A stretch of 64,000 bases of DNA from positions 930,001-994,000 of the forward strand of contig NZ_CP015449.1 of NCBI RefSeq assembly GCF_003096075.1, in the 5' to 3' direction. Of this stretch, positions 1-64,000 are shown one piece after another (within the stretch, counting starts at the first letter, position 1; the number at the start of each line of letters is the position of its first letter). The notes under the pieces are model-generated. The model was not told the origin of the DNA and did not search any database. It saw nothing but the letters and a program-made list of their open reading frames with translations. A program made the position numbers and the translations under genes. This DNA comes from Dietzia lutea (GTDB taxonomy: Bacteria > Actinomycetota > Actinomycetes > Mycobacteriales > Mycobacteriaceae).

Positions 1-1965
<1,965 letters not shown>

Positions 1966-2072
1966 CACAAACAGCTTTTCAAGAATGAACGCGTCCACTG
2001 TGCAGTATCTGAAACAACACACCCGCATCACACCGACAACAGTCGGAAACGATGTGGGCCTTGTTTCGCAGA

Positions 2073-2192
2073 GTTACGGCGGCCATAGCGGCAGGGAAAC
2101 GCCCGGTCCCATTCCGAACCCGGAAGCTAAGCCTGCCAGCGCCGATGGTACTGCACTCGCGAGGGTGTGGGAGAGTAGGACACCGCCGAACA
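2073..2192 (+). rRNA. 5S ribosomal RNA
   Basis: The roughly 120-nt sequence begins GTTACGGCGG and ends CCGCCGAAC, so the two ends pair as the terminal helix with one bulged base. It contains the conserved CCCGGTCCCATTCCGAACCC block of helix III. It lies about 107 nt after the 23S end, in the normal 16S-23S-5S order. The spacer at 1966-2072 shows no tRNA. Confidence 0.95.
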
Positions 2193-2206
2193 CAACTTCA
2201 CAAGCC

Positions 2207-2238
2207 GGAACCCCCGACCCCCACAGGCCGGGGGTTCC
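2207..2238. terminator. rRNA operon terminator, shared with convergent malQ
   Basis: GGAACCCCCG (2207-2216) pairs perfectly with CGGGGGTTCC (2229-2238). It sits 14 nt after 5S and just before the stop codon of the convergent malQ, so it can serve both strands. No strong U-run follows, as is common in actinobacteria. Confidence 0.75.
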
Positions 2239-2245
2239 CGCCATT

Positions 2246-4396
2246 TCACCCACCCACCACCACAGACATCACGCGACGCGCCAACGCCGAATCCACGAGC
2301 TGCTCGAGGCTCACCAAGCCGCCATCGGCGTCCGTCAGAGGCACACGCCAATTCGGATACTCGTCCGACGTACCCGGCATGTTCACCGGGCGGCGATCAC
2401 CCACCAGATCCGACACCGACACCGCCACGAGCAACGACGGCGCAGGCGCCACGAATCGGTGCAACGCCACCACTAGATCCTCAGGGGAATTGCCCTCGAG
2501 GAGACCCCGGTCGCGGACCTCCTTCCGGAACGCCTCGATCTCGGCCGCCGCGGACCGACGCTCCTCCTCGACGTCACCGGTGAGCTGCCCGAGCTCCTCG
2601 CGAACATCCACGTGGACGAGATCGACGTAGCCGGCCGTCGGGGGGAGGTCATGCGTCGTCACCGACGCCATACACAGGCGGCGGTACTGCTCGGGCGGAA
2701 CGGGCTCGTCGTCACGCTTCTCGAACCACATCACCGAGGTACCCAGCACCCCGAGCTCGGACAAGGTCTCCCGGACCCCCGGGGCCACCGTGCCCAGGTC
2801 CTCACCGACCACCACGGCGCCGGCACGGGTGGCCTCCAACGCGAGCACACCGAGCATGGCCTCATGGTCGTACCGGACGTACGTCCCCTCGGTGGGCGAT
2901 GCGCCCTCGGGAATCCACCACAGCCGGAAGAGCCCGAGAATGTGGTCGATACGCACCCCGCCGGAATCGCGGAGCGCGGCGCGAACGATGTCGCGGAACG
3001 GCGCGTAACCCTCCTCCGCGAGAGCATCCGGTCGCAACGGCGGCTGCGACCAGTCCTGCCCCAGCTGGTTGTATGCATCCGGCGGCGCGCCCACCGAGAC
3101 CCCGCGGGCGAGCGACCGGTTCAAGGACCACGCATCCGCCCCGGTCGGATGCACACCGACCGCCAGATCATGAAGGACGCCCAGCCGCATACCGGCTCCG
3201 ACCGCCTCCTTCTGCGCATGCCCCCGTTGCTGCGAGACCTGCCACTGCAACCACTCATGGAAACGCACCTCATCCGCGTGCTCGGTGGCGTAGCGCTCGA
3301 CGGACTCCGAGTCCGGATCCCTCAGCTCCTCCGGCCATCCGGACCAGTCCGGCCCGTGCTCACCGGCCAATGCGCTCCATGTGGCGAACCCCCTCAGCCC
3401 CGGCTGTCCGCCCACGAACCGGTCGAACGACTCAGAACGTCTCGGCGAGAGCGGAACGGCGAAAAGGAGGCGCAACGCCTCGAGCTTCGCGGACCACGAC
3501 GCGTCCCGGTCGATGGTGTCCTTCTCGTTGGATTCCGCTGCCTCCCGCGCCAGCGCATCGACCCGCGCGCGAGCGGCGGCGGGTAGCTCCGCATACTCCG
3601 GTACCAGCTCCGGGCGCAGGTACAGGGGAGAGGCGAAGCGGCGGGTCGTCGGCAGGTACGGCGACGGCCCGACCGGCGGGAACGGCTCGCCGGCGTGCAT
3701 CGGATTGACCAAGACGAAATCCGCGCCCGTCTCCCGGCCGGCCCAGCCGCAGAGGACGCCGAGGTCGGCGAGATCCCCCACGCCCCACGACTTCTCCGAA
3801 CGCACCTGATAGATCTGCGCGGCCAGGCCGACTGCCCTGCGTTCTCCCAGACCGCGGGGGACCGGGATCGTCGGCGGATAGACCAGCAGTGTGCACTCAC
3901 ACGACTCCGGCTCGCGGTCCGGTACCTCCACCACGGCCGAGACGCGATGCCACCCGGCGGGCAGCGCGGCCGGCACCTGGAGCGTCACCCGTTCGACTGT
4001 GACGCCGTCGACCTCACGGGCCGCCCGCGGCTCATCGAGGGGGAGCAGGGTCACCGGGACATCGGTGTCCTCGAGCAGGACCGAGACGGTCACCTTCGCG
4101 CCGTGCGGGACATGGACCGGGCACCCTATGGCGGTGCCCTGACGTGCCACCAGGGACGGCGGCAGCACACGCCGCCAGGGGCGCACGCGAACGGCCTCCA
4201 GGGCCTCGTGCTCCGAGACGCCGAGCTCGTCGTCGTCGTCGACAGCGACCGGTACGCCCATCGCGGCGAGCACCGCACGCACCGTCCGGGCGGAGATCTC
4301 CCGGCGCACGCCCTGCGCGTCGTCGTAACTCGTGGCGACCCCGCACACCTCGGCGAGTTCGGCCAGGACAGGGGAGACGATGTCATTCGCAGTCAC
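2246..4396 (-). CDS. malQ: 4-alpha-glucanotransferase (amylomaltase, GH77)
   Basis: Cytoplasmic enzyme that transfers maltodextrin segments between glucans in maltose and glycogen metabolism. The 716-residue protein has the extra N-terminal beta-rich region usual in actinobacterial MalQ, followed by the GH77 barrel. Catalytic motifs are clear: RIDH with the nucleophile Asp near residue 483, GEDLGT with the acid/base Glu near 532, and TTHDLP near 582. I chose the GTG at 4396 because the longer reading frame up to 4549 adds about 50 low-complexity residues and would overlap fadA, and the family begins with a short helix at this point. It is divergent from fadA across a gap of about 136 bp. No clear operator was seen. 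Confidence 0.93.
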
Positions 4397-4532
4397 GCGC
4401 TCCACTGTGCCATCGGCCGCGTCGTCGACGCGCCGGTCGACGGAAACGGACCACACTCCGCGAAACCGGGCCGCACCACGTAGCCTGACGGGACACGAAC
4501 CTGTTCGCCCAGAGAAAGAGCGTGGCCCACCC

Positions 4533-5744
4533 ATGACCGAGGCATTCATCTACGACGCCATCCGGACACCGCGAGGTAAGGGCAAGCCCGGCGGTGCCCT
4601 ACACGGGGTCAAGCCGATCGACCTGGTGGTCGGCCTCATCGAGGAGACGCGTCGTCGGTTCCCCGATCTCGACGAGAACCGCATCTCGGACATCATCCTC
4701 GGCATCGTCACCCCCCTCGGGGACCAGGGGATGGATCTGCCCCGCATCGCGGCCCTGGCCGCCGGCATGCCCGACACGGTCGCCGGCGTGCAGATCAACC
4801 GCTTCTGTGCCTCCGGGCTGACCTCCATCAATATGGCCGCCCAGAAGATCCGCTCCGGATGGGACGAGGTCGTCTTCGCCGGCGGGGTCGAGTCCATGTC
4901 CCGTGTCCCCATGGGCACCGACGGTGGCGCCTGGGCGATGGACCCCGCCACCAACTACGACACCTACTTCTCCCCCCAGGGCATCGGCGCCGACCTCATC
5001 GCCACCCTCGAGGGCTTCACCCGCGAGGACGTGGACCGCTACGCCGAGCGCTCACAGCGACTCGCCGCCCGCGCCTGGGAGGAGGGCCGGTTCGCCAAGT
5101 CGGTCGTGCCCGTCAAGGACATCAACGGCATCACCATCCTCGACCACGACGAGCACATGCGCCCCGGCACCACCGTCGAGGCGCTCGCCGGACTCAAGCC
5201 CTCCTTCGCCATGGTCGGCGACATGGGTGGCTTCGACGCCGTCGCGTTGCAGAAGTACCACTGGGTCGAGGAGATCAACCACGTCCACCACGGCGGCAAC
5301 TCGTCCGGCATCGTCGACGGCGCCGCGCTGGTCGTGGTGGGCTCGGAGAAGGCCGGGCGGGAGATGGGGATGACCCCGCGCGCCCGGGTCGTCGCCGCCG
5401 CGACCTCCGGGGCCGACACCACCATCATGCTCACCGGCCCGACCCCGGCCGCCAAGAAGGCCCTCGCCACCGCCGGCCTGACCGCCGACGACATCGACCT
5501 CTGGGAGCTCAACGAGGCCTTCGCCTCCGTCGTCCTGCGCTTCCAGAAGGACATGGACATCCCCGACGAGAAGCTCAACGTCAACGGCGGGGCCATCGCC
5601 ATGGGCCACCCCCTCGGTGCGACCGGCGCCATGATCACCGGCACCGTCCTCGACGAACTCGAGCGCACCGGCGGCAAGCGCGCCCTCATTACCCTCTGCG
5701 TGGGGGGCGGCATGGGCGTGGCCACCATCATCGAACGCGTCTGA
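4533..5744 (+). CDS. fadA: Acetyl-CoA C-acyltransferase (thiolase, beta-oxidation)
   Basis: Thiolase that cleaves 3-ketoacyl-CoA to acetyl-CoA in the last step of fatty-acid beta-oxidation. At 403 residues it has the normal family length. The nucleophilic Cys is C92 in RFCASG, NEAFA follows, the His motif is GHPLGATGA, and the second catalytic Cys lies in CVGGGMG near the C-terminus. The ATG at 4533 starts [16 protein letters not shown], the standard thiolase N-terminus. fadB follows 37 bp later on the same strand, so the two probably form the trifunctional multienzyme complex. This pair corresponds to Rv0859-Rv0860 of M. tuberculosis as I remember that order. Confidence 0.95.
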
Positions 5745-5781
5745 CCCACCGACACCACAGCGATACAGGAGTACAAGACCA

Positions 5782-7971
5782 GTGAGCGACAACATGTTCC
5801 GGTGGGATCAGGACGGCGACGGCATCGTCACCCTCACCATGGACGACCCCGACCACGGCGCCAACACGATGAACTCCCGCTTCATCAACGACTTCTCCGC
5901 CACGGTCGACCGCATCGTGGCCGAGAAGGACTCCATCAAGGGAGTCGTCCTCACCTCCGCCAAGAAGAGCTTCTTCGGCGGCGGTGACCTCAAGTCCATG
6001 ATCAAGGCCGGCCCCGAGCAGGCCGACGAACTGTACGAGCGGTCGATGGGCATCAAGGGCCGCATGCGTGCCCTCGAGACCTGCGGCGTGCCCGTCGTGG
6101 CCGCGATCAACGGCGCCGCCCTCGGCGGCGGCCTCGAACTCGCGCTCGCGTGCCACCATCGCGTCATGGCCGACGCCCGCGGCGCCAAGGTCGGACTGCC
6201 CGAGGTCACCCTCGGCCTGCTGCCCGGCGGCGGCGGCATCGTCCGCACCGTCCGGATGTTCGGCCTCGCCCAGGCCGTGCCCAACATCCTCATGTCCGGC
6301 CGTTCCTTCGCGCCCGACAAGGCCCTCAAGGCCGGCCTGGTCGACGAGGTCGTCGAGCCCGAGAAGCTCATCGACGCCGCCAAGGCCTGGCTCGCCACCG
6401 AACCCGAGCCCACCCAGCCGTGGGACCGCACGGGCTGGACGCTGCCCGGCGGCACGATCGACGACCCCGCGCTGGCGGGCGTCCTGCCGTCCTTCCCCGC
6501 CAACATGCGCAAGCAGACCAAGGGCGCGCCCGCCCCGGCCCCGCGCGCCATCATGGCTGCCGCCGTCGAGGGCTCCCAGGTCGACTTCGCCACCGCCGAG
6601 AAGATCGAGGCGCGCTACTTCGTCTCCCTCGTCACCGGCCCCATCGCGAAGAACATGATCCAGGCGTTCTTCTTCGACATGCAGCACTGCTCCTCCGGCG
6701 GCGCCCGCCCGAAGGCGGCCGACGGCTCGGAGATCCCGCGCACCGAGTTCACCAAGGTCGGCGTCCTCGGCGCGGGCATGATGGGCGCCGGCATCGCCTA
6801 CGTCTGCGCCAAGGCCGGCATCGAGGTCGTCCTCAAGGACGTCGAGCAGGCCTCCGCCGACAAGGGGAAGGCGTACTCCGAGAAGCTCGAGGCCAAGGCC
6901 CTCGAGCGGGGCCGCACCACGCAGGAGAAGTCCGACGCGCTGCTGGCCCGCATCACTCCGACCACAGACCCGCAGGCGCTCGCCGGCTGCGACCTGGTGA
7001 TCGAGGCGGTGTTCGAGTCGCCCGATCTCAAGAAGAAGGTCTTCCAGGAGATCGAGGACATCGTCGCGCCTGAGGCGCTGCTCGGCTCCAACACCTCGAC
7101 GCTGCCGATCTCCGACCTCGCCACCGGCGTCAAGCGGCCGGAGGACTTCATCGGCCTGCACTTCTTCTCGCCCGTCGACAAGATGCAGCTCGTCGAGATC
7201 ATCCGAGGCGAGAAAACCACGCCGGAGACGCTGGCCAAGGCCATCGACCTGACGTTGCAGATCCGCAAGATCCCGATCGTCGTCAACGATTCGCGCGGCT
7301 TCTACACCTCCCGGGTCATCGGCACCTTCGTCAACGAGGCGATCGGCATGCTCGACGAGGGCATCGAACCGTCCACCATCGAGCAGGCCGGCCGTATCGC
7401 CGGCTACCCGGCGGCGCCCCTGCAGCTCTCGGACGAGCTGAACCTCAACCTCATGCTCAAGATCCGGGAGACCGCGCGCGAGGCCGCCGCGGCCGCGGGC
7501 GAGGAGTTCGTCGAGGTGGCCTCCGACCGCGTCACCGCCAAGATGGTCAACGAGCTGGGCCGCAGCAGCCGCCTGTCCGGTGCCGGGTTCTACGAGTACA
7601 CCGACGGCAAGCGCGGCGGACTCTGGCCGGGCCTGCGGGGGGCGTTCAACACCTCTCCCGACAATTCCCCGCCGCTACAGGATCTGGTCGACCGCATGAT
7701 CTTCGCCGAGGTCCTCGAGACGCAGAAGTGCGTGGACGAGGGTTTGATCGTCGACGACGCCGACGCCAACATCGGCTCGATCATCGGTATCGGTTTCCCC
7801 GCGTGGACCGGCGGCACCCGCCAGTACGCGAAGAACTACTCCGAGCCGGGCGCGAAGGTGGCCACCGGCTACAAGGGCTTCGTCGCCCGCGCCGAGGAAC
7901 TGGCCGCGAAGTACGGCGAGCGCTTCGCCCCCACCGAGTCGCTGAGGACACTGGCGTCCGAGCAGGGCTGA
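5782..7971 (+). CDS. fadB: Bifunctional enoyl-CoA hydratase / 3-hydroxyacyl-CoA dehydrogenase
   Basis: Alpha subunit of the beta-oxidation complex, 729 residues. The N-terminal crotonase domain shows INGAALGGGLELALACHHR near residue 109 and the LPEVTLGLLPGGGG active-site stretch. The NAD-binding Rossmann motif GVLGAGMMGAGIA is near residue 327, the dehydrogenase motif HFFSPVDKMQLVEII near 460, and a C-terminal 3HCDH domain follows. The start is GTG at 5782 (protein MSDNMFRW), 37 bp after fadA, with CAGGAG upstream. A strong hairpin follows the gene. The pair is co-transcribed by position. Confidence 0.95.
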   Translation: MSDNMFRWDQDGDGIVTLTMDDPDHGANTMNSRFINDFSATVDRIVAEKDSIKGVVLTSAKKSFFGGGDLKSMIKAGPEQADELYERSMGIKGRMRALETCGVPVVAAINGAALGGGLELALACHHRVMADARGAKVGLPEVTLGLLPGGGGIVRTVRMFGLAQAVPNILMSGRSFAPDKALKAGLVDEVVEPEKLIDAAKAWLATEPEPTQPWDRTGWTLPGGTIDDPALAGVLPSFPANMRKQTKGAPAPAPRAIMAAAVEGSQVDFATAEKIEARYFVSLVTGPIAKNMIQAFFFDMQHCSSGGARPKAADGSEIPRTEFTKVGVLGAGMMGAGIAYVCAKAGIEVVLKDVEQASADKGKAYSEKLEAKALERGRTTQEKSDALLARITPTTDPQALAGCDLVIEAVFESPDLKKKVFQEIEDIVAPEALLGSNTSTLPISDLATGVKRPEDFIGLHFFSPVDKMQLVEIIRGEKTTPETLAKAIDLTLQIRKIPIVVNDSRGFYTSRVIGTFVNEAIGMLDEGIEPSTIEQAGRIAGYPAAPLQLSDELNLNLMLKIRETAREAAAAAGEEFVEVASDRVTAKMVNELGRSSRLSGAGFYEYTDGKRGGLWPGLRGAFNTSPDNSPPLQDLVDRMIFAEVLETQKCVDEGLIVDDADANIGSIIGIGFPAWTGGTRQYAKNYSEPGAKVATGYKGFVARAEELAAKYGERFAPTESLRTLASEQG

Positions 7972-7991
7972 CACCCAACGAAGGCACCTCG

Positions 7992-8033
7992 CGCCCCCAT
8001 CTGTTGTCCCGCCCCGGGCAACAGGTGGGGGCG
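7992..8033 (+). terminator. Terminator of fadAB
   Basis: A 15-bp stem with one G-U pair, CGCCCCCATCTGTTG (7992-8006) with CAACAGGTGGGGGCG (8019-8033), begins 20 nt after the fadB stop. The rest of the gap to the next gene (8034-8246) is about 210 bp and holds a short AT-richer patch near 8070 that may be promoter sequence, with nothing else recognised. Confidence 0.8.
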
Positions 8034-8246
8034 TTGGGGTTTCAGCCGGGCTCGTGCGCGCGATCGTGAAGAGAAAATACTCCGATAAGTTCCTTCGAAT
8101 AGTCCCTGCGACGGGACGGGACGTCGCCTGCGGGCGACGCGGGGTTCAGCATCCCGCCCGCGGCCTGTCACCTGGATGTCGACCAGCGACCCTAGCGTTC
8201 GCCAAGCGTACGAGCAGGTCGTACACCACCGGAACGAGGAGAGACG

Positions 8247-10124
8247 ATGCCGTCAGCGAAGACACCGCATCCGCACCGACACCGACGCCGCGCCACCGGC
8301 CTGGCGCTCGCCGCCACGATCATCGTGGGCGCAGCCCCCGCACACGCACTTCCCACCGGTTCGCTGGGCACCGGCTCGGCGGACCCGGGCGGCTCGCTCG
8401 GCGCCGCGCCGGGGAGCTCCGCCCCCGGCACCAACGACGGGCTCTACACGGGATCGGTCGAGGTCGTGGATGGTCCCGCCTCGGACCCGTCCGTCCTGAC
8501 CGGGCGCGTGTTCGACGACGCCAACCGCAATTCGGTGCACGACGATGGGGAAGTCGGCGTGCCTGATGTCCGGGTGTCCAACGGTCGCGACGTGGTGACC
8601 ACCGACGAGCAGGGACGCTACGAGCTGCCGGCCACCGACAACTTCACCGCGTTCGTGACGCAGCCCGCCGGGTGGCAGGTGCCGGTCGACGAGCAGATGT
8701 TCGCCCAGTTCAGCTACAACCACCTGCCCGAGGGCTCGCCGGAGCTGCGCTTCGGCGGTCTGGAGCCGACCGGCGATCTGCCGGCGGCGGTGAACTTCCC
8801 GCTGGCGAAGTCGGCCGCGACCGCCGATCCGAGGCAGTCCTGCCCGATCGCCTCCGACACCCAGACGTACGACATGGAGGAGGTCGGGTACGCGAGCCGC
8901 GGCGTGCCGGCCGATCTCGCGGCCCGTGACGACTACGCGGGCTGCGGCATCCTGCTCCTGGGCGACAACGTCGGCGACGACCTGAGCCTGAACCAGCCCG
9001 TCAAAGACCTCTACGCCGACTCGAACGGTCCCGTGCGTGCCATTCCCGGCAACCACGACATGGACTTCGACGCGGCCGACGCCACCCACGCCGTCGACAC
9101 TTATCGCCGCGACTTCGGCGCGCCGTACTACTCGTACGAGGTGGGCGACACCCACTTCGTGGGCCTGTTCAACATCGTCTACAACGGTCGGAAGGCCGAC
9201 GGCTCCAACGGGGGATACTCCGAGGCGATCTCCCAGGAGCAGCTCGAGTGGCTCCGCAACGACCTGGAGCACGTCGACCGCGACAAGAACATCGTGGTGG
9301 CCGCGCACGCGCCGATCGTGGACTACCGCGATGTCACGACGGACAACGCCACCGAGCTGTACGAGATCCTCGCCGACTACCCCAACGCGGTGACCGTCGG
9401 CGGCCACACCCACACCCTCGAGCACCTGCTGGCGGGTGACTCCAGGCAGGAGTGGATCGACGCGGGGATCCCCGAGCTGACCCACGACCAGCTCGTGGCC
9501 GGCGCGGTCTCCGGCTCGTGGTACTCCGGCGAGCTCAACGACAACGGCGTCCCCTACTCGTACACGTCCGATGCCGCCGAGCCCGGCGCCCTGACCATCG
9601 AGTTCGACGGACGCGAGCGCTCCGAGTACTACACGGTGCGCAACGAGTCGATCGACCGTCAGTTCCTGACGGGGATCAACAGCCCCGCGTGGCGGGAGTG
9701 GGCCGAGGCCTACCAGCAGTGGAAGGACGACGGAGGGCAGGGTGAGGCGCCGGCTCCCGTGGCGACCGACTCCGTGAGCACCGCGGACGTGAGCACCGGC
9801 GAGGCGTGGCTGGCGGCCAGCTTCTTCGGCGGATCCACGGACGCCAGCGTCCGGGTGTCGATCGACGGCGGGCAGCCCGTCGCCGCCGAGCACACCCAGC
9901 CGGCGACCGGCGAGGCCCTCAACGTGGGCTGGGAGTACACCGAGACCGTCTCGGGGACCCACAACCTCATCACCGACGCCGCACTGGGCCGGTCCAGCTC
10001 CCACCTGTGGCGGATCGCGCTGCCCGGGGATCTCGAGCCGGGCGAGCACACCGCCGAGGTCTCGGCGACGGATCGGTACGGACGTGAGCACACGACGTCG
10101 TTCGCCTTCACGGTGACGGGCTAG
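8247..10124 (+). CDS. Secreted calcineurin-like metallophosphoesterase
   Basis: Exported phosphoesterase of unknown substrate, 625 residues. Residues 1-34 form a signal peptide (HRHRRR, hydrophobic core, then AAPAHA). A small beta-sandwich at about 85-135 resembles the N-terminal domain of this family, with the SdrD-B-like turn DDANRNSVHDDGE. The catalytic domain then shows SDTQTY, GDN near residue 239, GNHD near 268, AAHAP near 352 and GGHTHT near 385. The first metal motif reads DxQ rather than DxH, which I believe is usual for this subgroup. A C-terminal beta domain (about 500-625) ends the protein. The ATG at 8247 has an upstream GAGGAGA. It stands alone between two terminated operons. 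Confidence 0.85.
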   Translation: MPSAKTPHPHRHRRRATGLALAATIIVGAAPAHALPTGSLGTGSADPGGSLGAAPGSSAPGTNDGLYTGSVEVVDGPASDPSVLTGRVFDDANRNSVHDDGEVGVPDVRVSNGRDVVTTDEQGRYELPATDNFTAFVTQPAGWQVPVDEQMFAQFSYNHLPEGSPELRFGGLEPTGDLPAAVNFPLAKSAATADPRQSCPIASDTQTYDMEEVGYASRGVPADLAARDDYAGCGILLLGDNVGDDLSLNQPVKDLYADSNGPVRAIPGNHDMDFDAADATHAVDTYRRDFGAPYYSYEVGDTHFVGLFNIVYNGRKADGSNGGYSEAISQEQLEWLRNDLEHVDRDKNIVVAAHAPIVDYRDVTTDNATELYEILADYPNAVTVGGHTHTLEHLLAGDSRQEWIDAGIPELTHDQLVAGAVSGSWYSGELNDNGVPYSYTSDAAEPGALTIEFDGRERSEYYTVRNESIDRQFLTGINSPAWREWAEAYQQWKDDGGQGEAPAPVATDSVSTADVSTGEAWLAASFFGGSTDASVRVSIDGGQPVAAEHTQPATGEALNVGWEYTETVSGTHNLITDAALGRSSSHLWRIALPGDLEPGEHTAEVSATDRYGREHTTSFAFTVTG

Positions 10125-10226
10125 CCCTTCAGTGGAGTCACCCTTATCCGGCACGCGGCGGCGTCCCACATCACAGTGAGGGCACCGTCGCGCGTCGGGT
10201 AGGACGCTCACCTGCTCGAGCCTAAT

Positions 10227-10245
10227 TTAGGGAAGGCTAGGCAAA
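10227..10245. promoter_or_regulatory. DtxR/IdeR-like iron box 1 of the hmu operon
   Basis: TTAGGGAAGGCTAGGCAAA matches 14 of 19 positions of the consensus TTAGGTTAGCCTAACCTAA, counted by eye. It lies about 43 nt upstream of hmuT. This family of repressors closes heme and siderophore uptake genes when iron is sufficient. Confidence 0.65.
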
Positions 10246-10251
10246 GAGAGG

Positions 10252-10270
10252 TTAGGCTTGCCTCAGATGT
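10252..10270. promoter_or_regulatory. DtxR/IdeR-like iron box 2 of the hmu operon
   Basis: TTAGGCTTGCCTCAGATGT matches 12 of 19 consensus positions and lies 25 bp, centre to centre, from box 1. It overlaps the place where a -35 element would lie. It is weaker than box 1, but the pairing resembles the pair at 19290-19338. Confidence 0.5.
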
Positions 10271-10275
10271 AGTGC

Positions 10276-10281
10276 TACTGT
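10276..10281 (+). promoter_or_regulatory. Candidate -10 box of hmuT, possibly leaderless
   Basis: TACTGT fits the actinobacterial TANNNT pattern and ends 6 nt before the hmuT ATG at 10288. There is no purine-rich ribosome-binding site between, so transcription may start at or next to the A of the start codon. Confidence 0.45.
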
Positions 10282-10287
10282 GACCGC

Positions 10288-11388
10288 ATGTTCAGAAAGC
10301 GCACAGGCTCCGCCCGGGTGGCGGTGACCGCCGTTCTGGCCTTCTCGCTGACCGCGTGCGGCGTCGCCACCGGGCTGAACGGGGACGCCGAACGGATCTC
10401 GGGGATCCCGCTCGCCTCGGAGGTCTCGGCGATCGAGGATCCCCGCTCGTTCCAGGGCGAGCTCCAGCTGCAGCTCGTCGACGACCCGGTCGAGCCCGTC
10501 GCCACGGACCCCGCCCCGGAGCTGCCGGCGGTGGTGACCGACAACCAGGGGACCGTCGTCGAGGTCACCGACGTCTCCCGCATCCTGCCGCTGGACATCT
10601 ACGGCACCCTGTCCCGCATCGTCTACGAGCTGGGGCTGGGGGAGAACGTCATCGGGCGCGACCTCTCGTCGTCCTTCCCCGAGATCGCCGACCGGCCCCT
10701 GGTCACGCAGGACGGACACCAGCTCAGCGCCGAGGCGATCCTCGCGCTGGACCCCAGCGTGATCCTCACGGACACCTCGCTCGGCCCGTGGGACGTGATC
10801 CTGCAGCTGCGCGATGCAGGCGTTCCCGTCGTCGTCGTCGACTCCCACCGGTCCCCGGGCAACGTCGGGGAGCTCACCGGCGCGGTCGGCGCGGCGTTGG
10901 GCGTGCCGGACCTGGGCCGCGAGCTCGGCGAGCGGACCCGCGCGCGGATCGACCAGGCGCAGGAGTCGATCGCCACCATCACGCCGGAGTCGCAGAGCCG
11001 GCAGCTGCGCACCGTGTTCCTCTACGCCCGTGGATCCGCCGGCGTGTACTACATGTTCGGCCAGGACAGCGGTGCCGATGAGCTCATCACCGCGGCGGGC
11101 GGGTACGACGTGTCCTCGGAGGTCGGCTGGAAGGGCGCCAAGCCCGCCAACGACGAAGGGCTCATCGCGGCCCAGCCCGACGTCATCTTCATGATGAACA
11201 AGGGCCTCGACTCGGTCGGTGGCGTCGACGGCCTGCTGGAGAAGTTCCCCGCCATGGCCCAGACGCCGGCGGGTGCCAACCGGCGCGTGATCGCGATGAA
11301 CGACGACCTGGTCCTGTCGTTCGGCACCCGCACGCCGGCCGTCCTCAACGCGCTCGCCGTGGCGCTCTACGCCCCCGACGCGCTGTGA
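10288..11388 (+). CDS. hmuT: Hemin ABC transporter, substrate-binding lipoprotein
   Basis: Membrane-anchored receptor that hands heme to the HmuUV permease. The 366-residue protein has a lipoprotein signal with lipobox LTAC (Cys24), then a class III periplasmic-binding fold: ISRILPLDIYGTLSRIVYELG, the QDGHQLSAEAILALDPSVIL region and WKGAKPANDEGLIAAQPDVIF. The spacing fits HmuT of Corynebacterium. It is the first gene of a six-gene run with overlapping ends, directly behind two iron boxes. The siderophore-binding relatives look similar, but the neighbours (HtaA proteins, heme oxygenase) argue for heme. Confidence 0.9.
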   Translation: MFRKRTGSARVAVTAVLAFSLTACGVATGLNGDAERISGIPLASEVSAIEDPRSFQGELQLQLVDDPVEPVATDPAPELPAVVTDNQGTVVEVTDVSRILPLDIYGTLSRIVYELGLGENVIGRDLSSSFPEIADRPLVTQDGHQLSAEAILALDPSVILTDTSLGPWDVILQLRDAGVPVVVVDSHRSPGNVGELTGAVGAALGVPDLGRELGERTRARIDQAQESIATITPESQSRQLRTVFLYARGSAGVYYMFGQDSGADELITAAGGYDVSSEVGWKGAKPANDEGLIAAQPDVIFMMNKGLDSVGGVDGLLEKFPAMAQTPAGANRRVIAMNDDLVLSFGTRTPAVLNALAVALYAPDAL

Positions 11389-12539
11389 CCGTCACCGACC
11401 GCGGCGCGCCGAGCGCGCCTGGCGCAGCGAGCGCGTCTGGTACGCCGGGTGCGCCGGCCGTCCGCCCGAACCGGACCCCGGCCCGGGAGAGCGGGGTCTC
11501 CACCCGGATGCTCGCCGGTGGGCTGCTGGTGGGCGGGCTGCTCGTCTCCCTGGTGGTGTTGTCCGTGGTCGCAGCGGCGTCGGGTCAGCTGTCCATCCCG
11601 GCCGCCGAGGTGGCGTCGGGGTTCCTCCGGGGCCTCGGTGTCGATGCCGGGCCGCCGGCGAGCCATCCCCGCGCCGACGCGACGCTGTGGAGCGTCCGCT
11701 TCCCGCGGGTGGCCATGGCGCTGGTGGTGGGGGCGGCCCTGTCCGTGGCGGGTGCGCTCATGCAGGGCGCGTTCGGTAACCCGCTCGCCGAGCCCAGCGT
11801 GGTGGGCGTGTCCGCGGGCGCGGCGGTGGGCGCCGCCTCGGCGATCGTGTTCGGACTGACGACCTTCGGGGCGTGGACGAGCGTCGTCTGCGCGTTCGTC
11901 GCGGGCATCATCACCACCACGGCGGTCTACCTCTTCAGCCGTAGTAACGGCCGCACCGAGGTCGTCACACTGGTCCTCACGGGGATCGCGGTCAACGCGG
12001 TCGCGGGCGCCGCGCTGGCGCTGCTGATGTTCCTCGGCGACACGCAGGCGCGCGAGGAGATCGTGTTCTGGCAGCTGGGAAGCCTCAACGGCAGCCGGTG
12101 GGAGCACGTGCTGGTGGTGGCGCCGCTCGCACTGGTCGGCGTGGTGGCGGCCGCCCGGTTGGCGCGCCCGCTCGACCTGTTGTCACTGGGGGAGCGGCCT
12201 GCCCGCCATCTCGGCGTCGATGTCGAGCGCCTGCGAATCGTGTCGATCCTCCTGGTGGGCCTGCTCACAGCCGCCGCGGTGAGTTTCTGCGGCATCGTCT
12301 CGTTCGTGGGGCTCGTGGTGCCGCATCTCATCCGCATGATCGCCGGGCCCGGTCACCGTCTCCTGTTGCCGGCCTCCGCGCTCGGCGGGGCGGTGTGCCT
12401 GCTCGCCGCCGACCTGCTGGCGCGCACGGCCGTGAACTACGCGGAACTGCCGCTCGGGATGGTCACCGCCGCCGTCGGCGGGCCGTTCTTCTTCTGGCTG
12501 CTGCACCGCACCCGCCGCACCGCGGGAGGGTGGGGATGA
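11385..12539 (+). CDS. hmuU: Hemin ABC transporter, permease (FecCD family)
   Basis: Polytopic inner-membrane permease of the heme importer, 384 residues. After a Pro/Ala-rich cytosolic N-terminus of about 40 residues come about ten membrane segments typical of FecCD/BtuC. Recognisable family stretches are RFPRVAMALVVGAALSVAGA followed by MQGAFGNPLAEPSVVGVSAG near residues 105-145, and the late CGIVSFVGLVVPHLIRM loop that contacts the ATPase. The GTG start overlaps the hmuT stop (GTGA), indicating translational coupling. A later start is possible because the N-terminal extension is poorly conserved in character. Confidence 0.9.
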   Translation: MTVTDRGAPSAPGAASASGTPGAPAVRPNRTPARESGVSTRMLAGGLLVGGLLVSLVVLSVVAAASGQLSIPAAEVASGFLRGLGVDAGPPASHPRADATLWSVRFPRVAMALVVGAALSVAGALMQGAFGNPLAEPSVVGVSAGAAVGAASAIVFGLTTFGAWTSVVCAFVAGIITTTAVYLFSRSNGRTEVVTLVLTGIAVNAVAGAALALLMFLGDTQAREEIVFWQLGSLNGSRWEHVLVVAPLALVGVVAAARLARPLDLLSLGERPARHLGVDVERLRIVSILLVGLLTAAAVSFCGIVSFVGLVVPHLIRMIAGPGHRLLLPASALGGAVCLLAADLLARTAVNYAELPLGMVTAAVGGPFFFWLLHRTRRTAGGWG

Positions 12540-13384
12540 GCGCCCGGGGGGACCGCACGCCGGTGTTGTCGGCGGAGTCCGTCACCGTCCGCATCGGCGG
12601 GCGCGTGCTGCTCGACGCCGTCGACCTGGACGTCCACGCCGGCGAGGTGCTGGCGCTGGTCGGCCCGAACGGGGCCGGTAAGTCCACGCTGCTCGGTGTC
12701 ATCGCGGGAGACACCGAGCCCGATTCCGGCCGCACCACGCTCGACGGCACCGACCTGCGACGCTGGCGGCTGACGGACCTGGCGCGTCGCCGCGCCCTGT
12801 TGACCCAGGCCAACGCCGTCGCCTTCCCCTTCACCGTGCGTGAGGTCGTCGCGATGGGGCGCGCGCCGTGGGCGGGCCGGCCAGAGGACGACGACGACGA
12901 GGTCATCATCGACGAGTCGATTGCCGCCACCGACACCTCGCATCTGCGCCTCCGGACCTTTCCGACGCTGTCGGGTGGCGAGAAGGCGCGCGCGTCGCTC
13001 TCCAGGGCCCTGGCCCAGCGGGCCGGCGTGCTCCTTCTCGACGAGCCCACCGCCGCGGTGGACCTGCGGCACCAGGAGATCGTCCTCGAGCTGGCGCGGT
13101 CCGTCGCGGACGCGGGCGGCGCCGTGGTGGTGGTACTGCACGACCTCGAACTGGCCGCCGCCTGGTCCGATCGCATGGTGATGCTCTCCGACGGCCGGAT
13201 CCGGGCGCAGGGCGCCCCGGCGGAGGTGCTCGTCCCCGAGCTGGTCGAAGAGGTCTATCAGCAGCCCGTCCTCATCCACCGTCATCCCGTCACGGGGGAC
13301 CTGTTGGTCACCCCGGATCGGCGGGGCCTGCGACGCGCCGGCGCGTCCGCCCCCGAACCGCCTCTCGTCAAGGAGTTCTCGTGA
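12536..13384 (+). CDS. hmuV: Hemin ABC transporter, ATPase
   Basis: Cytoplasmic ATPase that powers heme import, 282 residues. The Walker A motif GPNGAGKST lies near residue 43, the Q-loop near 85, the signature LSGGEKARAS near 147, Walker B LLLDEPTAAVD near 167, and the switch His in VLHD near 200. The ATG overlaps the hmuU stop (ATGA). The frame is open further upstream, but that extension lies wholly inside hmuU. The gene directly after it starts on the last base of its stop codon, so heme-surface genes are coupled to the transporter. Confidence 0.93.
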   Translation: MSARGDRTPVLSAESVTVRIGGRVLLDAVDLDVHAGEVLALVGPNGAGKSTLLGVIAGDTEPDSGRTTLDGTDLRRWRLTDLARRRALLTQANAVAFPFTVREVVAMGRAPWAGRPEDDDDEVIIDESIAATDTSHLRLRTFPTLSGGEKARASLSRALAQRAGVLLLDEPTAAVDLRHQEIVLELARSVADAGGAVVVVLHDLELAAAWSDRMVMLSDGRIRAQGAPAEVLVPELVEEVYQQPVLIHRHPVTGDLLVTPDRRGLRRAGASAPEPPLVKEFS

Positions 13385-14772
13385 TGGACACCAGATCCCG
13401 ATCGACGCCCGGAGCCGCCCGGCGGATGCGTGCGGCGTTCGTCGCGGTGCTGCTCGCGGCCGCGACGCTCACCGTGGCCTCGGCCGCCCCGGCGCACGCC
13501 GCCGCCCGGCTGAGCGTCAGCAGTTCGCTGGGGGGAGCGGTGGCCTCCACGTCCGGCACGACGACCTTCACCGTCTCGGGTTCGGGTTTCCAGGCGATCG
13601 ACGGCGGATTCGGCGGCGTGTACGTGGGGTTCGGTTGGGTCAGCGGGTCCAGCTGGGGGCCGTCGAACGGCGGAGTCACCGGCCGGTCCTATGACTACGT
13701 CCCGGACGACCAGTCCAAGAACAACAAGGGGTACCAGTCGTTCGTCGCGTTCCCGGGGTCGTCGACCGCGGGTGAGGCGCAGGGGACGATGAGCAAGGAC
13801 GGATCGTTCCGCATCCAGATGTCGGTTCCCGGGCCCACCTTCACGGGGGCCGGCGGTAGGCGGATCGACTGCCTCACCATGACCTGCGGCTTCTTCACCT
13901 GGGGCGCGCACGGCGTCCGCAACGGTGCCAACGAGACCTTCACCCCGGTGACGTTCCAGGGGGGCGCTGCCCCGGCAGCCGATCAGGCAGCAGAGACGTC
14001 CGCGGAGTCCGAGGTCCCGGCGGCCGCGGGCCGCGCGACGAGCGGGCGACCGGCGCAGGCAGGGCGGACCGCATCCCGCACTCGCGTCGCCGCGCCCGCT
14101 CAGGCACCGGGCGCGCAGGCCTCGGCGGTCGATCCCGCCGCGCCGGCGGCGGACGGCCAGGCACCGGCCGAGGGCGGTGGCGACGCGCCGACCGCAGACG
14201 GGCCGGTCGGCGCCACCGGCGGGACGACGGTGAGCGGGGCCGCGGTCATCGAGGTCGACCGCAAGTCCGCACGTCCCGGTGGAGCGATGGGGTTCGCCGC
14301 CGCCGGGTTCTGGCCCGGCGAGCAGGTGTACGTGGTGCTCGGTGAGGGTGACGCGGCCGTGGGCCCGGTGATCGCGGGTGTGGACGGGGAGGTCGCCGGC
14401 GTGATCGTCGTACCCGCGGACATCGAGGCGGGGACGCACGAGATCCGCGCCGCGGGGGCCGGTTCGGGCCTCGAAGCGGTCGAACGGTTCCCCGTGCGGG
14501 TCGACATCGCCCAGACCGCCGCGTCCTCGGCCGGGCTGAGCGGGTCGCTGAGCTGGGTCTTCCTGGCGATCACCGCTCTGGTTCTCCTCGCGGCCGGCGC
14601 GTTGTTCCTCAAGCGCCGCCAGGATGGCGCCGGCGTTGACGCGGACCACGGTCCGGGCGACGACACCCACGATGTCCACGATGCGGGGTCGCAGGAGCCC
14701 CATCCGGCCCGCGACAGTCATGAGCCGTCCGGACAGACCGCGACGCTTCTCCGAGAAGAGGATCACCGATGA
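13384..14772 (+). CDS. Membrane-anchored surface protein of the heme locus, two beta-rich domains
   Basis: Function not directly known; probably a heme-binding or relay protein on the cell surface. The 462-residue protein has a signal peptide ending ASAAPAHA, then a beta-rich domain (about 40-195) with FTVSGSGF, GVYVGFGWV, a Cys pair in DCLTMTCG, and TWGAHG...ETFTPVTF. An Ala/Pro-rich linker (about 200-285) and a second Ig-like domain (about 290-380, with FWPGEQVYVVLGEG) follow. It ends with a membrane helix (about 388-410) and a charged cytosolic tail. The first domain resembles that of the gene at 16234. The start could also be GTG at 13381. It is translationally coupled to hmuV. Confidence 0.75.
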   Translation: MDTRSRSTPGAARRMRAAFVAVLLAAATLTVASAAPAHAAARLSVSSSLGGAVASTSGTTTFTVSGSGFQAIDGGFGGVYVGFGWVSGSSWGPSNGGVTGRSYDYVPDDQSKNNKGYQSFVAFPGSSTAGEAQGTMSKDGSFRIQMSVPGPTFTGAGGRRIDCLTMTCGFFTWGAHGVRNGANETFTPVTFQGGAAPAADQAAETSAESEVPAAAGRATSGRPAQAGRTASRTRVAAPAQAPGAQASAVDPAAPAADGQAPAEGGGDAPTADGPVGATGGTTVSGAAVIEVDRKSARPGGAMGFAAAGFWPGEQVYVVLGEGDAAVGPVIAGVDGEVAGVIVVPADIEAGTHEIRAAGAGSGLEAVERFPVRVDIAQTAASSAGLSGSLSWVFLAITALVLLAAGALFLKRRQDGAGVDADHGPGDDTHDVHDAGSQEPHPARDSHEPSGQTATLLREEDHR

Positions 14773-16232
14773 ACCGGGTTTCGTTCTCTGCCGTCCGCCG
14801 GAGCTCGGCGCTAGCCGCGGCGCTCACCGTCGCGTTGAGCGGCGGCGGCGTCCTCATCGCCCCTGCGGCGCATGCGCAGGGCGCTACCGACCAGGCGGCG
14901 GGCAACGGAGCCCGCACGCTGGACGACGCCGAGTTCCGGTGGGGCGTCAACCCTGAGACAGGCAGCCGGTCACATGATCCGACAGCCTTCAACATGATGT
15001 CCGCTGGCCTCCTGACGATGTCGGAACCGAAGCGGATCACCGAGGCGGATTGGTCCGGTCGGGACGGGAACGTCACCCTCGAGAAGCGGTGGAGCGACGG
15101 AGAACTGACCGAAGCCGACTGGGACGGGTTGCGCAGTGATCGCTCGGGCGGCGAATTGAGCAGTGGTGTCGACTCCTACAACGGTGTCGAGATGGTGTTC
15201 CGCGGCGGCGAGGGCGAGGTGAACGTGGCTGCCGGTACCGCGGAGATCTCGTGGGAGGGGTCGGTCACGGTGCTCTACTACCAGGGCGACTCGGTGTTCA
15301 CACTCCGCGATCCCGAGCTGACGGTCACGGAGAGTTCGGCAGAAGTCACCGCGACGGTCGGGGGGTATCGGAGCTCACGGACCGACTCATCGCTGTGGGA
15401 GAAGACGGACGCGAGGTCCGGTGTCGTGATCGCGACTATCGATCGAGAAGCTGTCGAACTCGACGATGAGACCGGATTCAGTATCTCTCCTGAATACGAC
15501 GATGTGACCTATAGTAAATCCGATATTCCGGGTTCGTTCCCGGAACCATTTGTCGATTACCTTGACGATGTCGGGATCGGCGCTTTCTTCTATTCGACCG
15601 GCGGGGTAGCTGATCCCAAGAAGAGGCCTCTTCCGATTACCGTGAGTTGGGATTCGGACGACCCTGCCGATGTCACGGAACCGGGCGGTTCAAAGGGCCT
15701 TCTCGGTCGGGTCCTCGACGACACCGTCGAGGACATCCTCCGCGCCGCGGGGACCGATGTCGCGGACACGGCGGCCGCGTGGATGGACGAGGCGTGGAAG
15801 CCGCTGCAGCCCGAGGCGGTGAAGGCGGCTCCGAGCGCAGACGTTCCCCCGCAGACGGCTGTTGCCGCCGAGGAGGTCGTTGTCGACGAGACGTTCGGGC
15901 AGTACCACGAGGAGTACTACACCTCGACGTCGGCGATGACCGCCGGAACCGTGGGTGGAACCGTCGCAGCGATTCCCGCCTCTACGCCGGCCGGATCCCC
16001 GGGGAGTGTGGCCGCCGCCCCCGCTTCCGGCTCCGACGCGGCCTCTCCATTATCGGAGCAGACGACGATGCCGGTCGCGGCGAATCTCCCGCTCACCGAC
16101 GTCGTCTACGCGCAGACTTCCGCCTCGCTGAAGGCGGGGAACCCCCTTGCCCAGTGGCAGTGGTGGGTTGGTGCAGCACTGCTCGCGCTCGCGGCGGTGC
16201 TCTTCTCTCAGACAGTTCGTCGGAAGGACTGA
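14769..16232 (+). CDS. Membrane-anchored HtaA-domain heme-binding surface protein
   Basis: Likely cell-surface heme receptor, 487 residues. It has a signal peptide ending PAAHA and a region from about residue 53 to 310 that begins FRWGVN and contains SWEGSVTVLYYQ and a late GAFFYSTGG. This arrangement is consistent with a divergent HtaA domain, as used by Corynebacterium HtaA/ChtA to bind heme. A linker follows, then a C-terminal helix (WWVGAALLALAAVLFSQ) with an RRKD tail. The ATG overlaps the previous stop (ATGA). A stretch near 15470-15620 is noticeably less GC-rich than its surroundings. Only one HtaA-like unit is visible, where C. glutamicum HtaA has two. Confidence 0.78.
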   Translation: MNRVSFSAVRRSSALAAALTVALSGGGVLIAPAAHAQGATDQAAGNGARTLDDAEFRWGVNPETGSRSHDPTAFNMMSAGLLTMSEPKRITEADWSGRDGNVTLEKRWSDGELTEADWDGLRSDRSGGELSSGVDSYNGVEMVFRGGEGEVNVAAGTAEISWEGSVTVLYYQGDSVFTLRDPELTVTESSAEVTATVGGYRSSRTDSSLWEKTDARSGVVIATIDREAVELDDETGFSISPEYDDVTYSKSDIPGSFPEPFVDYLDDVGIGAFFYSTGGVADPKKRPLPITVSWDSDDPADVTEPGGSKGLLGRVLDDTVEDILRAAGTDVADTAAAWMDEAWKPLQPEAVKAAPSADVPPQTAVAAEEVVVDETFGQYHEEYYTSTSAMTAGTVGGTVAAIPASTPAGSPGSVAAAPASGSDAASPLSEQTTMPVAANLPLTDVVYAQTSASLKAGNPLAQWQWWVGAALLALAAVLFSQTVRRKD

Positions 16233-16233
16233 A

Positions 16234-16911
16234 ATGACACTTTCTCGTTCGCGGCTCGGGCTCGCGGGTCGCCGTAGTGCGGTGGCCGGCGCGGCGTTCG
16301 CGCTGCTCGGCGGCACCGTCGCGGCCCCCGCGGCCGGCGCTCAGGACCTCAGCTCTGCCCTGTTCGCCCAGTTCTCGCAGGCCACCGAGTCGGCCTCGGC
16401 AGCCCAGGAGCCCGGTCCACGAATCGAGGTCTCTCAGATCGTCCTCGACGAAGAGGGCGAGCACGAGGTGACGGTGACCGGCAGCGGATTCACCGATGAC
16501 TCGGTCGTCGGCACCAGGCCGCCGCTGGCGGGGGAGAACGTCGGCGTCTACGTGGTCCTCGGCAAGTTCGCTGAGGAGTGGAAGCCGTCCGCCGGCGTCC
16601 CGTCGTCCGCGCGCACGATCATCTCCACCAAGTGGGCGGTGCCGGCCGAGTCCATGGAGACCATCGGCGGCCCGGAGAAGGGGGCGATCGAGCTGCTCCC
16701 GAACGGCACCTTCACCGCGACCATCACGGTGTCGAAGGCGCTGGTCGACGAGGTGGCGGGCACGGCGGCCGGAAACCTCGGCATCTACACCTACCCGGGT
16801 GGCGGAGCCAAGCACGCGCCGTGGGAGCTCTACCAGCCGATCACGTTCGGGGAACCCGCTGCTGAGGCGAGCGGCTCGCTCGGAAGCCTGACGGGTCTGC
16901 TCCCGTTCTGA
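16234..16911 (+). CDS. Small secreted protein of the heme locus (GSGF/GVYV domain)
   Basis: Exported protein of 225 residues with no membrane anchor. The signal peptide ends APAAGA; the mature part begins DLSSALFAQF. Its single beta-rich domain shows VTVTGSGF, VGVYVVLGKF, EEWKPSAGV, a glycine-rich LGIYTYPGGGAKH and YQPITF. The order and spacing of these motifs match the first domain of the gene at 13384, so the two are probably paralogous. The ATG at 16234 follows the previous stop by one base; the frame extends upstream to 16147 but that part lies inside the preceding gene. Last gene of the hmu operon. A role in shuttling heme is inferred from position only. Confidence 0.72.
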   Translation: MTLSRSRLGLAGRRSAVAGAAFALLGGTVAAPAAGAQDLSSALFAQFSQATESASAAQEPGPRIEVSQIVLDEEGEHEVTVTGSGFTDDSVVGTRPPLAGENVGVYVVLGKFAEEWKPSAGVPSSARTIISTKWAVPAESMETIGGPEKGAIELLPNGTFTATITVSKALVDEVAGTAAGNLGIYTYPGGGAKHAPWELYQPITFGEPAAEASGSLGSLTGLLPF

Positions 16912-16940
16912 CGTGGAGGACATCTCGGGTTAGTCGCGCT

Positions 16941-16974
16941 GCGGCCCGGCACCTCCTCGAGGTGTCGGGGCCGC
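16941..16974 (+). terminator. Terminator of the hmu operon
   Basis: GCGGCCCGGCACCTC (16941-16955) pairs with GAGGTGTCGGGGCCGC (16959-16974) with one bulged base and one G-U pair, 29 nt after the last stop codon. Confidence 0.7.
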
Positions 16975-17049
16975 GTCGTTCCCGGCAGCGCGCTCAGCGC
17001 CGCTGTACGGACACCCGGTTGTGGTCGCGACGAGTCAGAGTAGACAGGA

Positions 17050-17076
17050 GCCCCGGACCCGCTGAGGGGCCGGGGC
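17050..17076 (-). terminator. Terminator of convergent hmuO
   Basis: GCCCCGG (17050-17056) pairs with CCGGGGC (17070-17076), with further C-G pairs inside, 23 nt past the heme oxygenase stop. Confidence 0.6.
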
Positions 17077-17099
17077 GTCACTGCTCGTGTGAGGGGTGG

Positions 17100-17738
17100 T
17101 CAGCGGATGCCCGCGGCCTCCAGGTCGAGGAAGACCCGGTGGTTGAGCTCGAAGGCGCGGGACGCGGCCGCGAGCGCGGACTCGCGGTCCGACTCACTCA
17201 GGGGGAGGGCGTCCAACGCTGAGCGATAGGCGTCCTTGTAGACCTTGGGCTTGTCGATGTCGAACTCGTAGAAGCTCAGTCCGTCCTCGATCCCGTAGTG
17301 TCGGCGGACCATCGTCTTGATGATCTGGCCGCCTGACAAGTCGCCGAGATAGCGGACGTAGTGGTGGCCGATGAGTGCGGCGGGGTCGGCGACGCACGCC
17401 CGCAACTCGCTGACGTACGCCTCGACGGTCGGCACGACGGTCGAGCAGGCGCGACCCTGCGCCGCGTGGGTCGCCAGGTCAGCCCGAAGGGCCTCGGTCC
17501 GGTCCAGCCGCGGATCCAGAATCGCGGAGAGGCGGGGGTCCGCTCCGACGCTGCGGCACGCGTCCTCCAGCGCCTCGTAGACGGGTAGTGACTGCCGCAG
17601 CAATGCCACGAGTCCGTCCGCGGTGCCCGCGCCAGACATCAGGCGGGTGATGAACGAGGCATTCTCCGCCTGGTCGTGTGCCACCATTGTCGAGTCGTGT
17701 AACGCTCTCGACAGGGGAGCGGAAATGGTCGTCTCCAT
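17100..17738 (-). CDS. hmuO: Heme oxygenase (biliverdin-producing)
   Basis: Cytosolic enzyme that opens imported heme to biliverdin, CO and free iron. The 212-residue length matches HmuO of Corynebacterium diphtheriae. The proximal iron ligand is His21 in the AHDQAEN helix, and the distal glycine-rich helix YLGDLSGGQ lies at 130-138. The ATG at 17738 has GGAGG five bases upstream. It converges on the hmu operon and is transcribed alone. The upstream region holds only a weak resemblance to an iron box, so direct iron control is not demonstrated by the sequence. Confidence 0.95.
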   Translation of the reverse strand: METTISAPLSRALHDSTMVAHDQAENASFITRLMSGAGTADGLVALLRQSLPVYEALEDACRSVGADPRLSAILDPRLDRTEALRADLATHAAQGRACSTVVPTVEAYVSELRACVADPAALIGHHYVRYLGDLSGGQIIKTMVRRHYGIEDGLSFYEFDIDKPKVYKDAYRSALDALPLSESDRESALAAASRAFELNHRVFLDLEAAGIR

Positions 17739-17866
17739 GGGTCCTCCGGGCTGGTTAGTTTCGCCCCATGAGATTACTTCACTGGGCGGCGAATGGCTAT
17801 ATCGAATTCATATGTCGAAAGCGTCAACTACGGGCTTTCGGTCTTCCTGGAATGGGAGTCTCTCGG

Positions 17867-18367
17867 GTGTCGGAAGAAAAGGCGCACGCTATTACCGCCG
17901 AGGAATTGAGAGTCGGGGATCGAATCGCGCTCGGGGCGCATACTCTCGTGGAGGACGAGGTCATCGATTTCGCTCGCAGGTGGGACCCGCAGCGGTTCCA
18001 CACCGACCCCGAGGCGGCAGGCCGGGGGCACCACGGTGGGCTCTTCGCCAGCGGCATCCACACACTCGCGGTCCTCCAACGACTCTGCGTCGAGTCGTTC
18101 TACTCGCGCTGGTCGGTCATCGCGGGGCGGGGGTTCGACAAGGTGCGTTTCACCGCCCCGGTGCGGCCGGGCGACACGCTGACCGGCTCGGTCATCATCG
18201 GCGACGTGAGCCTCGACGACTCCCGCGGTCGCGTGCGATTGGAGATGGAGATGCATCGCACGGACGCGACGACGGTTCTCACTGCCGAGTTGGTCGTCTT
18301 CGTCTGGCGACGCGGTCTGCAGGCGGCGATGCGGGATGATCCGGTCGCCACGCCTCCACTCGGCTAG
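17867..18367 (+). CDS. MaoC-like hotdog-fold dehydratase
   Basis: Predicted (R)-specific enoyl-CoA hydratase of unknown substrate, 166 residues from the chosen start. The MaoC active-site pattern is present: Asp40 and His45 in WDPQRFHTD, followed by GLFASGIHT. The later FDKVRFTAPVRPGDTLTG strand is also typical. I chose GTG at 17867 because GGGAG lies 8 nt upstream and the family begins close to this point. A longer frame from ATG 17768 would add 33 residues encoded by unusually AT-rich DNA. It is divergent from hmuO; no functional tie to heme is evident. Confidence 0.8.
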   Translation: MSEEKAHAITAEELRVGDRIALGAHTLVEDEVIDFARRWDPQRFHTDPEAAGRGHHGGLFASGIHTLAVLQRLCVESFYSRWSVIAGRGFDKVRFTAPVRPGDTLTGSVIIGDVSLDDSRGRVRLEMEMHRTDATTVLTAELVVFVWRRGLQAAMRDDPVATPPLG

Positions 18368-18452
18368 GCCGGTGCGCCGCTGCCCCGGGGCGGGCCGGCC
18401 CTCTCCGAGGGCTCGACCCATCCCGCGGCCAGAAGCTGTGCGGAGCCGGAAC

Positions 18453-19229
18453 TCAGGCGCCGAGGGAACCGAAGAGGGTGCCCAGCGAGCCGAAGATGCC
18501 CTCGGGGCTCGTGCCCTGATCGTCGTCGTCATCCCCGCCGTCGTCGCCGCCGGGCGCGGCCTCGCACGTAGCCGTGATGTCGAGGACCAGAGTGACGGGG
18601 TCGAGCGCGGAGCCCGAGGGGTAGTTGTTGAAGGCGGGAACGAAATTTTCGCCGATGACCGAGGCGGGGGACGTGACGGTGATCTGTCCGGGGGCGTGGA
18701 AGTCGCTGGCGGCGGGCAGGGCGAACGTAGCGGCGACGACCTGCTCACCGCCGATCTTGACCGGCTCCGCGTCCTCATCCGTGGTGAATTCGTTGCCCTC
18801 CCAGTCGAGCTTGAGCACGCCCGCCGTGCCGTCGATCTCGACCGTGGGATTGGAGATGGTCGTGTTGAGGACTCCGCCGTGGGCGTTGAAGTTCACGGAG
18901 CCCTCGCCGGACGCGGTGGCGGAGCCCGGCCCGTCTACCGTGCCGGCGGTGACCGGCCAGACGTACTTCCCGTCCGTGGCGTTGTCCGTGCCCTCGAACG
19001 AGACACCATCGAACGTGTGAGTGCCGTGGGCGAAGCCGTAGAAGTAGTTGCGGAACGACTGCTTGAAGCCCCACTTGATCGATCCGCCGGTCACCTCGTA
19101 AGTGGCCTCGGACGGCGCGCAATCGAGGTCGGCTGCGCCGGCCGTGGCGGGCACGGCGAGGGCGGACAGACCCATCAGGGCGGCAGAAGTGAGCGCAACG
19201 GCGGCGGACCGCGAGAGAACATGAGACAT
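18453..19229 (-). CDS. Secreted HtaA-domain heme-binding protein
   Basis: Predicted exported heme-binding protein, 258 residues. The signal peptide ends VPATAGA, followed by one HtaA domain (about 30-215) with the hallmark opening GGSIKWGFKQSFRNYFYGFAHG and the closing NNYPSGSALDPVTLVLDIT. A Gly/Asp-rich linker and a short hydrophobic tail (IFGSLGTLFGSLG) follow, with no membrane helix. I chose ATG 19229 because a typical signal peptide begins there and AAGGA lies upstream; the frame is open to 19361 but would run through the promoter boxes. It resembles HtaB-like proteins. Two iron boxes lie directly upstream. Confidence 0.85.
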   Translation of the reverse strand: MSHVLSRSAAVALTSAALMGLSALAVPATAGAADLDCAPSEATYEVTGGSIKWGFKQSFRNYFYGFAHGTHTFDGVSFEGTDNATDGKYVWPVTAGTVDGPGSATASGEGSVNFNAHGGVLNTTISNPTVEIDGTAGVLKLDWEGNEFTTDEDAEPVKIGGEQVVAATFALPAASDFHAPGQITVTSPASVIGENFVPAFNNYPSGSALDPVTLVLDITATCEAAPGGDDGGDDDDDQGTSPEGIFGSLGTLFGSLGA

Positions 19230-19289
19230 GCGGACATCCTTAGGAGGTTCGATCCGGCGCCTGATGCGCCGGAGAGACTGCCCCGGAAT

Positions 19290-19308
19290 TGAGGCAAGCC
19301 TTACCTTA
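19290..19308. promoter_or_regulatory. DtxR/IdeR-like iron box, proximal, HtaA-domain gene
   Basis: TGAGGCAAGCCTTACCTTA matches 14 of 19 positions of TTAGGTTAGCCTAACCTAA by eye, about 60 nt upstream of the start codon of the gene on the minus strand. Confidence 0.7.
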
Positions 19309-19319
19309 GATCCATCGAT

Positions 19320-19338
19320 TAAGGAAAGGCTTGCCTTA
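19320..19338. promoter_or_regulatory. DtxR/IdeR-like iron box, distal, HtaA-domain gene
   Basis: TAAGGAAAGGCTTGCCTTA matches 14 of 19 consensus positions and is nearly palindromic. It lies 30 bp, centre to centre, from the proximal box, about three helical turns, which suggests two repressor dimers binding the same face. Confidence 0.7.
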
Positions 19339-19386
19339 GTTAAGGGTGTGTTGCATGTCACATTAGGGGCCCGCAGGGCGCTGACC

Positions 19387-20556
19387 TCAGTCTCGCGCAG
19401 CCGCGACCCGCCCCATACGTGTAAACGCCTCGGAGAGAAGCTCTTCGGAGCAGGCGAAGTTCACGCGGGCGAAGCCCTTGCCCTGGGAACCGAAGGCCGG
19501 CCCGGGGCTCAGGGCGACCCGGCCTTCGTCGAGGAACGCGGCGGCGGGGTCGTCGCCCAGACCCGGGTAGGCGCGCAGATCGATCCACGCGACGAACCCC
19601 GCATCGGGCCGACGCCACCGCGCCCGGGGCAGGTGCTCGGCGAGTAGCCGCTCCATCAGGTCGAGATTGGAGGAGAGAGCGGCTCGCATGTCGACGAGCC
19701 AGTCGAGGGACTCGGTGAGCGCGGCCTCGGCGGCGAGGGCGCCGAAGTGCCCCACTGCTCCGGACAGAGCCGAACGCGGGATGGCGAACTTCTCGGGATT
19801 GCCGTTGACGACGAACGCGCACTTCAACCCGGCGAGGTTGAACGCCTTGGACGCCGACGAAATCGCCAATCCAACTTCGCGGGCGGTCTCCGAGACCGCC
19901 AGGAACGAGACGAAGTCCACGTCCGGCATGGCCAGGGGCGCCCAGATCTCGTCCGACACCACCACGGCGTCGTGCCGGGCGGCGATCTGGGCGAGCTCGC
20001 CCAACTCCGCCTGCGAGTGGAGGACGCCCGTGGGGTTGTGCGGATGACTCAACAGGACCGCCCGGGCCCCGCCCGCCAACGCCTGCTCGATGCCCGCCAG
20101 ATCGAGGCGCGGGTCCTCGCCGTCGTGACCGATCAACGGCGCCGCGACCGGTGACATCCCCACGCGCCGGATCCACGGTCCGAACGGCATGTACACCGGC
20201 GGCGTGTACACGACACCGCTCCCGGCCGGCAGGATGCGCGCCAGCGACTCGCGAACGCCGACCCCCACGTCGTTGACCGGGACCACGGTGTCCTCCGGCA
20301 CCTCGTACCCGAACCGCGAGTAGTACCGCGCGCACACCCCGGCCAACCGCTCGATCTCCGTGAAGTACCCGGTGTCCCCGTCGGCGACGGCGGCGGCGAG
20401 ACGATCCCGGATCGCGGGAGCCAGCAGGACGTCGGTCTCGGCGACGAACAGCGGCAGCACGTCCTCCGGGTACGCCTGCCACTTCTGGCTGCGGCGCCTG
20501 CGCAGGACGGACTCGGGGACATCCAGGGGGAACGGCACGTGGGGCATCCTTCTCAT
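19387..20556 (-). CDS. MalY/PatB-type PLP-dependent C-S lyase (cystathionine beta-lyase)
   Basis: Fold-type I PLP enzyme of the MalY/PatB subgroup, 389 residues. It probably cleaves cystathionine or other cysteine S-conjugates. The cofactor Lys is about residue 237 in SSASKAFNLAGLK. The LSHPHNPTG loop, the SDEIWAPL stretch that binds the pyridine nitrogen and a C-terminal Arg in GKGFARVNFAC are all present. The start may be this ATG or the one three codons later (20547). It lies downstream of the iron-regulated HtaA gene promoter but on the same strand as that gene, with about 157 bp between them. Confidence 0.85.
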   Translation of the reverse strand: MRRMPHVPFPLDVPESVLRRRRSQKWQAYPEDVLPLFVAETDVLLAPAIRDRLAAAVADGDTGYFTEIERLAGVCARYYSRFGYEVPEDTVVPVNDVGVGVRESLARILPAGSGVVYTPPVYMPFGPWIRRVGMSPVAAPLIGHDGEDPRLDLAGIEQALAGGARAVLLSHPHNPTGVLHSQAELGELAQIAARHDAVVVSDEIWAPLAMPDVDFVSFLAVSETAREVGLAISSASKAFNLAGLKCAFVVNGNPEKFAIPRSALSGAVGHFGALAAEAALTESLDWLVDMRAALSSNLDLMERLLAEHLPRARWRRPDAGFVAWIDLRAYPGLGDDPAAAFLDEGRVALSPGPAFGSQGKGFARVNFACSEELLSEAFTRMGRVAAARD

Positions 20557-20584
20557 CCGGGGGCGAGCGGAACCCTCAGGCTAC

Positions 20585-21193
20585 TCAGCTCCCGGGCACG
20601 AACCCCGGGTACACCCACACGTCCAGGTATCGGGAATCGGTTCGGAACGGGGCGAACGGCATGAGTGAGACCCACGTGCCGGTGGCGAAGCCGGGGACGG
20701 TGCCGCCGGGGATGAAGACGCCGCCCGACGTGGTGGGCCACCCTCTCTCGGTGGCCAGAGCGTAAGCGCCCCGGACGCTCCCGTCGGCCGCGGACCCGGT
20801 CGATCCGGTGATCACGTCCCCGAGAACGGTGACGCGGTCGAGCCTGTGCGGCACCCCCGACGGGTCGCGCTGCCAGCAGTCCGATCCCTCGAGCACGTAG
20901 TTGGAGCACCAGATCTCCGTGTCCGTGCCGAACGGGGAGAGCACGCGCATGGGCGCGCTGTTCGGGGCCCAGAAATGCGGGTCCGACGGCGTGATGGCGT
21001 ACGGCCAGTACGAGAGCTCGGCCCACTTGTTCGGGCCCTCGGTGGCGGGCGGGAACGGGCGGTCCGCCGGCCAGGCGGGATCGTCCAGGGACTGGGCGGA
21101 AGCGGCGGGCGCGACGCCCGCCGCGAGGGCGAGTGCGGCGGCGCCGGCGGCTATGACGCGGGCGGTGGCGCGGGATGTGACGCGGGAGGACAT
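20585..21193 (-). CDS. Secreted protein of unknown function
   Basis: I do not recognise this family. The 202-residue protein has a strong signal peptide (residues 1-34, ending PAASA). The mature part is rich in Trp, Pro and Gly, carries two Cys (about 95 and 105, in WCSNYVLEGSDCW) that could form a disulfide, and repeated aromatic motifs such as SYWPYAI, HFWAPN and DVWVYPGFVPG. A compact extracellular beta-rich domain is likely. It lies 28 bp upstream of the C-S lyase gene, so the two may share a transcript. It is divergent from the nitrate operon. Confidence 0.7.
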   Translation of the reverse strand: MSSRVTSRATARVIAAGAAALALAAGVAPAASAQSLDDPAWPADRPFPPATEGPNKWAELSYWPYAITPSDPHFWAPNSAPMRVLSPFGTDTEIWCSNYVLEGSDCWQRDPSGVPHRLDRVTVLGDVITGSTGSAADGSVRGAYALATERGWPTTSGGVFIPGGTVPGFATGTWVSLMPFAPFRTDSRYLDVWVYPGFVPGS

Positions 21194-21253
21194 GCCTCAG
21201 TCCACCACGGCCGGGGCCCCCTCACAGGCGGAACGGCCGCACGTGAGTACACC

Positions 21254-21269
21254 GTGACGGGACCGTCAC
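21254..21269. promoter_or_regulatory. Palindromic activator site upstream of narK (GlnR/NnaR candidate)
   Basis: GTGACGGGACCGTCAC is a perfect 7-bp inverted repeat with a 2-bp spacer. It also reads as AC-n9-AC and as GTNAC-n6-GNNAC, the pattern known for GlnR sites in actinobacteria. The core ACGGGACCGT recurs upstream of nirB at the same distance from a -10 box. Confidence 0.65.
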
Positions 21270-21300
21270 CACGAGTAGCGCAGGGGAAACAGCCCGTTCC

Positions 21301-21306
21301 TACGGT
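21301..21306 (+). promoter_or_regulatory. Candidate -10 box of the narK operon
   Basis: TACGGT fits TANNNT and lies exactly 31 nt after the palindrome. The expected -35 position (about 21278) has no consensus, which fits an activator-dependent promoter. The start site would fall near 21313, giving a leader of about 48 nt. Confidence 0.5.
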
Positions 21307-21360
21307 TGCCCGCACGGGGCACCGGACAGGGGAGCCCACCGGCGGGGAGGGGCCACGCGC

Positions 21361-22803
21361 ATGACGCGCTCACGCACGATCGAGAACTGGGATCCGGAGG
21401 ACCGGCGACAGTGGGATTCGGGCGGTCGACGCATCGCCGTACGCAACCTCTACTGGTCGGTGTTCGCCGAGCACGTCGGGTTCTCGGTGTGGACCCTCTT
21501 CGCGGTCATGGTGCTGTTCATGCCGGAGGACGTCTACGGGCTCGACGCCCCGGACAAGTTCCTCGTCTCCGCGGTCGTCACCCTCACCGGCGCGTTCCTG
21601 CGCATCCCCTACACGCTGGCCACGGCCACGTTCGGCGGTCGCAACTGGACCATGTTCTCCGCGTTCGTCCTGCTCATCCCGGCGGGCGCGATGCTGTGGA
21701 TCATGGCCAACCCGGGCCAGCCGCTGTGGCTGTACCTGGTGGTCGGCGCGCTCGCCGGCCTGGGCGGGGCCAACTTCGCCTCGTCCATGACCAACATCAA
21801 CGCCTTCTTCCCGCAGCGGATGAAGGGCTGGGCCCTGGGCCTCAACGCGGGCGGCGGCAACCTCGGCGTGGCCACCATCCAGGTGGTGGGGCTGCTGGTG
21901 ATCGCCGCCGCGGGTAACCGGTCGCCGCACTGGGTGATCGCGGTGTACCTGGTCCTGCTGGTCGTGGCCGGGATCGGCGCTGCGCTCAAGATGGACAACC
22001 TCGGCCACCAGACGGTCGACGTGGCGAGCATGCGCGACGTGGCCACCGACCGCGACGGCTGGGTCCTGTCACTGCTCTATATCGGTACCTTCGGCTCGTT
22101 CATCGGCTTCAGCTTCGCGTTCGGGCAGATGCTCACCATGACGTTCACCGGCAACGGCGAGTCCTCGTCGGACGCCGCCCTGCACGCCGCGCAGATCACG
22201 TTCCTCGGCCCGCTGCTCGGTTCGCTGACCCGCATGCTCGGTGGGCGCCTGGCCGACCGGTTCGGTGGCGCGCGGGTGACGCTGGCGACGTTCCTGGGCA
22301 TGGCCGTCACGACGGTCGCGCTGATCGTCACCTCGAGCATGCAGTCGGCCGACGGTGGCCGGCTCTCCGGCGGCGCGCTGGTGCTGTTCTTCGCGGCCTT
22401 CCTCACGTTGTTCGCGCTCACCGGGATGGGCAACGCGTCGGTCTACAAGATGATCCCCACCGTCTACGAGGCCCGCAGTCGGGGCCTGGACCTGCCGGAG
22501 GCGGCGCGGGCGGCGTGGTCGCGCGCCCACTCGGGGGCGTTGATCGGCGTGGCCGGCGCGGTCGGGGCCTTCGGCGGCTTCCTCATCAACATGACCCTGC
22601 GCAGCTCGTACCAGTCGTCGGGATCGGCGACGGCGGCGTTCGTGGTGTTCACCGCCTTCTACGTGGTGGCAGCCGTTGTCACCCGGGCCGTGTACCTGCG
22701 GCGCCCGACCGCCGCGCCCGCGCCGGTGGCCACCGGGACGTCGCCGGTGGGGGCGGCCGGCGCCGCGCCGAGCGCGGCGGAGCCGGTCCCCGCCACGCGC
22801 TGA
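21361..22803 (+). CDS. narK: Nitrate/nitrite transporter (NarK/NasA family, MFS)
   Basis: Twelve-helix major facilitator that imports nitrate and possibly exports nitrite, 480 residues. The nitrate signature is clear: NFASSMTNINAFFPQRMKGW then GLNAGGGNLGVA near residues 139-180, with a second glycine-rich loop GMGNASVYKMIP near 360. GGGGAGGGG lies about 10 nt upstream of the ATG. It heads the narK-nasA-nasB-nnaR run. A 14-bp tandem duplication covers the stop codon. Confidence 0.93.
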   Translation: MTRSRTIENWDPEDRRQWDSGGRRIAVRNLYWSVFAEHVGFSVWTLFAVMVLFMPEDVYGLDAPDKFLVSAVVTLTGAFLRIPYTLATATFGGRNWTMFSAFVLLIPAGAMLWIMANPGQPLWLYLVVGALAGLGGANFASSMTNINAFFPQRMKGWALGLNAGGGNLGVATIQVVGLLVIAAAGNRSPHWVIAVYLVLLVVAGIGAALKMDNLGHQTVDVASMRDVATDRDGWVLSLLYIGTFGSFIGFSFAFGQMLTMTFTGNGESSSDAALHAAQITFLGPLLGSLTRMLGGRLADRFGGARVTLATFLGMAVTTVALIVTSSMQSADGGRLSGGALVLFFAAFLTLFALTGMGNASVYKMIPTVYEARSRGLDLPEAARAAWSRAHSGALIGVAGAVGAFGGFLINMTLRSSYQSSGSATAAFVVFTAFYVVAAVVTRAVYLRRPTAAPAPVATGTSPVGAAGAAPSAAEPVPATR

Positions 22804-22818
22804 CCGCCACGCGCTGAC
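22791..22818 (+). repeat. 14-bp tandem duplication across the narK stop codon
   Basis: CGCCACGCGCTGAC occurs twice in direct succession (22791-22804 and 22805-22818). The first copy holds the last codons and the stop TGA of narK. Confidence 0.85.
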
Positions 22819-22872
22819 CGGCCGCGGGGGCGGTGCGACGAGACCGACGAGGACGACGACGAGGAGATCACC

Positions 22873-25016
<2,144 letters not shown>

Positions 25017-25020
<4 letters not shown>

Positions 25021-26519
25021 GCGCGGCCGTGGTCCGGCAGGCACCCCGCCGCGTGGTGATCGTCGGCGCGGGGATGGCGGCCGCGCGCCTCGCCGAGGAA
25101 CTGCGCGCGGGCGAGCCCGACCCGGCGCGGCTGTCGGTCACCGTGCTCGGCGCCGAGGCGGAGGAGCCGTACAACCGCATCATGCTCTCCCACGCCGCCG
25201 CGGCGTCCGGTGCTGCCGGGGCCCCCGGTGCTGCCGGTGGCGCGACCCCGGTGGCGCGGCTCAAGCCCGCCGGGTGGTGGGACCGTCACGACATCACCCT
25301 GCGCACCTCGGCGCCCGTCGCGGCGCTCGACCGCGTCACGTGCGAGGTCGAGCTCGCGGGCGGCGAGCGGGTCGGCTACGACCACCTCGTCCTGGCCACC
25401 GGCGCCGCGCCCCGCATCCCGCCCGTCGACGGCATCCGCTCACCCGGCGGCGGCCTCGCGCCCGGCGTGTTCACCCTCCGGGACGCCGCGGGTCAGAGAG
25501 AGCTGACCGCTCATCTCGCGGCCCACCCGGGGCCCGTCGCGATCGTCGGTGCGGGCTTCATCGGCCTCGAGGTCGCCTGCGCACTGGCCGCGGCCGGGCA
25601 CGACGTCGTCGTCGTCCATCCCCGCGCCTGGCCCATGAACGGCTGCCTCGACGCCGGCGCCGGCGCCGTCCTGGTCCGCTCCCTCGCCGCGCTCGGCGTG
25701 CGGACGGTGACCGGCGCGCGCGCCACGAGCTGGGACGGGGCGACGTTGAGACTCGACGACGGCGAGGTGCGCTGCCGCACGGTCGTCCTCACCGCCGGGT
25801 CCGCGCCCCGGGCGGACCTCGCGCGCGACGCCGGCCTGGAGGTGGGCCACGGCGTGGTCGTCGACGACGAGCTCACCACCAGCGATCCCGCCATCAGCGC
25901 GATCGGCGACTGCGCTCAGCACCGGGGCGTCGTCAGCGGCCTGGTGGCCCCGGCGTGGGACCAGGCCGTCGTACTGGCCGCGCGACTGAGCGGCGCCGAC
26001 CCCGACGCCCGATACTCCGGCGGCACCCCGGTCACCAGGCTCAAGGCGCACGGGCTCGACGTGGTCGCGCTGGGCGAGTTCGCGGAGGACGTCTACGGCT
26101 CGGCGGGCGGCGACGACGAGGCCACCGAGGTCACCACACTCTGCGAGCCCGCGCGCGGTCGCTACGCGCGCGTCGACGTGGTGGCCGGCCGCGTGGTGGG
26201 CGCCGCGTTGATCGGCCACCCCGAGCCGGTCGGCGTGCTCACCCAGCTGTACGAGAACGCCCTGCCCGTGCCGGACGACGTGGTGTCGGTGATCCTGGGG
26301 CGCGCCGAGGCGGTGGCCGCTCAGACGCCGTCGACCATGCCCGCCGCCGCGGTGGTGTGCCGCTGCAACGGGGTCAGCAAGGGCGACCTCGTCGCGGCGT
26401 GGGCCGACGGCGCCCGCGACCGCGACGCGCTGGCCGAGAGCACCCGCGCCGGAACGGGTTGCGGCGGGTGTTCGGCGGCGGTCGAGGGGATCTGCGGGTG
26501 GCTCGCGGCGGCGGGGTAG
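25017..26519 (+). CDS. FAD/NAD(P)-dependent reductase with BFD [2Fe-2S] domain (NasB-like electron donor)
   Basis: Predicted electron-transfer partner of the nitrate reductase, 500 residues. It resembles the front half of NirB: an FAD Rossmann motif VVIVGAGMAAARLAEEL near residue 12, the EEPYNRIMLS motif, a NAD-binding motif VAIVGAGFIGLEVA near 176, the GDC flavin motif near 300, and a C-terminal BFD-like [2Fe-2S] domain with CRCNGVSKGDL and TGCGGC. It lacks the siroheme domains. The GTG start overlaps the nasA-type gene's stop (GTGA). A short Ala/Gly run near residues 60-75 is low complexity. Confidence 0.85.
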
Positions 26520-26572
26520 AGCGCAGCGGGTTAGGGCCGGGTGGAGGAATCGGACCAGTGGAGGAGACGGAG

Positions 26573-27775
26573 ATGAGCGGCGCGACCGGCGGGCGGCGAA
26601 ACACCCCGGCAACAGAGATCGGCCATGATGGGGGAGTGACCGATTCCGACGTGACCACCGCCGGCACCGATCTCCCGCTCCTGGGGCGCACGGTCGCCGT
26701 CACCGCCGCCCGGCGGGCCTCTGAGCAGCGCACCCTGCTCGAGCGCCGCGGCGCGACCGTCCTGCACGCGCCCGCGATGCACATGATCCCCATCGCCGAG
26801 GACTCCGTGGTCCGCGAGGCCACCGAGCGACTGCTCGCCACGCCCGCCGACCTCATGGTGCTCACCACCGCCGCGGGCGTGCGATGGTGGATGCAGGTGT
26901 GCGAGGAGTGGGGCCTGGCCGGGCAGCTGCTCGAGCTGATGGGTCGGATCCCGCTGTACTCGCGCGGTCCCAAGACGACCGGGGCGATCCGGGCCGCCGG
27001 CCTGCGGGAGCACGCCTCCGCGGTCAGCGAGGCCAGCCCGGAGCTCCTGGAGATGCTGCTCGAGCGGGGCGTCGCGGGGCTGACGATCGGCGTGCAGGTG
27101 CAGGGCGCGGGTTCCGGCTGGAACCCCATGGCCCCCCTGCTCGACGGCCTGCGGGACGCGGGCGCCGACGTGATCGAGGTGCCCGTCTACCGGTGGGAGC
27201 TCCCGGAGGATCTCGCCGCGCTCGACGAGCTCGTGACCACGATCGCCCGTCACGGCGTTGACGGCGTGACGTTCACCGCCGCGCCGGCGGTCGTGGCCGT
27301 GCTCTCGCGTGCGGACGCGCTCGGGCTGCTCGACGACCTGCTCGACGCGCTGCGCGGCCCCGTCGCCGCCCTGTGCGTGGGCCCGGTGACCGCGGCCCCG
27401 CTGGCAGACCTGGACGTGCCGTTCACCTGCCCCGACCGGATGCGCCTGGGTTCGCTCATGCGGCACACCACCGACGAGCTCGCCGCCCGGACGGCGCCGA
27501 TCGACGTGGCCGGGCACCAGCTGACCGTGTGCGCGGCGGCGGTGCTGGTCGACGGCCGACCGGTCGAGGTCACGCCGGCCCAGCTCGCGCTGTTGCGGGT
27601 GCTCGCGCGGCGCCCGGGGGCGTGCGTGAGCAGGGACGAGCTGCTCGCGGCGCTGCCCGGCGACGGCACCGACCCGCACGCGGTGGAGACCGCGATGGGC
27701 CGCCTCCGCCGGGCGCTCGGCGTGCCGGACCTCGTGACGACCGTCGTCAAGCGCGGCTATCGGCTCACCATCTGA
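26573..27775 (+). CDS. nnaR: HemD-like / winged-helix regulator of nitrate assimilation
   Basis: Predicted transcription factor, 400 residues, that fuses a uroporphyrinogen-III synthase (HemD) fold (about 40-290) to an OmpR/PhoB-type winged helix (about 300-400, with EVTPAQLALLRVLARRPGACV and VVKRGYRLTI). The family includes NnaR of Streptomyces and mycobacteria, which controls nitrate/nitrite assimilation with GlnR; Rv0260c is the tuberculosis relative as I recall. The ATG at 26573 has GGAGACGG upstream; GTG 26636 is an alternative. It is the last gene of the nitrate operon. Whether the HemD half senses a tetrapyrrole is unknown. Confidence 0.82.
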   Translation: MSGATGGRRNTPATEIGHDGGVTDSDVTTAGTDLPLLGRTVAVTAARRASEQRTLLERRGATVLHAPAMHMIPIAEDSVVREATERLLATPADLMVLTTAAGVRWWMQVCEEWGLAGQLLELMGRIPLYSRGPKTTGAIRAAGLREHASAVSEASPELLEMLLERGVAGLTIGVQVQGAGSGWNPMAPLLDGLRDAGADVIEVPVYRWELPEDLAALDELVTTIARHGVDGVTFTAAPAVVAVLSRADALGLLDDLLDALRGPVAALCVGPVTAAPLADLDVPFTCPDRMRLGSLMRHTTDELAARTAPIDVAGHQLTVCAAAVLVDGRPVEVTPAQLALLRVLARRPGACVSRDELLAALPGDGTDPHAVETAMGRLRRALGVPDLVTTVVKRGYRLTI

Positions 27776-27800
27776 GCGGTCGCGGCGGCCTGCGACGGGC

Positions 27801-27876
27801 GCGGGCGGCTCGCGGCGGGGCGGCGGCCTTCGGCGGGTGCGGGCGGCTCGCGGCGGGGCGGCGACCTTCGGCGGGC
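27801..27876 (+). repeat. Two tandem 38-bp GC-rich units
   Basis: Units at 27801-27838 and 27839-27876 differ at two positions. Each begins GCGGGCGGCTCGCGGCGGGG. They open the 467-bp gap between nnaR and nirD and code for nothing recognisable. Confidence 0.8.
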
Positions 27877-27880
27877 GATC

Positions 27881-28009
27881 TCGCAGCGCGACTGCCGCGA
27901 GGTGCGCTGGCTCTTCGGCTCGCGCTGGCTGAAGGGTCCATTCGGCCAGCGCACCCGGGCTGTGTTCGAGCAGTCCGGCAGCGTAGGTCGAAGAGGCAGC
28001 GCGATCGGG
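27881..28009 (+). repeat. 129-bp direct repeat, copy 1
   Basis: The copy matches 28106-28234 at an offset of 225 bp with only a few mismatches. It contains a 12-bp stem, GCGCTGGCTGAA (27922-27933) with TTCGGCCAGCGC (27941-27952), around the loop GGGTCCA. Its last 17 bases form the left arm of a terminator hairpin that copy 2 lacks. Confidence 0.85.
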
Positions 28010-28026
28010 CGGGGTCGCGCTGCCTC
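27993..28026 (+). terminator. Terminator in the nnaR-nirD gap
   Basis: GAGGCAGCGCGA (27993-28004) pairs perfectly with TCGCGCTGCCTC (28015-28026), followed by TTTG. It lies about 215 nt after nnaR and could also act on the convergent nirD transcript. Confidence 0.75.
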
Positions 28027-28105
28027 TTTGTCAGCGGCCGGGCGTTCCCGCAGCGCATCCGCTCGGCTGCGGGCCTCCTGCGGGCCGGTGTGGCCTCCGG
28101 CGAGC

Positions 28106-28234
28106 TCGCAGCGCGAGTCCCGCGAGGTGCGCTGGCTCTTCGGCTCGCGCTGGCTGAAGGGTCCATTCGGCCAGCGCACCCGGGCTATGTTCGAGCAGTC
28201 CGGCAGCGTAGGTCGAAGAGGCAGCGCGACCGGG
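28106..28234 (+). repeat. 129-bp direct repeat, copy 2
   Basis: Second copy of the unit at 27881, ending 9 bp before the nirD stop codon. The 12-bp hairpin is conserved at 28147-28177. The terminator's right arm is missing, so the half-arm GAGGCAGCGCGA at its end stays unpaired. Confidence 0.85.
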
Positions 28235-28242
28235 AGTTCGCC

Positions 28243-28644
28243 CTACGCAGCGGTGGCGCGGGCGTGGCGGACCGCGGGCTCGGTCGCCACGTAGACCGTG
28301 CCGTCCTCGGCGACCCGGGTGGGGAACACCGAGATCCCGCGGGACGGGTCGTCGAGGCCGCGACCGTCCTCGAGCGCGTACGCCTGCTTGCCGATGGGCG
28401 AGATCACGGCGGGGACGCCAGCACGGTCGCCCACGAGCCCGCGGCTCATCACGGCCGCCCGGGCGACGGGATCGATGTTGCAGACGGCGTGCACCTCGCC
28501 GTCGTCGAGCTTGTACACCGCCACCTGGCGCCCGTCGGGCAGCAGGGCGGCGACCCCGCGCCCGGCGATGAGGCGGTCGACAGCGCAGACGGCGATCTCG
28601 GGGGCGGCGCCGGCGCGGGCGGGGCGGGACAGGGTTGCGGTCAT
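28243..28644 (-). CDS. nirD: Nitrite reductase [NAD(P)H], small subunit (Rieske-like)
   Basis: Small partner of NirB in the six-electron reduction of nitrite to ammonium, 133 residues. It has the Rieske-type beta fold of NirD (IAVCAVDRL, AVYKLDDGEVHAVCNIDP, VISPIGKQAYALEDGRGLDD) but, as expected for NirD, not the CxH...CxxH cluster ligands. The ATG has GAGGAG seven bases upstream. It follows nirB by 78 bp on the same strand. Its stop lies next to the second 129-bp repeat. Confidence 0.92.
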   Translation of the reverse strand: MTATLSRPARAGAAPEIAVCAVDRLIAGRGVAALLPDGRQVAVYKLDDGEVHAVCNIDPVARAAVMSRGLVGDRAGVPAVISPIGKQAYALEDGRGLDDPSRGISVFPTRVAEDGTVYVATEPAVRHARATAA

Positions 28645-28722
28645 GGCGAACTCCTCGGGTGTGGGCGGGTGGATGTCGGGTCGAAGGCGGGGACGGGGGC
28701 CCGGCGCGTCGGGCGCGTGTGC

Positions 28723-31326
28723 TCAGCTGCGGACGGGCATGGCGGGGGAGCCGAGCAGCACCGGCACCTTGCGGCCGTCGCGCTGCTCGAACTGCACGGT
28801 GGGGTCCGGTGCCTCGGGGGCGTTGACGAACGAGACGAACCGGGCGAGCTTGTCGGGATCGTCGAGCACGGCCGCCCACTCGTCCACGTAGCCGGCGACG
28901 TGCGCCTCCATGCGTTCCTCGAGCTCGGCGGCCAGGCCGAGCGAGTCGTCGCACACGACCTCCCGTAGGTGGTCGAGCCCGCCCTCGAGCGCCTCGAGCC
29001 ACGGCGCCATGCGCTGCAACCGCTCGGCCGTCCGGACGTAGAACATCACGGTGCGGTCGATGTAGCGGATGAGCTGGTCGTCGGTGAGGTCGCCGGCCAG
29101 CAGCTGGGCGTGCCGCGGGGTCGCGCCGCCGTTGCCGCCCACGTACAGGTTCCAGCCATTTTCGGTGGCGATCACGCCGACGTCCTTGCCCCGGGCCTCC
29201 GCGCACTCGCGCGCACACCCGGACACGGCCATCTTGATCTTGTGCGGCGCCCGCAGTCCGCGGTAGCGGGTCTCCAGCAGCACAGCCATCGCGACCGAAT
29301 CCTGCTGCCCGTACCGGCACCAGGAGGTGCCCACGCAGCTCTTGACCGTGCGCAGCGACTTGCCGTACGCGTGCCCGGACTCCATGCCCGCGTCCACCAG
29401 ACGCCGCCAGATGGCGGGGAGCTCCTCGACGCGGGCGCCGAACATGTCGATGCGCTGGCCGCCGGTGACCTTGACGTACAGGTCGTGGGCGCGGGCGATC
29501 TCGCCGATCACGATGAGCTGCTCGGCCGTCACCTCGCCGCCGGGCATCCGCGGCACCACCGAGTAGGTGCCGTTCTTCTGGATGTTGGCCAGGAAGTGGT
29601 CGTTGGTGTCCTGCAGCGCCGCCTGCTCACCGTCGAGGACGTGGTCCGAGCTGGTCGAGGCGAGAATCGACGCGACCGTCGGCTTGCAGATGTCGCAGCC
29701 GATCCCGCGCCCGAAGCGCCCGATCAGGCCGGAGAACGTGCGGATGCCGGTGACGGTGACGATTTCGTACAGCTCCGAGCGGGACTGGTCGAAGTGCTCG
29801 CACAGCGCGGTGGACTGCTCGACGCCCTCGGCCTCGAGGACCTGACGCATGAGCGGAAGGCAGGAGCCGCACGAGGTGCCGGCCCGGGTGCACGCCTTGA
29901 GGGCGGGCACGTCGCACGCGCCGCCGCAGATGGCCTCGCGCAGGTCGCCCTTGGAGACGGCGTTGCACGAGCAGATCTGCGCGTCGTCGGGCAGCGCGTC
30001 CACGCCGACGCCGGAGTCGGCCGCCGCGCCCGGGGTGATGAGGGACAGGGGGTTGGACGACGGCAAGGTGCGGCCCAGCAGGGGCTTGAGCAGCTGGTAG
30101 GGGCCCGCGTCGCCGACGAACACGCCGCCGAGCAGGGTCAGGGCGTCGTCGCTGAGGACGAGCTTGTTGTAGGTGCGGGCGACCGGGTCGTCCACCACCA
30201 CCTCGAGGCAGTCGGGCGTACGCCCGTGGGCGTCGCCGAAGCTGGCCACGTCGACCCCCATGAGCTTGAGCTTGGTGGCGAGGTCGGCCCCGGTGAACTC
30301 GGTGCCGGCGTCGCCGGTGATCTGGCCGGCCGCGACCTCGGCGGAGGTGTATCCGGGCCCGACCAGGCCGTAGCAGGTGCCCTCGATGGCCGCGCACTCG
30401 CCGATCGCGTAGACGTGCGGGTCCGAGGTGCGGCAGGCCCGGTCGGTCAGCACGCCGCCCCGCTCGGCCACGGCGATCCCCGCCGCGCGGGCGAGCTCGT
30501 CACGGGGCCGGACTCCGACGGAGAACACGACGAGGGCCGCGTCGACGACATCCGTCTCGCCGTCGTCGGAAGTCAGGGCGACCCGGAGCCCGGCGTCACC
30601 GGACGCCGACGCGTCGCCACCCCCCGCGGCGGCCGCGCCGTCACCCCCCGCGGCGTCCGCCTCGCCGGCGGCGCTCTCCTCGATGACCGTGTCGGTCACG
30701 CTGAGGTGCACGTCGATGCCGCGGTCGCGGATGAGGTCGCACAGCAGGGCGCCGCCGCGGCCGTCGACCTGAACGGGCATGAGCCGGTCGTTGCGCTCGA
30801 CGACGTGCGGGACGAGGCCGAGCAGGCTCAGCGCGTTGGCGGCCTCGATGCCCAGCAGGCCGCCGCCGACCACCACTCCGTGCGCGCCAGCACCGGCCCG
30901 CTCGGCGGCCGCGCGGATCGCGTCGAGGTCGTCGAGCGTGCGGTAGACGTGGCACCCGGGCAGGTCGTGGCCCGGGACGGGCGGGACGAACGCGCGCGAG
31001 CCGGTCGCCAGGACCAGCGTGTCGTAGTCGACGTACTCGCCGGAGTCGAGTTCCACGCGCCGGGCGGCGGTGTCGATCGCGGTGACGAGCCGGCCGGAAC
31101 GCACGGTGACGCGGGGGTCACCGGAGTGCCGCGCGTCGTCGAGGTGCAGGGCGTCGCGCTCCCACGCGCCGACGTAGGCGGACAGTCCCACACGGTCGTA
31201 GGCGGGATCGGGTTCCTCGCCGATCACCGTGACGGCCACGTCGGCGTCGGCGTACCGCGAGCCGAGGGTGGAGACGAAGCGGTGGGAGACCATCCCGTGC
31301 CCGACGACGACGATGTGCTCAGTCAT
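28723..31326 (-). CDS. nirB: Nitrite reductase [NAD(P)H], large subunit
   Basis: Siroheme-containing assimilatory nitrite reductase, 867 residues. Domains in order are FAD binding (VVVGHGMVSHRF near residue 5), NAD binding (GVVVGGGLLGIEAANAL near 150), the BFD [2Fe-2S] domain (CSCNAVSKGDL ... CTRAGTSCGSC, about 447-485), a ferredoxin-like half domain, then the siroheme/[4Fe-4S] domain with KSCVGTSWCRYG and SGCARECAEARGKDVG, giving the four cluster Cys. A low-complexity Ala/Gly/Asp insertion of about 35 residues (near 212-245, DNA around 30590-30690) is unusual. GGAGG lies upstream of the ATG. The promoter carries the palindrome shared with narK. Confidence 0.95.
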   Translation of the reverse strand: MTEHIVVVGHGMVSHRFVSTLGSRYADADVAVTVIGEEPDPAYDRVGLSAYVGAWERDALHLDDARHSGDPRVTVRSGRLVTAIDTAARRVELDSGEYVDYDTLVLATGSRAFVPPVPGHDLPGCHVYRTLDDLDAIRAAAERAGAGAHGVVVGGGLLGIEAANALSLLGLVPHVVERNDRLMPVQVDGRGGALLCDLIRDRGIDVHLSVTDTVIEESAAGEADAAGGDGAAAAGGGDASASGDAGLRVALTSDDGETDVVDAALVVFSVGVRPRDELARAAGIAVAERGGVLTDRACRTSDPHVYAIGECAAIEGTCYGLVGPGYTSAEVAAGQITGDAGTEFTGADLATKLKLMGVDVASFGDAHGRTPDCLEVVVDDPVARTYNKLVLSDDALTLLGGVFVGDAGPYQLLKPLLGRTLPSSNPLSLITPGAAADSGVGVDALPDDAQICSCNAVSKGDLREAICGGACDVPALKACTRAGTSCGSCLPLMRQVLEAEGVEQSTALCEHFDQSRSELYEIVTVTGIRTFSGLIGRFGRGIGCDICKPTVASILASTSSDHVLDGEQAALQDTNDHFLANIQKNGTYSVVPRMPGGEVTAEQLIVIGEIARAHDLYVKVTGGQRIDMFGARVEELPAIWRRLVDAGMESGHAYGKSLRTVKSCVGTSWCRYGQQDSVAMAVLLETRYRGLRAPHKIKMAVSGCARECAEARGKDVGVIATENGWNLYVGGNGGATPRHAQLLAGDLTDDQLIRYIDRTVMFYVRTAERLQRMAPWLEALEGGLDHLREVVCDDSLGLAAELEERMEAHVAGYVDEWAAVLDDPDKLARFVSFVNAPEAPDPTVQFEQRDGRKVPVLLGSPAMPVRS

Positions 31327-31358
31327 TCCTGGACCTCCTTGGCGAGCCTGTGCGGAAC

Positions 31359-31364
31359 AGGTTA
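31359..31364 (-). promoter_or_regulatory. Candidate -10 box of nirBD
   Basis: On the minus strand this reads TAACCT (TANNNT). It is preceded by TTCC, as is the narK box, and lies exactly 31 nt from the upstream palindrome. Confidence 0.5.
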
Positions 31365-31395
31365 GGAAGGAGGTGTTGCGATGCTGTGGCGTCGG

Positions 31396-31411
31396 ATCAC
31401 GGTCCCGTGAC
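31396..31411. promoter_or_regulatory. Palindromic activator site upstream of nirB (GlnR/NnaR candidate)
   Basis: On the minus strand it reads GTCACGGGACCGTGAT, with TCACGG and CCGTGA arms. It shares the 10-base core ACGGGACCGT with the site upstream of narK. Confidence 0.65.
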
Positions 31412-31496
31412 GCTTATTTCACACCGGTCCCGCCGCCGGGTGAGGGGCCGGTCCGCGGGCGCGCGGCGGCGGAGTGCGGCGCGCCGGGCGGGCGGC

Positions 31497-32183
31497 TCAG
31501 TCGAGGGGGAGCAGGCTCGTCGGCACGGCCTGGACCTCGGTGACGCGATCGATGTTCTGCCGCAGCCGCTCCCACTCACCCGAGGGGATCTCCTTCTCCA
31601 GCCGGCGCAGCGCCGCCTTGTCGGAGGTGGCCCACGCGACGGGCATGGGGGAGATGAACTGGTAGAGGTTGTCGCGGCCGCGGGCGCTCCGGTTGCCCAC
31701 CACAGCGACGCAGGGCACGCGCTCGCCGACCCTGGACTCGTGGCCCGGGATCGGGCCGCAGTTGCGGGCCACGAGGGCGGGCAGCTTCCCGGCGGACCGG
31801 TCGACGGCCCGGTCGACCAGCGCCAGCAGGGTCACGCCGCGCGGGCGGACCTCGGCGATGACGGCCGGGACGAGCTCGGAGGTGGAGTAGGTGTGCTGCA
31901 TCGACCCCATCTTGCGGGGGATGTAGCCGACCATCGCGAGGCAGCCGATCGCGAACGCGCCGGCCACCACCGCGATGATCCAACCCCACGCCGCGAACTC
32001 CGCATAGACGAGCATGCCGATGCCGGCGGCGAGCACGATGACGCCGAGGATGCCCGCCGACCACTGCAGGCGGCGTACCTCGGCGAGGCTCTCGTTGTTC
32101 TTGCGGACCCAGGCGTCGTCGACGGGGATGTCGGCGAGGCGGTACTGCTCGTGCGGGTTGCGGGGGGAGCGATCGGCGGCCAT
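31497..32183 (-). CDS. Membrane protein, probable DUF3239 family
   Basis: Function unknown, 228 residues. A hydrophilic N-terminus (NPHEQYRLADIPVDDAWVRKN) leads to two adjacent membrane helices (about 40-85, ILGVIVLAAGIGMLVYAEF and IIAVVAGAFAIGCLAMVGYI). A cytosolic domain follows (about 95-228) with LVPAVIAEVRPRGVTLLALV and VPCVAVVGNRS. The layout suggests the DUF3239 group of corynebacterial proteins; that assignment is from memory. It is monocistronic by position, 93 bp downstream of the XPB helicase gene on the same strand. Confidence 0.7.
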   Translation of the reverse strand: MAADRSPRNPHEQYRLADIPVDDAWVRKNNESLAEVRRLQWSAGILGVIVLAAGIGMLVYAEFAAWGWIIAVVAGAFAIGCLAMVGYIPRKMGSMQHTYSTSELVPAVIAEVRPRGVTLLALVDRAVDRSAGKLPALVARNCGPIPGHESRVGERVPCVAVVGNRSARGRDNLYQFISPMPVAWATSDKAALRRLEKEIPSGEWERLRQNIDRVTEVQAVPTSLLPLD

Positions 32184-32276
32184 GGCGCCCAGTATCCCAG
32201 CACCCGCGACTGCCGGGCCCGCGGGTGATCGCGGCGGAGCCCGGTCGCCCCCCCGGGGCCGGGCCGACCTCGGGCC

Positions 32277-33944
32277 TCAGCCCACCTCGGGGAGGGGCGG
32301 GCCGAGCAGGTCGTCGGCGTCGACGATCCGGTAGGCGTAACCCTGCTCGGCGAGGAACCGCTGGCGGTGCGCGGCGTACTCGGCGTCGAGGGTGTCGCGG
32401 GCGACGACCGAGTAGAAGTGCGCCTGCCCGCCGTCGTGCTTGGGCCGTAGCAGTCGACCGAGCCGCTGCGCCTCTTCCTGACGCGAGCCGAACGTGCCCG
32501 ACACCTGCACCGCGACGCTGGCCTCGGGCAGGTCGATCGAGAAGTTGGCGACCTTGGACACCACGAGCGTGGAGATCTCGCCGGCGCGGAAAGCGTCGAA
32601 CAGCTTCTCGCGCTCCTTGTTGGAGGTCGAGCCCTGGATGACGGGCGCGTCCAACTCCGCGCCGAGTTCCTCGAGCTGGTCGAGGTAGGCGCCGATCACC
32701 AGGGTCGGGGCGCCAGCGTGCCTGTCGAGGATCTTTCTTACCACGGGGATCTTGGTGCGGGCGGTCGAGCACAGCTTGTACTTGTCCTCGGCCTCGGCGG
32801 TCGCGTACAGCATCCGCTCGTTCTCGGTGAGCGTCACGCGCACCTCGATGCAGTCGGCGGGCGCGATCCACCCCTGCGCCTCGATGTCCTTCCACGGGGC
32901 GTCGTAGCGCTTGGGGCCGATGAGGGAGAACACGTCGCCCTCGCGGCCGTCCTCGCGCACGAGCGTCGCGGTCAGGCCGAGGCGGCGGCGCGACTGCAGG
33001 TCGGCGGTCATGCGGAACACGGGCGCGGGCAGCAGGTGCACCTCGTCGTAGATCATCAGGCCCCAGTCGCGGGAGTCGAACAGCTCCAGCGCCCGGTGCA
33101 CGCCCTTGGTCTTGCGGGTGACGACCTGGTACGTGGCGATGGTGACGGGCCGGATCTCCTTGCGCTCACCGGAGTACTCGCCGATCTCGTCCTCGGTGAG
33201 GGTGGTGCGGGCCAGCAGTTCGCGTTTCCACTGGCGCCCGGCGACGGTGTTGGTCACCAGGATGAGCGTGGTGGCCTTGGCCTTGGCCATCGCGGCCGCG
33301 CCGACCATCGTCTTGCCGGCGCCGCAGGGCAGCACGACCACGCCGGAGCCGCCCGCCCAGAACGAGTCGGCGGCCATCTGCTGGTAGTCGCGCAGCTCCC
33401 ACTGCTCCTCCTCGGTGGACAGCGCGATCTCGTGGGCCTCGCCGTCGACGTAGCCGGCGAGGTCCTCGGCGGGCCAGCCCACCTTGAGTAGCTCCTGCTT
33501 GAGCCGGCCGCGCTCGGAGGGGTGCACGATCACCGTGTCCGCGTCGATGTCGGCGCCGAGCATGGGGGCGATCTTCTTGTGCCGCTTGACCTCGGCGAGC
33601 ACGGCGGAGTCGAGAGAGACGAGCGTCAGGCCGTGGACCGGGCTCTTGACCAGCTGCAGCCGGCCGTAGCGCGCCATGGTCTCGGCGATGTCCACGAGCA
33701 GCGGCTGCGGCACGGGGAAGCGCGAGTAGGAGACCAGCACGTCGACCACCTGCTCGGCGTCGTGCCCGGCGGCCCGGGCGTTCCACAAAGCCAGCGGGGT
33801 GATCCGGTACGTGTGGACGTGCTCGGGCGCGCGCTCGAGCTCGGCGAAGGGGGCCAGCGCCTGTCGGGCGTCGGCGGCCTGCTCGTGGTCGATCTCCAGC
33901 AGCACTGTCTTGTCCGACTGGACGATCAGCGGTCCACCGCTCAC
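32277..33944 (-). CDS. XPB/Ercc3-type superfamily II DNA helicase
   Basis: ATP-dependent 3'-5' DNA helicase/translocase related to eukaryotic XPB, 555 residues, likely in DNA repair. An N-terminal DUF-like damage-recognition region (about 1-170) leads to helicase domain 1 with Walker A PCGAGKTM near 207 and DEVH near 300, then helicase domain 2 with VQVSGTFGSRQEEAQRLGRL and LRPK (motif VI). I chose GTG 33944 because GAGGAGG lies six bases upstream; the open frame to 33995 lacks such a site. It corresponds to Rv0861c. The partner gene upstream is on the same strand 67 bp away. Confidence 0.92.
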   Translation of the reverse strand: MSGGPLIVQSDKTVLLEIDHEQAADARQALAPFAELERAPEHVHTYRITPLALWNARAAGHDAEQVVDVLVSYSRFPVPQPLLVDIAETMARYGRLQLVKSPVHGLTLVSLDSAVLAEVKRHKKIAPMLGADIDADTVIVHPSERGRLKQELLKVGWPAEDLAGYVDGEAHEIALSTEEEQWELRDYQQMAADSFWAGGSGVVVLPCGAGKTMVGAAAMAKAKATTLILVTNTVAGRQWKRELLARTTLTEDEIGEYSGERKEIRPVTIATYQVVTRKTKGVHRALELFDSRDWGLMIYDEVHLLPAPVFRMTADLQSRRRLGLTATLVREDGREGDVFSLIGPKRYDAPWKDIEAQGWIAPADCIEVRVTLTENERMLYATAEAEDKYKLCSTARTKIPVVRKILDRHAGAPTLVIGAYLDQLEELGAELDAPVIQGSTSNKEREKLFDAFRAGEISTLVVSKVANFSIDLPEASVAVQVSGTFGSRQEEAQRLGRLLRPKHDGGQAHFYSVVARDTLDAEYAAHRQRFLAEQGYAYRIVDADDLLGPPLPEVG

Positions 33945-34011
33945 TTCGGGCCTCCTCGGGTCTCTCGACGGGCCCGCGTGGGCCCGACCCTCCATTGTCC
34001 AGAAATCCGCG

Positions 34012-36396
34012 TCAGCGCGTGGGTTCGACGTCGGAGACGGAGATCACCCGGTGCAGCGGCAGGACGACGGGCTCTGCCGAGTCCGGTTCGATGCCCTCGA
34101 TCCGGCCGCCGCCGACGGAGGCGGGGACGACCAGCCGGGCGGAGGAGCGGCCCGCGGCGTCGACCACGGAGACGGTGACGGCGGTGCCGGTGCCCGCGGC
34201 CTCGTGCAGGCGGGCGATCGCGGCTTCGCCCGTGTATGCGCCCGCGGAGGCGCCGCGCGCCGAGCGCACGCGGTCCGCGGAGCGCATCGCCGCGACCGCC
34301 GCCCGCAGCTCGGAGGTGGTGGGCGCGCGGGTCGGGACGCGGGGCGCCCGGGTGGTGCGGGACTCGCGGACGCGGGCGGCCGGCCGGGACAGCGCGACGA
34401 CCGCGCCGGACGTGTCCTCCACGACGGGGGCGAACCCGTGCGCGCGCAGCGCCTCGACCAGGTCGAGCGGCCGGGCCTGGGAGACCAGGACGGTGGGCGC
34501 GACCGAGCGCAGTGCGGCGCTCTCCGCCACCGGCGAGCCGAGGACCTGCGCGACGAGGGACGGATCGTCGCAGCGGATGAACGACAGGGCGGTGCCTACC
34601 CGCAGGCGCCCGTGGCGGCGGGCGACGTCCTCGATGAGGTAGTCCAGTGACTGCGGGACCGGGGTGACGGACGTGCGGGCGAGCATCTCGCGGATGCCCG
34701 CGGCCGTGCGTCCGGCGTCGAGCGCGCGGCGCAGGGACGTCTCGGTGACGCGGTAGGTGGTGGCGGCGCCGGCGGACTCGACGTCGGCGAGGAGGGCGAA
34801 CTCCGCCGCCAGCTCCGGGGTGAGGGGGCCGGGGGCGAGGATCGTCAGGTCCGCCTGGACGATGACCTCCGACACCGGGTCGGGCAACGCGGCGGTGAGG
34901 ATCGGTTCGAGGTCCTCGACGACCGCGCCGCCGGAGTCGCCGGAGACACCCGCGCCAGAGCCCCCCGCGCCGTGGGTGGCGTCGACCAGGTGGCGGGCGG
35001 CCGAGGTGGCCACGGTCCCGACGACGAGTCCCATCCGTCGCGCCTCGGCGACGGTCTCCGAGACGGGCCGCGCACCCGCGCGCGAGAACCACACCGGCGC
35101 CGACCAGCGCACCACCTCGGGCAGCAGGGCGTCGGCGGGTTCGGCCGCGGGGTCCAGGGCGGCCAGCGCCTTCAGGACACGGCCGCGTTCGGTCGGTCCG
35201 GGCGGGCCGACGGGCTCGCCCAGCGCGGGCAGGGTCCCGCCGCCCTCGAGTTCGGAGCCGACGCGCCACGGCGTGCGCGGCATCGACCACCACGCCACGA
35301 CCAGCTCCGCCCAGCGGCGAGCGGGCTCGCGCGCCGACCACACGTCCGCGGCCTCGGTGGGCGCCCACACCGAGTCGTAGTCGACGTCTCCGACCTCGGC
35401 GTCGCCGACCGCGATGAGCCCGGCGGCCGCGAGGACCTCGAGCAGCAGGGGCAGCTCGGCCTCCTCGAGCCCGGCCGCGCGCGCCACCCGGCGCAACTCG
35501 CGGACCCCCACGCCGCCGGCTTTGAGGGTGGCCGCCGGGGCGATCGAGAGCGCCGCCAGCACCGAGTCGCAGCGGTGGAGCAGGTCGAGGGCCGCCACCC
35601 CGCCGGAGGCGTCCACCTCGCGGGCCCGCCCGGCGCCCGCCCCGGCGCGGGGCGTCGCCCAGGCCGGGGGGTGGAGCAGCGTCGAGCCGTCCGCGCGGGC
35701 CCCGTGGCGCGCGCGGTCGAGGGCGTGGGCGCGGGGCACGACCCGCTCGGCGTCATCGTCACCGGTGAGCTCCGCCAGACCCGCCTCGGCGAGTTCGACC
35801 GCGGCCGCGCGCACGGACCCCGACGCGCCGGGCCCCAGCGCTCCGGCCGGGACGCGCCCGCGGGCGATGGCCTCGAGGACCCCCGCCGCCGCGGAGGACA
35901 GTCCGCCCCACGCCGCCTCGAGATCGGCCCCGGCGGGTTCGCCCGGATGAGGGGCCACCACGGGAGCCGACCGGACCGCCACCGCCGTGACGGGCACCAT
36001 CCGCGCCGAGCCCTCCTCGCCCCAGATCAACGCGAGTTCGCGGAGACGGGCCACGGCGGCGTGGAAGACGGGCTCGTCGTCGTCGACACCCAGTCGCCCC
36101 GACACCGCGCCCAGCGGTACGGCCCCGGAATCGGCGCCGGCCGCGGCGGCCGCGGCCGACACGAGCAGCTCCGGCCAGGACAGCGTCCCCACCGCCCGCG
36201 CGGTGGACGCCGGCAACCGCAGGCGCGACGCCAACACGTCCAGCGACGCGGGCGGGGGAGTGGCCACGTCCGGGCGCAGCTCGCACACGCGCACGAGGGC
36301 ATCGTCGGACAACCCGGCAAGCCAGGCGGGGAAGTCCGGTGCGTCGGCGGCGGCGCGGGAGGCGGCGCCGCGGGAGGTGGCTCGGGAGCTCGGCAT
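34012..36396 (-). CDS. Helicase-associated XPB/Ssl2-like protein
   Basis: Large protein of 794 residues that is conserved next to XPB in mycolic-acid actinobacteria (Rv0862c counterpart, from memory). The N-terminus (FPAWLAGLSDDALVRVCELR) and repeated winged-helix-like segments lead to a C-terminal region that resembles part of XPB (VIVQADLTILAPGPLTPELA, TYRVTETSLRRALDAGRT, LIEDVARRHGRLRVG). It has no Walker A or DExH motif, so it is probably a non-catalytic partner or DNA-binding subunit. The start is ATG 36396; the upstream frame to 36510 is low complexity and would cover the divergent gene's promoter. Very Ala/Gly rich. Confidence 0.78.
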   Translation of the reverse strand: MPSSRATSRGAASRAAADAPDFPAWLAGLSDDALVRVCELRPDVATPPPASLDVLASRLRLPASTARAVGTLSWPELLVSAAAAAAGADSGAVPLGAVSGRLGVDDDEPVFHAAVARLRELALIWGEEGSARMVPVTAVAVRSAPVVAPHPGEPAGADLEAAWGGLSSAAAGVLEAIARGRVPAGALGPGASGSVRAAAVELAEAGLAELTGDDDAERVVPRAHALDRARHGARADGSTLLHPPAWATPRAGAGAGRAREVDASGGVAALDLLHRCDSVLAALSIAPAATLKAGGVGVRELRRVARAAGLEEAELPLLLEVLAAAGLIAVGDAEVGDVDYDSVWAPTEAADVWSAREPARRWAELVVAWWSMPRTPWRVGSELEGGGTLPALGEPVGPPGPTERGRVLKALAALDPAAEPADALLPEVVRWSAPVWFSRAGARPVSETVAEARRMGLVVGTVATSAARHLVDATHGAGGSGAGVSGDSGGAVVEDLEPILTAALPDPVSEVIVQADLTILAPGPLTPELAAEFALLADVESAGAATTYRVTETSLRRALDAGRTAAGIREMLARTSVTPVPQSLDYLIEDVARRHGRLRVGTALSFIRCDDPSLVAQVLGSPVAESAALRSVAPTVLVSQARPLDLVEALRAHGFAPVVEDTSGAVVALSRPAARVRESRTTRAPRVPTRAPTTSELRAAVAAMRSADRVRSARGASAGAYTGEAAIARLHEAAGTGTAVTVSVVDAAGRSSARLVVPASVGGGRIEGIEPDSAEPVVLPLHRVISVSDVEPTR

Positions 36397-36499
36397 GATC
36401 CGTCCCAGCCTAGTGAGACCGCGGCGGCCGTGAGAACCGGTCCGCGTGGGAATCGACCCACCTGCTGCCGAATCGGGTCGGAGGTGAGAGAATACAGGC

Positions 36500-36700
36500 G
36501 TGGCTGCCAAGAAGAATCTGACCTATGACAACCCGGGTTGGCCCGACGCCTCGTACGGCGAGCACCCGGTCACCGAGCTCGCCGCGCTGGTCGCGGGAGG
36601 CCTGTCGCCGTTCGGGCAGGAGACCTTCCCGCTCCCGCAGGAGCGGCTCGGGTACATCCACCCGTACACCGAGATCAACGGCGCGCCCTGGGTCGCCTGA
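36500..36700 (+). CDS. Conserved small protein of unknown function
   Basis: A 66-residue basic-to-neutral protein beginning MAAKKNLTYDNPGWPD and ending INGAPWVA. It has no signal peptide or membrane helix. The regular codon use, a GGAGGTGAG block upstream of the GTG start and a strong terminator afterwards support a real gene. It stands where Rv0863 stands in M. tuberculosis, divergent from the helicase partner, and may be its counterpart. Function unknown. Confidence 0.72.
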   Translation: MAAKKNLTYDNPGWPDASYGEHPVTELAALVAGGLSPFGQETFPLPQERLGYIHPYTEINGAPWVA

Positions 36701-36732
36701 GATCCGACCTCCGGCGGCGCGCCGGGGAACGC

Positions 36733-36774
36733 GAGAAGGGCCGCCACTCCCTGTAGGGGGTGGCGGCCCTTCTC
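36733..36774. terminator. Bidirectional terminator
   Basis: Perfect 15-bp stem GAGAAGGGCCGCCAC (36733-36747) with GTGGCGGCCCTTCTC (36760-36774), between the small plus-strand gene and the convergent rpf gene. Confidence 0.88.
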
Positions 36775-36809
36775 GTGGTCCGGGGACCGCTCGGCGGGTG
36801 TCGCCGGTG

Positions 36810-37625
<816 letters not shown>

Positions 37626-37800
37626 CAGGGCGGGGTTCGGTGGGTGCGGCCGATGCCGACTCGCTGACGAGTCTGCTACGGAACAGTAGCGGTTCGATGC
37701 CGGATCGTCACCATTTCGAAATAAAAGGAGGTCGCCCGAGCGGGGATCACTCGCTGTTATCTGCTCGTTACCTGGGTTGTTACCGAATGGGTGGGATTGG

Positions 37801-38088
37801 TCACACCCTGGGCGGCCGCGACCCCAGGATGGCGTACGCGAGACCCAGCAGGAAGCCCACCGGCGTGAAGAACATCGCGCCGAGGTAGAGGATCGTCGGA
37901 GCGTCACGATCGAGCACGAACGGCGTCAGTGCGGCGGCGATCGTGAAGACGACTCCGATCGCGAAGATGATCAGCGCGGCCACGAACAGCCCGCGGCGAC
38001 GCGGTCTCGCGGGCGCGTGCGCGTCACCGGGGGCGGGCGCGTCGGGTGTCCAGGGGTCGTCGGCCGGGCGTCGATCGTCGGAGGTCAC
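37801..38088 (-). CDS. Small membrane protein with two predicted helices
   Basis: Function unknown; 95 residues from GTG 38088, or 110 from GTG 38133. A Pro/Asp-rich cytosolic N-terminus ([15 protein letters not shown]) precedes two hydrophobic helices ([19 protein letters not shown] and [20 protein letters not shown]). No ribosome-binding site is visible at either start, so the message may be leaderless. It is divergent from cspB, the place held by the integral membrane protein Rv0870c in M. tuberculosis. Confidence 0.65.
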
Positions 38089-38205
38089 ACAGGGGAGGGT
38101 ACCGCTCGCCTCGCAGTCGTCACCAACGCGCACGAGGGTAGTCTCTGGTCGTCAGTGGAGTTGTCGGTCGCGCCCGTGCGCGCCCGGGACGGAAGGTGGT
38201 TCGCG

Positions 38206-38607
38206 GTGCCCAGCGGCAAGGTCAAGTGGTACGACGCGGAGAAGGGGTTCGGCTTCCTGTCCCAGGAGGGCGGCGAGGACGTCTACGTACGCGCGGACGC
38301 GCTCCCCGCCGGCGTGGAGACCCTGCGTCCCCGTCAGCGTGTGGAGTTCGACATGGTCTCCGGACGCCGCGGTCCCCAGGCGCTGCGCGTGGTGGTGCAC
38401 GACGAGCCGACCGTCGCCGAGGAGCGCACCCCGCGCGGCGGACCCAGGCGCTCGCCCGACGAGCTGCACGGGATGGTCGAGGACATGATCAAGGTGCTCG
38501 AGTCGACCGTTCAGCCGGAGTTGCGCCGCGGTCACCGGCCGGACCACAAGATCTCGAGCCGCGTGGCCTCGGTTCTGCGCGCGGTCGCGCGCGAGCTGGA
38601 CGCCTGA
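38206..38607 (+). CDS. cspB: Cold-shock domain protein with C-terminal extension
   Basis: Single-stranded nucleic-acid binding protein, 133 residues. The cold-shock fold occupies residues 1-65, with RNP1-like KGFGFL and RNP2-like DVYVRADAL; family members usually show VFVH at the second site. The C-terminal extension (about 70-133, with [17 protein letters not shown] and [18 protein letters not shown]) is helical and absent from ordinary 67-residue Csp proteins. The GTG start with GGAAGGTGG upstream matches the mycobacterial Rv0871-type protein. Probably an RNA chaperone. Confidence 0.85.
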
Positions 38608-38726
38608 TCCCGGTAGAGCGACGGGGCGGGCCACGAGCCGGTGCGCGGGGCGGGCCACGGTGAGCGGGCTGCCGGGCCGGTCGAGCCGGTGGCTCCGGTC
38701 GGTCGGGACCCCGTGCGTTCGGTGGG

Positions 38727-39236
38727 TCAGTCCTCGTAGGTGAAGCCGACCGACCACTCACCGTTGAGGATCGACTCCGAGCCGTCCGCGGCGTAGACGA
38801 TCGCCACCGCCCGGATGGCCAGACCCTCGATGCGGCCCTCCTCCTGGGTGGTCACGGGCACGAGGAGCTGGCCCGGGCCGTCGGCCTCGACCGTGTAGTC
38901 GCGCACCCCGTCGGCGCGGACCTCGTAGACGTCCATCGTCGCGGACCGCAGCTCGCCGGGCAGCCGGACCGTCAACGTGTGCTCGTCCTGCACGTGGAAC
39001 TCGCCGACCGGGTTGGTGTACGTGTTGCCGTCCAGGTCGGTCGCGGTGAACGGTAAGACCTTCTCCTGCCCGCGGTCGGTGGCGACGGTGATCTCGGGCA
39101 GCGCCCCGTAGCGGGACTCCGACCCCTGCCACGCGCCGACGATCGCCGCGATCATGATGATCATCCATGCCAGGATCGCCCAGGTGACGGGGCGGACGCG
39201 GGGGCCGGTCGACGGGGCATCGCTGTGGGGACTCAC
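38727..39236 (-). CDS. Membrane-anchored protein, probable DUF2771 family
   Basis: Unknown function, 169 residues. One N-terminal membrane helix (VTWAILAWMIIMIAAIVGAW) leads to an extracellular beta-rich domain (about 45-169) with HVQDEHTLTVRLP and WSVGFTYED. The GTG start overlaps the stop of the upstream MFS gene by four bases (GTGA), so the two are translationally coupled. The same pair occurs as Rv0875c-Rv0876c as I remember it. The DUF number is from memory. Confidence 0.72.
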   Translation of the reverse strand: MSPHSDAPSTGPRVRPVTWAILAWMIIMIAAIVGAWQGSESRYGALPEITVATDRGQEKVLPFTATDLDGNTYTNPVGEFHVQDEHTLTVRLPGELRSATMDVYEVRADGVRDYTVEADGPGQLLVPVTTQEEGRIEGLAIRAVAIVYAADGSESILNGEWSVGFTYED

Positions 39237-40624
39237 CCCTTCATTCTGCCGAGCAGGTGGCCACCGAGCGCACCCGGGTCGCGCGGCCCGCCCGGGAACC
39301 GCGGCCGGTTGCCACCCAGACCGGGGACGAGGGTGGAGCCGCGGGCGGTGAGCAGCGACTGGGTGAGCAGGAGGGCGCCTACCGAGGCGATCACCGAGAA
39401 CCCGATCGTGAAGTCCGGCGGCAACAGCACCCCCAGCGCCCCGCCCGCGACCCACGCCAGCTGCAACGCGGTCTCGGACCGGCCGAACGCCGACGACCGG
39501 GCGGCGTCGGGGATGTCGGTCTGGATGGACGCGTCCAGCGCCACCTTGCCCAGTGCGCTGCACACCGCGGCCACCAGCGCCAGGACGGCCGCGACCCAGA
39601 GGGTGCCGAGGAACGCCGCGACGACGGCCGTGGCCAGCGCCGCCCCCGCCGCCGTGCTCGCGATCCGGCCCGGGCGCCCCAGCGGCAGCCGGGCGCCGAC
39701 CGCGTTGCCGGCGAAGGTGCCCAGTCCGCCGGCCGCGCCGGCGATCGCGAGCAGCCCCGCCTGCTCGAGGGCGGACGTGTCCTCCTGCGCCTTGGCGACG
39801 AACGCCAGATACAGGGTGAGGAACCCCGTCATGAACCGCACCAGCGCGACCGCCCAGAGATTCGCCAGGACGTTCCTGCCGAGCGGTCGGGTGAGCACGG
39901 CGCGCAGGCCACTTCCCACCGACCCACCGTGTCCTGACCACAGGGTGGCGGATTCATCGTCCTCCGACGCCTCGGCGTGCGCGGGGATCGTCATGGAGAC
40001 GTACGCGGCCACCAGGGCGACCGCGGCGAGCAGCCACAGTGCGGTGGGGGAGTCCCAGAGCCACGCCACGGCGCCCGCGGCGGCACCGGCGACGACGCTG
40101 CCGCCGACGTGCCCCAGTACCGTCAGGCGGGAGTTGGTCCGGACCAGGTCCAGCGCCGGGGGCAGCACGTGCGGGGTGATGGAGGCCTTGACCACGCCGA
40201 ACGTCTTGGACAGCACCAACATGCCCAGCGCGAGCGGGTACAGCAGCCAGGTGTCGAAGTTCAGGCCGAGGATCACCGCGAGCACCGCACGCAGCGTGAA
40301 CGTCAGCGAGACGGTGAGCCGACGGCCACTGCGAAGGCGGTCGAGGGCCGGGCCGATGACCGGCGCGATCAGCGCGAACGGGGCGACCGTCACCAGCAGG
40401 TACAGCGCGACGTTGCCGCGCGACTCCGCGGTCGCCGCCGAGAAGAACAGAGTGTTGGCGAGGGCGACCGCGAGGATGGCGTCACACGCGAAGTTCGCGA
40501 CGGTGACGTAACTCAGCGGCGCCAGGCCCGAACGGTCCGCGCCGTCGGCGTGGAAGATCCGGCGCACCCCCCGCCCGGCGGAGGCGGCGGCCCGTCGTGC
40601 TGCTCCCCGGGGGCGCTCACCCAA
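39233..40624 (-). CDS. MFS transporter (Rv0876c-like)
   Basis: Polytopic membrane protein of 463 residues with about twelve helices. The first loop (SYVTVANFACDAILAVALAN) and glycine-rich helices are typical of MFS efflux-like proteins; no substrate can be read from the sequence. The TTG start shown overlaps the upstream gene by eight bases. GTG 40567 is an alternative that removes 19 basic residues. The gene is coupled at its end to the DUF2771-like gene. Confidence 0.8.
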   Translation of the reverse strand: MGERPRGAARRAAASAGRGVRRIFHADGADRSGLAPLSYVTVANFACDAILAVALANTLFFSAATAESRGNVALYLLVTVAPFALIAPVIGPALDRLRSGRRLTVSLTFTLRAVLAVILGLNFDTWLLYPLALGMLVLSKTFGVVKASITPHVLPPALDLVRTNSRLTVLGHVGGSVVAGAAAGAVAWLWDSPTALWLLAAVALVAAYVSMTIPAHAEASEDDESATLWSGHGGSVGSGLRAVLTRPLGRNVLANLWAVALVRFMTGFLTLYLAFVAKAQEDTSALEQAGLLAIAGAAGGLGTFAGNAVGARLPLGRPGRIASTAAGAALATAVVAAFLGTLWVAAVLALVAAVCSALGKVALDASIQTDIPDAARSSAFGRSETALQLAWVAGGALGVLLPPDFTIGFSVIASVGALLLTQSLLTARGSTLVPGLGGNRPRFPGGPRDPGALGGHLLGRMKG

Positions 40625-41510
40625 CGAGTCGCACCTCGTACATCTGCGGCCACAGCTTGCCGGTGACCAGGAGGTTCTCCGAGCCCGGCAGCGATGCGAT
40701 CCCGTTGAGCACGGCGTCCGGGTTCGCGGGTCGGGGCCGGCCGAGCTGTGCGGCGTCGTGGATCGCCGTGACCTCGCCTGTGGCGGGATCGATCCGGATG
40801 ATCTCGTCGGTCATCCACACGTTCGCCAGGACGTCGCCGTCCACGCACTCCAACTCGTTGAGCTGTGGCACCGGGGTGCCGCCCGAGGTGACGGTGACGG
40901 TGCCGGTCGGTTCGAACGTGGCCGGGTCCCGGAAGGTCAGGGTGTCGGAGCCGTCGCTCATCACCAGCCCGGAGCCGTCGAAGCACAGGCCCCAGCCCTC
41001 GCCCCGGTACGTGGCCTCGGAGCGGACCTCGAGGGTCTGCGGGTCACGGTTGTGGGCGACCCCCTTCCTCCACGTCAGCGTCCACAGGGTGTCGGGGGTG
41101 ACGGCCAGACCCTCGCCGAACTCGTCGTCCGCCATCGGCACGGTCACCGCGTCCCCGCCCTCGAGCGGCCGACGCTGCACCACCGAGCCGCCGTACCGGC
41201 CCGTCGACTCGTAGATCTCGTCGCCGACCACCTGCAGGCCCTGGGTGAACAGGGCGGGATCGTGCTCCAGCGTGCGCACCACCTCGACCGAACCGCGGAC
41301 CGGCTGCGGCTCCGACGGGCCGACCGGGACGCGCGGGGCGGTGGACCCGGTGGACGACGAACCGGCGGGCGCGCTCGAGGAGGCCAGCGAGGTACCGGCC
41401 GCGGTGGTGGAGGCCGCTTCGCTCCCGTCCCCCGTCGAACACGCCGTCAACGCGGCGATCAGGCTCAGGGACACGACGAGGGGGCCGACCGGGCGGCGGA
41501 CGCTGCTCAT
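40617..41510 (-). CDS. Glutaminyl-peptide cyclotransferase, lipoprotein
   Basis: Predicted exported enzyme that cyclises N-terminal glutamine to pyroglutamate, 297 residues. The lipoprotein signal ends LTAC (about residue 24), followed by a Ser/Thr/Ala linker and a five-bladed beta-propeller typical of the glutamine cyclotransferase family: FTQGLQVVGDEIYESTGRYG near 95, FGEGLAVTPDTLWTLTWRKG, QLNELECVDGDVLANVW and VLNGIASLPGSENLLVTGKLWP. I chose ATG 41510 because the signal peptide starts there. The stop overlaps the following MFS start. Confidence 0.85.
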   Translation of the reverse strand: MSSVRRPVGPLVVSLSLIAALTACSTGDGSEAASTTAAGTSLASSSAPAGSSSTGSTAPRVPVGPSEPQPVRGSVEVVRTLEHDPALFTQGLQVVGDEIYESTGRYGGSVVQRRPLEGGDAVTVPMADDEFGEGLAVTPDTLWTLTWRKGVAHNRDPQTLEVRSEATYRGEGWGLCFDGSGLVMSDGSDTLTFRDPATFEPTGTVTVTSGGTPVPQLNELECVDGDVLANVWMTDEIIRIDPATGEVTAIHDAAQLGRPRPANPDAVLNGIASLPGSENLLVTGKLWPQMYEVRLVG

Positions 41511-41564
41511 GCCCCCAAGGATGCCGCACGACGGGCCGGACCGCGCCCTCCCCGCGATGATGCG

Positions 41565-41570
41565 CATAAT
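41565..41570 (+). promoter_or_regulatory. Candidate -10 box for a leaderless DUF3027 transcript
   Basis: CATAAT ends exactly seven bases before the GTG at 41578, the distance at which transcription would begin on the start codon itself. No convincing -35 is present. Confidence 0.45.
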
Positions 41571-41577
41571 GGGGGAC

Positions 41578-42465
41578 GTGAACACCGAGGTAGGCACGGA
41601 TCAGGGGGCGACCGTCGCGGGCACCGATGAGGAATCGGGCTTCGACGCCGAGCTGCGTGAGCGGCTGACCTCCGCCGTGGACGTGGCGCGGGCGGCGACC
41701 GAGGAGTTCGCCACCACCGGTGTGGGCGAGCATCTCGGCACCACCGTCGAGGCCGCGTACACCACCACGCACCGTTTCGCCTCGGAGCTTCCCGGGTACC
41801 GCGGGTGGTACTGGGCCTGCGTGCTCGCCCTCGTCCCGGGCGGCGAGGTGACGGTCGACGAGATCGCGCTGCTACCGGGGGACGAGGCGCTGGTCGCCCC
41901 CGAGTGGGTGCCCTGGGAGAAGCGGATCCGGCCCGGCGACCTCGGCGCGGGCGATCTGCTGCCGCCCGCGGAGGACGACAAACGTCTCGTCCCCGGGTAC
42001 GCCTCCAGCGGCGACGAGGCACTCGACGAGGCCGCCGGTCCCATCGGGCTCGGACGCCCGCGCCACCTCAGCCGACAGGGCCGCTCGGCCGCCGCCGAAC
42101 GCTGGGCCGCCGAGCGGGGGCCCGACACCGAGATCGCCCGCAGCGCGAAGCACAACTGCGGCACCTGCGGGTTCCTGGTCCCCGTCGCCGGCTCTCTCGG
42201 CACGATGTTCGGGATCTGCACCAACGAGTACTCCGCGGACGGTCAGACCGTGCACCTCGAGTACGGCTGTGGTGCGCACAGCGAGATCGAGCTGACCAGG
42301 GACACGACCCCGCCGGTGCCCGAGGCGTACGACGACGCCGCCGTCGACGTGGTGGTGCTGCCGCAGCAGCTCGCCGCCTCGGCCCGCGCCCGCTCAGCGG
42401 GGGACACCCCGGCCGGGGAGGCCGAGACCGGGGCCGAGGGGTCGGCGCCCGCGGACGAGGCCTGA
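41578..42465 (+). CDS. DUF3027-family protein
   Basis: Conserved actinobacterial protein of unknown function, 295 residues, counterpart of Rv0877 by position and content. It is soluble, with GYRGWYWACVLALVPGGEVTVDEIALLPG and WVPWEKRIRPGDLGAGDLLP in the first half. A Cys-rich zinc-finger-like segment (NCGTCGFLV, GICTNEYS, YGCGAHSE) lies near 190-240, and the tail is acidic and Ala-rich. GTG 41578 was chosen over ATG 41569 because a -10 box lies seven bases upstream. Divergent from the cyclotransferase gene. Confidence 0.8.
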   Translation: MNTEVGTDQGATVAGTDEESGFDAELRERLTSAVDVARAATEEFATTGVGEHLGTTVEAAYTTTHRFASELPGYRGWYWACVLALVPGGEVTVDEIALLPGDEALVAPEWVPWEKRIRPGDLGAGDLLPPAEDDKRLVPGYASSGDEALDEAAGPIGLGRPRHLSRQGRSAAAERWAAERGPDTEIARSAKHNCGTCGFLVPVAGSLGTMFGICTNEYSADGQTVHLEYGCGAHSEIELTRDTTPPVPEAYDDAAVDVVVLPQQLAASARARSAGDTPAGEAETGAEGSAPADEA

Positions 42466-42472
42466 GCGCCGC

Positions 42473-42742
42473 TCAGCCGCGGTCGAAGTCCAGCCCCTGC
42501 TGGGCGCCCGCGCTGCCCCGCAGGACCGCGCGGCGCTGCAGCGCGTAGACGATCGAGCCGACCGCTCCGACACCGATCCCCACCGCGCACAGCACCACGG
42601 TGCGCATGTCGATGTCCGTCATGAGCATGTGTGCCAGCAGGGCCAGCGTCCACGCCAGCGTCCCGAGGATCACCACGGGACGCGGGTCCAACAAGTAGGT
42701 CGGGATCGGCGGTACCTGCGTGTCCGTCGCCTCATCCGTCAT
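42473..42742 (-). CDS. DUF2530 small membrane protein
   Basis: An 89-residue protein with two predicted helices (PVVILGTLAWTLALLAHMLM and VVLCAVGIGVGAVGSIVYAL) after the motif PPIPTYLLDPRPV, typical of DUF2530 (Rv0879c-like). Function unknown. It converges on the DUF3027 gene with only seven bases between stops and is divergent from the permease gene. Confidence 0.8.
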   Translation of the reverse strand: MTDEATDTQVPPIPTYLLDPRPVVILGTLAWTLALLAHMLMTDIDMRTVVLCAVGIGVGAVGSIVYALQRRAVLRGSAGAQQGLDFDRG

Positions 42743-42817
42743 GCCCGCGACGCTACCGCAGGTACCTGGCCGGTTACTCTATGACGGTTCCCCACCCATA
42801 GCCAGGAAGGTCGCCAG

Positions 42818-44287
42818 ATGTCGCAGAGCACCGGGGCCGCGTCGCAGTCCCCCGCCGGGATCGGGGCGGTCGACCGCTACTTCAAGATCAGCGAGCGGGG
42901 CTCCACCGTCGCGCGTGAGGTCCGCGGCGGGCTCGTCAGCTTCTTCGCGATGGCCTACATCATCATCCTCAACCCCCTGATCCTCGGCTCGGGTGTGGAC
43001 GTCGAGGGCAACCAGCTGTCGATCGTCGAGATCGCCGCCGTCACCGCCTTCACGGCCGGCGTGATGACCATCGCGTTCGGCGCCATCGCGCGGTACCCGT
43101 TCGCGTTCGCGACCGGCCTCGGCATCAACTCGCTCGTCGCCGTCACGATCGCCCAGCAGGTGACCTGGGCCGAGGCCATGGGCCTCATCGTCATCGAGGG
43201 CGTCATCATCGTGGTCCTCGCGATCACCGGGTTCCGCACCGCCGTGTTCAACGCGGTCCCCGCCGACCTCAAGGCCGCGATCGCGGTCGGTATCGGCCTG
43301 TTCATCGCCATGGTCGGCGTGGTCGACTCCGGGTTCGTGCGCCGCCTGCCGGACGCCGCCAACACCACCGTCCCGGTCGGCCTCGGAATCGGCGGCTCGA
43401 TCGCGTCCTGGCCGACCTTCGTCTTCGTCGTCGGCCTCCTTTTGTGCGGCGTGCTCGTCGCCCGGAAGATCCGCGGCGGGCTGTTCATCGGCATCGTCAT
43501 CACCGCGGTGTTCGCGGTCATCGTCGAGGGCTTCGCGAACGCCGGTCCGTCCGTTGTCGACGGCGAGCCCAACCCGACCGGGTGGAGTCTCGCGGTACCG
43601 GTCATCCCCGACTCCCTCGGCGGCATCCCCAACCTCTCGCTGATCGGCAACGTCGACCTCATCGGCGCGTTCACCCGCATCGGCCCGCTGGCCGCGGGAC
43701 TGTTCATCTTCACGCTGCTGCTCGCCAACTTCTTCGACGCGATGGGCACGTTCACCGGCCTCGGCAAGGAGGCCGAGCTGATGGACGACAAGGGCAACCT
43801 GCCCGGCATGAAGAGCGCCCTCGTGGTCGAGGGATTCGGCGCCGTCGCCGGTGGCCTGACCTCGTCGTCGTCGAACACGGTCTTCCTCGAGTCGGCGTCC
43901 GGCATCGCCGAGGGCGCGCGCACCGGCCTGGCGAACATCGTCACGGGCGCGCTCTTCCTGCTCGCGATGTTCTTCACCCCGCTCTACGAGGTGGTCCCGG
44001 TCGAGGCCGCCGCCCCCGCCCTCGTGATCGTGGGCGCGCTGATGATCGCCCAGATCAAGCAGATCGACCTCAGCGACTTCTCCATCGCCCTGCCCGCGTT
44101 CCTCACGATCGTGGCGATGCCGTTCACCTACTCGATCGCCAACGGCATCGGCATCGGCTTCATCGCGTGGGTCGTCATGGCGACGGCGACCGGCAAGGCC
44201 CGCACCGTGCACCCGATCCTGTGGATCGTCGCGGCCGCGTTCGTCCTCTACTTCGCGATCGGCCCCATCACCGACGCGCTGGCCTGA
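42818..44287 (+). CDS. NCS2-family purine permease (AzgA-like)
   Basis: Multi-pass importer of hypoxanthine, guanine or adenine, 489 residues. The AzgA-type start VDRYFKISERGSTVAREVRG, FFAMAYIIILNP, the half-helix motif FAFATGLGINSLVA, the AVGIGLFIAMVGVVDSG segment and the second half-helix FDAMGTFTGLGKEAELMD are all present. AGGAAGG lies seven bases before the ATG. The upstream gap shows TTACTCTAT as a possible -10 region and no purine riboswitch. The methyltransferase gene follows by 27 bp and may be co-transcribed. Confidence 0.92.
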   Translation: MSQSTGAASQSPAGIGAVDRYFKISERGSTVAREVRGGLVSFFAMAYIIILNPLILGSGVDVEGNQLSIVEIAAVTAFTAGVMTIAFGAIARYPFAFATGLGINSLVAVTIAQQVTWAEAMGLIVIEGVIIVVLAITGFRTAVFNAVPADLKAAIAVGIGLFIAMVGVVDSGFVRRLPDAANTTVPVGLGIGGSIASWPTFVFVVGLLLCGVLVARKIRGGLFIGIVITAVFAVIVEGFANAGPSVVDGEPNPTGWSLAVPVIPDSLGGIPNLSLIGNVDLIGAFTRIGPLAAGLFIFTLLLANFFDAMGTFTGLGKEAELMDDKGNLPGMKSALVVEGFGAVAGGLTSSSSNTVFLESASGIAEGARTGLANIVTGALFLLAMFFTPLYEVVPVEAAAPALVIVGALMIAQIKQIDLSDFSIALPAFLTIVAMPFTYSIANGIGIGFIAWVVMATATGKARTVHPILWIVAAAFVLYFAIGPITDALA

Positions 44288-44314
44288 CCGGCCGGCGGGA
44301 GGAGCGACCGAACC

Positions 44315-45151
44315 GTGCACGTCGTCGACGTCTCCGATCCCGCCGACCCCCGGCTGGACGATCTCCGCGACCTCAACAACTCCGACCGCCGGCCCGACCT
44401 GCCCGGCGGTCGGGGACTGGTGATCGCCGAGGGCACCTACGTGGTGGGGCGCATGCTGCTGTCCCGCTTCCGGCCCCACGTCCTGCTCGGCACGGACTCC
44501 CGCCTGCAGCAGCTGCGACGCGAGGCCACCGCCGAGGGGTGGGACGCCGACGAGCGGGCCGGCGACGCGGTCTACCTGTGCACCACCAAGGACGTCCTCA
44601 GCGAGGTGATCGGCTTCCGCTCGAGCCGTGACATCCTCGCCGCCGCCGACCGGCCCGAGCCACTGGCGGTCGACGAGGTCGTCGACGGCGCCCGCACCCT
44701 CGTCGTGCTCGAGGGCGTCAACGACCCGGAGAACCTCGGCGCGATCTTCCGCAACTGCGCGGCGCTCGGCGTGGACGGGGTCCTGTTCGGCGCTGCCACC
44801 GGGGACCCCCTGTACCGGCGGGTCGTACGCGTGTCGATGGGGCACGTGCTGCGGCTGCCGTTCGCGCACCTGCCCGGCACGCCCACCACGTGGCAGCGGA
44901 GCCTCGACGACCTCGGCGAGCGCGGTTTCCGAACCATCGCGCTGACCCCGGCCGCCGAGACACCCCTGTCCCGCGCCGTCGCCGCCGAGAAGGTCGCGTT
45001 CGTGCTGGGCGCCGAGGGCCCCGGCCTCACCGAGCACGCCATGCGCGCCTGCGACGTGCGCGCCGCCATCCCCATGACCGACGGCACGGACTCGCTCAAC
45101 GTGGCCACCGCCGCCGCGGTCGCGTTCTACGAGCGGGCCCGGCGCGACTGA
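44315..45151 (+). CDS. SpoU/TrmH-family RNA 2'-O-ribose methyltransferase
   Basis: SAM-dependent methyltransferase acting on rRNA or tRNA, 278 residues. An N-terminal substrate-binding domain (about 1-115) is followed by the SPOUT knot domain: VVLEGVNDPENLGAIFRNCAA (motif 1), VAFVLGAEGPGLTE (motif 2) and IPMTDGTDSLNVATAAAVAFYE (motif 3). GTG start with GGAGGAG upstream. Counterpart of Rv0881. The target nucleotide cannot be told from the sequence. Confidence 0.9.
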   Translation: MHVVDVSDPADPRLDDLRDLNNSDRRPDLPGGRGLVIAEGTYVVGRMLLSRFRPHVLLGTDSRLQQLRREATAEGWDADERAGDAVYLCTTKDVLSEVIGFRSSRDILAAADRPEPLAVDEVVDGARTLVVLEGVNDPENLGAIFRNCAALGVDGVLFGAATGDPLYRRVVRVSMGHVLRLPFAHLPGTPTTWQRSLDDLGERGFRTIALTPAAETPLSRAVAAEKVAFVLGAEGPGLTEHAMRACDVRAAIPMTDGTDSLNVATAAAVAFYERARRD

Positions 45152-45181
45152 CCCTGCCGCGACCGATCCCCGGCTCGGCAC

Positions 45182-46111
45182 CTACCGCGAGCGGCGGCGC
45201 GCGCGGCGGGACACCTCGTCGGCGCCCCGGCGGACCGCGTCCCCGACCAGCCCGGCGAGCCCACGGATCCGGTCGACGCCCGCGGTCCGACGCGGGCCGG
45301 CGCCGGAGGGCAGGCGTTCATAGTCGTCGTCCTCGTACGGGGACGAGGCGCCCGCCGCGCGACCGCCGTCGGTGCCCGTCCCGTCGGCGCCGCCCTCCGC
45401 TGCGCGCGACGAGGCGCGACGCGAGGCGGCGTGGAGCTCCGCGCGCCCCGGCATCCCCACCACGTGCAGCGCGGGACCCGCAGGTGGGGTGTGCTGCCGG
45501 ACCTCGCGGCGGCCGTCGGTGGCGAAACCGTGGACCGGCACGTCCAGGCCACCCGGCTCGAGGTCGAAACCGAGCCAGTCCCGGTGCGCGGCGTGGAGGA
45601 GTGACGACGGCGAGAACGGCAACGCCAGAGGGTTGTCGTCCGCCCCCTCGGGCGGGAACTCGCCGGCCCAGTACGCCCGCTCGAACGGCAGCGGCATCCC
45701 CTCGTCCTCGACGATCCGGTCGTCCGCGCCGGCGAACGCCCGGATCAGCCGCCCCGACTCCCAGCGGGCGAACCCGCTGACCCCGTCCTCGGGATCCTGC
45801 GCGAACAACAGGACGGTGGGCGCCTCGACCAGGCGGAGCCACGTGTCCGCCGCGGCCGACGGCACGACCGGGCCCCCGACGGGGGTCTGCACCACCGTCA
45901 GGCCGGGGAAGGAGCCCACGTAGATCTCGCCCTGGCCGGCCGACGCCGACCGGTTGAGCGGGAACGCGCCCAGCGACGCCACGGTCACGGTGGGGAAAAG
46001 CCGGGACAGCAGGCGGCGGGCGAAGCCGGGATCCGACGGATGCCCCGCCCTGATGGGGGCGGCGGGATCGTCGGTCGCCAGATACCAGAAGGTCGCGACG
46101 TGATGGCCCAT
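45182..46111 (-). CDS. Conserved hypothetical protein (DUF6928-like)
   Basis: Unknown function, 309 residues. A globular N-terminal part (about 1-215) is rich in aromatic residues (ATFWYLATDDPAAPIRAG, GEIYVGSFPGLTVVQTP, LLFAQDPEDGVSGFARWESG, FERAYWAGEFPPEG). A low-complexity Ala/Arg/Ser region and a basic C-terminus with SRRARRRSR follow. No signal peptide or membrane helix. It lies nine bases downstream of sepH on the same strand, so it is probably co-expressed with that cell-division gene. The family name is from memory. Confidence 0.7.
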   Translation of the reverse strand: MGHHVATFWYLATDDPAAPIRAGHPSDPGFARRLLSRLFPTVTVASLGAFPLNRSASAGQGEIYVGSFPGLTVVQTPVGGPVVPSAAADTWLRLVEAPTVLLFAQDPEDGVSGFARWESGRLIRAFAGADDRIVEDEGMPLPFERAYWAGEFPPEGADDNPLALPFSPSSLLHAAHRDWLGFDLEPGGLDVPVHGFATDGRREVRQHTPPAGPALHVVGMPGRAELHAASRRASSRAAEGGADGTGTDGGRAAGASSPYEDDDYERLPSGAGPRRTAGVDRIRGLAGLVGDAVRRGADEVSRRARRRSR

Positions 46112-46120
46112 GTCCCTGAC

Positions 46121-47041
46121 TCAGTCGTCCTTACCGCGGACCCCGAGGAGGACGTCCTCCCACGACGGCATCGTGGGATGACGGCGTGAGGGGCGTCGCT
46201 CGGGTTCGGTCGGCGTGGGCTGGAGGAAGTCCTCGTCGTCGTCGCCACCCCCTGCGCCACCACCGTCACCGGCCGCGGCACCGTCACCCCGGCCGACCGG
46301 CGCGGCGGTCGGGGGCTCGGCAGGGCCCGACGGCGGCTCGGCGGCGGGGCGCGTCGGGCCGGCGGGCGGCGTCACCGACGTGGGCGGCGGCACCGCTCGG
46401 ATCGGCGGCGGCCCCGGAGGCAGCGGGGGAGGGCTCGACACGGACCGCAGCGCCGTGGCGCGCGACGGGTCGAGGATGCGCTCGGCCTCCTCGTCGAGGG
46501 CGCGCGCGGAACCCCCGTGCGAATCGGGGACGAACGACCATGTCGCGGCGGCGTCGTCGGACAACCCGGCCGGCCACGACGTGCGGACCACCCACCCGCC
46601 CGACCGGTCGCGCCAGGCGTCCCACGTCACCAGGTCCGGATCCACGCCGCGGCGGTCCAGGGCGGCCCCCACCCGGTCGGCGAGCGTGTTGAGCGCCGGC
46701 CCGTCCGGCAGCACCGGGTGCGCGGACCGCGCCAGGTCGGCGGCGTTGGCCCGCTCGAGCAGCACGGGCACGGCGAAACCCTCGATGCGGGACAGCGGCA
46801 CCCCGGCGTCGGCGGCGACCTCCTCCGGGGAGGCCCCGTGCCGGATCCGGTCCTGGATCTCGCGGGGACGCAGCGTGCCGGTCACCGGCGCCCGGTCCGA
46901 TCCGCCGGCCACGAACTCACCGCGCGCGGCGGCACGGAAACGGTCGTCGAGGGGCAGGGTGAACTTCTCACCGGAGTCCGGGACCTCGCATTCGACGACC
47001 GACGACTCGGTGTCCACACCGATGATCCTCAGCTTCCGCAT
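46121..47041 (-). CDS. sepH: Septation protein SepH (DUF3071)
   Basis: Actinobacterial cell-division protein that binds FtsZ and promotes Z-ring assembly, 306 residues. The conserved N-terminal part (MRKLRIIGVDTESSVVECEV, LDDRFRAAARGE) includes a helix-turn-helix-like segment RPREIQDRIRHGASPEEVAA and a second conserved region (VTWDAWRDRSGGWVVRTSW, WSFVPDSHGGSARALDEEA). A long Pro-rich linker and a short conserved C-terminus (RRHPTMPSWEDVLLGVRG) follow. AGGAGG lies four to five bases before the ATG. It corresponds to Rv0883c. The real start is inside a longer open frame. Confidence 0.88.
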   Translation of the reverse strand: MRKLRIIGVDTESSVVECEVPDSGEKFTLPLDDRFRAAARGEFVAGGSDRAPVTGTLRPREIQDRIRHGASPEEVAADAGVPLSRIEGFAVPVLLERANAADLARSAHPVLPDGPALNTLADRVGAALDRRGVDPDLVTWDAWRDRSGGWVVRTSWPAGLSDDAAATWSFVPDSHGGSARALDEEAERILDPSRATALRSVSSPPPLPPGPPPIRAVPPPTSVTPPAGPTRPAAEPPSGPAEPPTAAPVGRGDGAAAGDGGGAGGGDDDEDFLQPTPTEPERRPSRRHPTMPSWEDVLLGVRGKDD

Positions 47042-47130
47042 GCCGCCTCCTCGACTCCTCGCGGCCCCGTCGGCGGCCTGAGCTGCTCCGCTGCCCGGGG
47101 CCTGGGCGCGTCCCCACATGGTAGGGCAGC

Positions 47131-47168
47131 GCAGCCCACCCGGCGCGCGGACGGGCCGGGTGGGCTGC
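47131..47168 (-). terminator. Terminator of serC
   Basis: A 14-bp stem GCAGCCCACCCGGC (47131-47144) with GCCGGGTGGGCTGC (47155-47168), perfect, about 50 nt past the serC stop and upstream of sepH. No U-run follows on the minus strand. Confidence 0.7.
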
Positions 47169-47216
47169 GGAAAAGTGCGGGCCCGGCCGGACGGGGCCGG
47201 AGTGCCCGGGGGCGGC

Positions 47217-48428
<1,212 letters not shown>

Positions 48429-48430
48429 TC

Positions 48431-49096
48431 ATGGAGGAACCGGTCCTGGAACCCACCGACTTCGACACCATGCGGGTCGGGTACGGCCTGCACGCCCGGC
48501 TGGACGTGGCCGACCTGGAGGACGGGTGGTTGCCCCTGTTCACCGAGTGGTTGGACGAGGCGGGGCGGCGCGGCGTCCGCGAGCCCAACGCCATGGTGCT
48601 CGGCACCGTCGGTGCCGAGGGACGGCCGTCGACCAGGACCGTCCTGTGTAAGGGCGTCGACGAGGGCGGGGTGACGTTCTTCACGACGACGACGTCGCGC
48701 AAGGGCGTCCAGTTGGCGCAGTCCGGGTACGCGTCGGTGACCTTCCCCTGGTTGATCGCCGAGCGTCAGGTGCACATCGAGGGCGCCTGCCATCCGATCG
48801 ACCGGGCGGACAGCCTCGCGTACTGGCGCACCCGTCCGCGGGGGTCGCAGGTCGCCGCCTGGGCGTCCGAGCAGTCGCGGCCCGCGGAGTCGGTGGCCGA
48901 GCTCGAGTCCCTGTACGCGACCGCGGCGCAGCGCCTGGCCGGCGTCGACGAGATCCCCATGCCCGACCGGTGGGGCGGGTACCGGGTGGTCCCGGACCGG
49001 GTGGAGTTCTGGCAGGGCGGGCCGGACCGGTTCCACGACCGCGTCGAGTGCCTCCGGGACGGCGACGGGTGGACGGCCCGTCGGCTGCAGCCCTGA
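48431..49096 (+). CDS. pdxH: Pyridoxamine 5'-phosphate oxidase
   Basis: FMN enzyme that makes pyridoxal 5'-phosphate, 221 residues. The motifs LFTEWLDEA, EPNAMVLGTV, GRPSTRTVLCKGVDEGG (FMN binding), FFTTTTSRKGVQLA, FPWLIAERQVHIEG, the SQVAAWASEQS loop, and the C-terminal GGYRVVPDRVEFWQGG...HDRVEC are those of PdxH. The ATG at 48431 gives the usual family length; the frame extends upstream to 48362 without a better start. Its product is the cofactor of the divergent SerC. Confidence 0.93.
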   Translation: MEEPVLEPTDFDTMRVGYGLHARLDVADLEDGWLPLFTEWLDEAGRRGVREPNAMVLGTVGAEGRPSTRTVLCKGVDEGGVTFFTTTTSRKGVQLAQSGYASVTFPWLIAERQVHIEGACHPIDRADSLAYWRTRPRGSQVAAWASEQSRPAESVAELESLYATAAQRLAGVDEIPMPDRWGGYRVVPDRVEFWQGGPDRFHDRVECLRDGDGWTARRLQP

Positions 49097-49274
49097 CGCC
49101 CGGCCGGGTGCCGGGTGCCGGTGCCGCGCGGGGGCTGGCGGGGGCGCGCCGGGTCGCCGGGGGGAGAACGGGAGAACTCCCTTCGAACGACGAACGGCGG
49201 CCACGGTAGGGTGTGGCACAGCACATTCGTGGCGGGACTCGACCGCCGGGACCAGTCGTCGGAGAGGGAATCGC

Positions 49275-50564
49275 GTGACCGCAGGCTCGAACGGTTCGGA
49301 CCGCAAAGCAACACTGTCCTACCCCGGCGGTGAGCTCGAACTCGACGTGGTGGAGGCGAGCTGCGGTAGTGACGCCGTACAGCTCGGATCGCTGTTGGCC
49401 GAGACGGGGATGACCACCCTGGACGTCGGCTTCGTCAACACGTCCGCGTGCACCTCCTCGATCACCTACATCGACGGCGCCGAGGGGATCCTGCGTCACC
49501 GCGGCTACCCGATCGACCAGCTCGCCGAGAACGCCTCGTTCCTCGAGGTCTCCTACCTCCTCATCTACGGCGAGGACCCCACCGAGGCGCAGCTCGCCGA
49601 GTTCACCGAGAAGGTCCTCGCCGAGACGGCGCTGCCCGGCCAGATGATGCCGCTGCTGCAGGCCTTCCCCCGTGACACGCACCCCATGCCCGTCCTCTCG
49701 GCCGGCGTGAGCCTGTTCGGCACGCACGGTGACGACCTGGACATCGACGACCCCAAGGCCGTCGACCTGGCCACCGCGCGTCTGCTCGGCCGCGGCCCGA
49801 CCCTCGCGGCGGCCATCCAGCGCATCCGCAACGGCGAGAACGCCATCGATCCGGATCCGTCGCTCGGCTACGTCCGCAACCTCCTGCGGATGACGTTCGG
49901 CCCGGAGTACGAGATCACCGACGAGGTCGCCAAGGCCCTCGACATGCTCCTGGTCCTGCACGCCGATCACGAGCAGAACTGCTCCACCTCCACCGTCCGC
50001 ATGGTCGGCTCGTCCGAGGCCCCGCTCTACGCCTCGATCACGGGCGGCATCAACGCCCTGTACGGCCCGCTGCACGGTGGCGCCAACCAGGCCGTGCTCG
50101 AGATGCTCGAGCGGATCGAGTCGGAGGGCGGCGACGCCACCGATTACATGGACCGGGTCAAGAACAAGGTCGACGGCGTCAAGCTGATGGGCTTCGGCCA
50201 CCGCGTCTACAAGAGCTACGACCCGCGCGCCCAGATCGCCAAGCAGCACGCGCACGCGCTGCTGTCGCAGAGCAACGACCCGCTGCTGGAGATCGCGCTC
50301 AAGCTCGAGGAGACGGCGCTGGCCGACGACTACTTCGTCGAGCGCAAGCTCTACCCGAACGTCGACTTCTACACCGGCCTCATCTACCGCGCGATGGGCT
50401 TCCCGACGGACATGTTCACCGTGCTGTTCGCGCTCGGTCGCATGCCCGGGTGGATCGCCCACTGGCGCGAGATGCGCGAGGATCCCTCCACCAAGATCAA
50501 CCGCCCGCGCCAGGTCTACACCGGCCCGGCCGAGCGGAGTTTCACCCCGATCAGCCAGCGCTGA
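49275..50564 (+). CDS. gltA: Citrate synthase
   Basis: First enzyme of the TCA cycle, 429 residues, type II hexameric kind. Catalytic residues are visible: His in LHADHEQNCSTSTVRMVGSS, GPLHGGANQAVLEML, the second His in GFGHRVYKSYDPRA, and Asp in LYPNVDFYTGLIYRAMG. The N-terminal beta domain (ATLSYPGGELELDVVEASCG) is typical. GTG start with GGAGAGGG upstream; a TAGGGT at 49206 could be the -10. FKBP follows by 29 bp, as with C. glutamicum gltA-fkpA. Confidence 0.96.
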   Translation: MTAGSNGSDRKATLSYPGGELELDVVEASCGSDAVQLGSLLAETGMTTLDVGFVNTSACTSSITYIDGAEGILRHRGYPIDQLAENASFLEVSYLLIYGEDPTEAQLAEFTEKVLAETALPGQMMPLLQAFPRDTHPMPVLSAGVSLFGTHGDDLDIDDPKAVDLATARLLGRGPTLAAAIQRIRNGENAIDPDPSLGYVRNLLRMTFGPEYEITDEVAKALDMLLVLHADHEQNCSTSTVRMVGSSEAPLYASITGGINALYGPLHGGANQAVLEMLERIESEGGDATDYMDRVKNKVDGVKLMGFGHRVYKSYDPRAQIAKQHAHALLSQSNDPLLEIALKLEETALADDYFVERKLYPNVDFYTGLIYRAMGFPTDMFTVLFALGRMPGWIAHWREMREDPSTKINRPRQVYTGPAERSFTPISQR

Positions 50565-50593
50565 ACCCGGGAACCCACCCCCAGGAGAACATC

Positions 50594-50950
50594 ATGGACA
50601 AGCCCGAGATCGACATGCCGACGGGCCCCGCGCCCACCGACCTCGTCACCGAGGACATCACGGTGGGCGACGGCGCCGAGGCGGTCGCCGGCGGTAACGT
50701 CACCGTGCACTACGTGGGGGTGGACTACGAGACCGGTGAGCAGTTCGACTCCTCCTGGGATCGCGGCGAGTCCATCACCTTCCCCCTGAACGGCCTCATC
50801 CAGGGCTGGCAGGAGGGTATCCCGGGGATGAAGGTGGGCGGACGCCGCCAGCTGGTGATCCCGCCGGACAAGGCCTACGGCACCTCCGCGGCCCTGCACC
50901 CGCTCGGCGGTAAGACCCTGGTCTTCGTCATCGACCTGCTCGACGCCTGA
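50594..50950 (+). CDS. FKBP-type peptidyl-prolyl cis-trans isomerase
   Basis: Cytosolic foldase of 118 residues. The single FKBP domain shows VTVHYVGVDYETGEQFDSSW, FPLNGLIQGWQEGIPGMKVG, RRQLVIPPDKAYGT and TLVFVIDLLDA, with the substrate-pocket residues in their normal order. No signal peptide. AGGAG lies seven bases before the ATG. It is likely co-transcribed with gltA and followed by a strong hairpin. Confidence 0.93.
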   Translation: MDKPEIDMPTGPAPTDLVTEDITVGDGAEAVAGGNVTVHYVGVDYETGEQFDSSWDRGESITFPLNGLIQGWQEGIPGMKVGGRRQLVIPPDKAYGTSAALHPLGGKTLVFVIDLLDA

Positions 50951-50974
50951 TCGGGCGGTCCCGAAACCGACAGC

Positions 50975-51011
50975 GGCGCCCCGTCCTCCTTCCGCGGGAG
51001 GGCGGGGCGCC
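50975..51011 (+). terminator. Terminator of gltA-FKBP
   Basis: GGCGCCCCG (50975-50983) pairs with CGGGGCGCC (51003-51011), with inner CCTCC/GGAGG pairing, 25 nt after the FKBP stop. It opens a 576-bp stretch without genes (to 51526) that is filled with repeats. Confidence 0.75.
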
Positions 51012-51150
51012 GTCGACTGTCGGGCCGGAACCCGCGACGCGCCCACCGCCCGGCCAGCGCCCGCTGGCCCGGTCCTGCCGCAGCCCCGCGCGCCCACACA
51101 CGCCCGGCCAGCGCCTGGCGGCCCTGCCGCAGTCCCGCGCGTGCCCGACG

Positions 51151-51228
51151 ACCACAGCCGCCCCTCGGCATGGCGTCTGGCGCGCACCGCGGGGCAGGCG
51201 AGACGCCATGGCGAGGGGCGGCTGCGGT
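51151..51228. repeat. Large imperfect inverted repeat, 28-bp arms
   Basis: Positions 51151-51178 pair with 51201-51228 with two mismatches around a 22-nt loop. The inner arms are CCCCTCGGCATGGCGTCT and AGACGCCATGGCGAGGGG. The structure is larger than a usual terminator and its apical motif is repeated downstream. Confidence 0.75.
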
Positions 51229-51333
51229 GCCCGGCGCCATCCGCGGGAGCGAGACGCCATCGGCGGGAGCGGGTAGCCGGAAGCGAGACGCCAGGCGCGC
51301 GAGCGAGACGCCATGGGCGGGAGCGGGACGCCA
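51198..51333 (+). repeat. Degenerate interspersed repeat, motif GCGAGACGCCA(T)
   Basis: The motif occurs at 51198, 51249, 51283 and 51303 and in the variant GCGGGACGCCA at 51323, with GCGGGAGC spacers between. The reverse complement ATGGCGTCT occurs in the left arm of the inverted repeat at 51170. No coding sense was seen. Confidence 0.7.
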
Positions 51334-51433
51334 GGCGCGGGAGCGGATGCGAGTGTTGTGCGAACCGCGTGGGTTCCCCGGCCGGGCCGCACGGACCCCG
51401 GGCACGGCCGCGAGTGGCCCGCCCCCGGCGTTG

Positions 51434-51545
51434 CAGGCTCGAGCCCTACCCCTGCTGCCGCAGGCTCGAGCCCTACCCCTGCTGCCGCAGGCTCGAGCCC
51501 TACCCCTGCTGCCGCAGGCTCGAGCCCTACCCCTGCTGCCGCAGG
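51434..51545 (+). repeat. 27-bp tandem repeat, four copies, covering the prpE stop codon
   Basis: Four identical 27-bp units begin at 51434, 51461, 51488 and 51515, then CAGG of a fifth. Each unit contains the palindrome GGCTCGAGCC and, on the minus strand, the codons for RQQG plus TAG. The copy at 51515 supplies the actual end of prpE; the other three lie behind the stop, in the same frame because 27 is divisible by three. Confidence 0.95.
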
Positions 51546-53443
51546 AAAGGCGCGAGGGCCTCGAGGACGGCTGGGTCCTCGATCGTCGACGGCACCGCCA
51601 CATCCTGCTGCCCGTCGGCGATCTGCCGCATCGTCTTGCGGAGGATCTTGCCCGAGCGGGTCTTGGGCAGACCCTGCACGACCGTGCAGTCGCGGAAGGT
51701 GGCCACCGCCCCGATCTCGTCACGCACCATCGCCACCAGCTCCGACCGCAGCTCGTCGGGGTCGCGGACCTGGCCCGACTTGAGCACCACGTAGCCGACG
51801 GGGCGCTGGCCCTTGAGATGGTCCTTCACGCCGATCACCGCGACCTCCGCCACGGCGGGGTGCCGGGCGATGACGGCTTCCATCGACCCTGTGGACAGCC
51901 GGTGGCCGGCGACGTTGATGACGTCGTCGGTCCGACCCATCACGAAGACGTAGCCGTCCTCGTCGATGTACCCGCCGTCACCGGTAGAGTAGTAGCCCTC
52001 GAAGACCGACATGTACGAGGAGACGAACCTCTCGTCGTCCTCCCACAGACCCGCCAGCGTCCCCGGGGCCATGGGCAACTTGATGGCCAGGTTCCCCTCC
52101 TCGCCCGGCGGCAGGGGCGTACCGTCCGCGTCGAGCACGTGCAGGTCGTAACCGGGGACCGCAACGGTGGGGGAGCCTGGCTTGATCGGCATCGGCTCCA
52201 GACCACGGAGGTTGGAGGCGATCGGCCAGCCCGTCTCGGTCTGCCACCAGTTGTCCACCACGGGCTTGCCGAGATTGTCGGTCGCCCACTGGTAGGTGTC
52301 CGGATCGAGACGTTCGCCAGCGCAGTACAGGGTGCGCATGGCCGACAGATCGTACTTACCGATCTCGAGGCCCTCGGGATCTTCCTTGCGGATCGCCCGG
52401 ACGGCGGTCGGAGCCGTGAACAGTGCGACCGCGCGGTGCTCGGAGGCCACGCGCCAGAACGCGCCGGCGTCCGGGGTGCCGACGGGCTTGCCCTCATAGA
52501 TCACCGAAGTCGCGCCGACCAGTAGAGGCGCGTAGACGATGTATGAGTGGCCGACCACCCAGCCGACGTCCGAGGCGGTCCACCACACGTCGCCCGGACG
52601 GATGCCGTAGACGTTCCACATCGACCACGCGAGCGCGACGGCGTGCCCGCCGTTGTCGCGGACTACGCCCTTGGGCAGGCCGGTCGTTCCGGAGGTGTAG
52701 AGGATGTACAGCGGATCGGTGGCCTTCACCGGGACCGGCGCCGCCGGCTCGGAGTCGGCGACGGCCTCATCCCAGTAGCTCCAGGTGGTCCCCGGGGTGT
52801 CAGGGAACGCCATGTCGGGGAACTGGTCGTGACGCGGGGCCACGATCACGGCCCCGGGGGTGTGACGGGTGAGCTCGAGCGCTTTGGCGACCATGGGGAA
52901 GTAGGGCACCTTGCGCGTCGGCTCGATGCCGCCCTGGGACGTGACGATCACCTTGGGGCGGGCGTCGTCGATCCGGATCGCCAGCTCGGGTGCGGCGAAA
53001 CCGCCGAAGACGACGGAGTGGACGGCACCGAGCCGGGCGCACGCGAGCATCGCCACGGCGGCACGGGGTACCATCGGCATGTAGATGACGACCCGGTCGC
53101 CGCGACCCACGCCCTCCACGGCGAGCGCGCCCGCGAACTCCTCGACCTGCTTCAGCAACTGGGCGTAGGTGATGGTTTCCTTGATCCCGGTGACCGCCGA
53201 GTCGTAGATGAACGCGGCCTGCTCGCCCCGCCCGGCGGCGACGTGCCGGTCGACGCAGTTGTACGACGTGTTCAGCTCCCCGTCGGGGAACCACCGGTAG
53301 AAGGGTGGACGGGATCCGTCGACCGCCGTCGTGGGGGCCGTGGTCCAGTCGATGTCCCCGGCGACGTCCAACCAGAAGGCATCGGGATCGCTGATCGAGA
53401 GCCGGTGGGTGGCGTCGTAGGTCGAGGTCGTCGAGTCCGACAT
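51527..53443 (-). CDS. prpE: Propionyl-CoA synthetase (acyl-CoA ligase)
   Basis: AMP-forming ligase that activates propionate (and probably acetate) to acyl-CoA, 638 residues. The N-terminus NTSYNCVDRHVAAGRG and the motif NWWQTETGW (acetyl-CoA synthetases normally have TGG) point to the propionate type. ATP-binding loop YTSGTTGLPKGVV near 260, YYSTGDGGYIDEDGYVFVMGRTDD, and the regulatory Lys599 in TRSGKILRK are present. GAGGGG precedes the ATG. It follows the AccD3-like gene by 63 bp on the same strand, so both may be co-expressed. The last codons belong to a 27-bp tandem repeat. Confidence 0.88.
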   Translation of the reverse strand: MSDSTTSTYDATHRLSISDPDAFWLDVAGDIDWTTAPTTAVDGSRPPFYRWFPDGELNTSYNCVDRHVAAGRGEQAAFIYDSAVTGIKETITYAQLLKQVEEFAGALAVEGVGRGDRVVIYMPMVPRAAVAMLACARLGAVHSVVFGGFAAPELAIRIDDARPKVIVTSQGGIEPTRKVPYFPMVAKALELTRHTPGAVIVAPRHDQFPDMAFPDTPGTTWSYWDEAVADSEPAAPVPVKATDPLYILYTSGTTGLPKGVVRDNGGHAVALAWSMWNVYGIRPGDVWWTASDVGWVVGHSYIVYAPLLVGATSVIYEGKPVGTPDAGAFWRVASEHRAVALFTAPTAVRAIRKEDPEGLEIGKYDLSAMRTLYCAGERLDPDTYQWATDNLGKPVVDNWWQTETGWPIASNLRGLEPMPIKPGSPTVAVPGYDLHVLDADGTPLPPGEEGNLAIKLPMAPGTLAGLWEDDERFVSSYMSVFEGYYSTGDGGYIDEDGYVFVMGRTDDVINVAGHRLSTGSMEAVIARHPAVAEVAVIGVKDHLKGQRPVGYVVLKSGQVRDPDELRSELVAMVRDEIGAVATFRDCTVVQGLPKTRSGKILRKTMRQIADGQQDVAVPSTIEDPAVLEALAPFLRQQG

Positions 53444-53506
53444 CGGGTATTTCCCCTCACGTACGGGATCGGGCCCGCCGACCGTGCCGACGGGTTGTGA
53501 CAGGTT

Positions 53507-55033
53507 TCACTCTAACGCGAGGCCCAGTTCGCGATACCGCATCATCCGCTCGGCGTACCTCCGCTCAGGGGGACGCCGGCGGACCTCCAGCAGTGCGGAC
53601 GCGACCGCGCCGGCCATCCGGTCGCAGAACTCCTCCGGCTCGTCCGCGGCGTCGGGACGCTCGGGGACGACGACGTCCACGATCCCGGCGTCCAGCAGGT
53701 CGGCAGAGGTGATGCCCTGCGACCGCGCGACCTCCGGGGCCCGGGTGGTCTCGTGGTGGAGAATCGCGCTGGCGCCCTCCGGCGGCAGGGGGGCGAGCCA
53801 TCCGTGACGCGCGCACAGGACCCTGTCGGCGGGGAGCAGGGCGAGGGCGGCGCCGCCGGTGCCCTGCCCCAGGATCACGGAGACGGTCGGGGTCGGCAGC
53901 GTGACGAGATCAGCCAGACTCCTGGCGATCTCACCCGCCAGTCCGCCCTCCTCCGCCTCCCGCGACAGAGCGGCGCCGCGGGTGTCGATGAGCAGCACCA
54001 GGGGCACCCCCATCTCCGCGGCGATGCGCATACCGCGGCGTGCCGACCGCAACGCGGACGGGCCGAGCGGGCTCTTCTCGTTCTCCGCGTCCCGGTCCTG
54101 TGCGAGCACGACGGCGGACTGGCCCCGGAACCGGACCAGCGACAACAGGAGCGATCCGCTGTCCTCACCCTGACCGGTGCCGGACAGTGGCACCCGGTCG
54201 GGCGACACGCGGTCGAGGAAGGCACGCGCGCCGGGGCGGTCCGGGCGCCGCGACCGGGTGATGGCGTCCCAGGCATCCGGGCGAAGGCCGTCGTCGGACT
54301 CCGGCTCCGGGACCGGCCCGTGGGGCGGCGCCGGCTCGTCGTCCGACGGCGGGTCCTGGCACAGCACCCGCAGGGCGCGGGCGGTGAGGTCACGAAGCCC
54401 CTCGGGCGGGAGCACACCGTCGATCATCCCGCGTCGCGCGAGGTTTTCGGAGACCTGGACACCGTCCGGGAAGGGTGCGTCGTAGAGCGCCTCGTAGACG
54501 CGGGGCCCGAGGAAGCCGATGAGCGCGCCGGGTTCGGCCACCGACACGTGACCGAGCGACCCCCACGACGCGAACACGCCGCCGGTCGTCGGGTGCCGCA
54601 GGTAGACGAGGTAGGGCAGCCCCGCGCTCTTGTGCCCGGCCACGGCGGCGGAGATCTTGACCATCTGGAGGAACGCGATCGTCCCCTCCTGCATTCGCGT
54701 ACCGCCCGAGGTGGGGGAGGCGAGGATCGGGAGCCCTTCGGCGGTCGCCCGCTCGATCGCCGAGACGATCCGCTCGGCGGCGGCGATCCCGATCGACCCG
54801 GCGAGGAAGTCGAACTCGCACGCGATGATCACGACCCGGCGGCCCAGCAGGGTGCCCTCGCCGGTGATGACGGACTCGTCCACCCCCGACTTCTCGGTCG
54901 CCCGCTGGAGCGCCGCCTCGTACCCGGGCGCCGTGTCCACCTGCGGCGGGCGGACCGGGGCGTCGTCCCAGGACCGGAAGGAGCCGTCGTCGAGGACCAT
55001 GTCGAGGATCTGCAGAGCTCCGGTGCGCGCCAT
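53507..55033 (-). CDS. accD3: Acyl-CoA carboxyltransferase, fused AccD-AccA type (AccD3-like)
   Basis: Carboxyltransferase-like protein of 508 residues with two crotonase-fold halves in one chain. The beta half (about 25-225) has GEGTLLGRRVVIIACEFDFL and GGTRMQEGTIAFLQM; the alpha half (about 255-490) has AVVLAQDRDAENEKSPLGPS, RRGMRIAAEMGVPLVLLIDT and GQGTGGAALALLPADRVL. The zinc-finger Cys of free-standing AccD are absent. Position next to echA6 and sequence layout match Rv0904c and C. glutamicum accD3. The exact acyl-CoA substrate is not clear. Divergent from echA6. Confidence 0.82.
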   Translation of the reverse strand: MARTGALQILDMVLDDGSFRSWDDAPVRPPQVDTAPGYEAALQRATEKSGVDESVITGEGTLLGRRVVIIACEFDFLAGSIGIAAAERIVSAIERATAEGLPILASPTSGGTRMQEGTIAFLQMVKISAAVAGHKSAGLPYLVYLRHPTTGGVFASWGSLGHVSVAEPGALIGFLGPRVYEALYDAPFPDGVQVSENLARRGMIDGVLPPEGLRDLTARALRVLCQDPPSDDEPAPPHGPVPEPESDDGLRPDAWDAITRSRRPDRPGARAFLDRVSPDRVPLSGTGQGEDSGSLLLSLVRFRGQSAVVLAQDRDAENEKSPLGPSALRSARRGMRIAAEMGVPLVLLIDTRGAALSREAEEGGLAGEIARSLADLVTLPTPTVSVILGQGTGGAALALLPADRVLCARHGWLAPLPPEGASAILHHETTRAPEVARSQGITSADLLDAGIVDVVVPERPDAADEPEEFCDRMAGAVASALLEVRRRPPERRYAERMMRYRELGLALE

Positions 55034-55127
55034 GACCGCATCGTACGGTGGGGCACCTACCAGCGGGTATCGTGAGGGCGAGGGTGCACTGTCGTACCCC
55101 CGTCACGCAGAGGAGCCCTCCGCCGCC

Positions 55128-55874
55128 ATGATCGTCAGCCGCAGGGACGGCGCAGTCGTCGTCGTCACCATCGACCGTCACGAGACCCGCAACGCGCTCG
55201 ACGCCGAGGTGTGCACCGCCCTGCGCGAGGCCGTCGAGGCCGCCGGCGCGGAGGCCGACGCCGAGGAGCCCGTCCGCGCGATCGTCATCACCGGAGCGGG
55301 AACCGCCTTCTGCGCGGGCGCCGATCTGTCCGGCGGGGTGTACAACTCGGATTTCTACGACGCACACGCCGGGATGCTCCGCGCCGTCGAGTCGGTGCCG
55401 GTCCCCGTCATCGCCGCCGTCAACGGCCCCGCGGTCGGTGCGGGCGTACAGCTCGCACTGGCGGCGGATCTGCGTGTGGTGGCGCCCGGTGCCGTCTTCA
55501 CCGTGCCCGTCGTGAAGGTGGGGCTGGCCCTGGACAACTGGACCATCAAGCGGTTGGCCAACGTGGTGGGCGGCGGCCACGCCCGGTCGGTGCTCATGAC
55601 CGCCCGCCCCGTCGGTGCGGAGGAGGCGGCCCGGATCGGCTTGGCCAACGAGATCGGCGACGTCGAGGCGGCCATGGAGCTGGCTGCCGAGCTCGCCCGG
55701 TTCGCGCCGCTGAGTCTCCGGCACATCAAGACCGTGATCAACGACGACGACGCCCGGCTGCTCCCGCGGGAGGAGCACACCGAACTCCAGTTGCGCGCGT
55801 GGAGCAGCGAGGACATGGCCGAGGCGCGGGCGGCCCGCGCCGAGAAGCGGCCCCCCGTTTTCCGCGGGCGCTGA
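55128..55874 (+). CDS. echA6: Enoyl-CoA hydratase/isomerase family protein (EchA6-like)
   Basis: Crotonase-fold protein of 248 residues. It carries TGAGTAFCAGADLSGGVY, the oxyanion-hole region NGPAVGAGVQLALAADLRV, VKVGLALDNWTIKRLANVVGG, and PVGAEEAARIGLANEI. The catalytic Glu pair of true hydratases is not evident in the VKVGLALDNW stretch, as in EchA6 of M. tuberculosis, which is reported to shuttle acyl-CoA to mycolate synthesis rather than hydrate it. The ATG at 55128 follows AGAGGAG. The neighbourhood with AccD3 is conserved. A role in mycolate precursor handling is inferred. Confidence 0.8.
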   Translation: MIVSRRDGAVVVVTIDRHETRNALDAEVCTALREAVEAAGAEADAEEPVRAIVITGAGTAFCAGADLSGGVYNSDFYDAHAGMLRAVESVPVPVIAAVNGPAVGAGVQLALAADLRVVAPGAVFTVPVVKVGLALDNWTIKRLANVVGGGHARSVLMTARPVGAEEAARIGLANEIGDVEAAMELAAELARFAPLSLRHIKTVINDDDARLLPREEHTELQLRAWSSEDMAEARAARAEKRPPVFRGR

Positions 55875-56034
55875 ACCGCCCTACCGCAGGTGACGCACGG
55901 TCGCCGTGGCGCCCCACGTGCGGGCACCGCGGGCCGCCCGGCCCGGGTACGATTCTCCGCGCCCGACCCGGATCCGCGTGACGTGGGAGTCTGGCACGGC
56001 CCCGGGTATCGCATGACCAGGGGGAGCGTCACCG

Positions 56035-57678
56035 ATGGCCAGGCACAGTGCATCGCCGCGGGACGGTAATCCGGCGGCCCGGCGGGTCGTCCTCGTGGGT
56101 GCGGCGATCGTCGCCGCCGTGCTCCTGGTGGGCCTGGTGGTCTCCGGGCTGTCGAGGGCCGGTGTCGCCGGCTTCTGCGGGGCGGATCCGCGGATCAGCG
56201 TGGCAGTCGAGCCCGACATCGTCGAGCACGTCCGGGTTCTGGCGGAGCACGCAGACGGCTGTCATGCCTTCGACGTGGAACCGGTTTCCTCCGCGGACAT
56301 GTCCGCACGCACCGTGTCGCGGGAGGCGTTGCCGGACATCTGGGTGCCGGACTCCGCCGTGCGTCTCGCCCAGATGTCCCAGGACGTGCAGATCCCGTTC
56401 GAGACGGTCCTCAACTCCCTCGCGTCGACCCCTGTGGTCATCGCTTCCCGTGACGCCGGGGTGGACATGTCGACGTGGATCACGGCGCTCGGCACGCCGG
56501 GGCTGATGATGGGCGATCCTGTCCGGTCCGGGGTCGTGGACGCGCCGATTCTCGCCGCGACCTCGGAGGTCGAGATGCTGCGGTCGGCTCCGGAGGCGCT
56601 GGGGGCCTCGATGGCGATGCTGGCCCAGGGGCAGATGAGTCGCATGGAGGTCCCGCCAACCTCCCGGGAGATGCTCGACAGGGTGATCGCCGGCGGCGGC
56701 GCGGCGATCGTCACCGAGCGGGACGCGGTGCTCGCGCAGCGGGCGGCGCCGGACTCGGGGCTGGAGGTGTACGCGCCCGCCACCGGGGCGGTCTTCCTGA
56801 CCTATCCGGTGGCCGTGACCACCCAGGACCCGACGCGCCGGGCCGAGGTGGCCGGAGCGGCGGAGGCGCTCCGCGACGCCACCGCGGCGATCGCCGTCGT
56901 GGACGGGCGCTCCCGGGACGGTTTCCGGACCGCCTTCCGGGCGCCTCTCACCGGGGGTCAGGGGGCGGGCGAGACCGAGGCGCTCGTCGTCCGCGACGCG
57001 AACCGGGCCCACAGCGCTCTGCGGCACTGGCGGCTCCTGGCGATGCCGGGCCGGTCCCTGGTCCTGGTGGACACCTCGGGTTCGATGGGATTCGGGGTGC
57101 CCGGCACGGACCGCACCCGCATCCAGGCGCTCGTAGAGACGGCGGGCGCCGGGCTCGGCCAGTTCCCCGACGACGCGGAGCTCGGGCTGTGGGCGTTCGG
57201 CGGTGCCGCCGGGAGCGACGGGCTCCCGTACGCGGAGGTCGCCGCTCTGCAGCGCCTCGACGCGGCGGCTCCCGGAGGCACGCACCGCGCCGCACTGGGT
57301 GGCGCGCTGGCCTCTCTGCCCGGGATGGTGGGCGGCGGCACCGACCTCTATCGTTCCGTGCTCGACGCCTACGCCATGGTGCGCTCGGGGTACGACCCGA
57401 ACATGGTCAACTCGATCATCGTCATCTCCGATGGCGCGGACGACGCCACCTCGGACATCGGAGCGGACGAGTTCTTCGCCCGGCTCGACGAGATGGTGGA
57501 TCCGTCCCGCCCCGTGATCGTGGTGACGGTGAGCCTTCTGGACGAGACCGGTTCGGGCACCCTCGCACAGATCGCGCATGCCACCGGCGGCAGCAGTCAC
57601 GTCGCCCGCACCCCGGAGGAAGTCGTCCGGGTGTTCGCGGAGGCGGTGGGGCGCCGCGGCGCCTCCGCCCGGCCGTAG
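56035..57678 (+). CDS. Membrane-anchored substrate-binding-like plus VWA-domain protein
   Basis: Surface protein of 547 residues with unknown role. A membrane anchor (VVLVGAAIVAAVLLVGLVVSGL, about 18-40) precedes an extracellular-solute-binding-like region (about 50-310, with VLAEHADGCHAFDVEPVSS, LPDIWVPDSAVRLAQM and VFLTYPVAVTT). A von Willebrand A domain (about 340-547) follows, with the intact metal site DTSGSMG (Asp346), GGGTDLYRSVLDAY and ISDGADDA. Such proteins may organise metal-dependent adhesion or complex assembly. It stands alone, upstream of the acetate symporter operon, with about 160 bp before it in which I see nothing notable. Confidence 0.8.
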   Translation: MARHSASPRDGNPAARRVVLVGAAIVAAVLLVGLVVSGLSRAGVAGFCGADPRISVAVEPDIVEHVRVLAEHADGCHAFDVEPVSSADMSARTVSREALPDIWVPDSAVRLAQMSQDVQIPFETVLNSLASTPVVIASRDAGVDMSTWITALGTPGLMMGDPVRSGVVDAPILAATSEVEMLRSAPEALGASMAMLAQGQMSRMEVPPTSREMLDRVIAGGGAAIVTERDAVLAQRAAPDSGLEVYAPATGAVFLTYPVAVTTQDPTRRAEVAGAAEALRDATAAIAVVDGRSRDGFRTAFRAPLTGGQGAGETEALVVRDANRAHSALRHWRLLAMPGRSLVLVDTSGSMGFGVPGTDRTRIQALVETAGAGLGQFPDDAELGLWAFGGAAGSDGLPYAEVAALQRLDAAAPGGTHRAALGGALASLPGMVGGGTDLYRSVLDAYAMVRSGYDPNMVNSIIVISDGADDATSDIGADEFFARLDEMVDPSRPVIVVTVSLLDETGSGTLAQIAHATGGSSHVARTPEEVVRVFAEAVGRRGASARP

Positions 57679-57775
57679 CCCCGCACTGAGGTAGAGGGCA
57701 CCCTCCGACGGGGGTGGCGTCACCTCCGGTTTCGGCTTGTCATAAGAGCTTGCCGAGAGTCTGTCCGCAATCGAC

Positions 57776-57791
57776 TGTGTCACGTGTCACA
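57776..57791. promoter_or_regulatory. CRP/GlxR-type site, distal
   Basis: TGTGTCACGTGTCACA matches 15 of the 16 bases implied by TGTGANNNNNNTCACA if the variable core is ignored; the only deviation is T for A at position 5. Confidence 0.6.
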
Positions 57792-57808
57792 CTTCCCCCG
57801 TCAGTATC

Positions 57809-57824
57809 TGTGAAGCGCATCACT
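57809..57824. promoter_or_regulatory. CRP/GlxR-type site, proximal
   Basis: TGTGAAGCGCATCACT deviates from TGTGANNNNNNTCACA only at the last base. It lies 33 bp, three helical turns, from the distal site and about 41 bp upstream of the DUF485 gene's start codon. Regulation of an acetate symporter by a cAMP-responsive factor fits known C. glutamicum biology. Confidence 0.65.
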
Positions 57825-57864
57825 ACAGGGGTGTGCTGACGAGAACCCGAAACGGAGGACCTCC

Positions 57865-58227
57865 GTGTCCCAACCAACCGATCCGCCGGCGGGGGGAGCA
57901 TCGCGACGAACCCCGGAAGCGGCGGAATTCACGGCGATGCAGGCCAGCCCCGCCTTCCAGGAGTTGCGCAGCAAGTTCAGGGCGTTCGTGTTCCCCATGA
58001 CGATCGCCTTCCTCGTCTGGTACTTCCTCTACGTGATCCTGGCCGTCTACGCGACGGACTTCATGGCGACCAAGGTGTTCGGGAACATCACCTGGGGTCT
58101 GGTCATCGGGCTGGGGCAGTTCGTGACGACCTTCCTCATCACCTTCCTCTACATCCGCTTCGCCAACCGTGAGATCGATCCGCGCGCGGAGTCCATCCGC
58201 CTCGAACTGGAAGGTGGGGTGGCCTGA
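57865..58227 (+). CDS. DUF485 membrane protein, partner of acetate symporter
   Basis: Small membrane protein of 120 residues with two helices (FPMTIAFLVWYFLYVILAVY and WGLVIGLGQFVTTFLITFLY) and the DUF485 hallmark FQELRSKFRAFVFPM before the first helix. The DUF485 gene (yjcH in E. coli) typically precedes actP; its role is unknown. GGAGG lies six bases before the GTG start. Its stop overlaps the symporter start by one base (TGATG). Confidence 0.9.
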   Translation: MSQPTDPPAGGASRRTPEAAEFTAMQASPAFQELRSKFRAFVFPMTIAFLVWYFLYVILAVYATDFMATKVFGNITWGLVIGLGQFVTTFLITFLYIRFANREIDPRAESIRLELEGGVA

Positions 58228-59846
58228 TGGACTGGCTGATCAACATCAACGAACTCGCGCCGGGTGAGCAGGTCGGCAGCACCCTCCTCAACATGGCGGT
58301 GTTCGCCGTCTTCATCGTCGTCACGATGACCCTCGTGCTGAGGGCGTCGAAGTCGACCAAATCGACCAAGGACTTCTACACGGGCGGCTCGAGCTTCACC
58401 GGCCCGCAGAACGGTTTCGCGATCGCCGGCGACTACCTCTCGGCGGCGTCCTTCCTCGGCATCGCGGGCGCCATCGCGATCAACGGCTACGACGGCTTCC
58501 TGTACTCGATCGGCTTCCTCGTCGCCTGGCTCGTGGCGTTGATGCTCGTGGCCGAGCTGATGCGCAACACGGGCCGGTTCACGATGGCCGACGTGCTCAG
58601 CTTCCGGCTCAACCAGCGGCCCGTCCGTATGGCGGCCGCGCTGGCCACCCTCGCGGTGTGTCTGTTCTATCTGATCGCCCAGATGGCCGGCGCCGGCGGT
58701 CTCGTCGCCCTCCTCCTGAATATCGACGACTCCACAGGGCAGTCGATCGTCGTGGCCGTCGTCGGCATCCTGATGATCGTCTACGTCCTCGTCGGAGGCA
58801 TGAAGGGCACCACCTACGTCCAGATGGTCAAGGCCGTCCTGCTCGTCGGCGGCGTGCTGATCATGTGCCTCCTCGTCCTGGTCGCCGCGCGGGGCAACTT
58901 CTCGGCGCTCCTCGGTGAGGCAGTGGCCAACTCGGGCAAGGATCTTCTGCAGCCGGGTCTGCAGTACGGCGCCACCGAGACCAGCAAGCTCGACTTCGTC
59001 TCGCTGTCGATCGCCCTGGTCTTCGGCACCGCGGGCCTGCCGCACGTGCTCATGCGCTTCTACACCGTGCCCACGGCGAAGGAGGCCCGTCGGTCGGTGA
59101 CCTGGGCCATCGTGCTCATCGGCGGCTTCTACCTGTTCACCCTCGTCCTCGGCTTCGGTGCCGCGGCGATGGTCGGACCCGAGGTCATCGAGAACGCGCC
59201 CGGCGGCGTGAACTCGGCGGCGCCGCTGCTCGCGTTCGCCCTGGGCGGTGAGATCTTCCTCGGCATCATCTCGGCGGTCGCGTTCGCGACCATCCTCGCC
59301 GTGGTGGCCGGACTCGCCATCACCGCCTCGGCGTCGTTCGCGCACGACATCTACAACGGCGTGATCAAGCACGGGCAGGCCACCGAACAGTCGCAGCTGC
59401 GGGTCTCCCGGATCACGGTCGTGGTGATCGGCATCGTGTCGATCGTCATGGGCATCGGCGCCATGGGGCAGAACATCGCCTTCCTCGTGGCGCTCGCCTT
59501 CGCGATCGCGGCCTCGGCGAACCTTCCGACGATCCTCTACTCGCTGTTCTGGAAGCGGTTCAACACCACCGGTGCGCTGTTCTCCATGTACGGCGGCCTG
59601 ATCAGCACTCTGGTGCTCATCGCGCTCTCGCCGGCGGTCTCCGGCAGCGAGAAGTCGATGATCTCCAGCGTCGATTTCTCCCTGTTCCCGCTCTCCAACC
59701 CCGGCATCGTGTCGATCCCCCTGGCGTTCCTGCTGGGCATCATCGGGACGTTCATCGGCAAGAAGGACGAGTTCCCGGAGAAGCGCGTGGAGATGGAGGT
59801 CCGCTCGCTCACCGGTGTCGGTGTGGAGAAGACCATCTCGCACTGA
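58227..59846 (+). CDS. actP: Sodium/solute symporter for acetate and other monocarboxylates
   Basis: Thirteen-helix sodium:solute symporter, 539 residues, of the ActP/MctC subgroup that takes up acetate, propionate or pyruvate. Family stretches include DFYTGGSSFTGPQNGFAIAGD, LSAASFLGIAGAIAINGYDG, FLVAWLVALMLVAELMRNTG, GTAGLPHVLMRFYTVPTAKE (the sodium-binding helix), and a terminal SLTGVGVEKTISH. It is coupled to the DUF485 gene and controlled from a promoter with two CRP/GlxR-type sites. C. glutamicum mctC has the same neighbour. Import of propionate would feed prpE nearby. Confidence 0.92.
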   Translation: MDWLININELAPGEQVGSTLLNMAVFAVFIVVTMTLVLRASKSTKSTKDFYTGGSSFTGPQNGFAIAGDYLSAASFLGIAGAIAINGYDGFLYSIGFLVAWLVALMLVAELMRNTGRFTMADVLSFRLNQRPVRMAAALATLAVCLFYLIAQMAGAGGLVALLLNIDDSTGQSIVVAVVGILMIVYVLVGGMKGTTYVQMVKAVLLVGGVLIMCLLVLVAARGNFSALLGEAVANSGKDLLQPGLQYGATETSKLDFVSLSIALVFGTAGLPHVLMRFYTVPTAKEARRSVTWAIVLIGGFYLFTLVLGFGAAAMVGPEVIENAPGGVNSAAPLLAFALGGEIFLGIISAVAFATILAVVAGLAITASASFAHDIYNGVIKHGQATEQSQLRVSRITVVVIGIVSIVMGIGAMGQNIAFLVALAFAIAASANLPTILYSLFWKRFNTTGALFSMYGGLISTLVLIALSPAVSGSEKSMISSVDFSLFPLSNPGIVSIPLAFLLGIIGTFIGKKDEFPEKRVEMEVRSLTGVGVEKTISH

Positions 59847-59860
59847 CCCGAACGCTCATC

Positions 59861-59896
59861 GGCCCGCCCGACCGTCGCCGGACGGTCGGGCGGGCC
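59861..59896 (+). terminator. Terminator of DUF485-actP
   Basis: A perfect 16-bp stem GGCCCGCCCGACCGTC (59861-59876) with GACGGTCGGGCGGGCC (59881-59896), 14 nt after the stop codon. Confidence 0.88.
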
Positions 59897-59957
59897 TCGT
59901 CGTGCCCGCCGAGGGACTACCCTCGGTGGGCACCACACCGATTCGGAGGCGGTAGAG

Positions 59958-60527
59958 ATGTATCCCGGACAGGACGACCACACCCGACGCATGGGTCAGC
60001 AGCCCGACTCGCGTGCCTACTCGCGGATGAGCGGCGATCGGGCGTACGACCCCGCCTACGACGACGGCTACGGTGCCGAGGGCGGTTACGACGACGGCTA
60101 CGTGGAACCCCGCCAGCCCCGCCGCGGGCCCGCGATCGACGTGGGGAAATTCCTTGGCAGCGTGGCCGCCACCGCCCTGGTCGCGGCCATCGCGGGGTGG
60201 CTGATCGCGTGGGTGGTGGACGCGGTGTTCTCCCGCTTCGGCCACCAGTGGGCCAACGGCGGGAACACCCCGACGATGTACGCCGTCTACGGCGCCGTCG
60301 CGGCGGTCCTCGCCGGGTTGCTCTGGTACCTGCTGCTGATCGGCACCGCCAACCCCCAGCAGTTCTACTCCTGGACGGTTGGGCTGCTCATCGTGGCGGC
60401 CGTGGCGTTGCCGCTGCTGGTGACCGTGCCGTTCCTCGACGGACTCGCGGCAGCGATCGTGCATCTGTTCATCGGGCTGCCGATCCTCGCGCTGACGAGC
60501 GCCTTCTCGGCCACGCTCAGGCGCTGA
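59958..60527 (+). CDS. Membrane protein with Tyr/Asp-rich N-terminus (DUF6069-like)
   Basis: Unknown function, 189 residues. The cytosolic N-terminus (about 1-55) has repeats of Tyr and Asp (YDPAYDDGYGAEGGYDDGY). Four membrane helices follow (about 60-85, 100-120, 130-150, 155-185). The last three form a hydrophobic bundle with LLWYLLLIGTANPQQFYSW between the second and third. The family name is from memory. It is monocistronic between a terminator and a tRNA gene. Confidence 0.7.
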   Translation: MYPGQDDHTRRMGQQPDSRAYSRMSGDRAYDPAYDDGYGAEGGYDDGYVEPRQPRRGPAIDVGKFLGSVAATALVAAIAGWLIAWVVDAVFSRFGHQWANGGNTPTMYAVYGAVAAVLAGLLWYLLLIGTANPQQFYSWTVGLLIVAAVALPLLVTVPFLDGLAAAIVHLFIGLPILALTSAFSATLRR

Positions 60528-60564
60528 CGCCCCGCCCGGGACGCGACGCCGCCCGGGCCACCAG

Positions 60565-60640
60565 TGGTGCCCCCGAGAGGAATCGAACCTCCGACACCGG
60601 CTTTAGGAGAGCCGTGCTCTATCCACTGAGCTACGAGGGC
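60565..60640 (-). tRNA. tRNA-Arg (anticodon CCU), CCA encoded
   Basis: Read on the minus strand, the acceptor arms GCCCTCG and CGGGGGC pair with one G-U, the anticodon arm is CGGCT-CTCCTAA-AGCCG with anticodon CCU, and the T arm contains GGTTCGATTCC. A CCA end is encoded. It decodes AGG. It lies opposite the flanking genes in a 326-bp gap (60528-60853) that otherwise holds the rplM leader. Confidence 0.95.
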
Positions 60641-60691
60641 GGGAACCGGGGGAGAGTCTAACCGATGGCTCGCTCCGTCGTGAGCGGCGAC

Positions 60692-60721
60692 TTGGAGTGG
60701 GTGCCCATCGGACGGTACTGT
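60692..60721 (+). promoter_or_regulatory. Candidate rplM-rpsI promoter
   Basis: TTGGAG (60692-60697) and TACTGT (60716-60721) are separated by 18 bp. A start near 60728 would give rplM a leader of about 125 nt, which contains a GC-rich hairpin-prone segment near 60785-60830. Confidence 0.4.
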
Positions 60722-60853
60722 TGACCGTCGGCGTCCATGTCGTCTCCTTCGACGGAGACGGTGGACCGCCTCGAACGGGTCACCACCGGCCGCCGTACGA
60801 GGGGGAGGGCGCCCGCCGGCCGGCAGCCCACTAGACAGACAGAGGTATTGCCT

Positions 60854-61297
60854 GTGTCCACGTACACCCCCAAGCCCGGGGACGTGACGCGCGCCTGGTA
60901 TGTCATCGACGCCACCGACGTGGTGCTCGGCCGACTCGCCGTCCAGGTCGCCAACATCCTCCGTGGCAAGCACAAGCCGCAGTTCGCCCCGAACGCCGAC
61001 ACCGGCGACTTCGTCATCATCATCAACGCCGACAAGGTCGCGATCTCGTCCAACAAGCGTGACCGCGTGGTGCAGCACCGCCACTCCGGTTTCCCCGGTG
61101 GGCTGAAGTCGCAGACCCTGGGCAAGGCCATGGACACGCGCCCCGACCGCGTCGTCGAGAAGGCCGTCAAGGGCATGCTGCCGAGCAACAAGCTCGGTCG
61201 TGCCGTCGCCTCCAAGCTCAAGGTGTACGCGGGTCCCGATCACCCGCACGCCGCCCAGCAGCCCGTGCCCTTCGAGATCAAGCAGGTGGCCCAGTGA
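60854..61297 (+). CDS. rplM: Large ribosomal subunit protein uL13
   Basis: Early-assembly 50S protein of 147 residues. The fold-defining segments are [54 protein letters not shown], and [20 protein letters not shown]. The GTG at 60854 gives the normal length; AGAGG lies upstream. The rpsI start overlaps its stop, as is universal for this pair. Counterpart of Rv3443c. Confidence 0.97.
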
Positions 61298-61836
61298 CCG
61301 ACGAGAACATCACCCCCGAGGCCGAGGTCGCCGACGACGTGGTGGCGGATCTCGCCGCCGAGGTCGCCGAGGACTACAGCGAGGCCGACTACGCCGGTGG
61401 CACCGACTACGTCGCCGACGCCGACGCCCAGTTCGCGCCCGTCGTCTCCTCCGGCTCGGCACAGGCCGTCGGCCGCCGCAAGGAGGCCGTCGCCCGCGTC
61501 CGCCTGCTGCCGGGCTCCGGCCAGTTCACCCTCAACGGCCGGTCGCTCGAGGACTACTTTCCGAACAAGGTGCACCAGCAGCTCGTCAAGTCGCCTCTGG
61601 TGCTGGTCGAGCGCGAGGAGCAGTTCGACATCGTGGCGCTGCTCCACGGTGGCGGCCCCTCGGGTCAGGCCGGCGCGCTGCGTCTGGCCATCGCCCGCGC
61701 GCTGACCCAGTACTCGCCGGACGATCGCCCGGCGCTCAAGAAGGCGGGCTTCCTCACGCGTGACGCCCGCGCGGTCGAGCGCAAGAAGGCCGGCCTCAAG
61801 AAGGCCCGTAAGGCCCCGCAGTACTCGAAGCGCTGA
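61294..61836 (+). CDS. rpsI: Small ribosomal subunit protein uS9
   Basis: 30S protein of 180 residues. The core (about 58-180) shows [51 protein letters not shown], and the C-terminal [12 protein letters not shown] tail that reaches the P-site tRNA. The acidic N-terminal extension of about 55 residues is common in actinobacteria. GTG start overlapping the rplM stop. A strong hairpin follows. Confidence 0.97.
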
Positions 61837-61853
61837 TCCACCCGGATCACGAC

Positions 61854-61892
61854 ACCAGAGCAGGTTCCCGCGACGCGGGGGCCTGCTCTGGT
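61854..61892 (+). terminator. Terminator of rplM-rpsI
   Basis: ACCAGAGCAGG (61854-61864) pairs with CCTGCTCTGGT (61882-61892) around a GC-rich inner stem, followed by CCGTTTGT, 18 nt after the rpsI stop. Confidence 0.82.
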
Positions 61893-61990
61893 CCGTTTGT
61901 CGGGTGCGCGACCGCGCGGGGTTATCCTGACCCGGTCATTCCCGATCCGCCCCGCGGCGGCGACCACACGACCCCGGAGGACTACACGAC

Positions 61991-63349
61991 ATGACGCGAC
62001 TGTTCGGCACCGATGGGGTCCGTGGGCTCGCCAACCGGACCCTCACCGTCGACCTGGCGGTCCGGCTCGGTGCGGCGGCCGCCGCGGTCCTCGCCACCGA
62101 GACCGGTCTCGCGCCCGACGACGCGGGCGCGCGCCCACTCGCGGTCGTGGGTCGCGACCCGCGCGTCTCGGGGGAGATGCTGGAGGCCGCCCTCGCGGCG
62201 GGGCTGGCCAGTCAGGGCGTCGACGTCCTGCTGGTGGGTGAGGTGCCGACCCCGGCCGTGGCCCATCTGACGGGCCGGCACGACGCCGCGCTCGGCGCCG
62301 TCATCTCCGCCTCGCACAACGCCATGCCGGACAACGGCATCAAGTTCTTCGCCGCGGGCGGTCACAAACTCGGTGACGAGGTCGAGGACCGGATCGAGGC
62401 CGCCCTCACCGAAGGCGCCATCACCGGGCCGACCGGGTCGGCGATCGGCCGGATCTCCCGTGCGACCCCCGAGGACGCCCTGGACAGCTATGTCGGCCAT
62501 CTGCTCAGCGCCACGCCGGCCCGGTTGGACGGACTCCGCGTCGTCGTCGACTGCGCAAACGGCGCCGCCAGCGTCGCCGCACCGCGCGCCTACCGCGAGG
62601 CGGGCGCGACGGTGATCGAGATCCACTCCAGTCCCGACGGCTACAACATCAACGACAACTGCGGTTCCACCCACCTCGACGACGTACGTGCCGCGGTCCG
62701 CGAGCACGGCGCGGACCTCGGGCTCGCCCACGACGGGGACGCCGACCGCTGCCTCGCGGTGGACTCCACCGGCGAGGTCGTCGACGGTGACCAGATCATG
62801 GCGATCCTGGCCCTGGCCATGCGGGACGCCGGCGAGCTCGCGGGCGACGCCCTCGTCGCCACCTTCATGAGCAACCTCGGTCTCAAGGTGGCGATGCGGG
62901 AGGCCGGCATCGAGGTCACGGAGACCAAGGTCGGCGACCGGTACGTCCTCGAGCGCCTCCGCGAGGGTGGATACAGCCTCGGCGGCGAGCAGTCCGGTCA
63001 CCTCGTCCTTCCCGCGCACGCGACCACCGGGGACGGTGTCCTCACCGGGCTGCGCATCATGGCGCGGATGGCCGAGACGGGCAGGTCGCTGGCCGAGCTG
63101 GCCTCCGTGATGACGGTGCTGCCCCAGATCCTCATCAATGTGCCGGTGGAGGACAAGGCCGCGGTCGTGGCGTCCCCGGCGGTCGGCGACGCGGTCGCCG
63201 CCGAGGAACTGCGGCTCGGCGCCACCGGCCGCGTCCTGCTCCGCCCCTCGGGGACCGAGCACCTGGTCCGCGTGATGGTCGAGGCAGAGGACGCGGAGTT
63301 GGCCCGCGAGGTCGCCGAGCGGCTCGCGGGCGTCGTCGTCGCCGTCTGA
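61991..63349 (+). CDS. glmM: Phosphoglucosamine mutase
   Basis: Converts glucosamine-6-phosphate to glucosamine-1-phosphate for peptidoglycan synthesis, 452 residues. It begins [15 protein letters not shown]. The phosphorylated serine is about Ser108 in [16 protein letters not shown], the metal loop is [11 protein letters not shown] near 250, the sugar-binding loop GGEQSGHL near 335, and the phosphate loop [14 protein letters not shown] near 420. GGAGG lies upstream of the ATG. Position after rpsI is conserved (Rv3441c). Confidence 0.97.
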
Positions 63350-63381
63350 CTCGTGCCTCCTCCCGGCGGTCGGGCTCGTGT

Positions 63382-63418
63382 CGCCCGGCCGCCGGTTCTG
63401 CGGACCGGCCGCCGGGCG
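63382..63418. terminator. Bidirectional terminator after glmM
   Basis: CGCCCGGCCGCCGGT (63382-63396) pairs with ACCGGCCGCCGGGCG (63404-63418) with two central mismatches, between convergent genes. Confidence 0.65.
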
Positions 63419-63424
63419 GTCCGC

Positions 63425-64000
63425 TCAGCCGCCGGTGAAGGACTTGAACAGCTTGAGCAACGGCGGTGTCGTGGCCAGCGGGTCGTCTCCCGGCTCCTCG
63501 AGCATCTCGTCCGTCACGGGGACCGCGTCCTTGAACCCGGCCTCGGGATCAGCGAACGCGGCATAGGTGTCGTCACCGGCGAGGGTGGCCAGCAGGTAGC
63601 CGGCGAGCTGCGGCCGGACGGTCCGATGCGTGCGGCGGTCCGGGTCGGCCAGGCCGATCCGCTCGATCAGCGCGTTGCGCTCGACCAACCCGCCCTCGAT
63701 CGCCTTGTCCAGTCGCCGGTGCACGAGGTCGGCCCGCCACGCGAGGTGTAGTGCCCGCGCGTCCTCGGCGTGGACGCCGCCGGCGGCGGACAGAAGCAGC
63801 GCGGGGGAGTCGATGGTCATGGCCCGCTCCGCGGCCGAGGGGACCGTCTCGGTGGGGAAGACCATCGCGACAGCGTCGATGTCGGTGCGCTGGGAGGCCA
63901 GCAGCGTGGACACGCCCGCGCCGAGGCCGTGACCGGCCAGGCCGATGCGACGCGGATCCGCGCGGACCGACCCGCGACCGAGGGTCGCCTGGAGGGTGTC
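63425..64000 (-). CDS. Alpha/beta-hydrolase-like protein, partial (5' end outside window)
   Basis: The last 191 residues of a gene that enters from beyond the window. The visible part begins before a strand-turn-helix GLAGHGLGAGVSTLLASQ that looks like the nucleophile elbow of an alpha/beta hydrolase, followed by DAVAMVFPTETVPSAAE and SPALLLSAAGGVHAEDARAL, which fit the acid-residue and later strands of dienelactone-hydrolase-like proteins. The elbow reads G-H-G-L-G, so glycine replaces the usual serine, and activity is doubtful. The internal GTG at 63913 is not the true start because the frame stays open to the window edge. Confidence 0.7.
   Translation of the reverse strand, partial: DTLQATLGRGSVRADPRRIGLAGHGLGAGVSTLLASQRTDIDAVAMVFPTETVPSAAERAMTIDSPALLLSAAGGVHAEDARALHLAWRADLVHRRLDKAIEGGLVERNALIERIGLADPDRRTHRTVRPQLAGYLLATLAGDDTYAAFADPEAGFKDAVPVTDEMLEEPGDDPLATTPPLLKLFKSFTGG

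Follow-up and report, generated by a model that had tools for sequence, protein, structure and literature searches.

Adjoining NnaR-type and GlnR-type boxes in a common layout at the narK and nirB promoters of Dietzia lutea and other Mycobacteriales

Co-activation of nitrate assimilation genes by NnaR and GlnR has already been published for Streptomyces and mycobacteria. As excerpted, the work on M. smegmatis (Antczak 2018, PMC6277429) reports that NnaR and, modestly, GlnR bind the nirB and narK promoters in gel shifts, that the genetics point to GlnR, and that the nirB and narK transcripts are leaderless mRNAs; the association between the two regulators was weak, with none in a two-hybrid test. 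The same excerpts give the NnaR motif as CTCAC[AC]-N16-[TG]GTGAG, a half-site gap of N18, and describe an MtrA motif nearly identical to the GlnR motif as well as binding of MtrA to a mycobacterial nirB promoter. For S. coelicolor and Mtb promoters, the excerpted motif is CTCAC[AC][Cg]-N13 to N16-GTGAG, with a gap of N15-N18 (PMC11162112). GlnR boxes, in the part of PMC10704036 drawn on here, take forms that include gTnAc-n6-GaAAc and GTnAC-n6-GTnAC; the A at the fourth position is called irreplaceable, other box arrangements are described too, and four GlnR DNA-binding domains lie head-to-tail in the activation complex. That source also cites Amin 2012 for NnaR and GlnR binding cooperatively to the S. 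coelicolor nirB promoter.

We examined a window of 64,000 nucleotides, the whole stretch of DNA that was analysed, in which the nitrate genes of D. lutea form a cluster (Table 1). The sequence-only reading of this DNA had spoken of two divergent halves of the pathway, which is wrong: narK (+) and nirB (-) are convergent, and their promoters lie about 10 kb apart. The best named match of nirB was from Dietzia massiliensis, with 96% identity over the best segment. A 202-aa ORF (20585-21193, - strand) with no NCBIfam match is divergent from narK and separated from it by the region that contains the narK NnaR box. The convergent nnaR and nirD flank a 136-nt direct repeat (27874-28009 and 28099-28234, 96% identical), which looks like a dispersed repeat family because 12 more partial matches (71-92%) were found elsewhere in the genome.

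Table 1. Genes and promoter elements of the nitrate cluster, in window coordinates
Feature	Coordinates	Strand	Remark
narK, nitrate/nitrite MFS transporter	21361..22803	+	TIGR00886 250.7 bits, below cut-off 311.7; MFS_1
assimilatory nitrate reductase-like molybdoenzyme (nasA/nasC)	22873..25020	+	best match NasC, 684 bits, below cut-off 1100
NasB-like flavoprotein (Pyr_redox_2, BFD-like domain)	25050..26519	+	first base is the Pfam match start, not the start codon
nnaR, HemD domain and OmpR-type DNA-binding domain	26636..27775	+	start codon provisional
nirD, Rieske-like small subunit	28243..28644	-	
nirB, nitrite reductase large subunit	28723..31326	-	TIGR02374 1033.6 bits, above cut-off
narK NnaR-type box CTCAC-N17-GTGAG	21221..21247	+	about -92 to -66; fits published motif
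narK distal GlnR-type box a1-N6-b1, GTGAC-GGGACC-GTCAC	21254..21269	+	GTGACGGGACCGTCAC; palindrome of the sequence-only reading
narK proximal GlnR-type box a2-N6-b2, GTAGC-GCAGGG-GAAAC	21275..21290	+	covers -35 position
narK -10 box TACGGT	21301..21306	+	offset kept in relatives
nirB -10 box TAACCT	31359..31364	-	from sequence and offset in relatives
nirB proximal GlnR-type box a2-N6-b2, GCCAC-AGCATC-GCAAC	31375..31390	-	
nirB distal GlnR-type box a1-N6-b1, GTCAC-GGGACC-GTGAT	31396..31411	-	GTCACGGGACCGTGAT, read 31411-31396; palindrome of the sequence-only reading
nirB NnaR-type box CTCAC-N17-GTGAA	31418..31444	-	

Both promoters have the layout CTCAC-N17-GTGA[GA] / N6 / a1-N6-b1 / N5 / a2-N6-b2 / N10 / TANNNT, and the spacing of all parts is the same. 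The narK promoter reads CTCAC-N17-GTGAG / TACACC / GTGAC-GGGACC-GTCAC / CACGA / GTAGC-GCAGGG-GAAAC / AGCCCGTTCC / TACGGT and the nirB promoter CTCAC-N17-GTGAA / ATAAGC / GTCAC-GGGACC-GTGAT / CCGAC / GCCAC-AGCATC-GCAAC / ACCTCCTTCC / TAACCT. The NnaR motif CTCAC...GTGAG is exact at narK (N17), and nirB has GTGAA instead of GTGAG. A GlnR-type box adjoins the NnaR-type box in either case, with the inferred start downstream of the GlnR-type box; transcription would begin near 21313 for narK and near 31352 for nirB. An A at the fourth base is present in the half-sites a1, b1 and b2 of both promoters and in a2 of nirB; a2 of narK (GTAGC) is off-consensus, with G, not A, at this base. The GlnR spacing a-b-n6-a-b was not matched, as 5 nt lie between the boxes at both promoters.

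The coordinates given earlier for a palindrome and a -10 box at each promoter were all correct, and the 31 nt said to separate them at both were confirmed by direct count. This gap is made up of 5 + 16 + 10 nt and holds the second GlnR-type box over the -35 position. PhoB promoters have a similar 10-nt step between box and -10. The claim that neither promoter has a recognisable -35 also held, as a simple sigma-70 scan gave no -35/-10 pair in either promoter region. TTCC does precede the -10 box at both promoters as described, but it is not a kept feature, since 5 of the 15 narK promoters that carry the layout in Dietzia have it.

In the genome (3.9 Mb), the pattern CTCAC-N14..19-GTGA-N5..8-GTNAC-N6-GT had two matches, both at these promoters, and the backward control had none. 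The NnaR box CTCAC-N15..19-GTGAG alone was unspecific, with 11 genome places versus 8 in the backward control, a count that leaves out the nirB box (GTGAA). Conservation within the genus was followed in 23 Dietzia genomes, 16 of them with a close narK, and at 15 nirB promoters. The layout was found at 15 of the 16 narK and 14 of the 15 nirB promoters; the nirB promoter of G020 has it with three mismatches in the NnaR box, and G022 has it at neither gene. Mean information per position, counted over 15 narK and 13 nirB promoters (G020 nirB and G022 left out), was for narK and nirB, respectively, 2.00 and 1.81 in the second NnaR half-site, 1.72 and 2.00 in a1, 1.59 and 1.88 in b1, 1.64 and 1.88 in a2, 1.93 and 1.92 in b2, and 0.82 and 1.40 in the inner six bases. 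These values lean high because the sequences are kin, and it is the contrast between half-sites and inner bases that counts.

A loose pattern, consisting of the NnaR box and the first GlnR box, gave 46 matches in the 23 Dietzia genomes and 3 in the backward control; by coordinates, 26 of the 46 are at narK or nirB and 20 elsewhere. The same loose pattern matched in 186 of 298 Mycobacteriales genomes among the matches listed, many of which look like chance, and this search was left unused. At seven loci with NnaR-type boxes elsewhere (L168, L173, L183, L194, L232, L233 and L236), no nitrate gene was seen by eye.

For the comparison across genera, the best 80 of 573 named nirB loci were searched (1.64 Mb, both strands); all cross-genus counts below refer to these 80. 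They come mostly from Nocardia and Mycobacterium in the wide sense and also from Rhodococcus, Gordonia, Hoyosella, Jongsikchunia and three Dietzia, the last of which overlap the genus set (G009, G018, G020) and are not independent. With a1, b1 and a2 left free, the layout had 81 matches in 65 of the best 80 loci and none in the reversed control; the next gene was narK after 46 matches, nirB after 32 and nnaR after 3. Of the 15 loci without a match, 11 show a site with a single NnaR-box mismatch ahead of nirB (reversed control 0), so that 76 of the 80 carry the layout if one mismatch is allowed; in the other four (L104, L126, L133, L150) no site was found near nirB at up to two mismatches. When the distances were left free, GTGAR to b2 measured 38 nt in 70 cases and 39 in 4, and b2 to -10 measured 10 nt in 70 of 71 and 1 nt in one. 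The gap between the NnaR half-sites was 18 in 62, 17 in 8 and 19 in 1, with 10 others scattered. The reversed controls of these searches were empty. The fixed geometry that the sequence-only reading had seen in the two promoters was thus upheld, and it extends to other genera.

The -10 box was approached with the NnaR motif alone as anchor, which matched within 400 nt upstream of nirB in 32 of the best 80 loci. In 29 of those 32, TANNNT has the same offset, and in the other 3 it is shifted one base further, the average per offset being 0.41. In 24 of 32 nirB-side matches, 6-7 nt separate the -10 from the first ATG or GTG, a candidate start codon. This distance is that of leaderless messages and therefore supports the -10, with transcription probably starting about 7 nt behind it. 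Dietzia start codons are further downstream of the -10.

Among distinct sites with the reference spacing in the best 80 loci, the fourth-position A was kept in a1 in 26/26 nirB-side and 35/36 narK-side sites, and in b1 in 26/26 and 36/36. In a2 it was present in 24 of 26 nirB-side versus 4 of 41 narK-side sites, and 28 of these 41 read GCAGC; the narK-side totals of 41 and 36 stem from identifying the next gene by tblastn and by a short motif, respectively. In Dietzia, the a2 position is A in none of 15 narK and all of 14 nirB promoters. As a strictly gene-specific mark, a2 was weakened by four Nocardia loci, among 12 with both sites, in which the assignment is reversed; a2 therefore marks promoter sub-forms rather than genes. 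Three mycobacteria (L111, L136, L138) carry the full layout some 120 nt upstream of nnaR, which suggests autoregulation of nnaR in these species. In five mycobacteria (L094, L102, L104, L108, L109) a conserved weaker match, with two NnaR-box mismatches and one extra base, precedes a gene some 10 kb downstream of where nirB starts.

The genome encodes both NnaR, with its HemD and DNA-binding domains, inside the cluster and GlnR elsewhere (G000:C1:894303, DNA-binding part); the best solved relatives of the latter include chains named GlnR. Both genes were observed directly, as were the layout, its spacing, its conservation and its two occurrences in the genome. Seven OmpR-type regulators are present besides NnaR, GlnR included, and the two amt genes are preceded by GTAAC-N6-GAAAC and GTAAC-N6-GCAAC. 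Full-length NnaR was found in 11 of the 23 Dietzia genomes, and all 11 carry the layout at both genes (G020 with mismatches). Four genomes with no full-length NnaR match (G001, G005, G017, G018) carry the layout at narK, nirB or both, in assemblies that are 78-88% complete; four others (G002, G007, G014, G016) are without full-length NnaR and without a narK match. G022 is a distant genome (99% complete; NarK 60% identical) in which we found only a HemD-like match (39%, residues 10-287) with no DNA-binding part. Its narK promoter keeps most of the putative GlnR array, with b1, a2, b2 and -10 at the same distances and a poor a1, and the NnaR box is absent; a search at its nirB gave no array. The absence of both full-length NnaR and its box is suggestive, one distant genome being no proof, and makes G022 a possible natural experiment. 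In G006 (C154:39086-39913) and G001 (C188:3241-4083), nirB has a divergent neighbour whose product matches NnaR in the HemD part only (73% and 69% identity, respectively); this protein is perhaps an NnaR relative that lacks the DNA-binding domain.

Taken on sequence and by analogy, the narK and nirB promoters are very probably composite, activator-dependent promoters of nitrate assimilation, with GlnR on a1-b2 and NnaR upstream. It is from published work on relatives that we infer which protein occupies which site, as well as activation, cooperation, signals and transcription starts. When nitrogen is short, GlnR would bind the four half-sites a1-b1-a2-b2. GlnR may replace the -35 contact, since the -35 position falls within the proximal box and 10 nt separate this box from the -10. 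NnaR would bind CTCAC-N17-GTGA[GA] just upstream and aid the binding or the action of GlnR; with both regulators active, narK with the genes behind it and nirBD would be switched on together. Against this proposal stand the narK a2 without a fourth-position A, a GlnR consensus that allows many sequences and resembles the MtrA motif, the low specificity of the NnaR box by itself, the four of the best 80 loci with no site near nirB, and the layout in G001, G005, G017 and G018, whose incomplete assemblies gave no full-length NnaR. The earlier suggestion of one control system for the two promoters, with GlnR, NnaR or the pair in charge, finds good support, and the sequence favours the pair, which appear to use separate sites.

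The sequence-only reading had placed the signal in the palindromic core itself, and a single activator that recognises the palindrome around ACGGGACCGT would account for the sharing of this 10-mer by both promoters. ACGGGACCGT is over-represented in the window (3 copies versus 0.38 expected; none of 100 shuffles reached 3), the third copy (9025-9034) being inside the ORF 8247-10124. Moreover, the symmetry TGA-N8-TCA is present in 20/26 nirB-side and 18/36 narK-side sites, counted as distinct sites with the reference spacing in the best 80 of 573 loci. Counted in the same way, however, the inner GGGACC occurs in 1/26 and 0/36, and conserved half-sites reach beyond the palindrome on both sides. 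The genome holds 31 copies of ACGGGACCGT, 29 of them outside the two promoters, and 4 of the backward pattern; the 10-mer is therefore not diagnostic and not a signal by itself. These observations make a single activator of this kind very improbable. A degenerate 16-mer (up to 3 mismatches) was not commoner in the window than expected by chance (11 versus 13.2); the 31 copies, this chance level and the variable core ruled out the 10-mer or 16-mer as a genome-wide marker. The palindromic symmetry is partly conserved in the sequences compared and GGGACC is not; since the half-sites are kept while the inner six bases vary, the core common to both promoters is largely accidental. One weak terminator-like match (31397-31410, +) could make the nirB palindrome a hairpin ending + strand transcription, but it has five pairs only and no counterpart at narK, and conservation tracks the promoter layout; we regard this possibility as negligible.

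Two further proposals concern the proteins. The a1-b1 palindrome could be an extended NnaR site, GTGAG and GTGAC being 11 nt apart, with GlnR on a2-b2 only. The direct repeat GTGA[GA]-N6-GTGA-like is found in narK and many relatives, NnaR has an OmpR-type DNA-binding domain, and G022, with no full-length NnaR, has a poor a1 while b1, a2 and b2 persist. Yet a1 and b1 fit the form GTnAC-n6-GTnAC that the excerpts of PMC10704036 give for GlnR, the Dietzia nirB a1 is GTCAC rather than GTGA, and the off-consensus a2 would leave GlnR a weak site at narK; an extended NnaR site is thus unlikely. That the a/b half-sites serve a different member of the OmpR family, MtrA or PhoP for instance, instead of or besides GlnR is suggested by the resemblance of the MtrA and GlnR motifs and the MtrA binding at nirB in the excerpted PMC6277429, and by the number of OmpR-type regulators in this genome. 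We consider it quite unlikely, given that the M. smegmatis genetics in the same excerpts point to GlnR and that all 81 layout matches in the best 80 of 573 loci adjoin narK, nirB or nnaR. Such competitors may act in addition to GlnR.

Within the preferred reading of GlnR on a1-b2 and NnaR upstream, a stricter form is conceivable, to which we lend limited credence: a rigid NnaR-GlnR array of six half-sites, in which the inner five follow one another at intervals of roughly one helical turn (11, 11, 10, 11 nt) and which would work as a strict two-input gate. It is likewise possible, but doubtful, that the proximal DNA-binding domain of NnaR extends the GlnR row by one step and that the array replaces the -35. 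We are equally tentative in proposing that such an array is almost unchanged across the Mycobacteriales, with a2 sub-forms that are mostly GCGAC at nirB and mostly GCAGC at narK. The weak NnaR-GlnR association in the excerpted PMC6277429 argues against strong direct contact in this array. With all 81 matches in the best 80 of 573 loci beside narK, nirB or nnaR, a loosely described pair of motifs becomes an exact blueprint, which makes the help of NnaR to GlnR directly testable by spacing mutants. Our additions are a precise geometry that stays constant over many genera, a further GlnR-type box, the sub-forms of a2 and the case of G022; we make no claim that the exact geometry is absent from the literature, surveyed here by titles and abstracts.

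The closest comparison is M. smegmatis, where nirB (msmeg_0427) and narK (msmeg_0433) are the same genes as in Dietzia. In the excerpts of PMC6277429, a palindromic CTCAC...GTGAG likewise lies beside a GlnR motif with similar spacing, and the start is downstream of the GlnR motif, as proposed for Dietzia. The two NnaR half-sites are 17 nt apart in Dietzia and 18 in the motif published there. Start codons are more distant from the -10 in Dietzia than in M. smegmatis, so Dietzia messages would have leaders. A second GlnR box and an exact distance to the -10, both given here for Dietzia, do not figure in the excerpted account. In S. coelicolor, narK, nirB, nirA and nasA are under NnaR/GlnR (Amin 2012, as cited in the excerpted PMC10704036), which is the same co-activator idea, but in D. 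lutea, unlike S. coelicolor, the nitrate reductase gene follows narK. The GlnR a-b-a-b promoters of amtB and glnA (Tiffert 2008 and Shi 2023, from the same excerpts) have tandem 5+6+5 boxes as in Dietzia, which differs in having N5 rather than n6 between them, an NnaR box in front and a nearly palindromic distal box. The nas operon promoter of Amycolatopsis mediterranei (Wang 2013, again as excerpted in PMC10704036), for which those excerpts mention no NnaR box, unlike Dietzia, also serves nitrate assimilation and has b1 and b2 16 nt apart, as in Dietzia; a2 is dispensable there, and it is a2 that is off-consensus at Dietzia narK.
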